Shown here piece by piece: positions 1-64,000 of a DNA stretch of 64,000 bases (its first letter is position 1; each line of letters starts with the position of its first letter). This stretch comes from a virus. The position numbers and the translations under genes were made by a program. The DNA lies in IMG/VR virus record IMGVR_UViG_3300042924_006566, positions 92,625 to 156,624 of that record. One strand, written 5' to 3'. Under the pieces are notes generated by a model. The model was not told the DNA's origin. It searched no databases and worked only from the letters and a program-made list of their open reading frames with translations.

Positions 1-395
1 TTGTTGCGTATTTCAATTAATTTTTCAACAACACGATGCAAATCAGCGTCCGACTTCAAATCTTCTCTGGCTAACTCCAACATGCGAATTATCAATGGTA
101 TGTCGAAAGTGATTGTATCTTTTTTATCAGCTTCTTCCGATATATTATGGTCAGACTTCCATTTAGAAAATTCTCCAGATTTCGAATGACTGATCATTGT
201 GTCTTTTGTGACATATCGCGGATCAACACCTTTTGATTTCAAGAAACGAACCAAAGCAGAGCTTTGTTTCCATTCGTTGATGGAAGATTCAGTCACATTT
301 GATTTTGTTGCCCATGGATTTTGTGGGTCCGTACCGAATGTGGTAGGAGGACCCTTTTTCTTCACAACTGATTTGATAATTTGTGATTTATTCAT
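1..395 (-). CDS. Conserved phage protein, partial (3' end outside window)
   Basis: Reading from ATG at 393-395, 131 codons stay open to base 1, so the C-terminus is missing. An AAGG ribosome site lies about nine bases upstream. The start is basic (MNKSQIIKSVVKKKG), followed by a helical segment with LVRFLKSKGVDPRYVTKD and an acidic-basic helix near the cut (IIRMLELAREDLKSDADLH). No catalytic motif is visible and I do not recognise a function. It follows the upstream gene by 8 bases in the same direction, so it belongs to the operon led by the promoters near 5790. Similar small proteins sit beside structural genes in T4-like phages; that link is from context only. Confidence 0.7.
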   Translation of the reverse strand, partial: MNKSQIIKSVVKKKGPPTTFGTDPQNPWATKSNVTESSINEWKQSSALVRFLKSKGVDPRYVTKDTMISHSKSGEFSKWKSDHNISEEADKKDTITFDIPLIIRMLELAREDLKSDADLHRVVEKLIEIRN

Positions 396-403
396 CTTAG
401 ACC

Positions 404-1603
404 TTATTCAGAAGTGCCTGTTTTTCCCATCATTTCTGCTTTAACTTTTTTCATTGATTGTTTAGCTAAGTGTTTGACTCTCGACATAGGAGTATGTTTT
501 GCTCCAGATTTGTCGACCACAGAAGCTGAACTAGATTTTTTATAAGGACCCTCAAATGGCACATCACTCACAAAAGGAACAGTGTCACTCTCGGGTCTTT
601 TCATTTCATTTACTTTTTTTTTATCATCTTCCGGTTCTGCTTTATGTTTTTTAGAATAAACAGTGCCGGTCGAAATTTTCTTGGAGTCAAATCCAGCTTT
701 TTCACCTGGTTTGGTTTTCATTTGACTTTTATAGTCGGGACTGAATGGATTAGCAGATTCTTCAACTTCAATTTCTTCTTTTGCCATTTTCTTATCTGCT
801 AATTTAGCACGAATGCTCGAAACGGTTGCGCCAGTTTCTTTTGGATTCGAAGTGAAATGACTTTTTGATTTGCCATATTGTTTCTGAAATTCGTCATGCG
901 ACATATCTTTCAAATCAATAGAAAGTTCTTTCATCTTACCTTCATCCAATTGTTCAACTTCTTCATTACGTTGTTTTGCATAATAGGCAGCCAAAGCCAT
1001 TTCTTTGCGTTTAGCTTTAGACTTGCCCTTGAATTTTGGATTATCAGAATGAACGAAATCGTGAATCCAATCACCAGCGGATGCGTCTTTACCCAAGACT
1101 TCATTGATCAGTTCGTCCAAAATAGGTTCTTCTATTTCTTCTCTAAACGATTTTAATGTTTTAACTGATTCAGATGTTGGCTTAACACCAGTTACACGAT
1201 GGTGAGCTCTCATCAGACTTTCTTGATCCTTCTTCGGATCTTTGCCCGGAAGTGAATCCATTTTCTTGCCAATATAAGATTTTACAGTTGACTTTTTCAG
1301 TTCATCCAGTTGTTCCGATTCTTCTTTAACATTTCCTGGAACATCCATCAAAACTTTCTTTGAGAGGAACCGATTATCACTTTTTTTCTCGCGACCTTTT
1401 AATGTATCTGTTGTTGTGTTATTAGGATCGATTTCTTCACTAGTTGGTTTATGACCAGCTCTCAACTTAGCCAAATCACCAGCGTCAATCTTGTCTTCTG
1501 GTGGAGACATTTTTGCAATTTTCTTTTGTTTTGTGGACAATTCTTTTTCCAAAATTGATTGGATTGAATCGGCAACTGAATCTTTTTTTCTTAGGTCGTT
1601 CAT
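404..1603 (-). CDS. Lys/Glu-rich conserved T4-like phage protein
   Basis: A 399-residue hydrophilic, probably largely disordered protein starting at ATG 1603 with a GGAG site upstream. It carries a short linear motif EQLDELKKSTVKSYIGKK (about residues 97-115) of the type LDELxxxTLxSYxxKA, which recurs in many marine T4-like phage proteins, and a compact segment near residues 177-215 (AGDWIHDFVHSDNPKF followed by KRKEMALAAYYAKQR) that I recall as a conserved phage domain. There is no enzyme motif. It lies 14 bases after the next gene in a run of similar EE/KK-rich proteins. A role in head or DNA-binding structure is possible but unproven. Confidence 0.8.
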   Translation of the reverse strand: MNDLRKKDSVADSIQSILEKELSTKQKKIAKMSPPEDKIDAGDLAKLRAGHKPTSEEIDPNNTTTDTLKGREKKSDNRFLSKKVLMDVPGNVKEESEQLDELKKSTVKSYIGKKMDSLPGKDPKKDQESLMRAHHRVTGVKPTSESVKTLKSFREEIEEPILDELINEVLGKDASAGDWIHDFVHSDNPKFKGKSKAKRKEMALAAYYAKQRNEEVEQLDEGKMKELSIDLKDMSHDEFQKQYGKSKSHFTSNPKETGATVSSIRAKLADKKMAKEEIEVEESANPFSPDYKSQMKTKPGEKAGFDSKKISTGTVYSKKHKAEPEDDKKKVNEMKRPESDTVPFVSDVPFEGPYKKSSSASVVDKSGAKHTPMSRVKHLAKQSMKKVKAEMMGKTGTSE

Positions 1604-1617
1604 TTATTGTTCTCCGT

Positions 1618-2733
1618 TTAGCAGTTCCACTTGCGTAGTGATTTGTTGATTCTAGAATTTGGATCTTTTGCTGTCTTGGCAGAAGTCAATCTCTTTTTCA
1701 TTCCTGTCATTCTGGCACAAAAAGATTTGCGGCGATTAGCTGCCTTAGAACCTGGTTTTAATTTTGATGGTTTAGTTGTAACAGCCATTGATAACTTGGA
1801 ACCAGGATTTTGGCGTCTGTAACTTGCAATACCTTTTCTATTTAAGCCACCAGATTCAGACTTGCCTTCTTTGCGTTGCCAGGCTGGTGTGGCTTCCTCA
1901 ATATTTTCAACTTCTTCTTTATTGAGTTCTCTAACCGTGTTGTTGCTGGCACTATATTGTTCGCCTGGTTGCAATCTACCAACTTTATTTTCATGTCGGT
2001 TCATTGCAATATGTTTGGCGTGTCTCGGACTCTGAGCGTTTTTCACAATATATTCATGATCAACCGTTTGACCATCTTTGGTGTGTTTAACAGTTACCGA
2101 ATAATCACCTTCATAAATTTCTTCGACTTCTTCGTTAACTTTTTCATTCTTGCTTGCCATATAACCAGCAACTGTTTCCATATAATCAGCAGCCAAAGTT
2201 ACTTTGGATTGTACCCATGCAGGTAATTGCATTTCTGGATCTTTGATTTCTTTACGAAGCATTTCACATGAACGCTGAATTTGATCCAGCTGATTCATGA
2301 TCATACTTCCTTCATCATCCATTTCTTTACCCATTGCAATTGCAACATGGCTTTCATCAATGCTTTCTTTAACGGGTGGTTTATTTGGGTTTGGTTTCTT
2401 TCGAAGCTCACCCTTGGCAGTATAGGCACCATATTTTCTTTCGTATGCGTAAGTTCCTTTTGGTGGTTCACCATGAAGTGTTTTTCTAGGTGTTACAATG
2501 CTTTCGCCTTCTTCAATCCTTTCAACACCTTCCTTTATGGAGTTTAAGTGATCATATTGCTTCATGAAATGAGCATGTTTTGCCATGAATGTTACATGAC
2601 CATCGAGGTCACCTCGCATCAAAGAGGTTTCAGCCGACAGTTTACTCTTTTCGGCCATATCCCTAAAATGTGCAAGTTGTCTTTCTATCTCAGACTTTTC
2701 ATAATCTTTGCTGTGTTGTAGGAATGTTTTCAT
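1618..2733 (-). CDS. Conserved phage protein with basic C-terminal domain
   Basis: 371 residues. The N-terminal 70 residues are helical and charged; the middle (about 125-205) has a conserved-looking helical block containing MGKEMDDEGSMIMNQLDQI. The last 90 residues form a strongly basic domain with NRRKSFCARMTGMKKRL and a terminal KSLRKWNC. This C-terminal block occurs in many T4-like phages as a domain of unknown function (I recall it as DUF6321-like, not verified). The positive charge and paired cysteines suggest nucleic-acid or zinc binding, which is inference. The start codon overlaps the upstream stop (ATGA), so translation is coupled to the nucleotidyltransferase gene. Confidence 0.8.
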   Translation of the reverse strand: MKTFLQHSKDYEKSEIERQLAHFRDMAEKSKLSAETSLMRGDLDGHVTFMAKHAHFMKQYDHLNSIKEGVERIEEGESIVTPRKTLHGEPPKGTYAYERKYGAYTAKGELRKKPNPNKPPVKESIDESHVAIAMGKEMDDEGSMIMNQLDQIQRSCEMLRKEIKDPEMQLPAWVQSKVTLAADYMETVAGYMASKNEKVNEEVEEIYEGDYSVTVKHTKDGQTVDHEYIVKNAQSPRHAKHIAMNRHENKVGRLQPGEQYSASNNTVRELNKEEVENIEEATPAWQRKEGKSESGGLNRKGIASYRRQNPGSKLSMAVTTKPSKLKPGSKAANRRKSFCARMTGMKKRLTSAKTAKDPNSRINKSLRKWNC

Positions 2734-4544
2734 TTCTTTTTATTCTTTTTTATTGTGTAAGTTTGACCTAATTTATCCTTTGGGTTTTCCATCGGTTCTT
2801 TGTTTGTTGATCCACCTAATACGCCACCAACACCCATTTCATTGTCGCCCGGATCCATGTGAGATTCTAAGAATTTTTTAAAATTTCTAAAATTCTTTTC
2901 TTCTCTATATGTCACATCTCCTAAACCAGACATTGGGTACACAGTTCCTTGTTGTCTAGTATCAAACTCTGGACCTAAACTCGTCACATTTCTCATTCTT
3001 TGACTGACTGTTGGTGCATCAACTATACCCCTTTTCTTTACTTTTTCTTTGTCTTTACTGAAGTTGGTTTCTTTTGGTTGTGGGTAGACCTTGATTTGCG
3101 GGGTGCCTTTGGCTTCACTGTAGGTTCTGAAGGTGTAGGTTTTTGTTCTTTTTGGTGCGTCCCACTTGATGTTGTCTGTGTTGGTGTCACTGGCTCTGTT
3201 GTCTGGGGTAATGTCTCCTGGACCTTCTGCTCTTGGACCACCGGTTGATATTTTGCTATATCCAGTGGGTGTTTTTCCTGCACGGCTGGTTTTGTAATTC
3301 TCAAAAAATCTAGAATTTTTCTTAACATAGTCATTTTCCTTCAAAGTAGATGTGGTTTCATTTTTACCACGGTTTTCCATACAATAAGAAGCAATCTCAT
3401 TATAGTTCTTGCCCTCAATAAATGTATTTATTTCTTTATAGGTATCAGTAATATCATCTTCTATTTCTTGATAGGATCCACTGTTATTGATATAGATGAA
3501 TTCATCGAAACAATTTTGATAAGATTCCTTGCATTTTTGTGCTTCCATCCATTTTTCTTGGCGCATCGATTCCGATATCATTTTCGACAATTTCATGTTT
3601 CTTTGTTTTGAAACTTCATTTGTCGTATCAACAAACACCATCATTGTCTGGTAACCGAGTTCTTCCAGTTCTTCTTTCACCCAAATCATTTCTTTTCCTG
3701 AATCGGCCGGTCCATTGATAATTAATGGGCCACGAAGACGGATCGATTCTCTGCGATAATCATTTGTTTTTTCTGCCAGTTTATGTTTATCACAGAGAAA
3801 ATCATATGCTTGAGTGATATTAATTTCAACGGCTTTTTGTTCAGAAATTGCTTCTCGGATAACAATATCTTTTCCGGAACCTGGCCCACCCGTCACAAAG
3901 ATGGCTTTGAAAATACCACGATTTGTGTCTTCATTTAAACCCATACCTTTTCTAACATCATGAAATAACTCTTTAGCATGATTTGGATTTTTCCTCATTG
4001 ACGAGGATAGATTTGCATGAAAAGATTTGAAATCGTTGTTCTGTGCATGATTGCGCATATCGGTGCCAGAAATACCTTTTTTTCTTTCACCAGTCGAAAC
4101 AACTTTGATGCTCTTGAAATTATAACCACCATGGCCAACTGGTGTTCCAGCTTCATCTTTGAATTTGCCATTGTAGTGATTCAATAATCTTTCATATTCA
4201 GGTACGCGGTCTGCACCAGCAACAACCGTCAAATGACTATAACCTTTTTTATATGCATCTGCAGCATGATGCATGATTGATGGTTTCTCTTTACTGGATG
4301 TAATGACATTCGTATCTGGAAATGAACGTTTTAGATGCTTCAATTTAACATCAGGAGAAAGTGGATTTTTCTTTGCATCTTGTGAATGTGAAGCAACAAC
4401 AAGATGGTCGGCACCATTTCGTTGGGCCATTTTTTTCATTCCCTCGACGTTTTCTTCGTGACCTTTAGTTGGTGGATTCATGCGTCCAAACAACATCACG
4501 AGATGTTTGTTTTTTTCTTCTACTAATTCTGAAAATTTCTTCAT
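2730..4544 (-). CDS. Nucleotidyltransferase-kinase fusion (NadR-like layout)
   Basis: 604 residues with two enzymatic parts. The N-terminal 180 residues match the HxGH cytidylyl/adenylyltransferase superfamily: LFGRMNPPTKGHE near residue 19 supplies the GRxNPPTxGH loop, and ISGTDMR near residue 157 is the ISSTxxR-type motif. From about residue 210 a P-loop kinase domain begins (FVTGGPGSGKD, Walker A), followed by an LRGPLIINGPADSGKEM segment. The last 200 residues are low-complexity and phage-specific. The order nucleotidyltransferase then kinase is that of NadR, which makes NAD from nicotinamide riboside, but the substrate here is unknown. It overlaps both neighbours by four bases. Confidence 0.8.
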   Translation of the reverse strand: MKKFSELVEEKNKHLVMLFGRMNPPTKGHEENVEGMKKMAQRNGADHLVVASHSQDAKKNPLSPDVKLKHLKRSFPDTNVITSSKEKPSIMHHAADAYKKGYSHLTVVAGADRVPEYERLLNHYNGKFKDEAGTPVGHGGYNFKSIKVVSTGERKKGISGTDMRNHAQNNDFKSFHANLSSSMRKNPNHAKELFHDVRKGMGLNEDTNRGIFKAIFVTGGPGSGKDIVIREAISEQKAVEINITQAYDFLCDKHKLAEKTNDYRRESIRLRGPLIINGPADSGKEMIWVKEELEELGYQTMMVFVDTTNEVSKQRNMKLSKMISESMRQEKWMEAQKCKESYQNCFDEFIYINNSGSYQEIEDDITDTYKEINTFIEGKNYNEIASYCMENRGKNETTSTLKENDYVKKNSRFFENYKTSRAGKTPTGYSKISTGGPRAEGPGDITPDNRASDTNTDNIKWDAPKRTKTYTFRTYSEAKGTPQIKVYPQPKETNFSKDKEKVKKRGIVDAPTVSQRMRNVTSLGPEFDTRQQGTVYPMSGLGDVTYREEKNFRNFKKFLESHMDPGDNEMGVGGVLGGSTNKEPMENPKDKLGQTYTIKKNKKK

Positions 4545-5734
4545 TTTGATCTTGCTAGTCTGTTGAGTCTATTGAATTCATTGCGGTCATTGAATTTTGA
4601 TAGTTGACCTTCATGGTTAATTACAAATCCCTCAGGTTTCACTGGTTGTCCTTTATATTCATGTTTGAGACCACCAGTATGTGTTGAGAGTGCATGTACG
4701 AGAACATCTTTAGCTTTCTGCAAGTGATGGTGTACAGAGAATACATTTTCTAAGTTTTGTTTGTGTAAATTGGTATGTTTAATGTGACTCGCAACTTCAT
4801 CCTGATACTTTTTCTTGGCAGCATCAGTTTTAACTTTGTCGATCTGTTTGTTGTATTTGTTTTCCAAATGTTTCTGTAAACCCGGAACAGATGGTTTTTC
4901 TTGTGTATCCACAGTTGAATTAATGTATGTTTTCACATGATCACGAAGTGATCCATAGGATCCAGGGTTTTCCAGCGCATCATACATGTAGTTGCCGTGT
5001 GCATTATGCACTTTATTTGCAGCTTTCAGATGTTGCGCATATTCAACATGTTGATTGCCAGTCATTTTGACCTTAGATGTATCATGACCACCCATTCGGT
5101 GATATACCTCGGGATGTTCTTTGAAATTTTCAAAGTTGGGACTGTAGTTTGCAGTCATTGCCTTGGCAGACTTACCAACATACTCTGTATGATTATAGAT
5201 GCCGAATTTGGCCTTACGGATCTTTTTTTCTTCTTCCGGATTGTCTGCGGAATAAGTGATTGTGTTGGGAGTAAACTTTGTTACACCGCCGGAAGTAGTC
5301 TTGTCTTTGCCGGAGAAAAGAACATCACCTTGAAAAACACCCTGTTTTGGTGTAATTTTAGGTAGGTGTTGTAGTGCGTGAGTTAATTTTTCTACTAGAC
5401 CTGGTGCATGGCCATGGTTATTTTTAATATCTTCTGGTGTGTAGTTGATTTTTGGATTCTTATTGAAAGCCGATTTTGATGCCACAAAAAACTTGCCAGT
5501 TTCAGGATGATGACCAAATACAATAGAAGGTGATCCATCGTGTTTCATAGTCAAAGTTGAATCGTGACTACCAGCAATGATGTGTTTGTGTGCCTGATCT
5601 AATGCACCAACGGCGTGTTCAAATCCCCTTTTACCATCGTTAATAGGATGGTCTTCTAGGTGCTCAATATGTTTGAGTTTTTCGCCTTCCGGCTGTTCTG
5701 ATTCTTCACGGAGAAACGAAACGAAAGATTTCAT
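4541..5734 (-). CDS. DNA/RNA ligase-like covalent nucleotidyltransferase
   Basis: 397 residues from ATG 5734, chosen over an upstream in-frame ATG because AGAGG lies eight bases before it. The protein shows the ordered motifs of the ligase/capping-enzyme superfamily: motif I KHDGSP with Lys64 as the likely AMP-accepting residue, a motif III-like VFQGDVLF at 133-140, motif IV PEGFVI at 367-372 and a motif V-like LSKF with Lys380. In this family Lys64 would be adenylylated by ATP. There is no recognisable OB fold and motif V lies near the C-terminus, so the substrate (RNA, DNA or other) is not defined. Early and late promoters lie directly upstream. Confidence 0.75.
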   Translation of the reverse strand: MKSFVSFLREESEQPEGEKLKHIEHLEDHPINDGKRGFEHAVGALDQAHKHIIAGSHDSTLTMKHDGSPSIVFGHHPETGKFFVASKSAFNKNPKINYTPEDIKNNHGHAPGLVEKLTHALQHLPKITPKQGVFQGDVLFSGKDKTTSGGVTKFTPNTITYSADNPEEEKKIRKAKFGIYNHTEYVGKSAKAMTANYSPNFENFKEHPEVYHRMGGHDTSKVKMTGNQHVEYAQHLKAANKVHNAHGNYMYDALENPGSYGSLRDHVKTYINSTVDTQEKPSVPGLQKHLENKYNKQIDKVKTDAAKKKYQDEVASHIKHTNLHKQNLENVFSVHHHLQKAKDVLVHALSTHTGGLKHEYKGQPVKPEGFVINHEGQLSKFNDRNEFNRLNRLARSK

Positions 5735-5779
5735 TAATTTACCTCTAGATATGCAACACACTTTGGTTGCCCGTGGAGT

Positions 5780-5787
5780 TATTTATA
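5780..5787 (-). promoter_or_regulatory. T4-type late promoter (TATAAATA)
   Basis: Exact TATAAATA on the minus strand, about 46 bases before the start of the ligase-like gene. This octamer is the gp55-dependent late promoter of T4-like phages, and a gp55 gene is present at 42046-42585. Confidence 0.75.
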
Positions 5788-5791
5788 ACGA

Positions 5792-5820
5792 ATTATATCA
5801 TAAGAGGTTTAAAAAGTCAA
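5792..5820 (-). promoter_or_regulatory. Sigma-70 early promoter (TTGACT-17-TATAAT)
   Basis: The -35 box TTGACT is at 5815-5820 and the -10 box TATAAT at 5792-5797, separated by 17 bases. It lies just upstream of the late promoter octamer and drives the operon from 5734 down to base 1. Confidence 0.8.
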
Positions 5821-5857
5821 ATCTTGTATTTGATATATAAAAGTCAAAACCTTGGAA

Positions 5858-6553
5858 TTAATATACCTCGGTCGCACCATTTCCTGCCAAAAAACCCACG
5901 CAACCTATATTATCGAACTCCACTAAGTATTTTTTTGGTATGTTTACAAAGTGTGCATGTTCGGTGTCCATATAATTCAATAATCTGAAATTCTCATTGA
6001 TGACATTCAAGTATACATCAATCAACGAGGGACAAAAAGAAAACAGTCTTGTTATTAAAAGATTCGTTGCATCATTTTGTACATTTTGCATCCAAGTTGG
6101 TATTCTTTTCTTGAAAACAAACTTGCCGAAAAGATTATCATAATCTTCTAATCTAAAGTTTTCATTTAAGTTTGTTCGTGCAGAATATTTGAATATTCTT
6201 TTCACAGAATACATCATTTTCTGTGAATTTACACCTTGTTTTAGTGATGCCAATACTCCAAACATTAGAGCATTTTCGGCATGACTTTTTAGACCTTTAG
6301 ATGAAAGTTCTCTGACATGAGGAAAATTATTCATGTCAATAAACAAATTGCAATATCGATTTAGTTTATCTAATTCTTTTTCGGTGAGTTTATTTACAGA
6401 TGCATCACACAAAAATATAATCGCATCAGGATCTTTTTCTCTAATTGATATTAGTGAATCGATTGTTTGCAAAAATCTAACTTCTTCTGAAAAAACACCA
6501 ATTACGGGTTTTATACAAGATGTTACAATAAATAAATTTTTATCTGGAATCAT
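5858..6553 (-). CDS. Unknown protein at end of glycan cluster
   Basis: 231 residues, starting at ATG 6553 inside the end of the upstream gene (ATGA-type overlap). The first 60 residues alternate hydrophobic strands and helices (FIVTSCIKPVIG, then DAIIFLCDAS), as in the nucleotide-binding half of glycosyltransferases, but no DxD is clear. It is translationally coupled to the nucleotidyltransferase-HAD gene and closes the glycan operon, so a role in the same sugar pathway is inferred. Not recognised as a named family. Confidence 0.7.
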   Translation of the reverse strand: MIPDKNLFIVTSCIKPVIGVFSEEVRFLQTIDSLISIREKDPDAIIFLCDASVNKLTEKELDKLNRYCNLFIDMNNFPHVRELSSKGLKSHAENALMFGVLASLKQGVNSQKMMYSVKRIFKYSARTNLNENFRLEDYDNLFGKFVFKKRIPTWMQNVQNDATNLLITRLFSFCPSLIDVYLNVINENFRLLNYMDTEHAHFVNIPKKYLVEFDNIGCVGFLAGNGATEVY

Positions 6554-7581
6554 AGAAAATTTTTCAATAAATCATCATCTCTGAATAAATTTATAGCCTC
6601 GGCCCTCGGAAAAGGATTTCCAGCATTAAAATCATTTATCAGTATTCGTTTGGAATTAAGTAATCCGGAAATCAATTGAATGTTTTTGAAACCTAAAGAT
6701 TCTAACATGGACCGTGTAATGTGATCAACAGATTTAGGTCGAGAAGTGGTAAAAATAATTTGTGCGCCTTTACTTTGATATTCCAACATAATTTTTACAT
6801 TGTTCTCTAAAACAATTGGTGGATCATAATATGTGTTTGATCCAACTCTTGTTTGTGATTTTATGAGTGTGCCGTCAATATCACAGAAGAATACAGGTTT
6901 ATCATTATATTCAAACCAATCTTGTGCAGTACCAACATCAAAATAATTCGTCACATCTTTTTTGATGAAAACATGATTTTTGTCAATCATCCTTCCAATT
7001 ACATCAGATACAAATATTTCTCCTGTATATTTGCATATTTCTTCATACGATTCGATATAATCTTTTGCTCTGCTGAATTTATAACCACCAACACAAAATG
7101 TATTAGAAACAACCCGCTTTTCAATTATGTTCGTAATGATCATCTGTTCATTTGCAATAACAAAGCTTTTTGATGAGAGTTTTTTCAACACTTCGTGCTT
7201 TGTAATGTCTGAAACACAAATATAATTTCCAGATTCTATTTCATGATCAAAGAAACTGTCACAATCTTTGATAAAGATTTCGTCATCGACAATATTTGCT
7301 ATCTTTAGGATTTCATAGACGGTTTCAGCAGGACCTCTCGTTGGCTTTTCTAAAATTACAACTCGCACATCTTCTCCCAATTCATGATGTATAAAATCTT
7401 TTGCGTTGTATTTTTCATCATGTTCCTTTAAGATACCAATAGTGATATTGTGTCCCATCTCCTTATATCTGTAAACAGAATTTGAGAGCATCATATCGTG
7501 TTTGTAGTCAAAAAGAAGATATTTTGGTTTCATATCTGGAAAACGAGTTGATAATCCAGCCGCAGGCACAATAATTTCCAT
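6550..7581 (-). CDS. Nucleotidyltransferase fused to HAD phosphatase
   Basis: 343 residues. Residues 1-225 are an NTP-transferase of the sugar-nucleotide or LicC type: PAAGLSTRFPDMKPKYLL is the G-x-G-T-R-style NTP-binding loop with the following conserved Lys, and FIKDCDSFF supplies a metal-binding Asp. Residues 230-343 are a HAD-superfamily phosphatase domain: FFCDIDGTLIKSQ (DxDGT motif I), FTTSRPK (motif II Thr) and LINDFNAG (motif IV-like). The family logic is activation of a phosphorylated small molecule plus a phosphatase step. It sits beside a choline-kinase-like gene, which suggests a LicA/LicC-like pair for an alcohol or sugar. Confidence 0.82.
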   Translation of the reverse strand: MEIIVPAAGLSTRFPDMKPKYLLFDYKHDMMLSNSVYRYKEMGHNITIGILKEHDEKYNAKDFIHHELGEDVRVVILEKPTRGPAETVYEILKIANIVDDEIFIKDCDSFFDHEIESGNYICVSDITKHEVLKKLSSKSFVIANEQMIITNIIEKRVVSNTFCVGGYKFSRAKDYIESYEEICKYTGEIFVSDVIGRMIDKNHVFIKKDVTNYFDVGTAQDWFEYNDKPVFFCDIDGTLIKSQTRVGSNTYYDPPIVLENNVKIMLEYQSKGAQIIFTTSRPKSVDHITRSMLESLGFKNIQLISGLLNSKRILINDFNAGNPFPRAEAINLFRDDDLLKNFL

Positions 7582-7597
7582 AGTTATTCCATTTCAC

Positions 7598-8353
7598 TTA
7601 TGTTTTTAAATAATTCCACAATTGTTCTATATTTCTTTTCACAAAATTATAATTGAAATCATCTTTTTTGCAATGTACATAAACTCTGAGTAACATCAGT
7701 ATTAATAATGAATCATTGAAAGCTTGTGGATAAAAATATTTTAATTCATCTTTAATATTCTGTAACTTAACATCCAATTTTAGATTTTCATTTCTCAGAA
7801 ACCATTTACATTCCAAATCTTGTCTCAATTTAGCTATATCAAATATGTATGAGTCATATTCGATTGTCACGGGATCAATAAAATAGAAACCTTTTTTTGT
7901 ATGCATAATATTTTCTAATGTCATATCGCCGTGATATAATGATTGTGGTAATTTTTTAGGTAATAATTCTATTAGTTCATCTTTTGTAAATGGTAGATTA
8001 CTATCTTGATTCATCCACATTAACTTCTGATTGTATATTTCCGTGTAGTCTTTTTCTTTTGTATTAGACTTAAATTTATCTATTGTTTCCTTGATAAAAT
8101 TAATCAAAGGATCTGTGTCGGAATGAATTAAATAATTTTTCATGTCGAGACCATGAATATATTGCATATTCATTGTTTGCGAGTCACAAATATAAATTTT
8201 TGGCACGGGAAAACCAGCATTCAATAATGCCTGCATCCTTTCGATGTTTCTTAACACATTACCATTTTTCTTAACATATAGTCCGTGTTCATTCTCCATC
8301 AAATAAACTTGGCTACCAGAATGGCCATGAAATTCTTTTACGATTTTATCCAT
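7598..8353 (-). CDS. APH/choline-kinase-like phosphotransferase
   Basis: 251 residues with the aminoglycoside phosphotransferase/choline kinase catalytic pattern: YHGDMTLENIM near residue 140 (Brenner HGDxxxxN) followed by FYFIDPVTIEYD (metal-binding Asp). The N-terminal lobe has GSQVYLMENEHGLYVKK, containing the ATP-binding lysine. This family phosphorylates a hydroxyl of a small molecule with ATP. Length is near that of compact bacterial members. The start overlaps the upstream gene by 16 bases, within the glycan cluster. The substrate (choline, ethanolamine or a sugar) cannot be read from sequence. Confidence 0.8.
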   Translation of the reverse strand: MDKIVKEFHGHSGSQVYLMENEHGLYVKKNGNVLRNIERMQALLNAGFPVPKIYICDSQTMNMQYIHGLDMKNYLIHSDTDPLINFIKETIDKFKSNTKEKDYTEIYNQKLMWMNQDSNLPFTKDELIELLPKKLPQSLYHGDMTLENIMHTKKGFYFIDPVTIEYDSYIFDIAKLRQDLECKWFLRNENLKLDVKLQNIKDELKYFYPQAFNDSLLILMLLRVYVHCKKDDFNYNFVKRNIEQLWNYLKT

Positions 8354-9015
8354 TGGTCATAATCATCACGAATCAAAGAATGCCATGTTCCATTGTGCGG
8401 ACCTGGAGGAAAAGGATTGTTCATGTTAACATAAACAAGTTTTTCTCCGTGTAAATTGTGTTCATGTAGATTTGCTCGCATCATATCTTCACCTATGAAT
8501 TGATTTCCTGCATTATAATACTTATCAATGTTATTGTAGGTCGACATGTACTTCAACATATTTTCATGCGAACTAAAAGCAAACTGATCATTACCAAAAT
8601 TTCTTTCAGGTACCATTCTACAATTTGGTATATAAAGTATTCGACTATCAAGTTTTTCAAAGGGTATCTTCACATTCAACGCATAATCTGTACGAGACTT
8701 GATAATCCAATCGTATTCTCCTAATATAATTTGGCTGCACCTATACATGGAATATAACATTCGGTATGTAAATTTTGGTGGATGCTTTTGGGGATTAGGA
8801 GTATTAGTGTAACGATTATCAAAATCACCAAGAGGGGGAGTTTCGAATTCATAATTTTTTGGTCGGTATAATTCTAACAGTTTTCTTTCGTTTTCGAATT
8901 TCCAAGAATGCACATAAACATCCACATCATAGTGATCCAAAAGATTTTTCTTATAAAATTCGAAACCTTTTTCAAAGGATCTGGCCTGGCCAGAAAAACA
9001 TAGTGCTATTTTCAT
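8338..9015 (-). CDS. Glycosyltransferase-like protein, SGQ-R family
   Basis: 225 residues. The N-terminus IALCFSGQARSFEKGF and then DVDVYVHSWKF define a family found in phages and large DNA viruses, with a Rossmann-like start. Downstream IILGEYDWIIKSRTDYAL places an acidic R-x-D pair where glycosyltransferases bind metal-sugar nucleotide. The next gene encodes a paralogue with the same motif order, so the pair arose by duplication. ATGA overlap with that gene couples translation. Enzyme activity is inferred from fold pattern and neighbours. Confidence 0.7.
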   Translation of the reverse strand: MKIALCFSGQARSFEKGFEFYKKNLLDHYDVDVYVHSWKFENERKLLELYRPKNYEFETPPLGDFDNRYTNTPNPQKHPPKFTYRMLYSMYRCSQIILGEYDWIIKSRTDYALNVKIPFEKLDSRILYIPNCRMVPERNFGNDQFAFSSHENMLKYMSTYNNIDKYYNAGNQFIGEDMMRANLHEHNLHGEKLVYVNMNNPFPPGPHNGTWHSLIRDDYDQWIKS

Positions 9016-9698
9016 CTCTGTAGACCCACTGGCAAATTGAATGTTTCAAATGGTGTATTAGTCATTACCAAATTTCTAAGTAACATCATATGTGGGCAAT
9101 AACGTTCATGTTTATGAATTCTAATATTTTCTTCACCGTAAACTTTTTTATATCTCAAATAATCTTCAAAATCTTTTTCAAATTGTGTTGAGTGTAATTT
9201 TTCATAATTGTCATATATAAAATAATTTTTTGCATAGTCAAACGGCATTATTGCAAAAATATCCGATATCAGATTGTATGATTCTTCTAAGGGAGTATAA
9301 ATTTTATCGACATTTTCAAATTGAAAAGGATACTTGAATGCAATATCATATCTGCAATAAACTAGTATGTCATATTTTTCTTCTATCAGATCAAAGGCTC
9401 TCTTTCGACTAAAATTCATTGATGCATTTCCAGCAACTTTATCGTCTGGAGCATTTTTCGGATTCGTTGATCGTATTCTAGATTCAATTTTGTTGAATTG
9501 ATCCTCGTATTTTTTAAAATCTTCACAGAGAATAGCTCTGGGAACAAGAGTATGTTTGACATCATCTATTTCTCTCGCATCCATCGACCAGATATGGCAA
9601 TAAACATCCATATCATTAATATCAATGAATTTTTTGATATTCTCTTTGGTCTTTTCAAATGTTCTGTATTGACCTGATAATATTATACACTTTTTCAT
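9012..9698 (-). CDS. Glycosyltransferase-like protein, paralogue of neighbour
   Basis: 228 residues from ATG 9698; this start overlaps the upstream stop as ATGA and is preferred over an upstream alternative start. CIILSGQYRTFEKTKENI and MDVYCHIWSMD match the 8338-9015 protein motif for motif, and YDILVYCRYDIAFKYP gives the same R-Y-D acidic site. The C-terminal third differs, consistent with a different acceptor. It belongs to the coupled glycan operon. No database family name is asserted. Confidence 0.7.
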   Translation of the reverse strand: MKKCIILSGQYRTFEKTKENIKKFIDINDMDVYCHIWSMDAREIDDVKHTLVPRAILCEDFKKYEDQFNKIESRIRSTNPKNAPDDKVAGNASMNFSRKRAFDLIEEKYDILVYCRYDIAFKYPFQFENVDKIYTPLEESYNLISDIFAIMPFDYAKNYFIYDNYEKLHSTQFEKDFEDYLRYKKVYGEENIRIHKHERYCPHMMLLRNLVMTNTPFETFNLPVGLQR

Positions 9699-10270
9699 TT
9701 GTACCAATACCAAACATCACATTCGGTTGTCATTATTTCTTTGTTGACCTTTGTTGCAAATTCATTCGCTGCACGATTGACACCTTCAATTGCTGTAAAA
9801 TCATGTCCCGAGAATATGCCTCCAGGTTTTAAGAATTTATAATAGTTTTCACAGTCTTTAGATAATTGATCATAAGTATGTAAACCATCAATAAAAATAA
9901 AATCAAATTGTTCTTCGTGAAAATCAACTACCGCATCATCAGAAGTTTTTCTGATAAGCGTGAAACGATTGTTAAAAATTTTCATTCTTTCCATCATTCG
10001 ATTGAAAACTTCTTCTCGTTCATTTAGTGGTCGACCATTCCAATCAACATAGTTCTCATACGGATCAATCGAAATTAGATTTAAATCTTCTTTTGAACTT
10101 AACAAAAATTCTGTTGTGTCACCGATATCACATCCAATTTCTAATCCAATAGGATTATTAAAATCTTTTATCAGTTCGGATAGACCATATCCAGAACACT
10201 TGAAAATATTTTTTGGTGTTTGTGTTCCAAAAGCTTGTTGAAAAGTATTGAATTTTATAAGGTCACTCAT
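9695..10270 (-). CDS. SAM-dependent methyltransferase
   Basis: 191 residues with class I methyltransferase motifs: GLEIGCDIGDTTEFLL (motif I, SAM-binding glycine loop) near residue 38, LISIDPYE (motif II acidic) and FDFIFIDGLHTYD (motif IV), then LKPGGIFSGHDF (motif VI). It resembles the Methyltransf_24 group that acts on sugars or small molecules in glycan loci. It overlaps the next gene start by ATGA and shares one base with the preceding gene end. Likely O- or N-methylation of a surface or virion glycan; the target is inferred from context. Confidence 0.82.
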   Translation of the reverse strand: MSDLIKFNTFQQAFGTQTPKNIFKCSGYGLSELIKDFNNPIGLEIGCDIGDTTEFLLSSKEDLNLISIDPYENYVDWNGRPLNEREEVFNRMMERMKIFNNRFTLIRKTSDDAVVDFHEEQFDFIFIDGLHTYDQLSKDCENYYKFLKPGGIFSGHDFTAIEGVNRAANEFATKVNKEIMTTECDVWYWYK

Positions 10271-11151
10271 TATACTGTCCTGTAAACAAAATGTTGATTG
10301 GGATCGTCTTGATCATATTTTTCTTGTATAAACTTTTTCCATTCAGGAACTCGGTCGTACTGATGCACGATGCAAAATGGAGTTCCTTTTTTACAATGTG
10401 ACGAATCTTGACCAGTTAAAACTTTACCGTTTTCCCACAAAGGTTCGGCTTCAGTTAAGAAAGGTCTGAATTTTTCTATTTTTGATCGATCAACTGTGGT
10501 GCCGGCTTGACAAGCCCATCCATCGGACTGTGATGCAAAAAATGTAACATCTTTATATGGTTGTGTATTCAATAGAACATTATACACCGCTTGATCAACT
10601 ATTGGAATAGGTCTATTAATAGCATTTGTGAAAATGTTGAAGACCAGGTCTTTCACATATTCTGATTTACCACCGATGGTACCCACATTGTATATTACAG
10701 TGTCTTTAAACAAGTTGTGTATATAAGGACCATATGCTTGCATCAAATTTTCATTTCCCCAAGGTTCATCTTTATATCTCATACTTTCAGAACCAGCAAC
10801 TAACTTATACTTAGTGTTTATATGAAAATCTAACCACTCACACGGATCAATTTGAAAATAAACATCTTTAACATCTGTTGTCACAACATAATTATAATTT
10901 TGCCAGTTATTTCTAAGATATTCGTATATTGATAAAAATCGAGCAACATGAATGGGCACATTCATCTGTGGCATATCGACCAATACGAATCCTTTTTCTT
11001 GTAACTTATTTTTTGTTTCCTGTGATGCGTTGCCAACAACCATCACTTTATCACCACTAAAACCACATTCATCAATTGATTCGACCCAAGGTTTCAACTG
11101 ACTATAATTGTAATTGGTGAAACCTCCAATAATTAAATTCTTTTTCTCCAT
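10270..11151 (-). CDS. Glycosyltransferase (GT-A-like)
   Basis: 293 residues. The start IIGGFTNYNYSQLKPWVESI and the metal site YNYVVTTDVKDVYFQIDP (D-x-x-D at about residue 95) fit retaining GT-A enzymes such as those acting on galactose or hexoses. Later, VDQAVYNVLL is typical of the region that closes over the sugar nucleotide. It lies in a run of coupled glycan genes and overlaps the preceding GT2 gene by 19 bases. Donor and acceptor are unknown. Confidence 0.75.
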   Translation of the reverse strand: MEKKNLIIGGFTNYNYSQLKPWVESIDECGFSGDKVMVVGNASQETKNKLQEKGFVLVDMPQMNVPIHVARFLSIYEYLRNNWQNYNYVVTTDVKDVYFQIDPCEWLDFHINTKYKLVAGSESMRYKDEPWGNENLMQAYGPYIHNLFKDTVIYNVGTIGGKSEYVKDLVFNIFTNAINRPIPIVDQAVYNVLLNTQPYKDVTFFASQSDGWACQAGTTVDRSKIEKFRPFLTEAEPLWENGKVLTGQDSSHCKKGTPFCIVHQYDRVPEWKKFIQEKYDQDDPNQHFVYRTV

Positions 11152-11846
11152 GGGAAATCTCCATCATAACGTCTATTCATAACTTCATTACCATTATAAA
11201 AGAAGTCGGCGGTTACTGAACCAGCATTTCCATCAACTCTATAATTTAATGTGTAAAGGCCTGTGCAATCATATTTCGGAAAATGTTGCGATAAAACTTG
11301 AAGCCAAACTCTGTCTTGACCCCAACCTCCATGCCAAACCTGTGCCAATTTTATCGCAACTTCAGTTTTAATGCAATAACAATTAGTATCTATATGATTT
11401 ACTCCGTGATAAGTTTTCCATGCACCGAGAGATTCACAATCGTCATTGCAAAGGTACTTGCCCTCTTTATTGCATATTTTACGGAGTGAATAGGACCAAT
11501 CCAGGTCGTTTCTTTCGATAGACTTGATACATTCTTCTACATGATTTGGTTCAAACCAACAGTCCTGATCCAGGTAAAGAACGTATTGAGTATCAATTAA
11601 GTGTGTAAAAGCGGCATATATTCTGTGTCCATAGAAACCATTTGCACCAACATTAATTGGTAGTTTGGTGTATTTTACATTTTTGCAACCACCAAAATCG
11701 GAAATTATAACATCAGATTTACCGCCATATTGTTCACCATCACATACAACATAACATTGAGTTTCCATAGTTTGTTTTAGTACAGATTCTATAGCATTCC
11801 GAACTTCTGGTGAACCAGTGGTCGGTATAATCACAGTAGCTTTCAT
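11133..11846 (-). CDS. Family 2 glycosyltransferase
   Basis: 237 residues. ATVIIPTTGSPEVRNAIESV at residue 3 is the classic GT2 opening, and VLYLDQDCWFEPNH near residue 90 supplies the DxD-type metal site (DQD). GWGQDRVWLQVL later matches the catalytic-base region (ED/QDxxW). It is the first gene of the glycan operon after a 93-residue helical protein two bases upstream. Expected to transfer a sugar from a nucleotide donor in the cytoplasm; the product is unknown. Confidence 0.85.
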   Translation of the reverse strand: MKATVIIPTTGSPEVRNAIESVLKQTMETQCYVVCDGEQYGGKSDVIISDFGGCKNVKYTKLPINVGANGFYGHRIYAAFTHLIDTQYVLYLDQDCWFEPNHVEECIKSIERNDLDWSYSLRKICNKEGKYLCNDDCESLGAWKTYHGVNHIDTNCYCIKTEVAIKLAQVWHGGWGQDRVWLQVLSQHFPKYDCTGLYTLNYRVDGNAGSVTADFFYNGNEVMNRRYDGDFPWRKRI

Positions 11847-11848
11847 AA

Positions 11849-12130
11849 TTAACCTCTTGTCAGTTTCAATATTTTTTCAATTTGTTTTTCTATGATTGGT
11901 TTTCTGTTTGGCCAGTAGATATATTCTTTATCGCCAGTGGTATGAAGTTTTTTCAAAAATGGTATCACCAACTTTTCAATTTCTTCTAATCTATCCTTCA
12001 AATTTTCCGCAGTCTCTGTGGTATCGGAAATTACTTTATTGTATTCTTCCTCAGAAACAGCCGAGAATCCAAAATCATCTTCGAAGTCGCCGAATTCTTC
12101 TAGTATTTTATCTATATTACTTGGTGTCAT
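11849..12130 (-). CDS. Small helical conserved phage protein
   Basis: 93 residues, acidic at the N-terminus (ILEEFGDFEDDFGF) and helical with coiled-coil character in the middle (TAENLKDRLEEIEKLVIPFL). The ending YWPNRKPIIEKQIEKILKLT is a pattern I recognise from many T4-like phages, always as an unannotated small protein in the replication or structural neighbourhood. It lies two bases from both neighbours. The function is unknown; no catalytic residue or membrane segment is visible. Confidence 0.75.
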   Translation of the reverse strand: MTPSNIDKILEEFGDFEDDFGFSAVSEEEYNKVISDTTETAENLKDRLEEIEKLVIPFLKKLHTTGDKEYIYWPNRKPIIEKQIEKILKLTRG

Positions 12131-12131
12131 A

Positions 12132-12881
12132 TTACATGAAGCAATTTAAGTTTAAAAGTTCTTTTTTTATTGCAACAGTTTTTCCATCGACTGGAGCAAT
12201 ATTGAATGGTGACTTCTTACTTGCTGGTATTGAAAATTGCATTTCAAAAGTGAATTGATAATTATCACTTCCTTTATATTGAACTCTTGCTCTGTAAGTA
12301 GCTTTAGCTGATTGTCCAAAAAGGGGTACTCCTTTTAGTTTCAATGGATTTTTCTTTCCCATTAGAAAAAAACCATGAGTGCCCACATTTACATAGTAAG
12401 TATTTTTTCTATTATAGTATTGTTCTATTTTTGAAGCAGGGATTTCTCCTCGTATATCAGGAAATGTATCTCTGTCTCTTTCGTATTGTTGTTTTTTTGT
12501 TAATTTACCTGCCGTAGCTTTCCAGAGATCATCTTTCTCTCGTTTGAAAGGCATTTCTTTCCACTCTTTTTTGATAATATCGAATAATCCAACTTCTTCT
12601 GCTAAGTCTTTGATAAATGTTTTTTCAGCATCATCTTCACCGATATCACCAAACTTCCATGGATTTCGTTTATCGCCGGTATCATATTTTAAAACCAAAG
12701 AACCAGCTGATGCTGCTGTTATTTTTAACTCACAACCAGCTTTTACCTTTTTATGTTCTAACATTAAATCTGGTTGATCATGACCAGCTCCAGCAGGAAC
12801 AAAAGATTTAGGCACTAAACCCAAAGGCTTTAGAACATTTGCAGCATTAATTTCATATTGAAAACCTTGTTGTGCAGCCAT
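12132..12881 (-). CDS. Possible PD-(D/E)xK nuclease-like protein
   Basis: 249 residues. The N-terminal third carries QPDLMLEHKK and then CELKIT, a D...ExK spacing like the active site of PD-(D/E)xK nucleases. No other named motif is seen; the C-terminal part is beta-rich (TYRARVQYKGSDNYQFTFEMQF). It lies 21 bases downstream of a DruA-like gene and upstream of the glycan operon. A late-promoter-like GATAAATA lies just upstream. The nuclease assignment is a pattern match only, and the protein could equally be a phage structural or recombination accessory protein. Confidence 0.6.
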   Translation of the reverse strand: MAAQQGFQYEINAANVLKPLGLVPKSFVPAGAGHDQPDLMLEHKKVKAGCELKITAASAGSLVLKYDTGDKRNPWKFGDIGEDDAEKTFIKDLAEEVGLFDIIKKEWKEMPFKREKDDLWKATAGKLTKKQQYERDRDTFPDIRGEIPASKIEQYYNRKNTYYVNVGTHGFFLMGKKNPLKLKGVPLFGQSAKATYRARVQYKGSDNYQFTFEMQFSIPASKKSPFNIAPVDGKTVAIKKELLNLNCFM

Positions 12882-12899
12882 TTGAACCCCAAATAAAAA

Positions 12900-12907
12900 T
12901 ATTTATC
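12900..12907 (-). promoter_or_regulatory. Late-promoter-like GATAAATA
   Basis: One mismatch from TATAAATA, about 19 bases before the 12881 start and overlapping the stop of the preceding gene. Fits the late promoter series of this phage but is short for a full leader. Confidence 0.35.
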
Positions 12908-14009
12908 TAATTATCTGAATATCTTTTCCTGAGGTCCACACTTCAAGTTCATTGCGTAAACGGCCTTCCGATTTCAATGTGTCGTATCGATTCGATGCTT
13001 TATTTCGCCACCATCCAATCAAATTTACCAAATGATGTTTTTCATAGTTTTCGCCAGGAATAAGCATGTCCGACTTACAGTTAACATAATCCACCATATT
13101 TTTATAACCATAGTCACTGATATAATATCTTTTCTGTTCTGTCAACCCCTTAGCCTTCTCAATCGTTGCTTGGAATGAGCCGCCTTCAGAAGTACCTTTG
13201 AGTGCTGATTTGGTGAGAGCAATAATTCTCATGGTAGTTTTTAGCTTCTTACTGGAAGCATCCGGATCCACAATATCACCAATCTTGTCTTCCACAAAAT
13301 TTCTCAAATCTTCGTATGGCTTTCCGTGCATCAACGGCACAAAATCTGAATCAGTCAATCCTTTATAACGAATATATGGTTTCAAACCATCATATTGTGA
13401 TACTGTCTTAGAACTACCATAGAGACTTGTGGTTTCAAACAAACAAAAATTCATTCCATACTTCTTGTTAATGATTTCGCGTACTTCATGTGAAGTGCAA
13501 ATAAGTGCAAGAAGTTTACCACCAAGATAATTATAACCGAATGGTTGTGAAGGAACAATTACAAAACCCATCATGGCAGAATCATTGAATTGTTTTGCCC
13601 ATTCTGGTTGTTGTGTAAAAACCTGACCGAGCATTTCGTTTCTCGGCTTCATGTTAATAACGGGTGAACCGAGTCGAAGAAAACCAACAAATTTATTTGT
13701 ATTTGTTTCTCTGACAGCCAAACGAATCTGTCGACCAACTGGCGCAACATTAATATGTGATGATGTGATATTGAGTAATGTTTCCCATGTATCTTGTGCA
13801 ATTTCACACACTTCAAAATTCATATCTGATGGATGAATCGCAAAATTTGAAAACAAATCATCTTCAATCGGAAAAAGTGGATTAGTCGGTATCTCCGATA
13901 GAGATGCCAACTTTTGATCCTTCATGTATTCATCGATGCGATTAAAATTACCAAAATAATTTTCAAAAACTTTGGCACAATATAAAGCGTCATCAAACTT
14001 TAAATGCAC
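12903..14009 (-). CDS. DruA-like (DUF4338-type) protein, copy 1
   Basis: 368 residues from GTG 14009, which has AAGGA eight bases upstream and overlaps the gp41 end by 17 bases; a TTG at 14048 is the alternative. The core (about residues 90-230) reads GRQIRLAV, MKPRNEML, IVPSQPFGYNYLGGKLLAL, KYGMNFCLFETTSLYG and SQYDGL, in the same order as a second protein at 35940-37217. That pattern, with GR-L, PRD, a conserved P, the KYG segment and ET/TT, matches my recollection of DUF4338/DruA, the hallmark protein of the Druantia defence system. Its biochemistry is unknown. It sits inside the replication block downstream of gp41. Confidence 0.7.
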   Translation of the reverse strand: MHLKFDDALYCAKVFENYFGNFNRIDEYMKDQKLASLSEIPTNPLFPIEDDLFSNFAIHPSDMNFEVCEIAQDTWETLLNITSSHINVAPVGRQIRLAVRETNTNKFVGFLRLGSPVINMKPRNEMLGQVFTQQPEWAKQFNDSAMMGFVIVPSQPFGYNYLGGKLLALICTSHEVREIINKKYGMNFCLFETTSLYGSSKTVSQYDGLKPYIRYKGLTDSDFVPLMHGKPYEDLRNFVEDKIGDIVDPDASSKKLKTTMRIIALTKSALKGTSEGGSFQATIEKAKGLTEQKRYYISDYGYKNMVDYVNCKSDMLIPGENYEKHHLVNLIGWWRNKASNRYDTLKSEGRLRNELEVWTSGKDIQIIR

Positions 14010-15390
14010 TGAACTTGTCCTTCTTTGTGTTTCTTTCTCGGTCACCAAATGTGTTTAATGGTTTATCGGTAATTCCAGCATCCGCCAAACCATTTTGTGC
14101 TGATTGTTCAACATCATATAATCTCATTTTAGACCTGTCAATACCTAGAGCAAATCTTTTGAATTGTGTTGGATCTGAATAACGATTCTTCAATTGTTTG
14201 ACCATAATTTGCCCAAGTTCTTCCAATTCCTCTGACGAAACTAAAGCAAACATCATATCAGCAGTTGCTGGAAGACCAAACGATTCTGATGTATCTTCCA
14301 AACCAGGATCACTACTTGTAAATCCTGATCGTGTAGTTTGTGTAGCAGATACAATAGGAACATTGAACTCAACTGCTAGACCTCTAAGTTCTTCAGCAAT
14401 CGATTTAACATATGTGTATGAATTAATATTTGAACCTGGTTTAATACGGGAAGAACAACAGATGTTAAGATAATCGACAAAGATAATATCTGGTACAAAA
14501 GACTTTTTTAGATTAAGTTCATTCAAAAGTGTTCTGAAGTGTGTAACTGATGCTGATGCTGTTGGGTACTCTTTGATGATTAATTTACCAACAACTTTAT
14601 CTTTGATTCGATTAATTTTTTTATCATATAAATCTTTTGGTAGTTCAATCAATTCATCAACTGTGACATTCAAAAGATTCGCGTCAATACGTTCTGCAAT
14701 TTTTTCTTCAGCCATCTCAAGGGTGATATAAAGTACATTTTTACCCAAAGATAGACACGAAGCGGCAACATGACACATAAAGAGAGACTTGCCCACACCG
14801 GTACCAGCAAGAGCAACATTAAGAGTTTTGGCAGGAAGACCACCTTTTGTAATCTTGTTGAAGTATTCCAGGTCAAATGGGATTCTTTCTTCTTTTCTGT
14901 GGTAGAAGTCATATCGTTCATCTGAATTCTCCAAATAATCGTGGCCAACTGAATTGTCGAAACTTACTGCTAAGGCGTCCGATAGTATCTTGGGAATCGA
15001 ACCTTTGTCGTTTGTTTTGTCTTTTCCATCGAGAATAGAAATAGACCCCAATACTGCATTGTAGATAGCTTTTTCCTGACAAAACTTTTCTGTCTTGTCA
15101 ACAAGCCATTGAACCTGGGATTTTTCTGATGCAGTCTTTTCAATTTCTTTAAGATAAGATTCACATCTCTCCACTTCATCATTTGTGAGATTACGCCTCT
15201 CTTTGACGGCCAATTCAATTGCTTCAATCGATGGCGTGTTATTGTAAGTCTGTACGAACGATGAAATTTCATTGAATATAGTTTTATCTGTTCTATCGGT
15301 AAAATATTCTTCTTTTAGAAAAGGTAGGACTTTCCGTAAATATTCTTCATTGTAAACTAGGTTTTTCAGTATCGTCTGTTCCAGTTTCAT
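13993..15390 (-). CDS. 41: Replicative DNA helicase gp41
   Basis: 465 residues from ATG 15390; AGGAAA lies just upstream, so this is preferred over a TTG 18 bases earlier. The N-terminal 150 residues are the helical DnaB-type linker region; the RecA core has Walker A LAGTGVGKSLF near residue 195, Walker B DIIFVDYLNICC near 300 and the DnaB-like SATQTTR element. It unwinds DNA ahead of gp43 as a hexamer and normally works with primase gp61, which is not in this window. Length matches T4 gp41 (475). The gene overlaps the small protein upstream. Confidence 0.93.
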   Translation of the reverse strand: MKLEQTILKNLVYNEEYLRKVLPFLKEEYFTDRTDKTIFNEISSFVQTYNNTPSIEAIELAVKERRNLTNDEVERCESYLKEIEKTASEKSQVQWLVDKTEKFCQEKAIYNAVLGSISILDGKDKTNDKGSIPKILSDALAVSFDNSVGHDYLENSDERYDFYHRKEERIPFDLEYFNKITKGGLPAKTLNVALAGTGVGKSLFMCHVAASCLSLGKNVLYITLEMAEEKIAERIDANLLNVTVDELIELPKDLYDKKINRIKDKVVGKLIIKEYPTASASVTHFRTLLNELNLKKSFVPDIIFVDYLNICCSSRIKPGSNINSYTYVKSIAEELRGLAVEFNVPIVSATQTTRSGFTSSDPGLEDTSESFGLPATADMMFALVSSEELEELGQIMVKQLKNRYSDPTQFKRFALGIDRSKMRLYDVEQSAQNGLADAGITDKPLNTFGDRERNTKKDKFSAFKV

Positions 15391-15670
15391 CAATAATTTC
15401 CTGTTCAATATTGGATGACATGAGCTCTACGAGAAGGTCGCCTATGTAGTTTTTGAACTTCTCATCTTTTTCCATCTTTGATGGTTTCGCGTTTGTTGAT
15501 TCTATCACATCATACGCGAAAAGTAAATATACGGAATCGTTTTCTTCCTTAAATTTAACTTTACCGTATTTAAAAACAGTATCTTTATAAGGACCTTCCA
15601 GTAGCTTTATGTGTACCAACGAACTATCATTTTTCGGATAAATGAAACAGTAGTCTATACCTTCAATCAT
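15347..15670 (-). CDS. Small conserved protein between uvsX and gene 41
   Basis: 107 residues, starting inside the end of uvsX (8-base overlap) and ending inside gene 41. The N-terminal 60 residues are beta-rich (IDYCFIYPKNDSSLVHIKLL and a KVKFKEENDSVYLLFAYDV stretch), suggesting a small barrel; the C-terminus is acidic. Homologues in the same place are familiar from T4-like cyanophages, without known function. Its tight coupling suggests a role in replication or recombination. Confidence 0.75.
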   Translation of the reverse strand: MIEGIDYCFIYPKNDSSLVHIKLLEGPYKDTVFKYGKVKFKEENDSVYLLFAYDVIESTNAKPSKMEKDEKFKNYIGDLLVELMSSNIEQEIIDETGTDDTEKPSLQ

Positions 15671-16712
15671 TTTCTTCCTCCACTTCTTCTGGTCGCAGAA
15701 TATCTGTGGAAGCGACTCGATATTTACTTTCTACAAATTCGTGGAAGGATTTATCACTTAGTACTGGCAACCAAAATTCTTTAGTTTCAGTATCTTTAAT
15801 TCGGTGTTTTTCACCAACTTCTCCGGTCTCTTGATTAACTTTTGCATACCAACCATTGGTTGGTTTTACGACATGACCAGATTCAAGTGCGAGGTCAAGT
15901 AAACCGGACCATTTACTAATACCACCCTCAAATGAGACAGAAACAGGTATCTTTGATTTCTCTTTTACATAACGTGATTTTTCTACATTGATAATAAAGT
16001 TGTAACCGGTAATTTCTGTACCTTCTTTTTCTTGTTGTCGACCAATAATAAAAATATTATCAGCAGAATAGTAAGAACCTGTTCCACCACCGACAATATC
16101 TTTCGGAAACATACCGATTTCTTTGTATGTATGGTTCACAACAATCATTGGAATATCCTTTAAAGAAAGGTGTGGTGTTACCATACGGAATAAACTTTTA
16201 ACTTGTTTTGCTCTAGACATATCCGCAACAGATTTTTGTTCCAAAGCATCTTCGACTTCTTTCTTTGATGCAAGATTACCAATAGAATCCACAACAATAA
16301 TTAACCTGTCTCCCCGTTCTAGGTTTGTTAATTGATTCATAATATCAAACTTCAGTTGTTCTATATCGGTGATTGGTGTATGCAAAACACGATTGGTATC
16401 GATACCAAATGAATCAAAGTAAGACTGAGGAGTACCAAATTCACTATCATAAAATAGTAGAGCGGCATCATCATATTTCTCCAAGTAAGATTTTGCCATC
16501 AACAGACTAAATGCAGTCTTGAAGTGCTTTGATGGTCCCGCCCACATGGTCAGTCCTGGTGTCAATCCACCACTCAATCGACCAGAAAGTGCCACATTTA
16601 CAATGGGCACAGGAGTAGGAATCATATCTTTCTCATTGAAAAACTTCGATTGAGACAGAATAGCTGAATCTTTGATACTACTATTCTTTTTAATTTTATC
16701 TAGAATGCTCAT
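15663..16712 (-). CDS. uvsX: UvsX RecA-like recombinase
   Basis: 349 residues. Walker A is AGPSKHFKTAF near residue 58, the GPSKxxKT form typical of UvsX, and Walker B is LIIVVDSIGN near 138. The VNHTYKEIGMFPKDIVGGGTG-type segment (DNA-binding loop 2) follows, with IVGGGTGSYYSADNIF retained. It polymerises on single-stranded DNA for strand invasion and recombination-dependent replication, loaded by UvsY (encoded at 44517-44948). C-terminal acidic tail as in T4. Ten bases from gp43 and coupled to the gene below. Confidence 0.95.
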   Translation of the reverse strand: MSILDKIKKNSSIKDSAILSQSKFFNEKDMIPTPVPIVNVALSGRLSGGLTPGLTMWAGPSKHFKTAFSLLMAKSYLEKYDDAALLFYDSEFGTPQSYFDSFGIDTNRVLHTPITDIEQLKFDIMNQLTNLERGDRLIIVVDSIGNLASKKEVEDALEQKSVADMSRAKQVKSLFRMVTPHLSLKDIPMIVVNHTYKEIGMFPKDIVGGGTGSYYSADNIFIIGRQQEKEGTEITGYNFIINVEKSRYVKEKSKIPVSVSFEGGISKWSGLLDLALESGHVVKPTNGWYAKVNQETGEVGEKHRIKDTETKEFWLPVLSDKSFHEFVESKYRVASTDILRPEEVEEEND

Positions 16713-16721
16713 GTTTAATCC

Positions 16722-19268
16722 TTATGAAAAGAAATCTTCAATCGAATTTGTTTTCTCCGCAGACCAATTCATACAATCAAGAATTACTCTAATCGGTTCC
16801 AAAAACGATTTTTCAAATTGTACATCATAATCAATATATTTGTCAAGACCAAATTCTTTTGGTAATCTACCAGGATAAGAAATTACCATATCTTTGAAAT
16901 GATTGGGCATTTTTAGATATGTGAATTTGATTTTTTCACCTTCTTGAATGAGAGGATATTTCTTTGTTAATTTCATCTCTTTCAGATAATGATTATATAG
17001 AATTGCACCCTTCACATGAATCGGTGTTCCTTTGGTGTATAGATTTACCGAATCTGAATAAGTTTTGAGTCCATTCAAACCACGAGGAAAAGAAATTTCT
17101 TCTGGTGGTAATCTTTTAAATTCTTCCTTGAATTTCTGAATAAAGTCTTGTACTTCAGATTCGGTACCACGCATCATCAATTCAATTGTTTGACTCATTT
17201 TTTCGCGAATTGCAGAAGGTGTGGAAGACTTAATCATTTCTAGACCCATAACTTTCATGTATGGTTCATCGTATGCGACACCTTCATTGTTGTATACATT
17301 CAGAATATATCTTTTCTTGGCTGTCCAAACTCCTTTGTCGGCCAGGGCTTCTCGTTTCATTTGCATCTTCTGGTCATATGCATTAACATAATTTGCCAAT
17401 TCTTCGTATGAATTATCGATATATGGTTGAATCTTGTCCTCACAAACACGATCCATGAAGTCAATAACTTTTTGTTTGGGCATCGAAACTTTTCCATCTG
17501 ATCCGTAAACTTTGTTGACCAGATCACCCAAACGGAGATAAATTGAATCGGTGTCCGATGCAATAACATAATCAGCTTCCGTCTTCAGAAGTTTGTTCAT
17601 ATAATCATTAATCTTCGCTTCAATCCAACGAATTGACAATTGACCAGCAGTTGTTACACCAAGAGCCATTCGCAAATCATAAAATCGGAAATACTGTGAA
17701 CCAAGAGCACCATAAGCAGAGTTCAATGAAACTTTTTTTGCTAACTGAAGATTATTATATCGTGCAATCTTCTTTTCAAGTTCATTTCTTACTTTTGGAT
17801 CTTTTTCTTTCTGATATTCCTGTTTTGCAGAAATCATCATCTTCTTGAATTTCTTGCGATCTTCATACATTTCTTCCAACATCTTGGGTAAGAAACCTTG
17901 AATATCTGTGCGAAAGAATTGTCCATTTGGTGTAATTGTTGCACCAGTCAATTTTGACAAATCAGCTTTTTTGGCCAACAACTTATCAACACTGATACCT
18001 TGAGAAATGATATTTCGCATTTCTTCTGTATAATTTTCCGGTTCGATCAGAGTTTCTGGAGAAATATTATACTGCATCATGAGATGCGGATACAGACTGT
18101 TCAGATCGAAAGAGGCCACCCATTCATGCATTCCAACTTGTGGTACTTTAACATAAGCACCTTCAAAAGCAGAGTCTTTCTCTTTTACTTCTTTCGGAGG
18201 AACAACAATATTTTGTTGCAACAAATAGGAATATGTAAGAGAATCCCACATTCTTGTTTGCGCAAAAACGTCTTCATAATTTGACTTGGTATCATACGCA
18301 AGAGTTAAGGCCAACTCTAACAACTTCAGTTTATCTTCAAGTTTTAGAATCAGTTGTACGTCTTTGATGTTATACTCAATAAATTTCTGATAGTTCAGTT
18401 TGTAAAGTTGATGCAGGTTGTCATATTCATCATACGAAATCTTACCTTCACCGAGCTCGACATTTGCAATATTATCCAATCGATAAGATTCTTGTGATTT
18501 ACCACCTGGCGCATACCATTTGTAGAGTTCAATGTAATCAAGAGAACCAACACCGACAATTTCATATGCTTTCATTTGTCGACCATTGATTACAGTATTT
18601 CTCTCAGAGATCATATTCCAAGGAGAAAGTTTCTTTGCATAATCTTCACCGAGAATGCGGTTGAATCGATTAATTAGATATGGAATATCAAAAAACTTGG
18701 TGTTCCAACCGGTGATAACATCTGGACATTTGTTCATCCAATCTTCAAGGAATCTCTTGCAAAGTGTCCATTCGTCCTTACATTTCACATAAGAAACATT
18801 ATCATCATAGTTGTTGTAATCACCACATCCATAGACATAAGTATACCCATTCAGATAGGTTATGGTGATTGCGGTGATTGGTTCGTTTGCTTCGTAAGGA
18901 TCTGGAAAACCATTTTCGGAACCAACTTCAATATCAACTACGGCAATAGAAATCAAATCTTGGTCCCACTCGACCATTTCGGGGTGTTGATCTGCTATGA
19001 AAGCATATTCATATCTGGTATTACCATAGATTTTGGTGGCATTCACTAAACCATCAAATTGTTTGGTGTATTCTCTCGCTTCATGAATACTATCGAAAAC
19101 TTTTTTGTCGAGATATTTTCCATCCAGTGTTTTGTAATTGGTTACTTTCTTGGAGGGAATGTAAAGTGATGGTGTATAATCAATTTTTTGTTTGACTCTT
19201 TTACCGCCGATTACACCACGGTAAAGGATTTTACCACCGATAGATTGTACGTTTGTATAAAAACTCAT
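16722..19268 (-). CDS. 43: Family B DNA polymerase gp43
   Basis: 848 residues. Exonuclease motifs: VVDIEVG (Exo I, DxE) near 112, NTKFFDIPYL (Exo II) and YNIKDVQLI (Exo III). Polymerase motifs: DLNSLYPHLMM (motif A), KKVSLNSAYGALGSQY (motif B) and ASDTDSIYL (motif C). It is slightly shorter than T4 gp43 (898) but has every catalytic site. It replicates the phage genome with clamp gp45, loader gp44/62 and helicase gp41. Its start overlaps the upstream stop by four bases. RegA, which represses gp43 and clamp-loader translation in T4, is encoded at 31191. Confidence 0.97.
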   Translation of the reverse strand: MSFYTNVQSIGGKILYRGVIGGKRVKQKIDYTPSLYIPSKKVTNYKTLDGKYLDKKVFDSIHEAREYTKQFDGLVNATKIYGNTRYEYAFIADQHPEMVEWDQDLISIAVVDIEVGSENGFPDPYEANEPITAITITYLNGYTYVYGCGDYNNYDDNVSYVKCKDEWTLCKRFLEDWMNKCPDVITGWNTKFFDIPYLINRFNRILGEDYAKKLSPWNMISERNTVINGRQMKAYEIVGVGSLDYIELYKWYAPGGKSQESYRLDNIANVELGEGKISYDEYDNLHQLYKLNYQKFIEYNIKDVQLILKLEDKLKLLELALTLAYDTKSNYEDVFAQTRMWDSLTYSYLLQQNIVVPPKEVKEKDSAFEGAYVKVPQVGMHEWVASFDLNSLYPHLMMQYNISPETLIEPENYTEEMRNIISQGISVDKLLAKKADLSKLTGATITPNGQFFRTDIQGFLPKMLEEMYEDRKKFKKMMISAKQEYQKEKDPKVRNELEKKIARYNNLQLAKKVSLNSAYGALGSQYFRFYDLRMALGVTTAGQLSIRWIEAKINDYMNKLLKTEADYVIASDTDSIYLRLGDLVNKVYGSDGKVSMPKQKVIDFMDRVCEDKIQPYIDNSYEELANYVNAYDQKMQMKREALADKGVWTAKKRYILNVYNNEGVAYDEPYMKVMGLEMIKSSTPSAIREKMSQTIELMMRGTESEVQDFIQKFKEEFKRLPPEEISFPRGLNGLKTYSDSVNLYTKGTPIHVKGAILYNHYLKEMKLTKKYPLIQEGEKIKFTYLKMPNHFKDMVISYPGRLPKEFGLDKYIDYDVQFEKSFLEPIRVILDCMNWSAEKTNSIEDFFS

Positions 19269-19570
19269 GTAATAAGCTGTTTGTTGGGAACAATAATTCC
19301 AGAACCGAATATTTGATTATAATTATTGATAAAATCTTCGGCAGGAACATATGAGTATACAATATGTTTCTTCACCAAGGCAATAGTCGAACCTCTTTTT
19401 TGTTCGGCATGAATAGGAAATGGTGCAAAACCTACATTGGGAGCACCGTCCTGGCCACGAACAACTGCAATTCCTACTGGATTGACTAAGACAAATTCGG
19501 TTTCCGATTCGGATTCTATTTCACCTAGGATTTCTTCGCCGGTAATTAATTTCAATACAATTATATCCAT
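19265..19570 (-). CDS. LSm-like small protein upstream of gp43
   Basis: 101 residues opening with IVLKLITGEEILGEIESESE, a bent-strand pattern seen in LSm/Sm-fold proteins, followed by strand-rich sequence (FVLVNPVGIAVV). A protein at 42664-43032 has the same opening logic (KILRFKDGLDVICKV), so two distant family members occur here. Such proteins are common beside replication genes in T4-like cyanophages, without proven role; RNA binding is inferred. ATGA overlap couples it to gp43. It could alternatively be a non-LSm small barrel. Confidence 0.65.
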   Translation of the reverse strand: MDIIVLKLITGEEILGEIESESETEFVLVNPVGIAVVRGQDGAPNVGFAPFPIHAEQKRGSTIALVKKHIVYSYVPAEDFINNYNQIFGSGIIVPNKQLIT

Positions 19571-19591
19571 AATTTAAATTCCCAATAAAAG

Positions 19592-19669
19592 TGGAGCGGG
19601 TAGGGAGAGTCGAACTCCGCGATCTTCAGCTTGGAAGGCTGTTGGTGGCCCCTTCACCTGTCTACCCGC
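19592..19669 (-). tRNA. tRNA-Gly (TCC)
   Basis: Cloverleaf with acceptor GCGGGTA/TACCCGC, anticodon loop CTTCCAA (anticodon TCC, reads GGA) and T-loop TTCGACT. The discriminator is U and CCA is encoded. It stands alone between the LSm-like gene and the plus-strand cassette, 5.2 kb from the main tRNA cluster. Confidence 0.92.
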
Positions 19670-19676
19670 ATAAATA
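19669..19676 (+). promoter_or_regulatory. Late-promoter-like CATAAATA for the plus-strand cassette
   Basis: CATAAATA, one mismatch from the T4 late octamer, 99 bases before the first plus-strand start. The leader holds a small hairpin at 19707-19723 (GGACAT/ATGTCC). No good sigma-70 promoter is seen on this strand, so late expression is the best guess. Confidence 0.35.
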
Positions 19677-19774
19677 AGAGTGATACAATTATATATGATT
19701 TTGTTCGGACATGCAATATGTCCCTGAAACATTTACCAATGTTTTTTTTCATAACAAAATTAAAAGGAAATCAA

Positions 19775-21037
19775 ATGAACTTCAAAAAGTTGGCTTTAGC
19801 CTTACTTTTTGTTATGGGTACAGCATTTGCGCAAACAACAAGTACGCAGAGTACAACCGGTGGAACAACAACAAGCACAACTACACCTATTAATCAAGGT
19901 AGTTATGATTCAAAGACATTAGTGGATACCAACTCCACTTCAAATAGCACAAGTACCGTTACCACAAACAATAATAGTACCAGTACAAGCACGACCACCA
20001 GTACAAGTACCGTCAACAGCACCAATGTCAACACAAACAATAATGTGAACAGCGGTACTGTGACTTACAATAACAATAATAACAATGTGCAAAGTGGAAC
20101 AGTTACAAACATCAATCAAAATACCACAAATGGCACTATCACAAACAATAACAACAATGTGATGAGCGGTTCTGTTACTTACACAAACAATAATGTACAA
20201 AGTGGAACAGTTACAAACAATAACAACAATGTAAACACCAATACATCCTCATCAACAAATTCAAATACAAATTATAATATTAATAGTGGCACACAAACAT
20301 TCAATAACAACAATGTAAGTACCAGCACTTCAACAAATACGAACCATAACATTAATTCTGGTACAATGACATATAACAACAATAATGTCAGCACAAGCAC
20401 CAACATTAATAGAAATGAAAATACTGGTACAATGACAAATAACAATAATAATGTTAATACTTCAACAAGCACAAGTAGAAATACAAATTTAAATGTAAAC
20501 AATAGTCAAAGTACAAATGTCAATCAGAATATCAATTCTGGAACAATGACTTATAACAATAATAATGTAAATCAAACAACAAGTACAAATGTAAACCAAA
20601 ATAATAACACATCAACTGCAACAAATGTTAATCAAAACATTCAGTCAGGTGAAATGACCAATCGCAATATCAATGAAAGTACCGTCACACAAAAAGTTGT
20701 TCAACCTCCACCAACAGCAATCGCACCTGCAATGATGAGTATGGGCTCAGACCTTTGCGTGACTGGTGTTTCTGGTGCTACACAAACTCAAGTTTTTGGT
20801 TTAAGTTTTGGTGGTACAATGCGTGACCAAAATTGCGAAAGATTAAAACTTTCCAAAACACTATTTGACATGGGTATGAAAGTTGCCGCAGTTGCCACGA
20901 TGTGTCAGGATCGTAGAGTATTTGATGCCATGATGGCAGCCGGTACACCTTGCCCATATGAAGGTTTGATTGGTGAACAAGCTAAAGTCGCTTGGGCTGC
21001 AAATCCGGACAAAATTCCTAAAGCTATAAGAGAATGA
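19775..21037 (+). CDS. Secreted Asn/Thr/Ser-repeat protein
   Basis: 420 residues from ATG 19775 (AAAAGGAAA upstream). A Sec signal peptide MNFKKLALALLFVMGTAFA ends at about residue 19. Residues 20-300 are built of N/T/S-rich repeats around the unit SGTxTxNNNNV, roughly ten copies, a composition suited to beta-solenoid or amyloid-like fibres. The last 110 residues form a distinct domain with four cysteines (LCVTG, NCERLK, MCQDRR, TPCPYEG) that could form two disulfides. It is exported by the infected cell or carried on the virion. Not curlin: the SxxxxxxGxxNxAxVxQ repeat is absent. First gene of a coupled six-gene operon. Confidence 0.85.
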   Translation: MNFKKLALALLFVMGTAFAQTTSTQSTTGGTTTSTTTPINQGSYDSKTLVDTNSTSNSTSTVTTNNNSTSTSTTTSTSTVNSTNVNTNNNVNSGTVTYNNNNNNVQSGTVTNINQNTTNGTITNNNNNVMSGSVTYTNNNVQSGTVTNNNNNVNTNTSSSTNSNTNYNINSGTQTFNNNNVSTSTSTNTNHNINSGTMTYNNNNVSTSTNINRNENTGTMTNNNNNVNTSTSTSRNTNLNVNNSQSTNVNQNINSGTMTYNNNNVNQTTSTNVNQNNNTSTATNVNQNIQSGEMTNRNINESTVTQKVVQPPPTAIAPAMMSMGSDLCVTGVSGATQTQVFGLSFGGTMRDQNCERLKLSKTLFDMGMKVAAVATMCQDRRVFDAMMAAGTPCPYEGLIGEQAKVAWAANPDKIPKAIRE

Positions 21038-22824
21038 AAAATCTCTTTTTTGCTTTGATGGTTTTTTTATCATCAATTGCAACCGCTCAAACACTTGATC
21101 CAACTCAAGTTTACACCACAGGAAATGTGGTGCAACCGACTGTTTCTGGTACAAACACAACACCATGGGTCAATGGTGTTTATCAGGATAGTTTGACTTG
21201 TTGGGCTTCGGGTGATCCCGGATATTGTGGTCCAAATGCTATTGTCCGACCAGGCAATAATATAAATTTTTCATATGGTACTACAAATTTATATCAGATG
21301 CAACTTATATCCAGTCTTCTTCCAAATTCAGGAACAGGATTGCGTGTAAATGGTTATAATTTTAGTTTCACAGCGAAAAACGGTAATGGTTGGGACGATG
21401 GTCGAATTGACTATCTTAACGCTTATGTGAGTTTTTACGATTCAAAAGGATCAACTGTTTTCAATCGAAACTATGATTTAACATATAAGTTTGATTGGAC
21501 CAATTTTAATTTTTCGGAAAACTTCACAACACCATTTGCTACAAAAGATTTAGGAAGTGTGCAATATGGTTTTGTTGGCCGAGACAATAATTTTTGGGCA
21601 GGGCCTTATGGACCTGAGGTTTACAATGTGAGTTTCAGTTTAAAGTATTCGGTTGATCCGTGTTTCAACAATCCATTGTATAGTCCAACTTGTCCTGGTT
21701 TTGCTGATGCTCTAGCAAAGCTGACGCCGCCTTTGCCAACAAGTACGACAGAGATTGTAACAAACACAAACACCACAAGTACAATGCCTCAGGCTCCAAC
21801 GACCACAGTAACACAATCTCCGGTAACCGAATCGAGCTTAACTACAGTCGCTACACCATCTGTAACATTAACATCAACTGTAAATAATAAAGAAACAACT
21901 GTTAATTCTAATGGCGTTTCAATTGGTTTGAGTGTTGTTGCTAGAAATCAACAAAGAGAACAATCTATTGCAATGCAGGCTGCACAGAATGCTGTTGCTG
22001 CTGCCGAACAAACTGCACAGCAAGCGCAGCAAGAAGCGGTAAATATTGCTCAATCTTCAAGTTTAGCAAGTAGTCAAAGTCTTATTGGTTCTTCTTTAAG
22101 AATTAGTCCAGTTGCACAAAGAAGTGATCAGTCAAGTAATCAAATACAAACTACACAATCTTCTTCTGTTTCAACATTTACTCAGCCTAACATACAAACT
22201 TCTACCACAAGAGCAAATGATACAAATCGTTTTGGTTCAACAAATAGTGTTTCTCCAGATAATTCGATTGTACAATCCACGGTTACAACAAATTTGTTCC
22301 AAGAACAAACTCAAAATGCACAAACACAAATAATATATTCGTTATTGCCACCACAACAACAGTTACAAAATGCAACTACACAAAATTTTGTTCCAATATC
22401 AACCGAAACAACACAAGTTTCTCAAACTTCGTTTTCAACAAATCAACAATCAACTACTTCATCTTTCGAAATGTCTATGTCTGAATCTCAAAGATTTTTG
22501 ACCGATAGAACAAATCCGATTAATCAAATAATAGAAGGTCGCGGTGTTGACTTACAAACAACAACATCTGTACAACCAAAAACAAGCGTAAACACAAATG
22601 TGTCTGATAATGAAATTGCTGGTGGTGTCAACATTTCTAGAATGGCAACAACACCTGTTGGTTATAATCAGTATTTGAATCTTGTCATTGCAGATGCGGC
22701 TTTTTATGCACCGAAAGAAATTTATAAAGGACAGAAAAATGTTGACAATGTTCGAGCATTAAGACAAATGAGTTCGGATAGATTACATCAAGAAATGGTC
22801 AACCAACAATATAAAAGGAATTAA
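21034..22824 (+). CDS. Secreted Gln/Ser/Thr-rich protein
   Basis: 596 residues with a clear signal peptide (MKNLFFALMVFLSSIATA). Residues 30-210 form a folded beta-rich domain (for example NFSFTAKNGNGWDDGRID and VSFSLKYSV), closed by DPCFNNPLYSPTCPGF with two cysteines. Residues 220-560 are Q/S/T-rich and probably extended, with an Ala-Gln helix near 315-345. The C-terminal 60 residues become ordered again (YNQYLNLVIADAAFYAPKEI). ATGA overlap with the repeat protein couples them. I do not recognise a family. A surface or periplasmic partner of the repeat protein is the simplest reading. Confidence 0.82.
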   Translation: MKNLFFALMVFLSSIATAQTLDPTQVYTTGNVVQPTVSGTNTTPWVNGVYQDSLTCWASGDPGYCGPNAIVRPGNNINFSYGTTNLYQMQLISSLLPNSGTGLRVNGYNFSFTAKNGNGWDDGRIDYLNAYVSFYDSKGSTVFNRNYDLTYKFDWTNFNFSENFTTPFATKDLGSVQYGFVGRDNNFWAGPYGPEVYNVSFSLKYSVDPCFNNPLYSPTCPGFADALAKLTPPLPTSTTEIVTNTNTTSTMPQAPTTTVTQSPVTESSLTTVATPSVTLTSTVNNKETTVNSNGVSIGLSVVARNQQREQSIAMQAAQNAVAAAEQTAQQAQQEAVNIAQSSSLASSQSLIGSSLRISPVAQRSDQSSNQIQTTQSSSVSTFTQPNIQTSTTRANDTNRFGSTNSVSPDNSIVQSTVTTNLFQEQTQNAQTQIIYSLLPPQQQLQNATTQNFVPISTETTQVSQTSFSTNQQSTTSSFEMSMSESQRFLTDRTNPINQIIEGRGVDLQTTTSVQPKTSVNTNVSDNEIAGGVNISRMATTPVGYNQYLNLVIADAAFYAPKEIYKGQKNVDNVRALRQMSSDRLHQEMVNQQYKRN

Positions 22825-22825
22825 A

Positions 22826-23446
22826 ATGGGAGAAGAAATTAAAGACGTAAACAAAAAAATTGATGAAGCGGAAGCTGCTGTCAAAAAATATGCCAGCAAA
22901 GATACTGTCATCAGTGTTGGTGGTTACGAATTTACACCGGCAAAACTTATGATTGCATTTACTCTTGTCTCATCTTTATTGGGTGGTCTTTATGGTGTTT
23001 TTGAAGCCTACAAAGATTATATGGGAATGAAAAAGAAAATTGCCGAATATGTTTCACCAGATTTGTCGGATTTCGACAAACGACTTGCTGTTATTGAAGA
23101 AAACAGTCAAAAGACCAGTGATTACACTAGAGATATTAAAAATGATTTAAAGAGTGATATTCGTAGAAATGAATCTGTTACTGAACAAGTTGAGCGCTCA
23201 GTTAAACAAGCTCAAAGAGAAACCGAATCTGAAATGCGTGAAATGCGTAAGGCTGTTCGTGAGGATTTGGAGAAGGCTAGAACAGAAGCAAACAATATCC
23301 GTAGGGATATGGAACAAACACGCAAAGAAATCAATAGTGAATTTACCGCAGCTCGTCGTGAAATCAACAGAGAAGTTGAAACATTGAAGAAAGATGTTGA
23401 CAGTAAGATTCAAAAGGCGATGGATAATCCATTGGCAAACAAATGA
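22826..23446 (+). CDS. Single-span membrane protein with long coiled coil
   Basis: 206 residues. One hydrophobic helix lies at about 38-57 (AKLMIAFTLVSSLLGGLYGV). Residues 80-200 are a continuous charged coiled coil, e.g. TEQVERSVKQAQRETESEMR. The layout resembles spanin- or tether-like proteins that reach across a compartment, but there is no signal peptide or lipobox and no known family. One base separates it from the upstream stop, and it overlaps the next gene by ATGA. Orientation in the membrane is not determinable by eye. Confidence 0.8.
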   Translation: MGEEIKDVNKKIDEAEAAVKKYASKDTVISVGGYEFTPAKLMIAFTLVSSLLGGLYGVFEAYKDYMGMKKKIAEYVSPDLSDFDKRLAVIEENSQKTSDYTRDIKNDLKSDIRRNESVTEQVERSVKQAQRETESEMREMRKAVREDLEKARTEANNIRRDMEQTRKEINSEFTAARREINREVETLKKDVDSKIQKAMDNPLANK

Positions 23447-23940
23447 TTGATCCAATTACAGCATTAGCCGGCATTCAGTCGGCAGTAGCGCTGGTCAAAA
23501 AAATATCAAAAACGGTAGACGATGTTTCATCGTTAGGGCCAGTTTTGGGTAAATATTTTGATGCCAAAAGCACCGCAACAAAAGCCGCAGTAGAAGCTAA
23601 GAGAAGTGGGACTAGTTCCAGTATGGGTGCAGCCATTCAAATTGAAATGGCCTTAGATCAAGCTAAACAATTTGAAAATGAATTGCAACTTCTTTTTATG
23701 CAAGCTGGAAAAATTGATGTTTGGAATAAAATAAAAGCAAGAGCTGCAGCAATGGACATAGAAGCTGCACATGAAGCTAGAAGGGCAAAAGAATTTGCAG
23801 CCAAAAGAAAAAGACAAATTTTAGAAGCAATAGAAATGTCTATTTCTATAACTATAATTCTTTTATTTCTTGTTGGACTTTTTTGGGGTGGTTACGAACT
23901 CATCCAATATTGTAATAATACAGGAAGTTGCGGGAGATAA
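23443..23940 (+). CDS. C-terminal-anchored membrane protein
   Basis: 165 residues. The soluble N-terminal part is helical (DPITALAGIQSAVALVKKIS; then ALDQAKQFENELQLLF) and a single hydrophobic helix near residues 128-150 (ISITIILLFLVGLFWGGYEL) anchors it, leaving a short tail with two cysteines. Similar proteins are familiar in aquatic T4-like phages as unannotated genes. A holin role would be unusual given the long soluble domain. Coupled by ATGA to the coiled-coil gene. Confidence 0.78.
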   Translation: MIDPITALAGIQSAVALVKKISKTVDDVSSLGPVLGKYFDAKSTATKAAVEAKRSGTSSSMGAAIQIEMALDQAKQFENELQLLFMQAGKIDVWNKIKARAAAMDIEAAHEARRAKEFAAKRKRQILEAIEMSISITIILLFLVGLFWGGYELIQYCNNTGSCGR

Positions 23941-23944
23941 ATCT

Positions 23945-24127
23945 ATGAAATATTTAATCTTATTACTTTCATTTACACTTGTTGCTTGCACGGATCCGGT
24001 AGAAAAATGCGTCGAAAAAAAACAAAAGAATTGGAGAGAAAATAATCCAAAGGCTGATTATGGAAAAGCCGCTTCAGCTAATGAAAAGTTTAGGAATGAA
24101 TGTTTGGTGGGCACAAAAAAACAGTGA
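23945..24127 (+). CDS. Small lipoprotein
   Basis: 60 residues from ATG 23945, GGGAG upstream. MKYLILLLSFTLVACTDP is a lipoprotein signal with lipobox LVAC, so Cys15 would be lipidated. The mature part is about 45 residues, charged, with two further cysteines (VEKCVEKKQ; NECLVGT). No Asp follows the lipobox Cys at +2 (Thr is there), which by the Enterobacterial rule predicts outer-membrane placement. Size and type fit an outer-membrane spanin-like subunit (o-spanin) or a small exclusion lipoprotein; neither is proven. Confidence 0.85.
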   Translation: MKYLILLLSFTLVACTDPVEKCVEKKQKNWRENNPKADYGKAASANEKFRNECLVGTKKQ

Positions 24128-24159
24128 CTAAGTAGAGTATACACTATGGAGATTTTAAA

Positions 24160-24888
24160 TTGCTATACAAAATTATTTCTTTATTGTTGGTTTTCGCCGC
24201 ATTTTATACTGAACCAGTTAACGCAACACAGCCTATTACCGCAAAAGCCTGGATTGTGTCAGACGAAAATGGCAAAATAATTGAAGGTAAAAATACAACT
24301 GATGTGAGGTCGATTGCCAGTATTACAAAATTGGTCACATCGATGGTTGTTTTAGATGCACAACAAGACCTAAATGAAAAAATAGGTAAGTTGACAAGGA
24401 AAGAATTGATACAATTGGCAATGGTGAATTCAAGTAATTCCGCGGCCGTAACATTATGTGAGAACTATCCTGGTGGAACTTCTGCGTGTATCTATAGTAT
24501 GAATCTAAAAATGCGTATGCATGGCCTGGAACAGACCAGATTCGTGGAACCAACAGGTTTAAGTATAATGAATATCAGTACAGCTGAAGAACTGATTAAA
24601 ATTGTAATGATGGCAAAAGATTATCCTGAAATTGTTGAAAGTAGTAAAATGCCATCAATAAAAATACAAACAACAAAAAATAAATTTTTAACCTACAACA
24701 ATACAAATCCGTTGGTTCAACAATATGAATTTATTGTAAGTAAAACTGGATTCATAACAGCATCTGGTGGATGTATTGCTATGATGTTGACAAATGGAAT
24801 CAGTCAACGAATTGTTATATTGTTGGGAAGCCAGAACACAAAAACAAGAATACCGGAAGCACTCAGTTTATTTAAATTGCATTCTTAG
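24160..24888 (+). CDS. D-Ala-D-Ala carboxypeptidase/endopeptidase (PBP7-like)
   Basis: 242 residues starting at TTG 24160, eight bases after GGAG; the nearby ATG at 24146 is out of frame. A signal peptide (LLLVFAAFYTEPVNA) directs export. All three penicillin-binding motifs are present: SITK (SxxK, in IASITKLVTS), SSN (SxN, in VNSSNSAAV) and KTG (in VSKTGFITASGG). The protein lacks the C-terminal amphipathic domain of PBP5, as in the PBP7/PbpG endopeptidases that cut DD cross-links. It would act on peptidoglycan in the periplasm and could remodel or weaken the wall during infection. Confidence 0.9.
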   Translation: MLYKIISLLLVFAAFYTEPVNATQPITAKAWIVSDENGKIIEGKNTTDVRSIASITKLVTSMVVLDAQQDLNEKIGKLTRKELIQLAMVNSSNSAAVTLCENYPGGTSACIYSMNLKMRMHGLEQTRFVEPTGLSIMNISTAEELIKIVMMAKDYPEIVESSKMPSIKIQTTKNKFLTYNNTNPLVQQYEFIVSKTGFITASGGCIAMMLTNGISQRIVILLGSQNTKTRIPEALSLFKLHS

Positions 24889-24963
24889 TGGTTGCGGGAG
24901 CAGGATTTGAACCTGCGATCTCCAGCTTATGAGGCTGGCGAGTTGCCACTTCTCCATCCCGCG
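24889..24963 (-). tRNA. tRNA-Met (CAT), initiator-like
   Basis: Acceptor CGCGGGA/TCCCGCA leaves a C1-A72 mismatch, the hallmark of bacterial initiator tRNA, and A11-U24 is kept. The anticodon loop is CTCATAA. The anticodon stem lacks the three stacked G-C pairs typical of initiators. CCA is encoded. Its 3' end abuts the stop of the convergent peptidase gene. Confidence 0.88.
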
Positions 24964-24967
24964 CATT

Positions 24968-25035
24968 TGGAGCGGCGTCTTGGGTTTGCACCAAGCAAGT
25001 GAATTGGACATCCACTCTGTTCTACAACACACCGC
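24968..25035 (-). tRNA. Degenerate tRNA-Gly-like gene (TCC)
   Basis: Sixty-eight bases with intact acceptor GCGGTGT/ACGCCGC, U73, encoded CCA, T-stem CTTGG/CCAAG and anticodon stem GTGGA/TTCAC. The loop TGTCCAA has G instead of U33, the D-arm is shortened without a G18-G19 pair, and the T-loop is TGCAAAC (G55). Glycine identity is suggested by acceptor, U73 and TCC. May be a pseudogene or a non-ribosomal tRNA. Confidence 0.6.
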
Positions 25036-25047
25036 ATTTATGAATTA

Positions 25048-25075
25048 ATTATAACAGAAAAATTTGTAGAGTCAA
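25048..25075 (-). promoter_or_regulatory. Sigma-70 promoter (TTGACT-16-TATAAT)
   Basis: -35 at 25070-25075 and -10 at 25048-25053. It lies directly upstream of the Gly-like and initiator-like tRNA genes, giving them their own promoter inside the cluster. Confidence 0.75.
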
Positions 25076-25093
25076 GAATTATTATGGTATATT

Positions 25094-25167
25094 TGGAGCG
25101 GGATACCAGAGTCGAACTGGTCACTAAACCTTGGCAAGGTTTCGTTTTACCGATAAACTAATCCCGC
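25094..25167 (-). tRNA. tRNA-Gly (GCC)
   Basis: Acceptor GCGGGAT/ATCCCGC, anticodon loop TTGCCAA (GCC), T-loop TTCGACT, U73 and encoded CCA. Standard class I cloverleaf. Confidence 0.93.
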
Positions 25168-25180
25168 ATACTACTATATA

Positions 25181-25265
25181 TGGTGCGACTGGCCGGAATC
25201 GAACCGGCACGACCGAAGTCGAGAGATTTTAAGTCTCTTGTGTCTACCTATTTCACCACAGTCGC
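25181..25265 (-). tRNA. tRNA-Leu (TAA)
   Basis: Acceptor GCGACTG/CAGTCGC, anticodon loop CTTAAAA (TAA), a long class II variable arm with a TTCG tetraloop, A73 and encoded CCA. Confidence 0.93.
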
Positions 25266-25270
25266 ATATC

Positions 25271-25345
25271 TGGTCCGGCCGCCAGGAATCGAACCTGGAT
25301 TGATTGCTTAGAAGGCAACTGTATTCTCCATTATACTACGGCCAG
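25271..25345 (-). tRNA. tRNA-Arg (TCT)
   Basis: Acceptor CTGGCCG/CGGCCGG (one T-G pair), anticodon loop CTTCTAA (TCT), T-loop TTCGATT, A73 and encoded CCA. Reads AGA, common in AT-rich phages. Confidence 0.9.
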
Positions 25346-25351
25346 TTTATT

Positions 25352-25428
25352 TGGTGCCCCAGAGGAGAGTCGAACTCCTAAAATTTGGCTTCTAAGACCA
25401 ACACGTATACCAATTCCGTCACCGGGGC
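25352..25428 (-). tRNA. tRNA-Leu (TAG) with short variable loop
   Basis: Acceptor GCCCCGG/CTGGGGC, anticodon loop CTTAGAA (TAG, reads CUA), A73 and CCA. The D-arm is leucine-like (GGAATTGGTATAC). The variable region is only about five bases (ATTTT), whereas leucine tRNAs normally carry a long arm. Confidence 0.85.
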
Positions 25429-25619
25429 TAAACTTTTACATCAATGTTTGTTTTGTTGTTTTCATTCGTATCAATTTTTGCTTTGTCATTATACACATAA
25501 TAAGTCACAATGTCAACAACTTTTTTATCCGTCACAGGATCCACCAATGTTTTGTATACCGTTTCTTTAGTATAAACAGGCCAAATGGTAAAAAGTTTTT
25601 GGATGCTTTCTATGTACAT
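25428..25619 (-). CDS. Small unknown protein in tRNA cluster
   Basis: 63 residues from ATG 25619 with GGAG upstream. Beta-leaning sequence (TIWPVYTKETVYKTLVDP; VDIVTYYVYNDKAKIDT) with no known motif. The stop codon shares one base with the tRNA-Leu gene. A good ribosome site and exact fit between two tRNAs argue it is real. Function unknown. Confidence 0.65.
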   Translation of the reverse strand: MYIESIQKLFTIWPVYTKETVYKTLVDPVTDKKVVDIVTYYVYNDKAKIDTNENNKTNIDVKV

Positions 25620-25630
25620 TTTATCTCTCC

Positions 25631-25704
25631 TGGTGCCTCTTGACAGAATCGAACTGCCGTAACCGTCTTGTAAGGGCGGAGTTTTACCATTAAACTAAAG
25701 AGGC
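25631..25704 (-). tRNA. tRNA-Val (TAC)
   Basis: Acceptor GCCTCTT/AAGAGGC, anticodon loop CTTACAA (TAC), T-loop TTCGATT, A73 and encoded CCA. The anticodon stem has one C-A mismatch. Confidence 0.9.
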
Positions 25705-25711
25705 TTAAAAT

Positions 25712-25951
25712 TTACTCAATGATAGCAATAATACTATCAATTGAAATTTTATAATTTTCTTTATCGATTTGAAGTGCTTTATTCCAATCCAACAGTACCT
25801 TGTCTGAAATCGACACATCAACAACATCAGGTCCAATATTCACTACGACACCATAATCGGCTTCATCACTTCTTTGCAAAATAATACCTGAACCTGTTGT
25901 CAGATTTTTTTCTGCACGTTTCACAATAACATTATTACCTAGTGGTTTCAT
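25712..25951 (-). CDS. GroES-like co-chaperonin (gp31-like)
   Basis: 79 residues with the Cpn10 signature: MKPLGNNVIVKR at the start, GSGIILQ as the GroEL-binding mobile loop (GIVL type), ADYGVVVNIGPDV and a closing strand ENYKISIDSIIAIIE. It is shorter than GroES (97) because the dome loop is reduced. T4 gp31 replaces GroES to fold the capsid protein gp23, so the same job is inferred here. It lies between tRNA-Val and tRNA-His genes and is likely co-transcribed with them. Confidence 0.88.
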   Translation of the reverse strand: MKPLGNNVIVKRAEKNLTTGSGIILQRSDEADYGVVVNIGPDVVDVSISDKVLLDWNKALQIDKENYKISIDSIIAIIE

Positions 25952-25966
25952 AATTAATCCTTATTT

Positions 25967-26041
25967 TGGGGTGTCTAACGAGTACCGACCTCGTACCTAC
26001 TCTTTCACAGAGAGCAATGCTTCCACTACACCATAGACACC
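25967..26041 (-). tRNA. tRNA-His (GTG)
   Basis: Acceptor GTGTCTA/TAGACAC with an extra 5' G opposite C73, the histidine identity pair. Anticodon loop CTGTGAA (GTG). CCA encoded. Confidence 0.92.
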
Positions 26042-26042
26042 A

Positions 26043-26525
26043 TTAAACAACTTTTGCCATAGCCATCACATGTTTCAGTCTATCTGCTGCATATGAAGCA
26101 GCAAATGCTTTTGGTTTCACCATTGGTACAACATCACATGTACCTTTGATATAACCTATTGCTTGTTGCACCACGCAAGAAGAACCATAGTGCTCATCTG
26201 GATTAATATCCAGGTGAACTTCTACATGTCTATCTTCCAACACATCAATTAATTGGTGAAACAAATCTGCTACTTTATAAACTTCATTCATCAATCGCAT
26301 AGCAGGTTTGCTTTTCTTGTGATCATAATCCAACTCACGATGAACTTCACCAAATATCTTACATCCATGTCGACCATCAATATGAACTACAACAGCAAGA
26401 GTGTAATCAGCATACCATTTACCATTCATATGAAATCTTTCCGAGTCTGCACCAAGGTAAATTTTAGTATCCGGACTTTGTGATTGAATAAAATCCTTAA
26501 CCTCTTGAATGTTGAGTTTTAACAT
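26043..26525 (-). CDS. RNase H-like DUF458-family protein
   Basis: 160 residues from ATG 26525; AAAGG lies upstream, and the longer upstream reading would run into tRNA-Trp. Motifs fit the DUF458/YkuK RNase H-like fold: KIYLGADSERF near 20 (first Asp), EVHLDINPDEHYGSS near 110 and KPKAFAASYAADRLKHV near 140. The acidic residues suggest metal-dependent nucleic-acid cleavage, but activity is unproven for the family. It is encoded between tRNA-His and tRNA-Trp, where an RNA-processing role is tempting but only inferred. Confidence 0.8.
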   Translation of the reverse strand: MLKLNIQEVKDFIQSQSPDTKIYLGADSERFHMNGKWYADYTLAVVVHIDGRHGCKIFGEVHRELDYDHKKSKPAMRLMNEVYKVADLFHQLIDVLEDRHVEVHLDINPDEHYGSSCVVQQAIGYIKGTCDVVPMVKPKAFAASYAADRLKHVMAMAKVV

Positions 26526-26540
26526 AATAAACCTTTCTAT

Positions 26541-26614
26541 TGGCACCTCGCCAGGGATTCGAACCCCGACCAACGGTTTTGGAGACCGGTATGCTGCCGT
26601 TACACTAGCGAGAT
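26541..26614 (-). tRNA. tRNA-Trp (CCA)
   Basis: Acceptor ATCTCGC/GCGAGGT, anticodon loop CTCCAAA (CCA), T-loop TTCGAAT, G73 (Trp identity) and encoded CCA. Its first ten bases overlap the end of the small protein gene at 26605. Confidence 0.92.
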
Positions 26615-26781
26615 ATACTCTTTATATATTGAGTTTCTTCATTGTTTCTAGTTAATTTATCTTCTACTTCTTCGTTTTTTGGTTCTTTATCTTTCTTAAA
26701 GATATTGTCCCAATTTTTTGAAAATTCTTCATGTGAGACACTATACGGTCTCGGTGAAGAACCTTTACCTCCATCCGACAT
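26605..26781 (-). CDS. Small conserved phage protein MSDGGKGSSPR type
   Basis: 58 residues from ATG 26781, with AAGGAG seven bases upstream; a longer frame would read into tRNA-Ile. The opening MSDGGKGSSPRPYSVSHEE followed by FSKNWDNIF is a small protein family common in aquatic and other phages. The C-terminus is charged. Its last three codons and stop lie inside the 5' end of tRNA-Trp. Function unknown. Confidence 0.85.
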   Translation of the reverse strand: MSDGGKGSSPRPYSVSHEEFSKNWDNIFKKDKEPKNEEVEDKLTRNNEETQYIKSISR

Positions 26782-26805
26782 ATTATTCTCCTTATATTTA
26801 ATCGA

Positions 26806-26880
26806 TGGTACCGACAGGTGGGATTGAACCACCGACCAACGCCTTATCAAGACGCTGCTCTACCGCTGAGCTATGTCGGT
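26806..26880 (-). tRNA. tRNA-Ile (GAT)
   Basis: Acceptor ACCGACA/TGTCGGT, anticodon loop TTGATAA (GAT), T-loop TTCAATC, A73 and encoded CCA. Confidence 0.93.
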
Positions 26881-26888
26881 GTGAAATT

Positions 26889-26964
26889 TGGTGGTGATAG
26901 TAGGATCCGAGCCTACAACCGTCTCCGTATGAAGGAGGTGCTCTACCAGTTGAGCTATATCACC
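26889..26964 (-). tRNA. tRNA-Met (CAT)
   Basis: Acceptor GGTGATA/TATCACC, anticodon loop TTCATAC (CAT), A73 and encoded CCA. Elongator Met is most likely; Ile with lysidine at 34 is the alternative. Confidence 0.85.
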
Positions 26965-27161
26965 ATATGCTCTGACGGACCCTGGCGGTAATTATAGTGC
27001 ATCAAGCCTGCAGGCCATCACTTGCACCTTCCACCCGCTTCCCAACAGGTCCCGTTCTCGCATTGCCAGCGCTGGTTCGGTAGGACCAGAACCACCCTGT
27101 AGACGTCATCTACCTTCTCATCGTCCGGGTCAGACTAGCCGTTGACGAAACGGCACGTTCT
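26965..27161 (-). ncRNA. Candidate stable RNA, GC-rich spacer in tRNA cluster
   Basis: 197 bases between tRNA-Met and tRNA-Ala hold no convincing reading frame and are visibly richer in G+C than the surrounding phage DNA. Read on the minus strand there are several hairpins: CCGTT/AACGG near 27140, CTGGT/ACCAG near 27080, the palindrome CCAGCGCTGG near 27070 and GCCTGCAGGC near 27010. The T4 tRNA cluster encodes two stable RNAs of unknown function (RNA C and D), so an analogous RNA is plausible. Ends are not defined and no Rfam family is recognised. Confidence 0.45.
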
Positions 27162-27236
27162 TGGTGGACCGCTGGAGGATCGAACTCCAACCTCCGCCGT
27201 GCAAAGGCGGCGTGCTCCCATTATCACTAGCAGCCC
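27162..27236 (-). tRNA. tRNA-Ala (TGC)
   Basis: Acceptor GGGCTGC/GCGGTCC contains the G3-U70 alanine identity pair. Anticodon loop TTTGCAC (TGC), A73, encoded CCA. Confidence 0.94.
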
Positions 27237-27242
27237 AAAGTC

Positions 27243-27316
27243 TGGTGCCCCCACCGTGAATCGAACACGGACCTGATGCTTACAAGGCAACTGCACGACC
27301 TTCATGCTACAGGGGC
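27243..27316 (-). tRNA. tRNA-Thr (TGT)
   Basis: Acceptor GCCCCTG/TGGGGGC, anticodon loop CTTGTAA (TGT), T-loop TTCGATT, A73 and encoded CCA. Confidence 0.92.
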
Positions 27317-27325
27317 TTTTTAATA

Positions 27326-27403
27326 TGGTCGGGGTGGTGGGATTCGAACTCACGACCTCCTGCTCCCAAAGCAGGCGCACTAACCAGGCTGTGCTACACC
27401 CCG
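27326..27403 (-). tRNA. tRNA-Pro (TGG)
   Basis: Acceptor CGGGGTG/CACCCCG, anticodon loop TTTGGGA (TGG), T-loop TTCGAAT, A73 and encoded CCA. Confidence 0.94.
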
Positions 27404-27410
27404 AAAAAAC

Positions 27411-27485
27411 TGGCTCCCCAGCGTGGGATCGAACCACGGACCAACAGATTAACAGTCTGCTGCTCTACCGCTGAGCTACTAGGGA
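27411..27485 (-). tRNA. tRNA-Asn (GTT)
   Basis: Acceptor TCCCTAG/CTGGGGA, anticodon loop CTGTTAA (GTT), T-loop TTCGATC, G73 (Asn identity) and encoded CCA. Confidence 0.93.
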
Positions 27486-27505
27486 ATTGAACCATTATAT
27501 ATGGC

Positions 27506-27520
27506 GGCCTCAATGAGGCC
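27506..27520. repeat. Short perfect inverted repeat between tRNAs
   Basis: GGCCTCA and TGAGGCC flank one base, a 7-bp hairpin immediately downstream of the tRNA-Tyr 3' end. No T-run follows, so RNA processing rather than termination is likelier. Confidence 0.5.
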
Positions 27521-27521
27521 A

Positions 27522-27606
27522 TGGTGGAGAACCAGGGATTCGAACCCCGTATGCCTGAGGCGACAGATTTACAGTCTGCTGAAGTCACCAATGCTTCTCG
27601 TTCTCC
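27522..27606 (-). tRNA. tRNA-Tyr (GTA)
   Basis: Acceptor GGAGAAC/GTTCTCC, anticodon loop CTGTAAA (GTA), long class II variable arm as expected for bacterial tyrosine, A73 and encoded CCA. Confidence 0.94.
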
Positions 27607-27611
27607 TTATT

Positions 27612-27687
27612 TGGTAGGACGTGCGGGGTTCGAACCCACGACCAATAGATTAAAAGTCTACTGCTCTACCAACTGAGCTAACGTCCC
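27612..27687 (-). tRNA. tRNA-Lys (TTT)
   Basis: Acceptor GGGACGT/ACGTCCT, anticodon loop CTTTTAA (TTT), T-loop TTCGAAC, A73 and encoded CCA. Confidence 0.94.
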
Positions 27688-27807
27688 ATTTGTTTTGCTG
27701 ACTGCACTATTTGCTGTGCTCATGCGGGATAGTCTAGAATTACCGCAATTATGTACACAGTTACTCGGGCATGATCAAGCCCATGGCTTACAATCAGCAA
27801 AACAAAT
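27688..27807 (-). ncRNA. Candidate stable RNA closed by a 14-bp stem
   Basis: The 120-base spacer between tRNA-Glu and tRNA-Lys begins and ends with a perfect 14-base inverted repeat (27688-27701 with 27794-27807). Inside, on the minus strand, smaller hairpins can form: GGGC/GCCC near 27770, TGCGG with CCGCA near 27730, and GCAC/GTGC near 27710. No reading frame with a start site fits. A long closing helix in the middle of a processed tRNA transcript is what a stable RNA needs; T4 RNA C and D are the precedent. Function unknown. Confidence 0.55.
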
Positions 27808-27882
27808 GGCACTCGGTACGGGAATCGAACCCGTCTTTCCAGCGTGAAAGGCTAGCGTCCTAAACCGATAGACGAACCGAGC
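27807..27882 (-). tRNA. tRNA-Glu (TTC)
   Basis: Acceptor GCTCGGT/ACCGAGT, anticodon loop CTTTCAC (TTC), T-loop TTCGATT, G73 and encoded CCA. The final A of CCA also begins the 14-bp stem of the candidate RNA. Confidence 0.93.
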
Positions 27883-27885
27883 AAT

Positions 27886-27961
27886 TGGAGTATGCGACAG
27901 GAATCGAACCTGCATAAAACGGATTTGCAATCCGCTCCCTAACCGTTCGGGTCACGCATAC
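27886..27961 (-). tRNA. tRNA-Cys (GCA)
   Basis: Acceptor GTATGCG/CGCATAC, anticodon loop TTGCAAA (GCA), U73 (Cys identity), T-loop TTCGATT and encoded CCA. Confidence 0.94.
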
Positions 27962-27967
27962 AAAATT

Positions 27968-28045
27968 TGGTAGGCCGGGTCAGAGTCGAACTGACCACCA
28001 ATGGATTATGAGTCCACTGCTCTAACCAGCATGAGCTACCGGCCC
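27968..28045 (-). tRNA. tRNA with CAT anticodon (Met or Ile2)
   Basis: Acceptor GGGCCGG/CCGGCCT, anticodon loop CTCATAA (CAT), T-loop TTCGACT, A73 and encoded CCA. This is the third CAT tRNA of the window. Whether it is elongator Met or an Ile tRNA modified to lysidine cannot be decided by eye. Confidence 0.88.
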
Positions 28046-28051
28046 TTTGTT

Positions 28052-28141
28052 TGGTCCCGCCATGTGGAATCGAACCACATCCTGGGTCTTATCTGGACGA
28101 AAGCGTTATAAGCGCTCCTGCTCTCCATGAGCTATGGCGGG
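28052..28141 (-). tRNA. tRNA-Ile (TAT) with long variable region
   Basis: Acceptor CCCGCCA/TGGCGGG, anticodon loop CTTATAA (TAT, reads AUA), D-arm of class I type, A73 and encoded CCA. About 21 bases lie between anticodon stem and T-stem where isoleucine tRNAs usually have five. See findings. Confidence 0.82.
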
Positions 28142-28148
28142 GATGATT

Positions 28149-28240
28149 TGGCGGTGAGTATAGGATTCGAACCTATGCTCCCGTTTAAAGAGGAGGACAG
28201 TTTAGCAAACTGCTGCTTTCGACCACTCAGCCAACTCACC
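28149..28240 (-). tRNA. tRNA-Ser (GCT)
   Basis: Acceptor GGTGAGT/ACTCACC, anticodon loop TTGCTAA (GCT), long variable arm, G73 (Ser identity) and encoded CCA. Confidence 0.94.
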
Positions 28241-28245
28241 TTTAA

Positions 28246-28335
28246 TGGCGGAAACGGTGAGATTCGAACTCACGGTGCCATTTCTGACACGCTGGTTTTC
28301 AAGACCAGTTCCATAAACCGCTCGGACACGTTTCC
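28246..28335 (-). tRNA. tRNA-Ser (TGA)
   Basis: Acceptor GGAAACG/CGTTTCC, anticodon loop CTTGAAA (TGA), long variable arm, G73 and encoded CCA. First gene of the cluster in the direction of transcription. Confidence 0.94.
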
Positions 28336-28369
28336 AAAAGACTCTACAAATTTTTAAAGAACAAAACGC

Positions 28370-28398
28370 AGTATACAACGGGTTTTGTGTGTTGTCAA
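28370..28398 (-). promoter_or_regulatory. Sigma-70 promoter of the tRNA cluster (TTGACA-17-TATACT)
   Basis: -35 TTGACA at 28393-28398 and -10 TATACT at 28370-28375, 17 bases apart and about 28 bases before the tRNA-Ser gene. Only the second promoter at 25048 interrupts the 3.4 kb run, so this one probably drives most tRNAs and the four embedded protein genes. Confidence 0.85.
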
Positions 28399-28420
28399 CT
28401 GGTGTTGTAAAAATACAACA

Positions 28421-28454
28421 AAAAACCCCTAGACCTTTCGGTACTAGGGGTTTT
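28421..28454 (-). terminator. Rho-independent terminator after metallopeptidase gene
   Basis: An 11-bp stem (AAAACCCCTAG with CTAGGGGTTTT) is followed on the minus strand by a T-run. It separates the 28476 gene from the tRNA promoter. Confidence 0.85.
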
Positions 28455-28475
28455 AGTATATTATATAGGTATTTT

Positions 28476-28982
28476 TTATTTCTTCCACTTAATAGGTGTA
28501 GAAACTATAGGTAAGTTTGGATTTTTAAATTCTTCAAATACTTCCCACAAACAATTTTTAACACTATATTTGTAGAATAAACCGACTTCTCGACCATGTG
28601 CATCTAATTCCCATGGATGATCCCAATAATCAACTTCATCGGAATTTATTTTTTTGCCTCTCCAAATAGATAGTTTGTCATCAGTTTCACCATTTATATA
28701 TTGTTTCACATGAACCATTTCATGAGCAAGTGTCGATAATATATTTTTTACACCTATACCAGGATGTATTTCAATTAAAAATTGTCTGGGATTCTTCTGA
28801 GTATTATATTCTTCGATTGAAGCATAACCATATTCTTTTAATGAAGCATCAAATCGTATTGTTGTGTAACAATTATTTCGAATTCTAGTATTGGTTATTA
28901 ATTCCTGAGCATAAAAGAGTGCTGCATCCTCAATATAAGGTTTAAATTCTTTGTCTGGACAATTGAACACCTTTATTCTCAT
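28476..28982 (-). CDS. SprT-like zinc metallopeptidase
   Basis: 168 residues, ATG 28982 with GGAGGA upstream. The zinc site is LAHEMVHVKQY near residue 85 (HExxH), and a downstream WELDAHGREVG gives the likely third ligand (Glu or His). Such small HExxH proteins are common in T4-like cyanophages and resemble the SprT/SprT-like fold. The substrate is unknown. A terminator follows directly. Start is a few bases from the dCMP deaminase gene, with which it is probably co-transcribed. Confidence 0.82.
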   Translation of the reverse strand: MRIKVFNCPDKEFKPYIEDAALFYAQELITNTRIRNNCYTTIRFDASLKEYGYASIEEYNTQKNPRQFLIEIHPGIGVKNILSTLAHEMVHVKQYINGETDDKLSIWRGKKINSDEVDYWDHPWELDAHGREVGLFYKYSVKNCLWEVFEEFKNPNLPIVSTPIKWKK

Positions 28983-29003
28983 AAAATCCTCCCATCCAGA
29001 TTA

Positions 29004-29011
29004 TATTTATT
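29004..29011 (-). promoter_or_regulatory. Late-promoter-like AATAAATA
   Basis: One mismatch from TATAAATA, about 21 bases before the metallopeptidase start. Tentative. Confidence 0.3.
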
Positions 29012-29014
29012 GCC

Positions 29015-29443
29015 TTACAGTTTTTCTACTTTCACTCCTGCTTTCTCCAGGAAATTAATTCCATCATCGTTACGATAAGAGTTACGATAATAAACACTGT
29101 TAATACCACTTTGGTAAATAAGTTTACCGCATTCCAAGCATGGGGAATGAGTGATAAACATAGTAGCCTGGTTACCAGATTCATTAGATTTTGCCAGTTT
29201 AGCAATTGCATTAGTTTCAGCATGTAATACCTCCGGTTTTGTTTTTAAATAATATCCTTCATGTAATCCAAATTCTTCTGTTTCACAATTATTATCCCAA
29301 CCAGATGGCATGCCGTTATAACCAATAGAAATGATGCGATCATCTTTAACAATAATCGCACCAACATGAAGTCTGCGAGCCGAGGATAGTTCAGCAAACA
29401 CCTCGGCCGTTTTCATATACGCATCACGAAATTTTTGTTTCAT
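29015..29443 (-). CDS. Deoxycytidylate (dCMP) deaminase
   Basis: 142 residues. Zinc motifs are HAETNAI near residue 75 (HAE, catalytic Glu) and SPCLECGKL near residue 102 (PCxxC). GYNGMPSGWDNNCE is typical of dCMP/ComEB deaminases. It converts dCMP to dUMP for thymidylate synthesis, raising the dTTP supply for an AT-rich genome, as T4 gene cd does. It follows the rubredoxin gene by one base, so it is in the same transcript as the rubrerythrin pair. Confidence 0.92.
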   Translation of the reverse strand: MKQKFRDAYMKTAEVFAELSSARRLHVGAIIVKDDRIISIGYNGMPSGWDNNCETEEFGLHEGYYLKTKPEVLHAETNAIAKLAKSNESGNQATMFITHSPCLECGKLIYQSGINSVYYRNSYRNDDGINFLEKAGVKVEKL

Positions 29444-29444
29444 A

Positions 29445-29585
29445 TCACTCCATCAAAACATAATCCTGTTTTGAAACGCCGCATTCTGGACAATTAACTT
29501 CGTCAGGCAAACTCAACCAATCAGATTCAGACAATGTGTGGCCACAAACAATACAAACATAGATTCTTTCTTTTTGTTCAGACAT
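29445..29585 (-). CDS. Stand-alone rubredoxin
   Basis: 46 residues from ATG 29585 to TGA 29445, starting on the last base of the rubrerythrin stop (TAATG) with GGAGG nine bases upstream. The two metal knuckles are YVCIVCGHTL (CxxC) and NCPECGVSKQDY (CPxCG), placing four Cys around one iron as in rubredoxin. Rubrerythrins usually carry this domain at their own C-terminus; here it is a separate coupled gene. It would pass electrons to the diiron protein encoded just upstream. Confidence 0.88.
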   Translation of the reverse strand: MSEQKERIYVCIVCGHTLSESDWLSLPDEVNCPECGVSKQDYVLME

Positions 29586-30034
29586 TATAGACCTCCTAGT
29601 ACATTTTTGTAAGCATTGGCGTGTCTTTCTTCCACTTTCTTGAGTGCTGCAAAACGCTTTTCCGCCAATTCTAAAATTTCAATGAATTCTTTGGCGTGAC
29701 GGCGCGATTCGAATAATTGTTCTTTTGCTTCTTCGGCACTTTTTAGATCACCCTCAGCAACCGCTTCAGCATGAAACTTAGGATACATCTCCGTAAATTC
29801 GTATGTTTCACCTTCAATTGCTTTTTCAAGACATTCTTTCGTAGAAGGTTTACCAATCAACAACTCCAGATGACCCCAAGCGTGTTTAATTTCTTGATCT
29901 GCTGTATGTTCAAAATGTTTTGCAACATCTTCGAATCCTTCTTCACGAGCAATCTTTGCAAAATAACGATATTTGATATGTGCCATTGACTCTCCAGCCA
30001 ATGCACTTTCTAGGTTTTTAATCGTGAGTGACAT
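29585..30034 (-). CDS. Rubrerythrin-like diiron protein
   Basis: 149 residues of ferritin-like four-helix type: ALAGESMAHIKYRYFAKIA (helix A, Glu), DQEIKHAWGH (ExxH, helix B), EFTEMYPKFHAEA (helix C) and ESRRHAKEFIE (helix D His). It stops after the helices (KNVLGGL), without the rubredoxin tail of classical rubrerythrin. In bacteria the family reduces hydrogen peroxide. A sigma-70-type promoter (TAGACT-17-TATACT) precedes it. The role as oxidative-stress protection during infection is inferred. Confidence 0.88.
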   Translation of the reverse strand: MSLTIKNLESALAGESMAHIKYRYFAKIAREEGFEDVAKHFEHTADQEIKHAWGHLELLIGKPSTKECLEKAIEGETYEFTEMYPKFHAEAVAEGDLKSAEEAKEQLFESRRHAKEFIEILELAEKRFAALKKVEERHANAYKNVLGGL

Positions 30035-30079
30035 GATTTTCCTTTCAAAAGTTAAGTAACTCCAATGATTACTTATAAT

Positions 30080-30108
30080 AGTATAACACTATTAATGAAG
30101 AAAGTCTA
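30080..30108 (-). promoter_or_regulatory. Sigma-70-like promoter (TAGACT-17-TATACT)
   Basis: -35 at 30103-30108 and -10 at 30080-30085, 17 bases apart, 46 bases before the rubrerythrin start. The -35 box has two mismatches to consensus. Confidence 0.65.
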
Positions 30109-30142
30109 ATTGTATTTTTTAATCACAACGATAGTTTGTAAA

Positions 30143-30355
30143 TTAATCGAGAAGATTGCGAACAATTTTATCTTTAATCATATCAGGAACAGACAAATAT
30201 GGCCATTCCAGTAGAAATGGACATGTGCCCATAGCACTTGTATTTTTCCATGCGTTCTCTTGCATAAAAATGCGAACTAATTTTAAATGTTCACTATTTG
30301 ATGGATCAAAAATTTTGCGATTGGCCAGCTGTTCATTCAGTTTATTCAAAATCAT
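30143..30355 (-). CDS. Small conserved phage protein
   Basis: 70 residues, overlapping the upstream gene end. The text LNEQLANRKIFDPSNSEHLK and then TCPFLLEWPYLSVPDMI is a pattern seen in small proteins of T4-like cyanophages and pelagiphages, always without function. A single Cys and a Trp-rich end are visible. Expressed from the consensus promoter at 30544. Confidence 0.75.
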   Translation of the reverse strand: MILNKLNEQLANRKIFDPSNSEHLKLVRIFMQENAWKNTSAMGTCPFLLEWPYLSVPDMIKDKIVRNLLD

Positions 30356-30537
30356 TTAATATTCTCCAAAGAATCCTTGCGCATGAGTTTAGGTGTTTCT
30401 CTCACGGCAGGATTTTTAATCACATAGACAAAAACTATACCATCAACCTCTTTGGTTTCCCAAGAAGGTGAGGTGTAGTAAATGTCTGTACCATTACGAG
30501 GACGAACTTTACGGAATGTAATGTTTTGTTTTTTCAT
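30352..30537 (-). CDS. Small protein with probable leaderless start
   Basis: 61 residues from ATG 30537 (an adjacent ATG at 30540 is equally possible). The sequence is beta-leaning (ITFRKVRPRNGTDIYYTSP; VDGIVFVYVIKNP). No ribosome site precedes it: a perfect TTGACA-17-TATAAT promoter ends only four to seven bases before the ATG, so transcription should begin at or within the start codon. Function unknown; the next gene overlaps its stop. Confidence 0.7.
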   Translation of the reverse strand: MKKQNITFRKVRPRNGTDIYYTSPSWETKEVDGIVFVYVIKNPAVRETPKLMRKDSLENIK

Positions 30538-30543
30538 CATAGT

Positions 30544-30572
30544 ATTATACAAAAAATAAAGGGCTCTGTCAA
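30544..30572 (-). promoter_or_regulatory. Consensus sigma-70 promoter (TTGACA-17-TATAAT)
   Basis: -35 at 30567-30572 and -10 at 30544-30549, a perfect consensus with 17-base spacing. The -35 box lies in the loop of the hsp20 terminator hairpin. Confidence 0.85.
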
Positions 30573-30580
30573 GAGCCCCT
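30551..30580 (-). terminator. Terminator after hsp20, overlapping a promoter
   Basis: Stem GGGCTCT/AGAGCCC with loop TGAC, then TTTATTTTTT on the minus strand. It ends the hsp20 transcript while its loop provides the -35 element of the next promoter. Confidence 0.85.
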
Positions 30581-30609
30581 TTCGGTTATTTACCTAAAAG
30601 ATAACCGAT

Positions 30610-31053
30610 TTATTTTTCTTCTTTGGAAACCAAAGGAATCTTTTTCACTAGGTCTTGTGCCTTAATCATATTCTGCAACCAAATCTTCAACATACCGTTA
30701 GCCAATTCTGCATTTTCAATTTCAATCTTGTCATTGATTTTGAATTCACGGGAAAAATTACGATTTGCAATACCTTTGAAAATGAAATTGTCGTCGGTTT
30801 CATTTTCTTGAGTATTACCCTTAACGATAAGTTTATTACCTTCCAAAGTAATTTCAATATCAGACTTGCTAAAACCAGCAACAGCCATTTCGATAACATA
30901 CTTGTTTTCTTTGACTTGTTTGATATTGTATGGAGGATAACTAACTGCCTTTAGATTCTTGGACATTTCTTGTAGGTCCTTGAAAACATCATTGAATCCG
31001 ACAGCAAAAGGATCAAACTTGTGAAAATCGAAAAGATTATGAATAGAGGTCAT
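30610..31053 (-). CDS. Small heat shock protein Hsp20
   Basis: 147 residues with an alpha-crystallin domain at about 40-130: NKYVIEMAVAGFSKSDIEIT, ANRNFSREFKIND and a GMLKIWLQ strand that corresponds to the GxLxI region. Hsp20 holds unfolding proteins for refolding and is common in T4-like cyanophages. GGAG lies seven bases before the ATG. The gene has its own strong promoter (31165-31194), a structured leader of about 105 bases and its own terminator, so it is a separately regulated unit. Confidence 0.92.
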   Translation of the reverse strand: MTSIHNLFDFHKFDPFAVGFNDVFKDLQEMSKNLKAVSYPPYNIKQVKENKYVIEMAVAGFSKSDIEITLEGNKLIVKGNTQENETDDNFIFKGIANRNFSREFKINDKIEIENAELANGMLKIWLQNMIKAQDLVKKIPLVSKEEK

Positions 31054-31065
31054 TTAAATCTCCTT

Positions 31066-31160
31066 AAATAAGCGAGTTAATAATGCCAACCCAAAAGGCG
31101 TTGGCCCGAGGAATTTATATGCAGCCTGACCTCGGACTGCTGCTCCCATCCCGATGGGAC
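31066..31160 (-). ncRNA. Structured leader of hsp20 (possible cis-regulatory RNA)
   Basis: Minus-strand RNA between the promoter and the Hsp20 ribosome site. Visible elements in order: a 5' hairpin CCCATC/GATGGG (about 31145-31158), a stem GCAGC/GCTGC (near 31120-31142) whose loop holds CCGAGG, a downstream CCTCGG (near 31105-31110) that can pair with that loop to form a pseudoknot, and a hairpin GCCAAC/GTTGGC (31085-31105). The 3' end is about 20 bases from the ribosome site. No Rfam family is assigned; wcaG and manA phage leaders are candidates to compare. Confidence 0.55.
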
Positions 31161-31164
31161 TAGG

Positions 31165-31194
31165 ATTATATAAGTATTTATATTAATTTGTCAA
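31165..31194 (-). promoter_or_regulatory. Sigma-70 promoter of hsp20 (TTGACA-18-TATAAT)
   Basis: -35 TTGACA at 31189-31194 and -10 TATAAT at 31165-31170. A late octamer TATAAATA lies inside the spacer at 31175-31182. Confidence 0.8.
31175..31182 (-). promoter_or_regulatory. T4-type late promoter (TATAAATA) nested in early promoter
   Basis: Exact late octamer lying within the spacer of the hsp20 sigma-70 promoter. Both would yield a leader containing the whole structured element. Confidence 0.6.
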
Positions 31195-31598
31195 TCTTTT
31201 TGTGCTTTTTTACCAATACTATATTTTGGTACTAATTGCCAATCTTTTTTCTCTTTATGTGAAATGATTTTAATCTGTGAGAGAAAAATTGGTTCTGGTG
31301 TTTGTGTCTTTTCTTTTTTGACAATTTTTACCAGTCCCCAATCTTCCAATAAATTTACAATTGCATTTCTGCGAGAAAGATCACTTTCAGTAATATCTGT
31401 TGGTTTTCCGTCTAATGCAAACAATTCCTTAAAATGCACCACGTAATATTGCCCTCTTTTGTGGAGGATGTGGCAAGATTGGTATAAAATTTTTTCTTTC
31501 TTGGAAGCAACACCAATCCGTGTTAAGGTTTCTCGTACTTTTAGAAAATCATCCTGTTCATTTAGTGTCACTTCAACTAAATCTTCTACATTAATCAT
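31191..31598 (-). CDS. regA: Translational repressor RegA
   Basis: 135 residues closely following T4 RegA (122): DDFLKVRETLTRIGVASKKE, ILYQSCHILHKRGQYYVVHF, LLEDWGLVKIV and the end WQLVPKYSIG. RegA binds ribosome-binding regions of early mRNAs, including gp44 and its own, to switch off early protein synthesis. The order here, 45 then 44, 62 and regA, matches T4; gp43 lies elsewhere. The gene overlaps 62 (ATGA). Confidence 0.95.
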   Translation of the reverse strand: MINVEDLVEVTLNEQDDFLKVRETLTRIGVASKKEKILYQSCHILHKRGQYYVVHFKELFALDGKPTDITESDLSRRNAIVNLLEDWGLVKIVKKEKTQTPEPIFLSQIKIISHKEKKDWQLVPKYSIGKKAQKD

Positions 31599-31981
31599 TT
31601 CATTCCGCCCTTATCTGTTATTATTTTTATCTCAGCGATTTGTTCTTCGGTGAGAATAAGGAGGGCTTCCTTGGCTCTGTTGTCCGAATAACCAAAAAAG
31701 GCTTTCACACACTCAATATTCTCAACTTTATTAGATTTCTGCCACGGTTTAAATTTCCGTTTCATTGATCTAATACTATTTAGATAATACTGATATTGCA
31801 TGTCTTTATCGATTTCTGGATACATGTTCATTTCATTTACGAAAGCAACGCAATCCAAGTGATAGGACAAGGCCCGGTTGACTATATAAGGCGCATAAGA
31901 CTTTGCATCAATATCGTCATTTATAACAGATTTTTTGGTTTCCAGAATAGATGGGATTATTTCTTTAAAAATATCTGGCAT
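31595..31981 (-). CDS. 62: Clamp loader small subunit gp62
   Basis: 128 residues, short relative to T4 gp62 (187) but like cyanophage versions. YIVNRALSYHLDCVAFVNEM is the recognisable conserved block, followed by SIRSMKRKFKPWQKSN. One gp62 binds four gp44 subunits to load clamp gp45. The start is TAATG overlapping the gp44 stop, the usual arrangement. Confidence 0.9.
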   Translation of the reverse strand: MPDIFKEIIPSILETKKSVINDDIDAKSYAPYIVNRALSYHLDCVAFVNEMNMYPEIDKDMQYQYYLNSIRSMKRKFKPWQKSNKVENIECVKAFFGYSDNRAKEALLILTEEQIAEIKIITDKGGMK

Positions 31982-32919
31982 TATTTGAACTCACAATCTA
32001 CCATTATTTCTGTGAGACAAGCAACCATATTAATTTCATGGTCAGCGACAAACGCAGCTTGATATTGATACTTAGCTAAAATCAAAACCAACTGTGGTAT
32101 AGAATTGGGTTTAAGAGATTCGTTTAAGCTATCATAGAGTTTGCGAAAAATCCGAGAAGGATCATTATCTAGATTATTGGTCGCCCACTTACGAGCAGAA
32201 GAAAAATCTTTTTCTTTTAGTGATTTGATCAGTTCATTAATTAGAACATCACTAACTGAGCTTAGAATACCTTTATCGATACGACCGGAAACAGAGTATC
32301 GTTGCAGTTCGTTTAGAATTCGCCGATTGTCGGGAAAATGTTTCGTGATGACGGCAGCAACAACTTCTTTTTCATACTGAACATTTTCTTCTTCAAGAAT
32401 CCATTCGACACGCTTAAAGAATTGTGTAGCTAGTTTAGCTTTATTGCCGTTTACTTTAAAATCAATAACTGTACACCTAGAGTGAATAGGATCAATAATT
32501 CTATTCTTAAAATTACAGGTGAAGATAAACGAACAGTTGGAGGCGAACTCCTCAATTGCACCACGAAGTGCAGGTTGAGTTGAATTTGGATTTAGATAAT
32601 CTGCCTCATCGATAATAATGACCTTACGACCACCAGATAAACTAACAGAAGATGCATAGTTCTTAATCTTGTTCCGAAGAACATCGATTCCTGACTCATC
32701 GGAACCATTAATTACAATATAATCACAACCAATCTCATTACACAGAGCTTTTGCAATGGTTGTCTTGCCGACACCAGCTGTTCCCGAAAGGAGAAGATTC
32801 GGAATTTCTTTTCTGTTTACATATTCTTGAAAAGTTGCCTTGATATTATCAGGCAGAATACAATCTTCCACTTTCTGTGGGCGATACTTCTCGACCCACA
32901 ACACATGTTGTTCGTTCAT
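31981..32919 (-). CDS. 44: Clamp loader ATPase gp44
   Basis: 312 residues. Opening WVEKYRPQKVEDCILP, Walker A LSGTAGVGKTTIAK near 44, Walker B VIIIDEADYL near 105 and the arginine-finger SRC motif (HSRC, in DPIHSRCTVID) near 153 identify the AAA+ sliding-clamp loader. It opens gp45 with ATP and places it at primer ends for gp43. Length matches T4 gp44 (319). Coupled to gp62. Confidence 0.96.
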   Translation of the reverse strand: MNEQHVLWVEKYRPQKVEDCILPDNIKATFQEYVNRKEIPNLLLSGTAGVGKTTIAKALCNEIGCDYIVINGSDESGIDVLRNKIKNYASSVSLSGGRKVIIIDEADYLNPNSTQPALRGAIEEFASNCSFIFTCNFKNRIIDPIHSRCTVIDFKVNGNKAKLATQFFKRVEWILEEENVQYEKEVVAAVITKHFPDNRRILNELQRYSVSGRIDKGILSSVSDVLINELIKSLKEKDFSSARKWATNNLDNDPSRIFRKLYDSLNESLKPNSIPQLVLILAKYQYQAAFVADHEINMVACLTEIMVDCEFK

Positions 32920-32951
32920 TCACATTCTCCATAGTATAAAAAAACATTATA

Positions 32952-33281
32952 TCAAATTTTACGCCAAGTGTCATTCTCTTTGACGTACAGTTTACCATCA
33001 GGACCAGGCACAATATTTACCGAAACTTCTTTTTTTGTACCTTCAACATAATTTTCATAACCAGAAATATAAAATGAATTTGGTGGCAGAGGTTTTAATT
33101 CCCCGTATGTTGCACTTAATTGAAGAACTGGTTTACCTTCAAGTTGTTTTTCCAATTCTGATGTTGGAAGTTCATCTTGTTTATAAACAATTCTTTCTTT
33201 AACTTCTCTATAACCTGCAACACCAGCCAAAAAAAGGCCTGCTAAACCCAGGCCTTTTGCAAAGTTTCTGCGACCATTCAT
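32952..33281 (-). CDS. Membrane or Tat-exported small protein
   Basis: 109 residues from ATG 33281, overlapping the upstream stop (TGATG). The N-terminus NGRRNFAKGLGLAGLFLAGV combines a twin-arginine motif RRxFxK with a hydrophobic segment, as in Tat signals. The rest is soluble and strand-rich (VLQLSATYGELKPL; VSVNIVPGPDGKLYVKE). It lies between the clamp and clamp-loader genes, where no membrane protein occurs in T4. Function unknown. Confidence 0.75.
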   Translation of the reverse strand: MNGRRNFAKGLGLAGLFLAGVAGYREVKERIVYKQDELPTSELEKQLEGKPVLQLSATYGELKPLPPNSFYISGYENYVEGTKKEVSVNIVPGPDGKLYVKENDTWRKI

Positions 33282-33553
33282 CACTTGACCTCGTTCATGC
33301 CCTCAAACAAGGCTTCAAATTCTTTATACTCTGCAACCTCACTTTGAAAGGACTGATTACGTTGTACCTTGATCATTCTACGCAAAATCTTTTTAGGAAT
33401 TTTGAAATCATCATAAGCAGCATCAATGATATCACGCAATTCAATCTTCTTTACATCCATTTTGTCCATCACTTGAACTGCTTCTCCAATATAACCTTTC
33501 AGTTTGGACAACTGTTCATCATCAAACGAACCAAAAATTGTATTTACTTTCAT
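33281..33553 (-). CDS. DsbA/RpbA-like small DNA-binding protein
   Basis: 90 residues from ATG 33553 (a TTG six bases upstream is less likely). The pattern LKGYIGEAVQVMDKMDVKK, then LRDIIDAAYDDFKI, ILRRMIKV and EYKEFEALFEGM follows T4 DsbA, an 89-residue double-stranded DNA-binding protein that aids late transcription. The assignment rests on length and residue pattern. It directly follows the clamp gene, and the clamp is the activator of late transcription, which fits. Confidence 0.55.
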   Translation of the reverse strand: MKVNTIFGSFDDEQLSKLKGYIGEAVQVMDKMDVKKIELRDIIDAAYDDFKIPKKILRRMIKVQRNQSFQSEVAEYKEFEALFEGMNEVK

Positions 33554-33555
33554 AA

Positions 33556-34227
33556 TCAAGCCTCAAACTTTGAGTACTTAGATTCAATTGCAATCCAATA
33601 ACTTAGATTACCATTTGTATTCTTAAACAAAGAAATACCTTTTGATGAAATCTGAACATCATATGTGCCAGGAATCATCTTCAGATTATCAGTACTGAAT
33701 ACGGATTTGAACTTACTTCCGTTTCCATCAGCAACTTCAATCAGATTTGTGTGCGAAGAATCATCTGCTGCATTGAAACAAGTCACATAAATCTTTTCAC
33801 CATCGGATTCGATGGAGACATTAGGTGATTGTAGTACGCTTGCAGACTTCATAACAGAGGCAAAATCTTCATCATTAAATGTGAAAGAAATTTCCACGCT
33901 GGGCAAGTTCAGTTCTTTTTCGGGTACTGTAACAATCATTGTTTTTGAAGTCTTGCGATACTTCGTCTTGCTTCTGCCACTCTTGAAAATAACATTGGCA
34001 TCTTCAAAATCCACATCAGCATCTTTGAACAAAGAATGAACCGATAAGAATTGGTTCAAGTCATAGATACAGAAGTCTTCTGGAAAGCTATCACCAACTG
34101 TAGCTTTTGCGAGCACAGTCTTGGTGGGTGACATTGTAGAAAGTTGATTACCTTGTTTAAATTCCAAACCAGGATTGATACTGGCAAAATTTTTGAGAAC
34201 AGTTAGTGTGTCGGCTGACAATTTCAT
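33556..34227 (-). CDS. 45: Sliding clamp gp45
   Basis: 223 residues (T4 gp45 is 228). Clamp fold is indicated by MKLSADTLTVLKNFASINPG, DFCIYDLNQFLSVHSLF and the C-terminal SYWIAIESKYSKFEA. A trimeric ring that tethers gp43 and activates gp55-dependent late transcription. A weak promoter (ACGACA-17-TATAAT) lies about 36 bases upstream. GGAG-type ribosome site precedes the ATG. Confidence 0.95.
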   Translation of the reverse strand: MKLSADTLTVLKNFASINPGLEFKQGNQLSTMSPTKTVLAKATVGDSFPEDFCIYDLNQFLSVHSLFKDADVDFEDANVIFKSGRSKTKYRKTSKTMIVTVPEKELNLPSVEISFTFNDEDFASVMKSASVLQSPNVSIESDGEKIYVTCFNAADDSSHTNLIEVADGNGSKFKSVFSTDNLKMIPGTYDVQISSKGISLFKNTNGNLSYWIAIESKYSKFEA

Positions 34228-34257
34228 TTTTCAATCTCCATAATAAAAATTCATATC

Positions 34258-34286
34258 ATTATACAACATTATTTTCATTCTGTCGT
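34258..34286 (-). promoter_or_regulatory. Possible promoter of gene 45 (ACGACA-17-TATAAT)
   Basis: A perfect -10 TATAAT at 34258-34263 and a weak -35 17 bases upstream. It could be an activator-dependent middle promoter, but no MotA box is recognised. Confidence 0.4.
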
Positions 34287-34703
34287 GGAATATTTCACAT
34301 CGTGTTCATAAAGAAACATTAGGCAACACATTGCATGAGCTAAATGGTGTTTACCGGATTCCGGATCATTTTCTTCTCCTTCTTTCCAAGCCCACAAATG
34401 CCTTTGTAATGCATCGAAATAACGCCTTTTCGAATCATCCACAAACTTCCAGTTGTCTCGTTCATATTTTTGTGCACCAAAAGTTAGAACATCAACTGTA
34501 GCTTTAAGTGCCAAAGGAGGCAACAAACCATATTCAAGTTTACCGTCATCAAACTTGCGTCCATCTATATCATGAAATTTGATGATATCATCACTCAAAG
34601 TAATTGAAATATCATCTAGATTAATTGTTTCAATTATTGGTTCAGCAGCGGCACCACCAATAGTAATCGTTGGTGCTGACGGAGAAAAATCTTCAGATTT
34701 CAT
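34275..34703 (-). CDS. dATP/dGTP diphosphohydrolase domain protein (DUF5664-like)
   Basis: 142 residues. The core FDDGKLEYGLLPPLALKATV, FGAQKYERDNWKFV, DALQRHLWAWKEGE and SGKHHLAHAMCCLMFL matches the phage dATP/dGTP diphosphohydrolase family (MazG-related, acidic helical). Homologues in 2-aminoadenine phages (MazZ) clean dATP and dGTP pools. No PurZ or dpoZ is seen here, so ordinary dNTP-pool control is likelier. The first 30 residues are a low-complexity leader. Confidence 0.8.
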   Translation of the reverse strand: MKSEDFSPSAPTITIGGAAAEPIIETINLDDISITLSDDIIKFHDIDGRKFDDGKLEYGLLPPLALKATVDVLTFGAQKYERDNWKFVDDSKRRYFDALQRHLWAWKEGEENDPESGKHHLAHAMCCLMFLYEHDVKYSTTE

Positions 34704-35500
34704 TACATTTCTCCTACATAGTTAGCAACAGCAGGCATGTCTCCCTTGAAGTGATATGTGCCGATGTGGTCAGTTCTCATCCAAGGGCAGAGGTAAATTT
34801 TTCCACCAATGTTTCTCCACCACTGACAGAACATATAATCTTCTGACAAATATCTTTCAGATTCTTTATCAATTACTGTGTCAAAATATGCATGAATATA
34901 CCGACTTCCATCAAAGTGTGCTTGACCAACATGATCAGGTTTATACTTTAATTGTGGATAAGCTTCTGCAAACTTTGGAAATACTTCTCGTTGAACCATC
35001 ATAAAACCTGTTCCAATTTCCAGAACTTCTAGTGGTTCAGTTACAGAAAATTGTGCAGTACCACGAACAGGATTAAAAACATAGTCACCAGTAACTTTTT
35101 CCAATAGTTGTGGATCGATATCAGGATTCTTTTCGATAGCTTTCTTTACAGAACGCCACTTAATAGCTTTCTTGGGATAAGGTCCACCAATAACTTCTTT
35201 ATCTAGAGCCAACATCGCAATAACATCTCTAGGATCAAAGTGAATGTCGGAATCAAGAAACAAAAGATGTGTGCATTCCGAACGATTTAGAAATTCATCT
35301 ACAAGATAATTTCGTGCTCTTGTAATCAATGATTCATTGAAAAGAAAAGAGAACTTTACAGTAACGCCATACTGAACACAGATAGCTTGTAAGTCGAGAC
35401 AAGCTTTAGCATAAAGGCCATGATTCATACCACCATACATCGGAGTTGCAACAAAGATGCTTTTCTTTTGTAGGTCTTCTTTTTTAATAGAAATTTCCAT
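34703..35500 (-). CDS. GT-A glycosyltransferase-like protein
   Basis: 265 residues. SIFVATPMYGGMNHGLYAK, then HLLFLDSDIHFDPRDVI (DSD metal site) and later YLSEDYMFCQWWRNIGG (acidic catalytic ED) and the C-terminal RTDHIGTYHFKG show a GT-A fold of the type common in T4-like cyanophages. It lies outside the main glycan cluster, next to the dNTP hydrolase, sharing TAATG with it. The acceptor could be virion protein or DNA base; nothing here decides. Confidence 0.75.
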   Translation of the reverse strand: MEISIKKEDLQKKSIFVATPMYGGMNHGLYAKACLDLQAICVQYGVTVKFSFLFNESLITRARNYLVDEFLNRSECTHLLFLDSDIHFDPRDVIAMLALDKEVIGGPYPKKAIKWRSVKKAIEKNPDIDPQLLEKVTGDYVFNPVRGTAQFSVTEPLEVLEIGTGFMMVQREVFPKFAEAYPQLKYKPDHVGQAHFDGSRYIHAYFDTVIDKESERYLSEDYMFCQWWRNIGGKIYLCPWMRTDHIGTYHFKGDMPAVANYVGEM

Positions 35501-35514
35501 GTGTTCTCCAAAAA

Positions 35515-35549
35515 TAAAAAAATGGGGAAAGCCACGAATGGCTTTCCCC
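35515..35549 (-). terminator. Terminator after small HTH gene
   Basis: Stem GGGGAAAGCCA/TGGCTTTCCCC with a CGAA loop on the plus strand (TTCG on the minus) and an ATTTTTTT run on the minus side. Confidence 0.9.
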
Positions 35550-35563
35550 TTTCTTAATGCTGT

Positions 35564-35833
35564 TTAGGCAGCAAAAGAATAACCGGAACGCAGAGCAGCA
35601 CGAACCATAGACTTGGTTGGTGTGCCAATACGATAAACGGAAACCTTAGTACCATCACCGCGAGTGCGTGTGTTGGTGTAGATAACATTGCCTTCTTGAC
35701 GAAGTTCTTCAATGCGAGCAGCAACATTCTGAATGCCGAAACGAGCACGAGCTTGTGCAACGCTCAGTGTATTGTAACCCTCACGCTTGCTGAGGAAGTT
35801 CAGAATCTTTTGCTTAGCAGAAAGTTTAGCCAT
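35564..35833 (-). CDS. Small winged-helix DNA-binding protein
   Basis: 89 residues from ATG 35833 with GGAG upstream. The helix-turn-helix region ILNFLSKREGYNTLSVAQAR then RFGIQNVAARIEELRQEG and a beta-wing DGTKVSVYRIGTPTK fit the winged-helix fold of small phage regulators. It has a strong promoter (TTGACA-17-TATGAT) and its own terminator, so it is a stand-alone early gene. The target is unknown; a regulator of early or middle transcription is inferred. Confidence 0.78.
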   Translation of the reverse strand: MAKLSAKQKILNFLSKREGYNTLSVAQARARFGIQNVAARIEELRQEGNVIYTNTRTRGDGTKVSVYRIGTPTKSMVRAALRSGYSFAA

Positions 35834-35888
35834 AATAATCACTCCTAAATGATAAAATTAAAAAACCTTGTTTGTAACAAGAATTCAC

Positions 35889-35917
35889 ATCATACTATTA
35901 TATAGTGAACTTGTCAA
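35889..35917 (-). promoter_or_regulatory. Sigma-70 promoter (TTGACA-17-TATGAT)
   Basis: -35 at 35912-35917 and -10 at 35889-35894, 17 bases apart. Drives the winged-helix gene. Confidence 0.8.
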
Positions 35918-35939
35918 CCTTTTTTGCGGTATACTTTTT

Positions 35940-37217
35940 TTATCTGCCAACTTGTGGCAGATATTTCTCTTTGGTTTCTTCCCAAGAGAGGAAAATCAAG
36001 TCATCATAGAATAGGTTTTCATAGGAAACCGTGTTCTTCTTTTTCAACATTGAAATTCTACCTTTGGCATATTTTGTTTTCCAAATATTAGCCAAAGTTT
36101 CTTCACTGGTATCAAATGATTTTACCAGTTTATCTTCACCAATTTCTTTCCGCAAAAATTCATTGGTGTTATCATAGAGAGGAGAAAAATAGATGCCTCT
36201 CTGATGTTCGGTACGAATTAAGTTCTTAGGTATCTGTAATTTTGAATAAGCAAAATTTAGAGAACGGTTTTTGTGATCTCGTTTCAGTGGTAATCCTTGA
36301 GGATTTTTTGCTTCCCACCATTCGAAATACTTACGTGTATGGTTCTCTTTAATCCAGTCGAAGACCATATTCATGGTTTTTCTTGTGGGTTCGAATGCAA
36401 CTGAACCACTGGAGAAACCCATCTTATTCCAATGTTCTAAACCGTCATACTGTGAAAGTCCATTTGATTTAGTATTTCCATAAAGTGATGTTGTTGTGAC
36501 ACCAACCAGAACATCACCATATTTTTGTTTCCAATCACTCTGTACAGTATCAGCCAGGCATAACAAAGCGAGTAATTTTCCACCCATGTAATTGTAACCT
36601 AGTGGTTGTAAAGGAACAATGGTCGAACCTATTGCTGTGTGGTTAATCATGTTTTGTTTGGTCTTAACATCTCTAGACCAACCAATTGCATTATCTCTCG
36701 GAGTCAAATCCAAGAAATCGGATGATATACAAATAACACCAAGATAGTTTCCAGTAACATCATCAACTACTGTATAGTATAAGTTACGGCCGATATTGGA
36801 GTTATTCTTCATTGTTGAAGAAAATGTACGTATAGTATTCCAAGTATCGGTTTCTTTTTCGTTGGAAAGAACCAATTTAGGCTTTAGATTCTGATAATCA
36901 TCAGGTTCTTTGGGCATCCAAAATTTACCTTTGACTTCATTGACTGTGCGCATTTGTTTATGGTCAAGCAACACAAGCTGTTCACCTTCAAAGGTGTTTC
37001 TTACTTCAGTAGGATACTTTTCATGTACTTCACACCACTTTTGATACAAAGTGTATTCTCTCACATCCATTTGTGAGGCATAAGTCAAGTCTTTTACCAA
37101 GACTTCTTTTAGTGTATCTGTTCCAATGTGTGTAAAACGAACGGGATCATTTATTGTTTTCCATTGATCCCATTGTTCTTCAACTGTAGGTATAGGCTTC
37201 TTGAACTTTTTTACCAT
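35940..37217 (-). CDS. DruA-like (DUF4338-type) protein, copy 2
   Basis: 425 residues. From about residue 140: GRNLYYTVVDDVTGNYLG, LTPRDNAIGWSRD, IVPLQPLGYNYMGGKLLAL, DWKQKYGDVLVGVTTTSLYG and SQYDGLEHW. This order is shared with the 12903-14009 protein and closely follows the DruA/DUF4338 pattern (GR-L-Y-V, PRDxxIGWS, later KYG and a Thr/Glu-T site). The C-terminus is positively charged (KKKNTVSYENLF). No nuclease motif is visible. It overlaps the deformylase gene by 38 bases and ends the uvsY-to-def operon. It is probably unrelated to host defence in this setting; role unknown. Confidence 0.75.
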   Translation of the reverse strand: MVKKFKKPIPTVEEQWDQWKTINDPVRFTHIGTDTLKEVLVKDLTYASQMDVREYTLYQKWCEVHEKYPTEVRNTFEGEQLVLLDHKQMRTVNEVKGKFWMPKEPDDYQNLKPKLVLSNEKETDTWNTIRTFSSTMKNNSNIGRNLYYTVVDDVTGNYLGVICISSDFLDLTPRDNAIGWSRDVKTKQNMINHTAIGSTIVPLQPLGYNYMGGKLLALLCLADTVQSDWKQKYGDVLVGVTTTSLYGNTKSNGLSQYDGLEHWNKMGFSSGSVAFEPTRKTMNMVFDWIKENHTRKYFEWWEAKNPQGLPLKRDHKNRSLNFAYSKLQIPKNLIRTEHQRGIYFSPLYDNTNEFLRKEIGEDKLVKSFDTSEETLANIWKTKYAKGRISMLKKKNTVSYENLFYDDLIFLSWEETKEKYLPQVGR

Positions 37218-37785
37218 TATTTAAAATATTCTTGAATAGTTTCTGACGTTTTTTCTGACCAGAGGCAAGTGCCAATGGTTTAGCGCGATCAGTATACACT
37301 ATTCCGTTCATGTGGTCAAGCTCATGCAGAAAAACTCTAGCACTTATGCCATCCAATCTCATATACTTGGTCGTTCCAGTGTAGTCTTGGTATTCCACTT
37401 CAATTTCTTTAGGTCTGGTAACTCTTAATCCTAGAAGTGGAAAAGATAAACAACCTTCTTCTAGGTGTATTTCTCCTTTTGATGAGAGTAATTTAGGATT
37501 AAAAAATGCTACATATTCATTCTCGGCACCCATAACGAAAACTCTTGCCCTAATACCACATTGGTTGGCTGATAATCCATAACCTTTATATAACTTACAC
37601 GATTCGACCAAAGAATTTGCCAGCTCAACAGCATTTAATGATTTATCTGAAAAATCAAAATTAGGCATAACTTCTTTTAAAATAGAATCTGATTCATTAA
37701 CCAATTTTAAAATTTTTGGTTTCTGATTTGATGCAATAACAGATTCTTCTGTATTATAAATTAGTAAATCATTATCAGTGGACAT
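37180..37785 (-). CDS. def: Peptide deformylase
   Basis: 201 residues with all three deformylase motifs: GLSANQCGI (motif 1, GxGxAAxQ-like), EEGCLSFPLLG (motif 2, EGCLS with metal Cys) and VFLHELDHMNGI (motif 3, HExDH). It removes formyl groups from nascent proteins. Phage deformylases are known from cyanophages. It lies four genes after gp46/47 in a replication operon, and the C-terminal 30 residues are phage-specific and basic. Confidence 0.92.
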   Translation of the reverse strand: MSTDNDLLIYNTEESVIASNQKPKILKLVNESDSILKEVMPNFDFSDKSLNAVELANSLVESCKLYKGYGLSANQCGIRARVFVMGAENEYVAFFNPKLLSSKGEIHLEEGCLSFPLLGLRVTRPKEIEVEYQDYTGTTKYMRLDGISARVFLHELDHMNGIVYTDRAKPLALASGQKKRQKLFKNILNNGKKVQEAYTYS

Positions 37786-37796
37786 TTTTAAAATCC

Positions 37797-38816
37797 TTAT
37801 TTCAAAAATACTTTGTTGTATTGATTATTCACACGAATAAATGTGGTGCATTTACTTAGTTGTTTTAAACTTGATGCACCAACATATGTACAAGAACTGC
37901 GCAAACCACCCAACAAATCGAGAACAGTATTTTTAACTGCACCACGATATGGCACTTCAACTGTTCGGCCTTCGCTGCTGCGATATTCTGCAACTCCTCC
38001 GTGGTGTTTATTCATGGCAGTATCACTGCTCATGCCATAGAATGTAACTTTGCCTCCATCGACTTGGCCTCCGCCTTCGTCATGACCTGCCAACATTCCA
38101 CCCAACATTACAAAATCAGCACCGGCACCAAATGCCTTAGCAACATCACCAGGACAAGTACAGCCACCATCAGCAATAATATGCGCTCCAAGACCGTGAG
38201 CTGCATCAGCGCATTCAATAATGGCGGATAATTGAGGATATCCAACACCTGTTTGAATCCTTGTAGTACAAACTGAACCGGGCCCAATACCAACTTTAAC
38301 AATATCTGCTCCACGTAAAATTAACTCCTGTGTCATATCTGCTGTAACCACATTACCTGCAATAATTGTATGCGAAGGATATCTTTCGCGAACTTTGGCA
38401 ACAAAGTCACCAAAATGTTCGCTGTAACCATTCGCCACATCAATACAAATAAACTTTAGATTGGGAAAAACATTCAGAATCTGTTGCAGTTTAGTCCAGT
38501 CTCTATCACTAGTTCCTGTGCTGATGGATAAAGATGTTTCGAATATAGAATCTTGATTGTCAATGAATGATTCCAAATCATAACTTTTCACCAAACAAGT
38601 AAACATTTCATGTTTGTATAAAGCCTCTGCCATTTTGAATGTGCCTACTCCGTCCATATTGGAGGCCATAATAGGAATTCCGGCCCATTCCACTTGACTA
38701 TGTTTAAATTTAAAATTTCGATATAAACTAACTTCTTTACGACTACTAAGAGTTGACCGTTTGGGACGAATTAATACATCCTGAAAATCCAATTTAACAT
38801 CATCTTCAATTCTCAT
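37797..38816 (-). CDS. guaC: GMP reductase
   Basis: 339 residues, close to E. coli GuaC (347). It opens with [30 protein letters not shown] carries the catalytic Cys of the IMPDH/GMPR barrel, followed by the flavin/nucleotide-binding [20 protein letters not shown] and [20 protein letters not shown]. No CBS domains are present, as in GuaC rather than GuaB. It converts GMP to IMP using NADPH, feeding adenine nucleotide synthesis. Coupled to gp46 by ATGA. Confidence 0.9.
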
Positions 38817-40528
38817 TTCGCAATCCTTGAAAAGTTTCCTTTTTTCTCAAAACGAATGACACTACGGAACTTATCAAATAATTGATCACCCTTATGTGAA
38901 ATGACAAAAATGTTTGTGTCGGTTCCCATTTCTTGAATCAACTTTAAAAATTCTTCTGTGCCGCCTGTATCCAGTGATGAATCAAACACTTCATCCAATA
39001 TTAACAAATTGGTATTTGTACTATTCTTTAACTTAGCTACCTGTCTCCAAGTAAACAACAGTGCAAGGTCGATGCGCATTTTTTCTCCTTCTGAGAAATT
39101 TGCATAACCAAATTCATCTCGGTGTCTACTCTTAATCGTTTCTTCAAAATTTTCATTGATATTAAAATTAACAAAGAAGTCCATTGCTGACAAATATTTG
39201 TTAATCAATTTATTCATAATAGGTAAATACTGTTTAATAATTTTTGTTTTGATTCCAGTATCTTTTAAAAGTGTTGATGCAAATTCGTAGTAATGTTTTT
39301 CAACAATAAGTTCTTCTTTAATTTTTAAATAATTGTCCATTTCAATCTTCAGTTCTTTCAATTTCTCATTGACTTCTTCCAGATTATTTTTCTTGTTTGA
39401 CAATTCTATAATTTCTTTATTCAATTTAGTGATGTATTTGTTGAGAGATAATAGAGTCGAATTGTGACTAACAATTTCATTGTTGTGTGCGACAATGTGT
39501 TTGTTTATTTTTTCAATTTCCGAAACTCTCAGATTTAATTTTTCCACTTCAACTTCTATTTCTTTTAGACCATTTTTTTGCACATCTACTTTATTTTTTC
39601 TGGAGGTTATTTCTTCATTCTTGTGATGTTCATTGATATGTTGTTTGCATGTTGGACAATTATCATTACTTTCATAAAACTCAATATCTTTTTCATTCTT
39701 TTTAATATTAGTTTCAATCTTTGCTTCCAACTGGAACAATTTTTTTAATTTAGATGAGATGGTATTCTCATCGGAAATTTTCTTTATCAAAACATCAACA
39801 TGTTTTTGTATCAATACAATATCATCTTGTAACTTATTGATTTGCTGATTTGATTGTTCGATTTCAACCTTTTTCTTTTCGATTTCTTCTTCATTCAACT
39901 TCTTGTTTGCTTCAATATTTTGCAACTGAAGATTAATTTTTTCTTCAGTTAGGCTGATATTGTAGTTGTTGGTTGAAGATTTGTCTTTGATATCGGACAT
40001 TTTTTCTTTAACGATGTTGTTCATCGAAGAAAATATTTGAATGTCCAAAAGGTCTTCTATCAGAGCACGCCTGTCGGAGGCAGATAGTTGCATGAAAGGA
40101 GTAAAGGATGCTGAACCAAGGATGACCACTTGCGTGAAAGATTTAAAGTTTAGTTTGAGAATTGAATTCTCTAGTACATCTTGGTAATCTTTTGCAGCTG
40201 CATCCTGGTTCAGCAAAACATCATTACAGTAAATTTCAAAAACATTTGGTTTGATACCACGAATAACTTTGTAATTCTTTTTACCAATCGTAAACTCAAC
40301 TTCAACAATAGCTTCTCTTTGGTTGATTGAGTTTAGTAATTGTGGCTTATTTATCTTACGAAAAGGTTTTCCAAATAAACCAAAACACAGAGCATCCAGA
40401 ATGGTGGATTTTCCCGCACCATTTTGACCAATGATCAATGTGTTAGTTGATTTTGTTAAGACAACTTCGGTGAAGTTTGCACCAGTCGATAGAAAATTTC
40501 TCCAACGTACTTTCTGAAATAAAATCAT
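38813..40528 (-). CDS. 46: Recombination endonuclease subunit gp46
   Basis: 571 residues of the SMC-like Rad50 type. Walker [16 protein letters not shown] near 31, long coiled coils flanking a zinc hook CPTCKQH near 295, signature [15 protein letters not shown] and Walker [14 protein letters not shown] near the end. With gp47 it processes DNA ends for recombination-dependent replication. Length agrees with T4 gp46 (560). Coupled by ATGA to gp47. Confidence 0.95.
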
Positions 40529-41604
40529 GATTCAGTATTCAATGCCTCTATGTAGAGTTCTTTCATCAAAGTTTTTAGTTTGTCGTTTTGTATGCTATCT
40601 TCTTTGATATTATCAATGTACTTGTTCAATATGGTCAATGTATCTTCGGCTTGATCAACCATATTGTCATCGATACCTTCATTCAAATCAGTAAAGTCTT
40701 CCGCAACTGTAATGTCGACAGGATTAACATTATACAAGTTATTCATAAATTTGTCAAACAAATAAGGATTGGTTTTATTAATTACTACCACCTTAACATA
40801 AGTGTTTGCATATTCGGTTAAATCTTTATTGGTAATCTCGGTGATTGTTTCTTGTTTGTCATCATAAACGATTCTATGAAACATTTTATATGGATTCGGT
40901 ATGAAGGTTAATTCTCTATTGTTGAGATCAAAAATATGAAAACCTCGTTGATCATTATAATCTTGCCAGGTTAATTCATAGGGATTACCTAAGTAATAAA
41001 TGTCATCACTACTGGACTTGTGATGATAATGACCACTGAATGTACAATCAAACTTTCGGAACAAACCTTTTTCCAATCCTTCTTCAGATGGCATACCACG
41101 ATACATTGCAAAACCAGCAATTTCAAAATGTCCCATGCACAATGTTGCTGATGTATTATTGATCTCAGACATACAATTATTATAATTTTCTGGACAAATC
41201 CAGGGAATCATACACACATCGGATGATGTATTACCATATTCCAGATGTATAGTTTGCGGAGAATCAATTACATTGATGTTATCGTATTCTCTTAACAAAA
41301 GATCAACTGAGTTCACATCGTTCGTGTTTTTGAAATAAGTATCATGATTACCGGCCAACATATGAACTTCGATTTTCATTTCGTGTAGAACATCAAAAAA
41401 CATTTCTTTTGTTCTTTTCAGAGAATAGAAGTTTACATATTTTCGTCTATCGAATGTATCACCCAATATTAAAAGAGTTTTAATGTCGTTCTTTTTTAAG
41501 GCCGGAAAGAAAACATCTCGGTAAAACTTTTCATAAAAGTCCAAAAAGTGTATCGAATCGTTTCTTGCACCAAAATGTTGGTCTGTTATTATTGCTACTT
41601 TCAT
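40525..41604 (-). CDS. 47: Recombination nuclease subunit gp47
   Basis: 359 residues of the Mre11/SbcD calcineurin-like type: ITDQHFGARND (D-H), LGDTFDRRK (GDxxD), AGNHDTY (GNHD), GHFEIAG and SGHYHHKS (GHxH) give the two-metal site. Partner of gp46. Length is close to T4 gp47 (339). Confidence 0.95.
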   Translation of the reverse strand: MKVAIITDQHFGARNDSIHFLDFYEKFYRDVFFPALKKNDIKTLLILGDTFDRRKYVNFYSLKRTKEMFFDVLHEMKIEVHMLAGNHDTYFKNTNDVNSVDLLLREYDNINVIDSPQTIHLEYGNTSSDVCMIPWICPENYNNCMSEINNTSATLCMGHFEIAGFAMYRGMPSEEGLEKGLFRKFDCTFSGHYHHKSSSDDIYYLGNPYELTWQDYNDQRGFHIFDLNNRELTFIPNPYKMFHRIVYDDKQETITEITNKDLTEYANTYVKVVVINKTNPYLFDKFMNNLYNVNPVDITVAEDFTDLNEGIDDNMVDQAEDTLTILNKYIDNIKEDSIQNDKLKTLMKELYIEALNTES

Positions 41605-42041
41605 TGGTTATCTTTTTCCAAACGCCGTTTTTCGGCTTCATAAGCTCTTTTTCTAAGATTTGAACTTGAATAAGTGTGATCCCGATTATGATAAAAGATT
41701 TCAATACCCCTGTCAAGGCAATATTGTTTTCCGGTAAAAGGTTTGTTTCGGTATTCTTCTCCCAAAAAACGAACATGTATGGTTTGAGTTTTGAAAATGT
41801 TTTCCAAATCTTCTTCCGTTTCATACACCAAGACTTCATCGACATACTTACACGATGAAACCTGAACAAATCGTTCATACAATGACTGCACTGGTTTATT
41901 TTTGGTATCGGGCCTGTCGATTGTTGGATCTGATTGTAGTGCAACAATTAGATGGTCACAATGTTGTTTTTCTATCTTCAACATCGCAACATGTCCTGCA
42001 TGAAATAAATCAAAAGTACTGCAATTAAAACCAATCTTCAT
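41601..42041 (-). CDS. Glycerol-3-phosphate cytidylyltransferase-like protein
   Basis: 146 residues with the TagD fold: IGFNCSTFDLFHAGHVAML contains HAGH (HxGH), and the second site reads YSSSNLRKRAYE (the STT/SxNLR element). It would make a CDP-alcohol from a phosphorylated substrate and CTP. The gene sits between gp55 and gp47, coupled to the latter by ATGA. The substrate in a phage without teichoic acid is unknown; sugar-alcohol activation for a surface glycan is one option. Confidence 0.85.
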   Translation of the reverse strand: MKIGFNCSTFDLFHAGHVAMLKIEKQHCDHLIVALQSDPTIDRPDTKNKPVQSLYERFVQVSSCKYVDEVLVYETEEDLENIFKTQTIHVRFLGEEYRNKPFTGKQYCLDRGIEIFYHNRDHTYSSSNLRKRAYEAEKRRLEKDNQ

Positions 42042-42045
42042 GATA

Positions 42046-42585
42046 TTATTCTTCCATAAATTTTTCTATACCTTTTTTTACAACTATCTTTTCTGTTTTT
42101 TTATTTTTTCTAGATATCTCATAATTTTCTATAAACTCGGCAATGTTGTCGTATAATTCAAATTGTTTACCGCCTGATTCATCGGAGTCTGAAGTATCGA
42201 ACTCATCTAGAATACCAAACATTTCGGTTGATTTGTACTTCACATACAACTGTTTCTTTTCTTTTTGGATTCTTCTAAGAAAAGCAAAGTAAATGATCTG
42301 AGTAAAATATGCAAATGGATTCTTTGATTTTTCTGGATCAAAGTTCTCGAAATACATCAAACAGTTTTCAATACCATCACCAATCATATCTTCTCGGTGT
42401 GGGTAATTAATGAAGTTTGGCTTATGTGATAGACCTTCGGCAATCTTCATGAAACATTCACCAATATAATTTGGTATCTTAGGTTTAGGTAACCCTTGTT
42501 CTTTGGCAGTTGCACATGCCTCTTTATAGGCAACCAATGCCCTCAAGAAGTCTTCGTTGTTGATGTAGTGACCTTGTTTACTCAT
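42046..42585 (-). CDS. 55: Late sigma factor gp55
   Basis: 179 residues, matching T4 gp55 (185) with a stretch IPNYIGECFMKIAEGLSHKP then REDMIGDGIENCLMYFENFD and NPFAYFTQIIYFAFLRRIQK. gp55 redirects host RNA polymerase to TATAAATA promoters, which occur in this window. The highly charged C-terminus contacts the clamp in T4. The upstream intergenic stretch (42586-42663) has TTGACA on the plus strand only and no clear minus-strand promoter. Confidence 0.93.
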   Translation of the reverse strand: MSKQGHYINNEDFLRALVAYKEACATAKEQGLPKPKIPNYIGECFMKIAEGLSHKPNFINYPHREDMIGDGIENCLMYFENFDPEKSKNPFAYFTQIIYFAFLRRIQKEKKQLYVKYKSTEMFGILDEFDTSDSDESGGKQFELYDNIAEFIENYEISRKNKKTEKIVVKKGIEKFMEE

Positions 42586-42663
42586 TCAAATATACCATAA
42601 AAAGTTGTTGACAAAAGGCTTGACAGAATGTTAAATTCTCGGTGTAGCCCAGAGATAATTAAT

Positions 42664-43032
42664 TTAATGGACCACCTGGTTACCGTTAGCGGATGATTCT
42701 ATTTCTTCCATTAAAGCTTTGATTTTATCCATAGAAGCATTTCTGATATCATTACTTTCAACCACATCGTTTATCTTAGAAACCAATCCTTCATAATATT
42801 CTTTGAAGTTTTCATTAGGTTCAATCTTGAACAGTATATCGGATTGTCTAATACTTACCTTGTTAGTTTTTGTGGTTGCAATAGGAAGCCATTGTTGAAT
42901 CAATAGATTCGAATTTCTAACTTCGAACATCATTGGATCTTCGATATCAAGTGAAATTATAGATTCTTCTGTTACTTTACAGATTACATCAAGTCCATCT
43001 TTAAATCTTAAAATTTTAATATTGTTATCCAT
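42664..43032 (-). CDS. LSm-like small protein near uvsW
   Basis: 122 residues starting with NNIKILRFKDGLDVICKV, the same strand pattern as the 19265 protein (IVLKLITGEEILGEI), then DPMMFEVRNSNLLIQQWLPI. The C-terminus is helical and acidic. It overlaps uvsW by eight bases. LSm or Sm-like RNA-binding is inferred; no activity is documented here. Confidence 0.65.
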   Translation of the reverse strand: MDNNIKILRFKDGLDVICKVTEESIISLDIEDPMMFEVRNSNLLIQQWLPIATTKTNKVSIRQSDILFKIEPNENFKEYYEGLVSKINDVVESNDIRNASMDKIKALMEEIESSANGNQVVH

Positions 43033-44527
43033 TTTTAATCCCTATGTTGTAAATTTTAAAGGGAAACTTTTCCTCTGTATATATTTTGACTCTTTCAACA
43101 AAATGTCTGAGTGTAAAGTTCATATGTTTTTTAAATCTTAAATCGTCAGCAATGTCATATAGAGTTGCAACTTCTTTTCCTGTATTTTGTCGTAGGCCTC
43201 TTCCGATTGATTGTAAGTTTCTTACTCTAGACTTGGAAGGACTAGCAAATATAATATTATGAAGATTTCGAATATTAATGCCAGTGCTGAAAGTACCAAA
43301 AGATGCGACAATGATAGCATCATTTTCTTTCTCCATAATTGAACGGATCATTTCTCTATCTTCAGCTTCAACACCACCGTGTACAAAAAATACCTTTCTA
43401 TCAGTTGCTTTCTCTTTGATTAGATTATACAATATCTTTCCATGTTTTTCAACCATTTGATACAAAACAAGAGTGTTTTTATTCAAGCTTACCGAAAGAT
43501 TTCTGATAAAACGATTTCTGTTTTCAGATGTGATAAGATATTCAATTTCTTCTTGATAAGACCAGTCTCTTGATTTCTCACATACATCGTCAGGATGTTT
43601 TAATATCAGACACTTGATTGTAAAATCTGCAAGTTGTTTTTTGTCAATAAGTTCTTTTGTTGATATAACTTTTTCTGCTGAACCAAAAAGTCCTTCTAAT
43701 ACTAACTTGTGTGTTTTTGTTCCGTCTAATGTACCAGTTAAACCTATGCGATATTTTGTTTTTGTTGCAGAGGTCATTATGTTTGTCAGTGACTGTGCCT
43801 TGAACAAATGTGCTTCATCACCAATGATGTAATCGAATTGTTGAAAATATTCTTTAGGTAAATTATATAGTGATTGCCAAGTTGATATGTATAGTTTCGA
43901 TGTTTCAGAATTTTTTTCTTTACCCTGATAAATCCTGTGTACATTTTCTGAAACATTGAAACCATTGTGGCTTGAATAATCTTTAAAATCGGAGTATAAT
44001 TGTTCAACCAAAGATGTTGTGGGAACTATGATTAATCCTTTAAGGTTCTGATAATCTAAAAATTGTCTGAACAAAAGATAAATGATTAGTGATTTACCTG
44101 ATGCTGTGGGTGACACCAAAAGTGCTCGGCGACTTTGCATTGCATGTATGAATGCATTTAGTTGGTGTTCTCTCACCTCAATAGGTGAATTATTTGAATG
44201 TAACTGTAGAGAATCTATGAATTTTTTTGCTTGATATAAACTGAATTCGTCTTCTAAATCGGCTCTCGTTTCATCAAATTCAAATGTGTATTCTCTTTCT
44301 TCGCAAAATTCTTTGAGATACGGTAATAATCCTAAGTACAATGTATAAGATTGTAAGTTAAATAATCTTATTTTTCCGTCCCAAATCTTATTTTTATATG
44401 CAGGAACAAATTGATAACCCGGTACAAAAAAAGTAAAGTATTCCGACAACTCTTTTGCGAGATGTTTCTCACAGGTTATCTTTGCATATACCTCATCTTT
44501 TTTAGTTATAACAATATCATTGGCCAT
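43025..44527 (-). CDS. uvsW: DNA/RNA helicase UvsW
   Basis: 500 residues (T4 UvsW 587). Helicase motifs: Walker A VSPTASGKSLII near 140, Walker B DYIIGDEAHLF (DEAH), GLTGTLDG (motif III) and QSIGRGLRQN (motif VI). An N-terminal DNA-binding domain of about 110 residues is present. UvsW resolves branched DNA and turns off origin-dependent replication. It overlaps uvsY by eleven bases. Confidence 0.95.
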   Translation of the reverse strand: MANDIVITKKDEVYAKITCEKHLAKELSEYFTFFVPGYQFVPAYKNKIWDGKIRLFNLQSYTLYLGLLPYLKEFCEEREYTFEFDETRADLEDEFSLYQAKKFIDSLQLHSNNSPIEVREHQLNAFIHAMQSRRALLVSPTASGKSLIIYLLFRQFLDYQNLKGLIIVPTTSLVEQLYSDFKDYSSHNGFNVSENVHRIYQGKEKNSETSKLYISTWQSLYNLPKEYFQQFDYIIGDEAHLFKAQSLTNIMTSATKTKYRIGLTGTLDGTKTHKLVLEGLFGSAEKVISTKELIDKKQLADFTIKCLILKHPDDVCEKSRDWSYQEEIEYLITSENRNRFIRNLSVSLNKNTLVLYQMVEKHGKILYNLIKEKATDRKVFFVHGGVEAEDREMIRSIMEKENDAIIVASFGTFSTGINIRNLHNIIFASPSKSRVRNLQSIGRGLRQNTGKEVATLYDIADDLRFKKHMNFTLRHFVERVKIYTEEKFPFKIYNIGIKNG

Positions 44528-44948
44528 TAATAAACTTTTCCCAACTTATAAAGTCTCGTAATTGCCATGTTCTTTGTTTCAATTCGTTTAGAATTGCTTC
44601 AATTACTGAGACAGATTCATCATGATAAACTTTCTTTTCGAGCAATCGAATTAAATCTTTATCACTCTCTAAGTATGTATTAATGTCGGATTTGAGAGTA
44701 AAAGGAAAAGGTTCCCACCCATACTCACCGAGTTCTTCTTGTGAAAGCTTTCCTGTGTAGTATTCCCACTTTATTTTTCGCATTTTTAGGTAATCAAAGT
44801 TGGCTTTTTTAGAAGCCATCTTGTGTTTAACTAAAACATTGATATACTTGCTGTGTAGGATTGGAATTCGAATCAGTTCCTTGCTAGGTTCAGTCTGATC
44901 GATTACAGCATCTTTTTCCCATTCTTCTAGAATTTTTTCAAGTTCCAT
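44517..44948 (-). CDS. uvsY: Recombination mediator UvsY
   Basis: 143 residues (T4 137). ILEEWEKDAVIDQTEPSKEL, PILHSKYINVLVKHKMASKK and IEAILNELKQRTWQLRDFI follow the UvsY pattern. UvsY loads UvsX on gp32-covered single strands. First gene of a long operon (uvsY to the second DruA-like gene) driven by a perfect sigma-70 promoter. Confidence 0.93.
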   Translation of the reverse strand: MELEKILEEWEKDAVIDQTEPSKELIRIPILHSKYINVLVKHKMASKKANFDYLKMRKIKWEYYTGKLSQEELGEYGWEPFPFTLKSDINTYLESDKDLIRLLEKKVYHDESVSVIEAILNELKQRTWQLRDFISWEKFINGQ

Positions 44949-44972
44949 AATAAATTACAATTATAAAATTCC

Positions 44973-45001
44973 ATTATAACATACAATATAAATTATGTCA
45001 A
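44973..45001 (-). promoter_or_regulatory. Consensus sigma-70 promoter (TTGACA-17-TATAAT) before uvsY
   Basis: -35 at 44996-45001, inside the stop region of the tube-like gene, and -10 at 44973-44978, spaced by 17. Likely early promoter of the 44948-to-35940 operon. Confidence 0.88.
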
Positions 45002-45502
45002 ATATTTGTATGACTGGTATCTAAATGTTGCTCTTCCGGTAATGATTGTGTCTGAAGATAATCTGGTATCAAAAGTGATATCACTCATTGTCAGTGGAAA
45101 GATATTTGCGAATTCTACACGCAATAGTGGATTATTTAATGCACTCAATACTGTTAAGGTTGCATCAGAATAATGTTTTCTATATTGAATCTCTTGACTT
45201 ACACCTCGCTTCTCGAAACCATCTGGATCTGCAATGGAAGTGAACCAGTTGTATAGGTTTTTCCATGAAGCCAGTTCTTCATCTATTATAAATTCAATCT
45301 CCAATGGTTCGTAATTCAGTTTGGTGCCTGGTAAAAATATATCCAAAAATGGTGTAACATAATCGACTTCACCTAGACCAACACCTGGTATGTTTACGGA
45401 TTGACAAAAATATTGTACATCGGATATTCTACTGAAAGTCAGAAGAAATTTTGTTGGTTGTAATGGATTGGTGTTCTGCGGATTTCTATTCAGAGCAGTC
45501 AT
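44993..45502 (-). CDS. Tail-tube-like structural protein
   Basis: 169 residues. TKFLLTFSRISDVQYFCQSV, VTPFLDIFLPGTKLNYEPLE, WKNLYNWFTSI and the C-terminal GRATFRYQSYKYL fit the gp19 tube fold. A second tube protein (gp19) is encoded at 51452. The tube superfamily also includes gp48/gp54-type baseplate tube initiators, so its exact role is open. It follows the capsid gene after a terminator. Confidence 0.8.
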   Translation of the reverse strand: MTALNRNPQNTNPLQPTKFLLTFSRISDVQYFCQSVNIPGVGLGEVDYVTPFLDIFLPGTKLNYEPLEIEFIIDEELASWKNLYNWFTSIADPDGFEKRGVSQEIQYRKHYSDATLTVLSALNNPLLRVEFANIFPLTMSDITFDTRLSSDTIITGRATFRYQSYKYLT

Positions 45503-45531
45503 ATGAATCTCCTTTGTAGGTATTTAGGAGA

Positions 45532-45560
45532 TAAAAAAAGAGGGCACCGAAGTGCCCCCT
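45532..45560 (-). terminator. Terminator after major capsid gene
   Basis: Stem GGGCAC/GTGCCC with a TTCG tetraloop on the minus strand and a CTTTTTTT run after it, 30 bases beyond the gp23 stop. Confidence 0.9.
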
Positions 45561-45590
45561 TTGAAGTGTCACTCTGCGGTGACTCAAAAA

Positions 45591-46931
45591 TTACATCAGG
45601 TTCTTGACAGCGAAGATGCGATAGTAAACGTTCGAACGAGCGTTCAGAGCACCGTTGCCGCTTGTCAGACCAGTTGCAAATGGGTTTGCAACCATGCCAT
45701 AACGGGTCTTGAAACCAATCTTTGGCTGGAATGTGAACTGATCAACTGCACGAACCATCTGTAGAGGAACGTATGGGCAGTAGAACAGACCAGCGTCATA
45801 AGGAGAAGTACCCTTATAACCAACTGTTACCAGTTCTTGATTAGATGTATAACCACCGAAATATGGATCGATGTAAACCTTGATGCGGCCATGCAGCAGA
45901 CCAGCAAATGTATTGCCAGTGTCATCTACTTGCAGGTCAGCAGACAGAGCAGGTGTATAAGAAAGAACACCAGCCATAGCCATAGCAGAAGCAACGTCTG
46001 ACGAAACGATCAGAACGTTACCCTTGCCTCTACGAGTCTGCTTGGCAATGACGTTAGCGTCACGCTCGATTTGGAAAATCAGACCCTTGAAGCGCTCAAC
46101 AGACCAACGGCCGTTAGAATCGGTATCCAGGTCGAAAGCACCAGCAGTTGTTGTACCGTACTGAGCACCAGCAACAGCAGTTGCATAGATTGTACGGATA
46201 ACTTCGCGGTTGATTTCAGCCAGAATTTCTGTAGACAGAATGTTAGACAGTTCTGTCTCGGCATCCAGACCGTGAATTGCCTTCAGGTCTTGTGCCAGTT
46301 CTAACGAATACTCAGCCTTCAGTGCGCGTGATTGAGCGGTAACGGTAACCTTCTCAATGCTGAATGCCATTTGTTGGAAAGCAGGATTGCCATCTGCACC
46401 CAGACCTTCAGCAGTTGATGTTGGCAGACCAATACCAGTTGTATAACTGTTAGCAGTCAGATCAGCACCAGCGTTAGTAACAACGTCAGTAGCGTTATTA
46501 CCACGGAAGCCGTATGGGTTAGCAGAAGAACCAGTACCAGAGAAAATGGTATTAGCTTCGTTGAAGAAAGCTTCGTTGGTGTTCGAAGGAGCACCGGACT
46601 GAGCATTGTAACGAGCGCGCATTGCGAAGATCAGGCCTGTAGGACCTGTCATTGGCTGAACGCCAGCAACGTCATAAGCAATCAGGTTAGGCAGAGCACG
46701 ACGAACCAGGCTGATTAAGATTGGATCGTAGTTAGAAACACCACCTGCAACGTTTGTTGGTGCTGCAGCAGTAGCTTCGTTCAGTTGCTGTGCAGCTGCA
46801 GACATTTCACGCTGTTGGTTCTCCAGAACAAGAGCAGTAACTGCTTTCTTGTATGGATCCTTGATAGCATCCAGTTCTGGATGATCCAGAACAGGTTGCC
46901 ATTTCTTTTGCAGTTCTTCAGTTAGATACAT
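45591..46931 (-). CDS. 23: Major capsid protein gp23
   Basis: 446 residues of the gp23/HK97-type shell family. Signs: start MYLTEELQKKWQPVLDHPEL, VRRALPNLIAYDVAGVQPMT, and TGLIFAMRARYNAQSG. gp21 cleaves the N-terminal part in T4. Codon use is noticeably richer in G+C than neighbours, as usual for the most highly expressed gene. The chaperone partner gp31-like protein is encoded in the tRNA cluster. A terminator follows and a late-promoter variant precedes. Confidence 0.95.
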   Translation of the reverse strand: MYLTEELQKKWQPVLDHPELDAIKDPYKKAVTALVLENQQREMSAAAQQLNEATAAAPTNVAGGVSNYDPILISLVRRALPNLIAYDVAGVQPMTGPTGLIFAMRARYNAQSGAPSNTNEAFFNEANTIFSGTGSSANPYGFRGNNATDVVTNAGADLTANSYTTGIGLPTSTAEGLGADGNPAFQQMAFSIEKVTVTAQSRALKAEYSLELAQDLKAIHGLDAETELSNILSTEILAEINREVIRTIYATAVAGAQYGTTTAGAFDLDTDSNGRWSVERFKGLIFQIERDANVIAKQTRRGKGNVLIVSSDVASAMAMAGVLSYTPALSADLQVDDTGNTFAGLLHGRIKVYIDPYFGGYTSNQELVTVGYKGTSPYDAGLFYCPYVPLQMVRAVDQFTFQPKIGFKTRYGMVANPFATGLTSGNGALNARSNVYYRIFAVKNLM

Positions 46932-46969
46932 TTAGTTATCTCCTTATAGGTATCTATTATGGTAAATTT

Positions 46970-46977
46970 TATTTATT
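46970..46977 (-). promoter_or_regulatory. Late-promoter-like AATAAATA before gp23
   Basis: One mismatch from TATAAATA, about 39 bases before the gp23 ATG, overlapping the scaffold stop. Confidence 0.5.
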
Positions 46978-48247
46978 TTACCAATGTTTTAGAAATGATT
47001 TGTGCGTAATGTTGAACCGATGGATCGACAGAAACATTTATTTTCTTGTCTTCTTCGATTTCAACTTCCTCGTTGAGTGCAGAAGATTCGGCGGCTTTAA
47101 CTGGGGTCTGGAAATAAGACTCAACTAGTGTTTCCAGTTTGCCAATGAATTCTTCCTCAGTAGTGAACTCTACACCCTCTGCGAGCGCTTTTAGTTTTTC
47201 TACCTGAGTCTGCGTTAGGCCTTCACATACTGCATGTACGGCCTCAATTTTTTTGTGTTCGTTTAATTCCTTGCGTAGTTCTACTGCGGCCAGAATTTCT
47301 TGATTGAGAGATTCTTCCAATTCAACAACACGGTCGGTCAATTCTTCAACAACATTAACTTTTTCCTCTGGAATGTCAATGTAGTGTTCGTTGAACAGGT
47401 TGTGTAGGCCTTCCATAAAGTCTTCTACGATTTCAGAACGCAGACCAGACTCGATAGCCAATTGATTCTCTTTGAACCATTCTTCCGCCATATAACCAAT
47501 ATAATCGTCTAGTTTGGAAGCCAACTCATTCTTGACTTCTTCAACAGCGACTTCGAATTCTTCTGTCAAAGCATTCTCAATTTCTTCTACGATAGCTTGT
47601 GACCGTGCAATGACGGCAGCTTCAAAAATTGTAGTGGCCTTAGAAACGAATTCTTCAGAAAGATTTTCACCAGAAAGAAGGGCATCAACATCTTCTTTCA
47701 TCTTCTCTTTCATCTTTTCTTTTTTCATCATTTTCTTGATGAGAGCTTTGTCTTGAGCTTCATCTTCGTGTTCTTTTTCTTTTTCGGCTTCCGAAACCAA
47801 TTCACCTTCTTGTTCAGTTTCTTCTGGAACATAAGGAGCTACGGCGCCAGGATTAGCTTGCATGGTTTGCTTTGCTAATTTAGCCTTGATTCTGTCACGA
47901 ATGGCAGAATAGTCTGTGGCAGGCTCTTGAACAGCTTTGTGTTCTGCGCCTGCAGATTCACCAGGCTGACCACCTAATTTTGCCATAGGTTGAGCACCTA
48001 CTGGTGGTGTTGCACCAGGTGGGGTAGCAGAAGGTGTGCCCTTTGTGAAATCAGGATTTGCATCATCCTCTTTCTCAGGTGAATCACCAACCTTACCTGC
48101 ATCCTTTGTGCCATATGCAACAGCGGCTGCTAATTTGGCTGGCTTGTCTTGGCCACCTTTTTTGGAAGCAACATTAGAATCGAATGATGACTTTGCATCT
48201 TCGATTAAAACTGCTTTAGCGGCATCTGTCAGATTAAATTTTCCCAT
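46973..48247 (-). CDS. 22: Prohead scaffold protein gp22
   Basis: 424 residues, much longer than T4 gp22 (269) but in the same place between capsid and protease. Highly charged with predicted coiled coil (residues 150-340), Glu/Lys-rich tracts and a Pro/Gly-rich stretch near 80-110. EEIENALTEEFEVAVEEVKN and DYIGYMAEEWFKENQLAI are the recognisable scaffold helices. It forms the inner core around which gp23 assembles and is degraded by gp21. An exact late promoter lies 30 bases upstream. Confidence 0.9.
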   Translation of the reverse strand: MGKFNLTDAAKAVLIEDAKSSFDSNVASKKGGQDKPAKLAAAVAYGTKDAGKVGDSPEKEDDANPDFTKGTPSATPPGATPPVGAQPMAKLGGQPGESAGAEHKAVQEPATDYSAIRDRIKAKLAKQTMQANPGAVAPYVPEETEQEGELVSEAEKEKEHEDEAQDKALIKKMMKKEKMKEKMKEDVDALLSGENLSEEFVSKATTIFEAAVIARSQAIVEEIENALTEEFEVAVEEVKNELASKLDDYIGYMAEEWFKENQLAIESGLRSEIVEDFMEGLHNLFNEHYIDIPEEKVNVVEELTDRVVELEESLNQEILAAVELRKELNEHKKIEAVHAVCEGLTQTQVEKLKALAEGVEFTTEEEFIGKLETLVESYFQTPVKAAESSALNEEVEIEEDKKINVSVDPSVQHYAQIISKTLVK

Positions 48248-48276
48248 TTTGAGAATCTCCTTAATTTTATATTGGA

Positions 48277-48284
48277 TATTTATA
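48277..48284 (-). promoter_or_regulatory. T4-type late promoter (TATAAATA) before scaffold
   Basis: Exact late octamer about 30 bases before the gp22 start codon, with AAGGAG between. Confidence 0.85.
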
Positions 48285-48285
48285 A

Positions 48286-48930
48286 TTAGAGTTTTTTGAT
48301 GAAGTTTTCGAATATCTTTAAACTTACTTGTTCAATCTCTTTACGAGAAGCTTGACGAATTTGTTTTCTTGCTTCTTCATACTGAACTTCAGTCCAAACA
48401 TCATTCACCATCATCCACTCTTTGCCTTCCATAATACCTTGAACGAATGCTCCGGGTGCAGAAGGATCTGCTACGATATCTGCCGCTGTGGCTAGATGAA
48501 AATCATCTTGAACTATATTAACACCGTTAACGGTTTTTAATGAACCCAAACCTCTAGATGATACGCCGACTTGGCCACCACCTTCGATAATTTGACGAGC
48601 GATATTGCCCATGGGTGTTTCAAGAATTTTCGCTTTGCCTATCCACTCTGATCCCTCTTTGCGTAATCCAACAATTAAGTGTGATACACGGTCGAGATTA
48701 ATAGATGGGGTGTCTGGATGACCCAGTTCACCAAAGGCACGGTTTTTATTAATGTATTCTTCAGTGTAACGTTCTACTTCTTTATGCATGGTTTCTTCTT
48801 TATACATGCGACCGTTACGATTAACTTTTTCAGAGACCAAAAAAGGACCTTCAATGTAAAGGAACTTTTTTCCGTCTTTTTCCTCGGTCAAATAATTGAC
48901 CGATTCGGTAACTTCTTTAATTAATTTCAT
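48286..48930 (-). CDS. 21: Prohead protease gp21
   Basis: 214 residues. GPFLVSEKVNRNGRMYKEET, then FGELGHPDTPSINLDRVSH carries the catalytic His, and VGVSSRGLGSL the catalytic Ser, as in the U9/herpes-like prohead proteases. It degrades the scaffold and trims gp23 before DNA packaging. Size equals T4 gp21 (212). Confidence 0.95.
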   Translation of the reverse strand: MKLIKEVTESVNYLTEEKDGKKFLYIEGPFLVSEKVNRNGRMYKEETMHKEVERYTEEYINKNRAFGELGHPDTPSINLDRVSHLIVGLRKEGSEWIGKAKILETPMGNIARQIIEGGGQVGVSSRGLGSLKTVNGVNIVQDDFHLATAADIVADPSAPGAFVQGIMEGKEWMMVNDVWTEVQYEEARKQIRQASRKEIEQVSLKIFENFIKKL

Positions 48931-49466
48931 GGCCTTACTCCGTAAGATCCGTAGTTGAAGGCAGCAGGATCGTTGAACTGACCGCGCTGATAGTGTGCAT
49001 TGTCTTTGCGCAATTCTAAAACAATAGTGTAACTAGAGTTGGCAACCTGACCTCTTGTGCGAATAGCAATATCACCATTGTTGTTTGCCGTTACTGTAGG
49101 ATTGTGCATTGAAGACCAACTTCCGGTTATGTCATACTCGCCACCACCTTGCAATAAAAAGATTGGAACACCATCAGCAGCCGTGGCGCTTATGTTATTT
49201 GCCCAATATAATTGTACATCACCGCCACTGGTATCAGTTTCAAACCAACAACGAGTTATAGACAAACCATAGTATGGTAATGCACCAGTGTTGGCTGCCG
49301 ATGACAATAAATTCGCTTTCGATGTATCCATTGCACCAGAAAGTGTGTTTGCTTGAATTCTACGAACATTATCTTCTTGACCGGAACCATCAAATTCTCC
49401 GGTCAATTTGATAACAGCAAATTGCGTATCATCTTTTAATACTTGATAAGAAAATCTATTTGGCAT
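48927..49466 (-). CDS. Conserved structural protein (head region)
   Basis: 179 residues, beta-rich (FSYQVLKDDTQFAVIKLTGE; LSITRCWFETDTSGGDVQLY; IAIRTRGQVANSSYTIVLEL), a profile of a small beta-sandwich decoration or head-completion protein. Such a gene occupies the gp21-gp20 interval in several aquatic T4-like phages. Starts ATGA-coupled. No direct evidence of virion location. Confidence 0.7.
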   Translation of the reverse strand: MPNRFSYQVLKDDTQFAVIKLTGEFDGSGQEDNVRRIQANTLSGAMDTSKANLLSSAANTGALPYYGLSITRCWFETDTSGGDVQLYWANNISATAADGVPIFLLQGGGEYDITGSWSSMHNPTVTANNNGDIAIRTRGQVANSSYTIVLELRKDNAHYQRGQFNDPAAFNYGSYGVRP

Positions 49467-49478
49467 TTTTATTTCCTA

Positions 49479-49676
49479 TTATTGTTGTTCGCCACTGGTA
49501 TCAGTATCGACTTCTATTGTTTCTTCTGGCTTGGAGAAAAAATTTTTGGCAACTTCAATTTTGTGTGTTTCAATATGATTCAAAACTTTATCTTGTAGAG
49601 CCGCATAAAATGCATCTCTCATATTTTTTGCATCATCTTCGAAAGCATAATCTATAATAGCTCGTGTATTTGGCAT
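49479..49676 (-). CDS. 67: Small prohead core protein gp67-like
   Basis: 65 residues at the T4 gene 67 position between gp20 and gp21. The pattern RAIIDYAFEDDAKNMRDAFY then LQDKVLNHIETHKIEVAKNF agrees with the short core proteins of cyanophages. Core proteins help set head length and are removed in maturation. The name rests on size, position and pattern. Confidence 0.7.
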   Translation of the reverse strand: MPNTRAIIDYAFEDDAKNMRDAFYAALQDKVLNHIETHKIEVAKNFFSKPEETIEVDTDTSGEQQ

Positions 49677-49686
49677 TTTTAACTCC

Positions 49687-51378
49687 TTATAATATACGTT
49701 TCAATTTACTAAAGGTATTCTCTAGCTTCAAATCAGCTTCAGGTTTTTGTTGAACTTGTTGCTGTGTTTGTCTATTTTGTGTATCAGATTGAATTTCTGC
49801 CGTTTGAGCTTGTTGTTCCAATTCTACTTGACCCATCATTTGTGCTTGAGCGACTTGGTTAGTAACTTCAGTCGGTAAACCTAAACCTTCTTGTTTTTCT
49901 TTATCTATTTCAGATTGCATTTCTTTAATTTGATCGTCAGTTAAACGCAATACATTTCTCTGAATCCATTTTTGAGAGAAATAACGACCTGTATATGCAT
50001 CGATTGAACTTAAAAGTTGCAATCTGTTTGTCATTAATTCTGCTTCTTTTAATTCAGAAAAATTATTGTCTTTAATAAAATCATAGTATATGTATTCTTT
50101 AAAAATATCCCATTCTTCGGCTGTACATATTCCTTTTAAAACACACTGCACTCTAAGTGCTTGGTCAAATACATCCGAAAACTTATTGCGTAATCTATCG
50201 ACAAATTTTGAAAACTTTAGTTCATCTCTTGTAACTTCGGCAACCCGACCAATAGAAAAACCTTGATTTGGTTCCAGTCTAGATACAGGTACATTTAATG
50301 ATTTATATAGTTTCTTTTCGAAATATTTAACATCTTCCAATTCACCCAAGTTTTGACCGCCTGGTAATGTTGTGATTTCTGTGCCTTTGCCACCTTCTCT
50401 GCGCGGTAACCAGAAGTCTTCCATCATTGACAGGAATTTACGGTCATCTCGTACTTCACCGGTGTTTGCATCATATACAAGTTTATTTTTATACTTAATC
50501 ATAATGTCACGAAGATATTGTTCCGCCTTTAATTTGGGCAGATTACCTACATCAATATAGAATATTCTTCTTTCCGGTGCGCGTGAAATACGGTAAATAA
50601 CAGTAGCATCTTCAATCATGCGCAATTGGTTCAATGGTTTAATTGCCTTGTGCAGATAAGAAAGTACAACTGCACGGCGTGAATCCATTAATCCAGAAAC
50701 AACAGAAATAATAGAATCTGTTGTTATGCGTACACCAACTGGTCCATAATTTGAAGAACTACCTGAAACTACTTTATCATTATAAATGTAATACTCATTA
50801 ATTGTTTTCATTGTTTCCACACCGGTGCGTTCATCTTTTTGTTTTCTGATTTCTCGCACTTTACGGAGTTTGCGTGGATCAATATAACGCAATTCTTTGA
50901 TACCTTGATCAGGTGCTGTCTTATCAATAATAATATGATAAAACATACGACCGTCAATATAGTATCTTCTAAACATATCTTGCGCCATATTATTATAATT
51001 TAAAAGACGCAAAACGGTTTGAAATTCTTCTTTGATTGCTTTCTTAATACGATCAGGTTGTTTCAAATTATCTAAAACAATATCAATAATTTTACCATCA
51101 TCGTCTTGACAGATAGCTTCATTAACAATATCATCGATTGCCGATTCAATTTCTGGTTGCATTGCCATTTCACGATAACGAGATATTAACTCGACTTCAT
51201 TTTTTGCGGTACCATCTAAATCAACATAGGTACCATAATAGGCAGCAGATTGTATTGTTAATGCCCCATCGTCCGCAGCCGGTGGTGCAAAAGATTGTTG
51301 AACAGCCTGTACTTCTTCACTATCCTTGTCACGGGATATAGTGAATCCGAACAGAGAAAATTTATTATTTGTTGCCAT
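49687..51378 (-). CDS. 20: Portal vertex protein gp20
   Basis: 563 residues (T4 524). FSLFGFTISRD start, AAYYGTYVDLDGTAKNEVEL, REMAMQPEIESAIDDIVNEA and MIKYKNKLVYDANTGEVRDD match gp20 of marine T4-like phages. A twelve-fold ring forms the DNA entry and docks terminase gp17 and neck proteins. The C-terminal 60 residues are Gln-rich. A terminator-like hairpin lies upstream. Confidence 0.95.
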   Translation of the reverse strand: MATNNKFSLFGFTISRDKDSEEVQAVQQSFAPPAADDGALTIQSAAYYGTYVDLDGTAKNEVELISRYREMAMQPEIESAIDDIVNEAICQDDDGKIIDIVLDNLKQPDRIKKAIKEEFQTVLRLLNYNNMAQDMFRRYYIDGRMFYHIIIDKTAPDQGIKELRYIDPRKLRKVREIRKQKDERTGVETMKTINEYYIYNDKVVSGSSSNYGPVGVRITTDSIISVVSGLMDSRRAVVLSYLHKAIKPLNQLRMIEDATVIYRISRAPERRIFYIDVGNLPKLKAEQYLRDIMIKYKNKLVYDANTGEVRDDRKFLSMMEDFWLPRREGGKGTEITTLPGGQNLGELEDVKYFEKKLYKSLNVPVSRLEPNQGFSIGRVAEVTRDELKFSKFVDRLRNKFSDVFDQALRVQCVLKGICTAEEWDIFKEYIYYDFIKDNNFSELKEAELMTNRLQLLSSIDAYTGRYFSQKWIQRNVLRLTDDQIKEMQSEIDKEKQEGLGLPTEVTNQVAQAQMMGQVELEQQAQTAEIQSDTQNRQTQQQVQQKPEADLKLENTFSKLKRIL

Positions 51379-51404
51379 ATTTCTTTCTTTTCAATTACAA
51401 AATC

Positions 51405-51436
51405 ACAAAAACATAAAGGAGGGCAAAATGCCCTCC
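51405..51436 (-). terminator. Terminator-like hairpin after gp19
   Basis: Eight-bp stem GGAGGGCA/TGCCCTCC with a short loop, followed on the minus strand by TTTATGTTTTTG. No late promoter is evident between it and gp20, so some read-through is expected. Confidence 0.65.
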
Positions 51437-51451
51437 AGAATTATATAACAA

Positions 51452-51994
51452 TTAAGTAGTAGTATTTGTTTCCCACCACTGATATGCAAAGGTTGCCGTA
51501 TATTCTTCGATTGTATCATTTGAAGCCCAATCTAAATCAATTGGAGCAACATCGACAGGGAATAAGCCAACAAACTTGTAAGTCTTTAATGTTTCGCCAG
51601 TTTTGCCATATTGTGTAACCAAAGCATCAACCGAATAACCTGTTGAATTTTGTGCAACATTATTGCGAACATTAGTTGAGTGACTATTGATTGCATTCAA
51701 CCAAGATTCTAATGAATTGCGAACAACAAAGTCTTCATCGTTGATGATTGTCAATGTCCAATCAGCAAAACTTCTGTTACCAGGAAATTTCATTTCGCGA
51801 CCAAAGTAAAAGACTGGTACAGTACCAATTGTTGAACCTGGTAACTGTGCCGCTTTGGCCATGAATGTTACTTTCTGACCGGCTGCAGTTGAGTTCGTTG
51901 CGACTGTTGGAAAAACTAGAGACACAGAGAATAGATTGGGACGAGCACCGTCACCAATCATATTTGCTCTAAATTCTGCTACGTTAAATGCCAT
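51452..51994 (-). CDS. 19: Tail tube protein gp19
   Basis: 180 residues (T4 163). MAFNVAEFRANMIGDGARPN, VTFMAKAAQLPGSTIGTVPV, PGNRSFADWTLTIINDEDF and YTATFAYQWWE are characteristic of gp19. It stacks as hexamers inside the sheath. Directly follows gp18. Confidence 0.93.
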   Translation of the reverse strand: MAFNVAEFRANMIGDGARPNLFSVSLVFPTVATNSTAAGQKVTFMAKAAQLPGSTIGTVPVFYFGREMKFPGNRSFADWTLTIINDEDFVVRNSLESWLNAINSHSTNVRNNVAQNSTGYSVDALVTQYGKTGETLKTYKFVGLFPVDVAPIDLDWASNDTIEEYTATFAYQWWETNTTT

Positions 51995-52015
51995 TATTTT
52001 CTCCTGTTATCGTTT

Positions 52016-52023
52016 TATTTATT
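52016..52023 (-). promoter_or_regulatory. Late-promoter-like AATAAATA before gp19
   Basis: One mismatch from TATAAATA, 22 bases before the gp19 start, overlapping the gp18 stop. Confidence 0.4.
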
Positions 52024-53725
52024 AGGCCGCACCAACGATTGTTGTGAAGTCGACACCTGTTCCAACGGCAACGAAGTTCAGCTGAATGTAGTTGGTTGAA
52101 CGAGCAGGCTTGATATAAATGTCACCAACAAAACGATTGCTGTCGATAACTTGTGCGGTATTATTTGTTCTGTCACAAACAATCTTGAAATCAGTAATAC
52201 CACGGCGACCTTGAACATCTCGCAAGAATGGAGTTACCAAAGATACAAACTGAGCTCTTGTGAATTCATCGTTTAATTCAAACAACGAGTATTGAGCAGC
52301 ATTTGAAATTGCCTTCTCTAATACCAAGAACAGTCTACGAACATTAATTCTGTCGAAAGCAGAAGGTTTTGATTGCAGTGTCTTATCTCCAAACAGTACT
52401 GTTCCTTGGCCTGGGAAAGAAACTACTGGATTTACGCCGGCTGAATATAGAACATCCCGACTCGTTTTGTTTGGATTCCATGCCAACTTGATGCAATTTT
52501 TGATTGCACCACGGTTGAAACCGGCTGGAGAGAACCAAGGATCTTTGATTGTGTCGGTATACACACAGAGTCCAGCAATATCACCGTTCATCGGTATCCA
52601 ACGATACACATTGTTGTATTTGTCAAACTGATATTTCCAACCAGAATCCGCAACAACATAAGATGAAGATCTATTCAAACTATTCAACCAGCTTTGAATA
52701 TTTGATGTTTCGTTTCCAGCTTGATTGACAACTGAAGAATAAGGAGGAGAAACAAACGCTACACAATCTTTGCGAACAGAAACAATGTTATCAATCACAT
52801 GTTGTTGTGTTGCATAAGGAGCATCTCCAGTCAATACCAAAGAAATATCTATAGTTTCTTTGTTACTGAATAGATCAAAAGCTGTATGTAAGTTTGATGA
52901 ACTTGGTGTCTCATCTGTTCCGTTTGATAATGTTACCGAAACGGTGGATGTTGATGTGCGAGCAAAAGTTGTGTTTGCCGCCGACAGACCCCAAGTTGCG
53001 TTTGTGTTTGCATAGTCAACTGGATCGGTTGCAAAAATATAATTTGAGTTATTGAATATTAACTGTTTATAGTAATTGGTTGTTCCGTTGATTGTTGCAT
53101 CGACAGCTTTTGAAACAAATGGGTATGTTTCTAACACTGTACCGGCGGCACCGGTGAATAAACCACCTGTGTCAACAACAATAATATGCATTTCATCATT
53201 GCTTCCGTTTACTGAAGATGCATAATCTGAAGTGCCTGGAGCTGCTGTGAAATAGTTTTTATAAGACCAAGCATTGAACAGAGTGGTATTTGAACTGTCA
53301 AATACTTCAATTGTTAACGAATTTCCTAACGCACCTGGATATCTTGCCATGAATGCGCCATAGTTGTTCGAATTTGTGTTATTTAAATAAGAGACCTCAA
53401 AAACATCTTCATTTTTTACTTGTACATTAGTTACGGAAGTATTTGCATCAGCATTCTTTGAGTTTGCACCAACAGCACGAACAACACTGAGATTGTTTCC
53501 ATATGCCAAAAAGTTAGCAGCTGTGAAAAAAGACACGGCTGAATTGGAATCTGGAGTACCAAATGTTTTGGTTAAAGTAATTTCACTATCAATTAATTTT
53601 ACTTTTTCGGCAGGACCCCATTTGAATGTGCCTGCTGTTGCACCAGCGGTTGTCAGTAACGAAGGAACGACAGTTGTAAGATCAACTTCTGTTACATTTA
53701 CGCCTGGAGAGATTTGAAATGCCAT
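52022..53725 (-). CDS. 18: Tail sheath protein gp18
   Basis: 567 residues. SPGVNVTEVDLTTVVPSLLT at the start, TAGTFKWGPAEKVKLIDSE, later FSPAGFNRGAIKNCIKLAWN and FKIVCDRTNNTAQVIDSNRF are sheath hallmarks. Contracts to drive the tube through the envelope. Shorter than T4 gp18 (659), as in cyanophages. A late-promoter variant lies 54 bases upstream. Confidence 0.95.
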   Translation of the reverse strand: MAFQISPGVNVTEVDLTTVVPSLLTTAGATAGTFKWGPAEKVKLIDSEITLTKTFGTPDSNSAVSFFTAANFLAYGNNLSVVRAVGANSKNADANTSVTNVQVKNEDVFEVSYLNNTNSNNYGAFMARYPGALGNSLTIEVFDSSNTTLFNAWSYKNYFTAAPGTSDYASSVNGSNDEMHIIVVDTGGLFTGAAGTVLETYPFVSKAVDATINGTTNYYKQLIFNNSNYIFATDPVDYANTNATWGLSAANTTFARTSTSTVSVTLSNGTDETPSSSNLHTAFDLFSNKETIDISLVLTGDAPYATQQHVIDNIVSVRKDCVAFVSPPYSSVVNQAGNETSNIQSWLNSLNRSSSYVVADSGWKYQFDKYNNVYRWIPMNGDIAGLCVYTDTIKDPWFSPAGFNRGAIKNCIKLAWNPNKTSRDVLYSAGVNPVVSFPGQGTVLFGDKTLQSKPSAFDRINVRRLFLVLEKAISNAAQYSLFELNDEFTRAQFVSLVTPFLRDVQGRRGITDFKIVCDRTNNTAQVIDSNRFVGDIYIKPARSTNYIQLNFVAVGTGVDFTTIVGAA

Positions 53726-53778
53726 TTTATTCTCCTTGAAATATTATGTTCTTTTGGCAGTTAGAATACCATACTGAA

Positions 53779-53786
53779 TATTTATG
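53779..53786 (-). promoter_or_regulatory. Late-promoter-like CATAAATA before gp18
   Basis: One mismatch from TATAAATA, 54 bases before the gp18 start. Confidence 0.5.
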
Positions 53787-53797
53787 AAAGGCTGGAT

Positions 53798-55507
53798 TTA
53801 CAATCTTTCCATTAGTTTTTTGATGGAACTTGTATAAACTTCGCCGCCATTTGCAACTTCCCAAACATCTCCATCCATTATTTCGAAATCGTGTTCCAGT
53901 CCGTCTTCAATTAATGGAGCCGGCAACATCAAATCATCAACTTGATTCATTTTTTCCAACTGAATTTGTTTTCTTATGTCGTGATTGACAATTTCTTTGA
54001 AATATTTTTGAGTCGCCACCCATGCAAAAATGACTAGACTCATAACCAAATCATCGTTTGCACCTTCGGCAGCCTTGAAAGAATTCTTTTGTTGTTCAAA
54101 AGTTGTCAATTCTGAATAGGTGTCGAAATCATGTATGACCAATTTGTCACCTTCAATCAAAGTTTTTAGATTAGAACAACCAATGGCTTTGACTTGAGGT
54201 GACATTTTCAGTCCCATTTGTATACCACGAGCAAAACCGGCAGACAACTGTTGCGGTTGTTTGTTGCCGGTATAAATTTTCCACAAATTTTCATATTCGA
54301 AATCTGCATGTAATGAATCTGCAACTTGTGGATTATTATTAATTTCTACCAAAATATATGCATCATTATACATTCTGGCTGCATTATAGATTATTGTAGG
54401 AAAAAGTATTGGGGTTACAGACGAACTTGCATACGAAGCCACTTGTTTATATGGTATAGATGAGATATCAATTACCTGAAATGCGGAACAATCTAGATTT
54501 TTACCTTCGGAAACATCGACACAGATACAATATAGATGATCCGTTTTAGATCCTTCACTTTCTTTTTGTGGCATCTCATAGATTTTTAACGCATCATGTA
54601 CAGCAATAGGATCTCGGTAACTGATAGTCTGTAGTTTGTAACCAGAAATTAGTGTGTTGGACGAACCTAAGAACTCGGTTTCGAACTCTTGTCTGAATTG
54701 TCGTTCAGATGTATTTCGAATTGTTTCTTCTTTCCAGGCCTCATCCCGACCTGGCACCATCGACCAATGGATCTCAAATGTTTTATAGTTGTTTCTTTTA
54801 TTGATGGCATCCATCCATAATTTATAGAACAGATTCATGCCATTAGGAGTGGAAACAATTATAATTTTAGTGGTTTTACCAGAAGATATTACAGGATAAA
54901 CTGAATTAAAGAATTCTTCAGCAATATTATTAGGTACGAATGCAAATTCATCTAAGAATACTAAATTGAATGCGCCGCCTCGGATGGCTGAACTTGATGT
55001 TGATGCAGCCATAATTTTCGAACCGTTTTCAAGTTCAACATTACCTTTATTCCAAACAACAACACCTTGCTGCAACCAGACTGGTAAATTTTCATATGCA
55101 AGTTGAAATTTAGCCAAGATATCTCTAGCCAAAGAACCTTTATTGGCAAGAACCGCTATGTTTTGTGTGTCGTTAAAAATTGATACCCAAAGTAAGTATG
55201 CAACTGATGTGGTTGTTTTACCAACCTGACGAGGACATTTTGTTATTGAGAAACGATTATTGTGATAAACACTAATCATTTGTTTCTGGAAATCCCACAT
55301 TTTGAATTTCATTAAACCAACATCAACGTTGACGATGGTCACATAATTTTCAGCAAAATATATGGGATCTTTTGAACACTTGATATACTCATCGATTTGT
55401 TCTTGAGTATATTCAACCTTCACTCCTGCTTTTTTCAGCAGTGGATTGTCTCGATAAGTTTCTTTTGAACCTAAATCATAGTCTTCAATTTCATCATCAA
55501 CGATCAT
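53798..55507 (-). CDS. 17: Terminase large subunit gp17
   Basis: 569 residues (T4 610). ATPase motifs: Walker A CPRQVGKTTTS near 98, Walker B LVFLDEFAFV near 183, coupling IVSTPNGMN near 222. Nuclease domain: CVDVSEGKNLDCSAFQVID near 325 and the C-terminal GANDDLVMSLVI with acidic residues. It packages DNA into the prohead through gp20. Confidence 0.96.
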   Translation of the reverse strand: MIVDDEIEDYDLGSKETYRDNPLLKKAGVKVEYTQEQIDEYIKCSKDPIYFAENYVTIVNVDVGLMKFKMWDFQKQMISVYHNNRFSITKCPRQVGKTTTSVAYLLWVSIFNDTQNIAVLANKGSLARDILAKFQLAYENLPVWLQQGVVVWNKGNVELENGSKIMAASTSSSAIRGGAFNLVFLDEFAFVPNNIAEEFFNSVYPVISSGKTTKIIIVSTPNGMNLFYKLWMDAINKRNNYKTFEIHWSMVPGRDEAWKEETIRNTSERQFRQEFETEFLGSSNTLISGYKLQTISYRDPIAVHDALKIYEMPQKESEGSKTDHLYCICVDVSEGKNLDCSAFQVIDISSIPYKQVASYASSSVTPILFPTIIYNAARMYNDAYILVEINNNPQVADSLHADFEYENLWKIYTGNKQPQQLSAGFARGIQMGLKMSPQVKAIGCSNLKTLIEGDKLVIHDFDTYSELTTFEQQKNSFKAAEGANDDLVMSLVIFAWVATQKYFKEIVNHDIRKQIQLEKMNQVDDLMLPAPLIEDGLEHDFEIMDGDVWEVANGGEVYTSSIKKLMERL

Positions 55508-55926
55508 TCTTTATTGCCCTTGAGTAATTTATTCAAGTCAGCCGAACTTCCAACAAAAATGGCTTTGTCAATTTTTGTATCACCTTCTTTTTTATTGGAC
55601 TTATCCATATCACGCATCTGTTTTTGTATATTCAAAAGTTCTTTATTGGCATCAACCATGTTTTTCAACAGAGTGCCATAAACTTCAAATGCTCTAGGAT
55701 GTTGTCCTGCCTTAGCTATCTCCAGTATTTCTGACATAGCTTCTTTACCTTGATCTATGATATCCTGAAGATTATCTTTAGATTGCTGATATGCATCTTC
55801 TAGGTCTTCTTTAAGATCCGAATTTGCAATTGATTGATTGTCCTTGATAGCCGGAAGTATTTCTGTTTTTTGTTCCGTGGGCATCACATCAAATATTTTT
55901 TCCATGTTTTTATCAAAAGTATTCAT
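55504..55926 (-). CDS. 16: Terminase small subunit gp16
   Basis: 140 residues (T4 164), helical: FDKNMEKIFDVMPTEQKTEI, DAYQQSKDNLQDIIDQGKEA and AFEVYGTLLKNMVDANKELL. It modulates gp17 and recognises DNA for packaging. ATGA overlap with gp17. Confidence 0.93.
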   Translation of the reverse strand: MNTFDKNMEKIFDVMPTEQKTEILPAIKDNQSIANSDLKEDLEDAYQQSKDNLQDIIDQGKEAMSEILEIAKAGQHPRAFEVYGTLLKNMVDANKELLNIQKQMRDMDKSNKKEGDTKIDKAIFVGSSADLNKLLKGNKE

Positions 55927-55938
55927 AATTTAATTAAC

Positions 55939-56901
55939 TTATTCGCCTTCAGTAATTGTTGTCGTTATTAATTTAGAAATTGTATTTCCTTGCAGATCAA
56001 TTTCAACAAATTGATTTTCAGGTGTTTGATATGACGAAAACATATAACTTGCCAATGATCTTGAACCAATAATTGGAAGTGTTGACATGAAATTTCCATT
56101 AATATTATTTAAGTAAAGTGTATTATTATTCCAATCTGTTACAGAAGCTGTTGCTGAAGCTGTACCCAAACTATAACCTTGATACACCATTTCGTTAAAT
56201 TGATAATCACCGTAACCTGTATTGGCACTCATATTAAATCTAACAACATCATCTTGTGTAATTTTATTATTTATTGTTATAATTGAATTGGTGATTACAT
56301 TTGAGGTGGTTCTTTCACCAAAGATATATCCTTTGATTGTGAAACTTAAAGTCCAAATGATTGTTCTGGTCTCTGAATCGCGATTACCTTCATATTCAAT
56401 TTCTTGTGTAGCAGAATTTAAAATAATTGGAACTTCTTTAACTATACTCATTTCTGGTATCATATCAATTTTTACTGTATAGTCTGGTGTAAAGTTGGAA
56501 AGTATTCTTTCTATTAGTTGTGTGCCATCTTCTATGTTTCTTACATACAGATAAAGATTGAAATCGAAATCGTATGGAACAGGATTGTATTGGGATATTA
56601 ATGTTGATGCGTTACCAGCAAAATTTCTGACATTAGTATTTAATTTTCTATCAGTATCATATGCCAAACCCGTCATTTCAAATGACAATCTTGGTAAAGT
56701 GATTTGAGTTTTTTTATCTAAATTTGGATCTGTTTCCAGTCTTTTTACATACAATTCTTTTGGTGCATATGAAATAGGAACAAGAATTCTTTCTTGTTCT
56801 GTTAAATTTTTATTGTATCTAACTAATGTTAAATTATTAAACAGATTACCAAAAGCAATAACCAGTTTTCTAATTGAACGATTGTATTGTATGGCACTCA
56901 T
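55939..56901 (-). CDS. 15: Tail sheath stabiliser / completion protein gp15
   Basis: 320 residues. RKLVIAFGNLFNNLTLVRYN, RILVPISYAPKELYVKRLET and QITLPRLSFEMTGLAYDTDR are the gp15 signature; the C-terminal part is longer than in T4. gp15 caps the tail and joins it to the neck. Starts four bases inside the gp14 end. Confidence 0.9.
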   Translation of the reverse strand: MSAIQYNRSIRKLVIAFGNLFNNLTLVRYNKNLTEQERILVPISYAPKELYVKRLETDPNLDKKTQITLPRLSFEMTGLAYDTDRKLNTNVRNFAGNASTLISQYNPVPYDFDFNLYLYVRNIEDGTQLIERILSNFTPDYTVKIDMIPEMSIVKEVPIILNSATQEIEYEGNRDSETRTIIWTLSFTIKGYIFGERTTSNVITNSIITINNKITQDDVVRFNMSANTGYGDYQFNEMVYQGYSLGTASATASVTDWNNNTLYLNNINGNFMSTLPIIGSRSLASYMFSSYQTPENQFVEIDLQGNTISKLITTTITEGE

Positions 56902-57779
56902 AGATTTCCAAACGGATTCGTTTCACTGAAGTCAAGTATATTATTTGCTTGATCTTCAATGTATTTGTTTTCGAAATTTTCATTTGGTGATACATCATCT
57001 AAAGGATTATATGTTGACATGAAATATGCAGCACTGCTTGAAGCACCTTTGATGATTGTATTTGGTAAAAATTCACCATAGATGTTGCTCAAATTAATCT
57101 TCTTGTCAACTGCATTCCATTCTTGTACAACACCTGTTGCAAACGCATTATTTTGTGTACCATCATTAGATTGAAATGCTATTTCTTTTTGTGTGTAGTT
57201 ACCTGAACCAGTAGTTACGGTATATTGAATTGTATAAGAAGATTGTGTTGCAACATCATCGATTTCTTCAATACCTGTATCAATAATTTCATGTGAATAC
57301 TTAAACTTCTCTAACTCTAATTCGTAGAAATATGGTATTTTTCTGCCTAGAGTGAAGAAATCTTTTGTATGATTTGTGAATTTAATTTCGTATAATTCAC
57401 CTGTACCATTTAAGAAGGGCACATAAATCAAATCACCTTCTCTAGGTCTAGTGAATGTATTTTGTGGAACTCTTTGTGCGAAAGAACGCTTCGAAATAAT
57501 AACAGTAACATTGTTTTTAATTTCGAGTCCAAATTTACTAAAGAATTCTCTTTCGCCCATATACTCAAGTGAATTCGAAAGGTAGAATTCTACAGGAAAA
57601 GCTGATCTGAATTTCTTAACGGGATCTTCACCATATAACAAATCTCTTGCCGTATCATTGTCATTAGGTAAATAGTATGCATCGAAGCCCATAATTTTTA
57701 TGGACTCGACAATTAAATCTTCTACAACTCTTTGTTCGGTGATTGAGTTGTAGTTATTAAAATAAGAACTTGTTGCCAT
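56898..57779 (-). CDS. 14: Neck protein gp14
   Basis: 293 residues (T4 256) in the conserved 13-14-15 order. Near the start, VEDLIVESIKIMGFDAYYLP and RDLLYGEDPVKKFRSAFPVE, then GREFFSKFG-type and PRPREGDLIYVPF segments follow the gp14 pattern. It completes the head-tail neck with gp13. The gene ends four bases inside gp15. Confidence 0.9.
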   Translation of the reverse strand: MATSSYFNNYNSITEQRVVEDLIVESIKIMGFDAYYLPNDNDTARDLLYGEDPVKKFRSAFPVEFYLSNSLEYMGEREFFSKFGLEIKNNVTVIISKRSFAQRVPQNTFTRPREGDLIYVPFLNGTGELYEIKFTNHTKDFFTLGRKIPYFYELELEKFKYSHEIIDTGIEEIDDVATQSSYTIQYTVTTGSGNYTQKEIAFQSNDGTQNNAFATGVVQEWNAVDKKINLSNIYGEFLPNTIIKGASSSAAYFMSTYNPLDDVSPNENFENKYIEDQANNILDFSETNPFGNL

Positions 57780-57782
57780 TGT

Positions 57783-58559
57783 TTAATTTAGATAGAATTC
57801 TAATGGAGGACCAAAATCTCTTTCCATTTTATCTTCTAATTCTTTTATTTCTTCTTCGGCTTCTTGGAATATTTTGTCACCATTTAACATGACACCGCCC
57901 GGCAATTGAATACCACTAAATTTTTTCAGATTGGAACCCCAATTTCTCTTGATTAGAGCTGTTGCATATTCTTTTAACCAACGATCATTCCACATGTCTT
58001 GGTATACATTTGGATTTAAAGTTGCGTAACATTCTGCAACAACTACTGTACCAACAGGTGCTTGTGATGATCCCCAAGCCCAATCGATATTGAGTCTTCT
58101 CATATGACGATTGTATCGAATTGGAATTTCTCCAGTAAACAATTGTTCCAACATACGAAGATGTTGTTGGGTCATTGTATAATTGATATAAGATGCTGCG
58201 GTAAAATCATACAATTCATTTAGTCGCAACTGATATCTTAAATCAAACATATTGATTGTTGCACTAGAATCTTGAATTGGAAATATGCGCGTTACACCTA
58301 CAATCTCTAGGGAATTGTTTGCATCATCGAGAACAACCGAAGGATCTAAATTGATATATTTGTTATCGATATCTGTTTGTGTTACAGATTTAATAAAATA
58401 TATTTTTTGTGTACCATCAGTATGTCGATCAATAAAATATTGCAAAGCATCATCCACACGATCTTCTACCTGATCATCATCAACATTAATGTCAATAACT
58501 GGAAAACCAAGTCTTCGTAGACAGTAATCTTTGAACTGATCTCTTGTGGTGATCGACAT
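57783..58559 (-). CDS. 13: Neck protein gp13
   Basis: 258 residues. FKDYCLRRLGFPVIDINVDD and QVEDRVDDALQYFIDRHTDG start the protein; LRMLEQLFTGEIPIRYNRHM and MNRLNIDWAW-like sequences follow. gp13 seals filled heads and binds gp14. Three bases separate it from gp14. Confidence 0.92.
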   Translation of the reverse strand: MSITTRDQFKDYCLRRLGFPVIDINVDDDQVEDRVDDALQYFIDRHTDGTQKIYFIKSVTQTDIDNKYINLDPSVVLDDANNSLEIVGVTRIFPIQDSSATINMFDLRYQLRLNELYDFTAASYINYTMTQQHLRMLEQLFTGEIPIRYNRHMRRLNIDWAWGSSQAPVGTVVVAECYATLNPNVYQDMWNDRWLKEYATALIKRNWGSNLKKFSGIQLPGGVMLNGDKIFQEAEEEIKELEDKMERDFGPPLEFYLN

Positions 58560-58608
58560 TTAAAATCCTTTGGTATTTAATATATTCCGATTATGAATTA
58601 ATTTCTGT

Positions 58609-58977
58609 CTAAGTAATTTGTTGAACAACTGTCCAAGAAAGTGAATTTTCATCCCACATATAAATTTTACCATCATTTGGTGTTGGAACAGGAGGTTCCC
58701 ATCGGCATATATCTTCATTCAAAACCCAACTATTATAGGGTTTAGGTGGTATGAATGCATCACGAATTGAATCATAACTAAATCCAATACCAGCAAAATT
58801 CTTACGAATATTACCATTGTAACTAGTTTGAATCCAGTTTCCACCGAATAAGTCTGTACAAAATTGGCGCCCTCGCATTTCTTGCTCAACACCAAATTCA
58901 TCTAATAGTTCTGCATTGTTAACAACAATTACTTGAGTTACTGTCGAATCTGTATCAATTTGTGCAAAATGTGCCAT
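58609..58977 (-). CDS. Conserved structural protein near fibre genes
   Basis: 122 residues; MAHFAQIDTDSTVTQVIVVN, WIQTSYNGNIRKNFAGIGFS and DAFIPPKPYNSWVLNEDICR are well known in cyanophages and other aquatic T4-like phages as a small virion-associated protein. The tandem Trp/Pro-rich end (WEPPVPTPNDGKIYMWDE) may bind a fibre. No biochemical function assigned. Confidence 0.8.
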   Translation of the reverse strand: MAHFAQIDTDSTVTQVIVVNNAELLDEFGVEQEMRGRQFCTDLFGGNWIQTSYNGNIRKNFAGIGFSYDSIRDAFIPPKPYNSWVLNEDICRWEPPVPTPNDGKIYMWDENSLSWTVVQQIT

Positions 58978-59005
58978 CTTCTATGTTCCCCCTAAAATCT
59001 TGTTC

Positions 59006-60781
59006 TTAGAAAGTTATACTTCCTGATCCGGTGAATTTATAAATTCTATAACCACCGGCGACTGTTACTGTAGGACTTCCTGTTGTTGATGCAGCTGCTC
59101 CGAATGTATCAGAATATCTAATTATAACTACTCCAGACCCACCAGCTTTGTCATTACTGGCTCCAGCACCACCGCCAGTGTTTGTGACACCATTTTGACC
59201 AGCATTTCCTCCAGAAGTTCCGTTGCCACCACCTATTCCTGGATTACCATTGTATGACTGACCGCCGCCGCCACCGCTATAGAAAATATTAGCACCCGAA
59301 ATATTTGATTGATAAGCGGCTCCGCCCGGAGCACTAGTAGGTAACGTATAACTAGAAGGATTTCCGCCCGATCCAGCAGCACCGCCGCCACCTCCACTAG
59401 CATAAGCATAACATTCACCCAAGTAATTACAAGCTGTACCAGCGGGTCCGCCGTCATAACCCTGTCTGGGAGCGTCTATGTAGGTACTTCCGGGATAGAC
59501 ACCTTTACCACCATTGACAACGGACCAATTTTGGCCGGCGCTACCACCTGAACCACCATTACCTCCGGAACTGCCGCCGTAACCGCCAGTTCCACCCCCA
59601 ATGGCAGTTAGACCTGCAAAAACAGTGTTTCCGCCTTGTGCTGCGGAGGCTCCACCACCACCTACGGTAATTGTGTAAGTTGTGCCTTGACTTATACTGG
59701 TTGTACCGGTTAATAAACCACCACCACCGCCTGCTCCACCACTGAATCCGTATGTGTTATAAGTACCACTACCGCCGCCACCAGCAACAACTAGATATTC
59801 AACTGTGCTAGGTATGGCAGGAGGTTCTGTAATTACAAAGTTAACTACTCTGGTTGAACTTCTTCCACTGGTATTAGCCGTAGCTGTTAATAGTGTATTG
59901 GTATTTCCAACTGTTGTTGGTGTACCAGATATGGTGTTACCTGATAATGTTATTCCTGTTGGTAAGGTATTGGCTGTATATTGAACACCATATCCAATAA
60001 CACTGGTAGCACTTAAAGAAACATTGGAAATTGCTGTGCCTGATGCAACGGTGTAGGTGTTTCCATCAGCTGGTGTGTTCCAAGTGACCACATCTGGATT
60101 AACTGTGAGACTAAACTGTCTATCTGTATCCTGATTTTGTCCATCGGTGGCACGAATTGTAAATGTGTATGTAGTAGAACTGGCAGCAGATGGGCTTGTA
60201 CCAGTTATTGCTCCATTTGCATTTAGTGTGGATCCAGTGGGTAATGTTCCACTATGCAAACTATAAGAAATCGGTGCATCACCAGTTGCTATAACAGTAT
60301 TACTTAAAACCGTGGTTTCATAAACTGAACCTAAAGTTCCAGCTGCTGTAGTCCAAACTGGTGTGCCACTATATTGAATACCTGGAACAGCAACAGCCGT
60401 ACCACCATCAGTATTGATCAGATAAATGATGTAACTTCCGGTCGATAAAGCCGGACTCACAAATGTAACAGTTGTATTACTCACAACTGTAACTGTACCC
60501 ACAGCTTGACCATTAATAACAACACTTGCACCACTTGCGAAATTTGCACCAGTTAGTGTGATAACATCACCACCACCAGTATTGGCTGCCGTATTATCAC
60601 CCGGATATGTTATTGAGCTTATGATTGGACCAGCAACACCAGTCGCGCCGGTTGCACCTGTTGATCCTGTGAGACCAATCGGTCCTGTTGGACCAGTTGG
60701 TCCTGTAGTTCCGGTAAGTCCTGTTGGTCCTGTTGAACCAACAACTGAGCTCGTAGATAGTGTAGATATTCTTAATGACAT
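59006..60781 (-). CDS. Tail fibre with collagen, TIG, Ig and glycine-rich head
   Basis: 591 residues. Residues 15-50 are collagen-like G-x-T-G repeats; 55-135 a TIG/IPT domain ([20 protein letters not shown]); 140-320 two putative Ig modules of He_PIG type ([40 protein letters not shown]). The C-terminal 265 residues are glycine-rich ([13 protein letters not shown] ... [12 protein letters not shown]), a motif seen at receptor-binding ends of phage fibres. The first ~320 residues closely match the neighbouring fibre at 61195, so only the tips differ. Confidence 0.85.
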
Positions 60782-60822
60782 TTAAATTTCTTTCCTGTTG
60801 AAAGATTGATACACTGATTAAC

Positions 60823-60830
60823 TATTTATC
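60823..60830 (-). promoter_or_regulatory. Late-promoter-like GATAAATA before tail fibre
   Basis: One mismatch from TATAAATA, about 42 bases before the 60781 start, overlapping the stop of the preceding small gene. Confidence 0.4.
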
Positions 60831-61143
60831 ATGTTTCGGATGGAGGCACTATGCTTGGTGAAAAACGGCCCTCTTGCATCTCTTTTCTCATTTCTTCCAT
60901 TTTTTTCTGTCTTTCGGCCATTTCAGCTAGTTCTTCTTCGGTCAATGTTTTGACTACCCAGGTCATTTTCCAAACTCCATTTACATTTTCTGGAGGACCT
61001 TCGTAAAAGATTTGATTCTCTGCAATTTGTGGAGGATTAACCCATTCAACTGGTGCATAGTCAGCTTCACCTGCGGGATCAATAGCTATGTCACCTATAT
61101 GACGAGGATATTCGTTTGTTGATAATTTAATATATGCACTCAT
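60829..61143 (-). CDS. Small fibre-associated protein
   Basis: 104 residues. ISxxYIKLSTNEYPRHIGDI-type N-terminus and PVEWVNPPQIAENQIFYEGP resemble tail fibre assembly or tip-associated proteins, which usually sit beside fibre genes. The C-terminal half is a charged helix (EEELAEMAERQKKMEEMRKE). Located between two fibre genes. Confidence 0.65.
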   Translation of the reverse strand: MSAYIKLSTNEYPRHIGDIAIDPAGEADYAPVEWVNPPQIAENQIFYEGPPENVNGVWKMTWVVKTLTEEELAEMAERQKKMEEMRKEMQEGRFSPSIVPPSET

Positions 61144-61194
61144 TTTTATTTCCTTAATAAAATGTTTTAAATTGTGACAATTGTTGGTGAAGTA

Positions 61195-63570
61195 TCATGA
61201 TATCGTTGTTAACAATTGTGATATGTTATTCGATTTAACTTCTACTGATGTTGTAGTCGCAGTTGATGAAGATGTAACCGTCATATCAGTGGTTGAAAAA
61301 GCACTCATTGTTGGTGTGGCTATTGTTCGCGTGCCCGCAGAAATTGTAAATGTATTGGATCCAAGGGCATAAGTTCCTGTAAATGAGCCATCCGTTGGAT
61401 ATTTTATGAATGCAGTGTCATAATTACTATGTGGAGTAGATGTGTGTCTTATATAAAAACTAAAACCTATACTTGTAGGATTGAGTAATAATATTTGAAC
61501 CGGTGAAAAGCCTTGAAATCCGTTTCCACTGTAGTTACCACGAATGTGTCTTTGCCATAAAAGCGTGCCTGAAGGATTAAATTTTAAAATCGTTATTCCA
61601 TATATGGATCCAGGGTTTTGAACGGCCATATAGATATTACCATCATTATCTAATGTTAAACTATGTGGATACTGGCTCTCATTGACTCCTTTTTGCCATA
61701 ATAAATTACCGGAACTATCCCACTTAGTCAATAGACAATACTCATACAATCCGGCTGCTCTCGCTTGAGCGTTTCCGTTGCTGTATGCGCAAGCATAGAT
61801 ATTTTCAGATGAATCAACTTTTACTGCGTTAAATTCATTTACCACAAAATTTTGGGCGGTGTCGAAATATCTTTGCCACACGTAATTCCCGGAACTATCT
61901 AATTTCATTATAAATCCTCGGTACTGACCACCGAAATTGGAACTTGGATTATTATAATTTGTTGAACCCACAAAATAAATTTGATTATTTGTTGATATAT
62001 CAAATGTTTGAACTCCGTATGGACGAAATTTAACTTCGCCGTGCCGAGTATCAAAATTTTGCCCGATTGATGTTGGAGAAATAATTTCTTTTTCCCATTG
62101 TGGTGTGTATGAACTATTGTACTTAATAATACGATATTTGTGTTTCGTAGTTGTTTGGTAGTAACTTATAGGAGCAATTCCAACTCCAACACAAGCAAAA
62201 ATATTATTCGATGCATCTTTTTTAAGTGATGATCCTCCACCTATCGCTGTCACATCATAACCACTATAAGTTGTCTGTATAAATGGCACAGCATTATTGC
62301 TTACGGGATTGCCGTTTTTATCATATCTGTTCAAATATACACCGTTACCATCTCTTGTCGAACTTATGATGTTTCCAGAACTATCTTCGATAATTGCACC
62401 TGGCACCACCCCACCTCCTGGTGTAAATTTTGCCCATTGTATTATTCCTGATTTATTCAATTTTGTTGTAAATGATCCATCAGTTGATGAACTAGTCGTA
62501 TATGATTGACCATTTAAATAAATGTTTTCGTCACTGTCGGAATAAGCCCCACTTGGGCTTGAAAAAAGTAAACCCATGTTAGGGAAATAAAATGCACTGA
62601 GCCAATAACTATTAGTGACACTTACCACCCAATTTATAACTCTAGTGGCACTTCTTCCACTTGTATTCGCTGTGGCTGTTAGAAGTGTATTGGTGTTTCC
62701 AGCTGTTGTTGGTGTACCTGAAATTGTATTGCCGGATAATGTCAGACCTGTTGGTAAATTATTAGCTGTATACTGAACACCGTAACCAGCAGCACTGGTA
62801 GCATCCAAAGCCACATTGGATATTGCGGTGCCTGGTGCAACAGTATAAGTGTTTCCGCTTGGTGGTGAATTCCAAGTGACCACATCTGGATTTACCGTAA
62901 TACTAAATTGCCTATCGGTGTCTTGGTTTTGTCCATCGGTGGCACGGACCGTAAAGGTAAATGTTGTGGTGCTAGCAGTAGCTGAGCTTGTACCGCTAAT
63001 TAATCCATTTGCACTCAAAGAAGATCCAGTTGGCAGAGTTCCACTTTGCAGGCTATAACTAATAGGTGCATCACCAGTTGCAATAACGGTATTGCTGATT
63101 GCAGTTGTTTCGTAAACAGAACCTAAAGTTCCAGCTGCAGTTGACCAATCTGGTGTGCCGCTGTATTGAATACCTGGAACAGCAATAGCAGTTGCACCAT
63201 TTGGATTGATAACATAAACAATATAACTTCCAGTATTTTGAGCCGGACTCACAAATGTAACAGTTGTATTGCTGACAACTGTGACTGTACCTACAGCTTG
63301 GCCATTAATGATCACAGAAGCGCCATTACTGAAACCAGATCCTGTTAGTGTAATAACATCACCACCACCCGTGTTCGCTGCGGTGTTATCACCCGAATAA
63401 GATATGGTTGTTATTTTTGGTATAACAGGTGCCGGGCCTATGGTTCCTGTTGCGCCTGTGGGTCCTGTGGCACCAGTGGATCCTGTTGAACCTGTTGCAC
63501 CAGTAGAACCAATTGGTCCTGTAGCACCAGAAACTGTGTTGGTAATTACCGTGGATAATTTTGTGAACAT
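61195..63570 (-). CDS. Tail fibre with collagen, TIG, Ig and beta-propeller head
   Basis: 791 residues. The N-terminal 320 residues repeat the collagen-TIG-Ig module of the 59006 fibre almost word for word ([40 protein letters not shown]). The rest is different: from about 340 to 720 it holds repeats like MKLDSSGNYVWQRYF, TKWDSSGNLLWQKGV and LKFNPSGTLLWQRHI, each ending in a W-x-R/K strand, as in SBBP beta-propeller repeats. The end is beta-rich (LGSNTFTISAGTRTIATPTM). Fibre adaptors are shared and receptor-binding heads exchanged. Confidence 0.85.
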   Translation of the reverse strand: MFTKLSTVITNTVSGATGPIGSTGATGSTGSTGATGPTGATGTIGPAPVIPKITTISYSGDNTAANTGGGDVITLTGSGFSNGASVIINGQAVGTVTVVSNTTVTFVSPAQNTGSYIVYVINPNGATAIAVPGIQYSGTPDWSTAAGTLGSVYETTAISNTVIATGDAPISYSLQSGTLPTGSSLSANGLISGTSSATASTTTFTFTVRATDGQNQDTDRQFSITVNPDVVTWNSPPSGNTYTVAPGTAISNVALDATSAAGYGVQYTANNLPTGLTLSGNTISGTPTTAGNTNTLLTATANTSGRSATRVINWVVSVTNSYWLSAFYFPNMGLLFSSPSGAYSDSDENIYLNGQSYTTSSSTDGSFTTKLNKSGIIQWAKFTPGGGVVPGAIIEDSSGNIISSTRDGNGVYLNRYDKNGNPVSNNAVPFIQTTYSGYDVTAIGGGSSLKKDASNNIFACVGVGIAPISYYQTTTKHKYRIIKYNSSYTPQWEKEIISPTSIGQNFDTRHGEVKFRPYGVQTFDISTNNQIYFVGSTNYNNPSSNFGGQYRGFIMKLDSSGNYVWQRYFDTAQNFVVNEFNAVKVDSSENIYACAYSNGNAQARAAGLYEYCLLTKWDSSGNLLWQKGVNESQYPHSLTLDNDGNIYMAVQNPGSIYGITILKFNPSGTLLWQRHIRGNYSGNGFQGFSPVQILLLNPTSIGFSFYIRHTSTPHSNYDTAFIKYPTDGSFTGTYALGSNTFTISAGTRTIATPTMSAFSTTDMTVTSSSTATTTSVEVKSNNISQLLTTIS

Positions 63571-63627
63571 TTGGATCCTTTTAGTATTCTATCTACTTAT
63601 ATTATAATTTTTTGTTCTTGATAACAA

Positions 63628-64000
63628 TTAATTTTGCATGAATGGTGTTGTGGGTGGTGTGAAGTTGCTGGTATAACGGGCTACACCGTTTGTAATACGG
63701 AAGTCGTCCATATATCCGTTAAAGATTGTGGGACCTGCTACTGGCCATGGGCCGCCTATTCTGAATATATCAGTATTTCGTGTTACGATGGTTGCTGAAC
63801 TAGTTCCAGTCCAGGCACTAGTTCCATTCAAGTATAATGTCCAGGTGCTACCGTTACGCACTAATGCCACATGGGTCCAGGTGTTTGTTGTTATAGTACC
63901 AGTAGAGATGCCATTGCCACCACCATCAGCGTTGAATATGTTCCAACTAGATCCATTGCTAGATGCCCAAATTCCCACTCGGTTAGCATTGGCTCCCCCG
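63628..64000 (-). CDS. Tail fibre with LamG-type lectin domain, partial (5' end outside window)
   Basis: Reading frame is open from base 64000 to the stop at 63628, so only the C-terminal part is seen. The sequence WTHVALVRNGSTWTLYLNGT then DIFRIGGPWP and YMDDFRITNGVARYTSNF is the classic C-terminus of a laminin-G/concanavalin-A-like lectin fold used by phage fibres to bind glycans. A GTG at 63978 is inside the frame and is not necessarily the start. Confidence 0.85.
   Translation of the reverse strand, partial: GGANANRVGIWASSNGSSWNIFNADGGGNGISTGTITTNTWTHVALVRNGSTWTLYLNGTSAWTGTSSATIVTRNTDIFRIGGPWPVAGPTIFNGYMDDFRITNGVARYTSNFTPPTTPFMQN

Follow-up and report, generated by a model that had tools for sequence, protein, structure and literature searches.

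To our knowledge, no function is known for DruA in the bacterial anti-phage defence system Druantia, and the literature consulted on its mechanism treats Druantia III or YprA helicases rather than DruA itself. The domain shared by DruA-like proteins, PF14236 (DUF4338), has been called a GNAT domain (PMC10853773), and Mom of phage Mu is a GNAT as well (PMC7824862). In phages, DruA-like proteins of Synechococcus phages (S-PRM1 and others) were reported by Phold 2026 (PMC12774648). The window analysed here, a stretch of 64 kb, comes from a virus record of 156,624 bases that carries T4-like genes and whose gp23 shows 65% identity to Methylophilales phage Melnitz and Pelagibacter phage Mosig. Two DruA-family genes, termed copy 1 and copy 2, are found in the window, and the following features are referred to below:

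12903-14048, minus strand: DruA-family copy 1 (frame of 381 aa, or about 368 aa from the likely start near codon 14)
13993-15408, minus strand: gp41-like replicative helicase gene adjoining copy 1, assigned by sequence and order
35889-35917, minus strand: sigma70-like promoter match TTGACA-17-TATGAT (11/12), after copy 2 and before the gene at 35564-35842
35940-37217, minus strand: DruA-family copy 2 (ATG start, 425 aa)
36150-36887, minus strand: PF14236/GNAT-like core of copy 2, residues 111-356 (hmmscan span, strand-helix order of the model, Foldseek)
36477-36497, minus strand: copy 2 motif TTTSLYG, residues 241-247, beta5 region (alignments)
36570-36623, minus strand: copy 2 motif TIVPLQPLGYNYMGGKLL, residues 199-216, beta4-alpha3 junction (alignment and DSSP of the model)
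36888-37217, minus strand: N-terminal region of copy 2 ahead of the PF14236 domain, about 110 residues
37180-37785, minus strand: peptide deformylase (PF01327, 9e-35), overlapping the copy 2 start
37797-38816, minus strand: GMP reductase/IMPDH-family gene (PF00478, 2.7e-70)
Contig 62095-62430, minus strand, outside the window: third PF14236 match

Copies 1 and 2 are genuine, conserved paralogues that belong to a domain family already known. Copy 2 matches PF14236 over residues 111-356 with 75.1 bits (hmmscan, E 6.9e-21), the curated cut-off of this model being 27 bits, and is also recovered by PADLOC DruA1 (E 9e-17) and PHROG 19197 (E 3.4e-27); for copy 1, the corresponding values are E 3.4e-12 against PF14236 and E 3.5e-135 against PHROG 19197. 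An earlier reading made from the letters alone (the sequence-only reading) had proposed that copy 2 is a second DruA-like paralogue with the same ordered motifs, and both proposals are borne out. Profiles built from 45 copy-2 and 26 copy-1 sequences align with a probability of 99.9 (hhalign, E 3.6e-34), far beyond chance, at 27% identity, and 26 positions are invariant across both families, including G143, G160, R174, Q204, P205, G207, N209, G212, G213, K214, T242, T243, S255 and Y257, the last two of which lie downstream of TTTSLYG in copy 2. The AlphaFold2 models (pLDDT 90.6 for copy 2 and 83.2 for copy 1), compared at the level of secondary structure, agree in an identical order of core strands and helices. 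The extra N-terminal region of copy 2 was overestimated at about 130 residues: since about 110 residues precede the domain in copy 2 and about 75-90 in copy 1, the actual surplus is roughly 35-45 residues. The TTG start of copy 1 at 14048 is doubtful, because its relatives start near codon 14 with frames of about 369 aa. At its own start, copy 2 overlaps the end of the deformylase gene with its first 38 bases. In comparison with relatives that are 81-86% identical, copy 2 shows dN of 0.10-0.14 and a saturated dS (>1.6), while copy 1 shows dN of 0.12-0.13 and dS >1.2 (saturated) against its own relatives; low dN with saturated dS identifies both as real, constrained genes and indicates strong purifying selection.

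The PF14236 family is not limited to this pair in the genome, and the description of two copies in one phage therefore holds for the pair only, as three PF14236 matches are present. The third gene is short (191 aa) and of a Ser/Mom-like type (locus L003, 1312-1887, minus strand). This type occurs sporadically, being found also in genomes G013 and G017 (193 aa) and in the IMG/VR loci L250 and L252.

In order to place the copies within the family, bacterial DruA references were taken from PADLOC DruA1, one of them lying within a DruA-DruB-DruC operon of plasmid pKF715A. Copy 2 aligns to bacterial DruA along 337 columns (hhalign, probability 99.6, E 6e-25). The PF14236 tree splits with support of 100/99 into a GGK branch, which holds Druantia-I DruA together with both phage copies, and a Ser branch, which holds transposon-fused and other DUF4338 proteins as well as the third phage gene. 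The expected clustering with DruA is thus recovered: in the trees, both copies group with authentic Druantia-I DruA, apart from the Ser branch, and copy 2, which clusters with DruA1, carries the GGK motif. A Druantia system is defined by an operon with DruB-DruE, including the DruE helicase, whereas the neighbours of copy 2 are T4-like replication genes. When a further marine phage clade is added to the tree, every phage gene of the GGK type falls into a single group (96/87), which includes genes from cyanophages, Pelagibacter phages and other marine T4-like phages. Separate entry of copies 1 and 2 is favoured by neither tree, although AU tests on the smaller tree do not reject it (p 0.12 and 0.21). 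Grouping of the third gene with copies 1 and 2 is rejected (AU p 0.008, smaller tree).

Relatives are also seen beyond these phages. When the copy 2 model is searched against BFVD, uncharacterised proteins of giant viruses match it strongly in structure (Faunusvirus A0A3G4ZXG3, E 1.2e-18; Yasminevirus; Dasosvirus), which, judged from the models, indicates that eukaryotic giant viruses carry a family resembling DruA. Among bacterial DUF4338 proteins, the domain is fused to transposase-like sequence in four loci (L436, L444, L449 and L454), with DDE_Tnp_1_assoc confirmed by Pfam in L436, and genome G284 carries three near-identical copies of such a fusion.

The predicted fold of both copies is GNAT-like, short of strict significance. 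Foldseek matches of the two models in the PDB are mostly GNAT enzymes at E 4e-3 to 7e-3 with probabilities up to 0.99, none of these below 1e-3; the best GNAT match of copy 2 has E 6.8e-3. The top match of copy 1 is malonyl-CoA decarboxylase (1.2e-3), an enzyme with a GNAT-like domain, and GNATs come next, from 4e-3 upwards. GNATs hold CoA, through its pyrophosphate, at the beta4-alpha3 junction. In the copy 2 model, the motif VPxQPxGxNxxGGKL is located at the junction of strand 4 and helix 3, and it may accordingly represent a CoA-pyrophosphate site.

The connection to Mom is seen only through the Ser-type branch, because direct comparisons fail: hhalign of copy 2 against Mom gives 0.7% and no match to the Mom family profile, and bacterial DruA against Mom gives no match either. 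The Ser-type PF14236 branch aligns to Mom (probability 85, E 6e-6), pairing HY, Ser124, Asp149, Tyr159 and Asn163, and one of its members matches both the PF14236 and the PF25680 (Mom) models of Pfam. Through this alignment, Ser124 of Mom falls on G213 of copy 2, and both copies have Gly-Gly-Lys there, with Gly instead of the Mom-type serine. At the level of structure, copy 1 matches Mom 8bv8, a PDB entry named 'inactive mutant S124A', with a probability of 0.99 and E 0.021 (Foldseek). This transitive chain from copy 2 to the Ser branch to Mom is suggestive. No PF25680 match is present in this genome, neither copy 2, nor its profile, nor the third gene found a match in a PDB sequence search, and a search of NCBIfam returned nothing relevant. 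One GenBank record names copy 1 'methylcarbamoylase mom', a name for which supporting evidence was not found. A full Mom gene (PF25680, 2.6e-50, annotated DUF465) is present in Melnitz-2, a phage closest by gp23 (MZ577096, 69571-70380; locus L342), which lacks a DruA-like gene. Melnitz-2 thus has Mom without DruA and 26 DruA phages are without Mom, but a single such case says little in favour of mutual exclusion.

Joint occurrence of the two copies was confirmed in related genomes, both being present in 15 of 15 close-relative contigs of at least 95 kb (this genome counted), as well as in HTVC008M and two other long contigs. Copy 2 is found alone in Mosig and genome G027, and copy 1 alone in cyanophage-type records. 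The sequence-only reading took the pair to imply distinct, retained roles. Retention is supported, and joint retention together with the occurrence of each copy alone elsewhere fits distinct, separately useful roles, which on this comparative evidence are likely. A tandem pair of DruA-like genes next to PhoH in another marine phage lineage (L510, 3968-5152 and 5139-6224) is a second case of two copies.

Proposed couplings to single neighbours fare less well. In 98 of 141 loci, the deformylase is the immediate upstream neighbour of copy 2, a frequent but not universal association. GMP reductase, also put forward as a partner of copy 2, is rejected, being absent from all 113 other loci; the gene at 37797-38816 is inserted between gp46 and the deformylase and is probably a recent acquisition. 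For copy 1, coupling to gp41 does not hold as a general rule, with gp41 upstream in 71 loci and other neighbours elsewhere: in cyanophages the gene is flanked by gp44 and gp62, and in HTVC008M it comes after gp43. Downstream of copy 2 are gp45, gp44 and gp62. The placement of copy 2 at the end of a uvsY operon is plausible but unproven, given that no strand switch follows, a promoter-like site is present and same-strand genes continue past copy 2 into gp45/44/62. A promoter signal for copy 2 was rejected, the total number of matches not being above chance. A strong terminator-like hairpin with a T-run (35524-35549, minus strand) follows the gene at 35564-35842.

A third phage sub-clade has its gene between gp43 and gp44 (one locus annotated so); the IMG/VR scan for this sub-clade matched 228 stretches, not all of which are proven members. 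Placement in the replisome region is hence seen in three sub-clades, as gp43-DruA-gp44, gp44-DruA-gp62 and, for copy 2, between gp46 and gp45. Genes of the phage clade almost always lie inside the replisome block (gp41, gp43-45, gp46/47, gp62) without other Druantia genes, an exception being the divergent locus L248, whose neighbours include structural genes. Since neighbours vary between loci, the usual constant is the replication block and not one partner gene. In Mosig (MT647606, 16272-19694; L164), 2OG-Fe(II) oxygenase-type genes are interleaved with gp46/47 and the deformylase beside the DruA copy.

As the best explanation, held tentatively and with somewhat less than even confidence, we propose that copies 1 and 2 are a replication-coupled GNAT-fold enzyme that modifies phage DNA by a chemistry unlike that of Mom. 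In this view, aquatic T4-like phages would have acquired, at an early date, a transferase with a GNAT fold that belongs to the DruA branch of Druantia type I, and would have retained it among their replication and recombination genes. Copy 2 would transfer a small group, presumably from a CoA-type cofactor, onto the DNA of the phage, probably where it is newly made at the replication fork, and DNA modified in this way would escape cutting by host nucleases. The copies would act like Mom of phage Mu with a different catalytic set, Gly-Gly-Lys standing in for Ser124, and might differ from each other in target base, sequence or timing. Fork DNA as the place of action is suggested by a constrained phage clade, often in two copies, that lies between polymerase, clamp-loader and helicase genes. 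No D12 or N6/N4 DNA methyltransferase was detected in eight searched DruA-carrying phage records, which counts for DNA modification.

Replisome placement also fits a non-enzymatic role, which argues against DNA modification: the proteins could be an accessory DNA-binding part of the replication/recombination machinery, usually encoded near gp41, gp43-46 or gp62, that kept the GNAT fold and lost its chemistry. The GGK branch has indeed not kept the Ser, Asp, His and Asn positions typical of Mom, but invariant residues (QPxGxNxxGGKL, TT, S, Y) cluster densely at the predicted cofactor site, which suggests retained ligand binding, and we regard this role as unlikely. The GNAT fold is likewise compatible with a protein- or tRNA-directed acyltransferase for host takeover, a role favoured by the deformylase neighbour and by other phage GNATs that target host RNA polymerase (PMC7824862). 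With nearest relatives that are DNA-defence or transposon-borne proteins, with DNA modification (Mom) as the closest sequence-linked function in the fold group and with placement at the replisome, an acyltransferase of this kind seems more improbable still.

Clustering with Druantia-I DruA could, in turn, reflect a decoy for counter-defence, a DruA derivative by which Druantia complexes of the host are poisoned. This is very unlikely for a clade that is old and has diverged deeply (branch length 1.8-2.2 for copy 1), with two copies per genome and a retained putative active site, kept in phages whose hosts are not known here to carry Druantia. Least credible, and barely worth retaining, is a Druantia remnant serving as a phage-borne defence gene against competing phages, which is suggested by the PADLOC and Pfam names but is at odds with a neighbourhood of T4-like core genes showing no sign of DruB, DruC, DruD or DruE, and with a core-operon position common to several phage lineages.

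A broader but doubtful reading is that the GGK branch is a second kind of Mom-related, replisome-coupled DNA hypermodification enzyme and that Druantia-I DruA marks host DNA, in which case Druantia I would be a modification-based (self/non-self) defence. The sequence bridge from DUF4338 to Mom provides a concrete hypothesis for the role of DruA-like proteins, and the phage clade offers cultured phages in which function can be measured.

While DruA-like phage proteins have already been reported, the pairing, the replisome placement and the two-branch split look new. With Druantia type I DruA, copy 2 shares the domain, the GGK motif, the motif order along 337 aligned columns and a sister-group position in the trees, but identity is 19%, QPxGxN replaces PPYN, more residues are invariant specifically in phages, and copy 2 stands alone in a phage replication block with no other Druantia genes seen. 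The Synechococcus phage proteins of PHROG 19197 are orthologues of copy 1 (40-51% identity), whereas copy 2 forms a separate clade that is absent from the isolated cyanophages found. Orthologues of copy 2 are the DUF4338 protein of Pelagibacter phage Mosig (QOI68986, 57%), where a deformylase is again upstream, and gp106 of HTVC008M (53%), where a JmjC/cupin gene takes the deformylase place; both loci differ from the one described here in having no GMP reductase. Mom of phage Mu (PF25680; PDB 8bv8) resembles the copies in its GNAT fold and is linked to them via the Ser branch and the Foldseek match of copy 1, but it has no direct profile match to copy 2, in which the catalytic Ser position is Gly. 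Finally, transposon-fused DUF4338 proteins (L436, L454) and the third phage gene belong to the same Pfam family as copies 1 and 2, and the transposon-fused proteins have the RD..IGW motif in common, whereas the Ser branch is set apart as a separate branch (100/99) with the Ser/Thr motif LAS[RK] or N[LA]G[ST].
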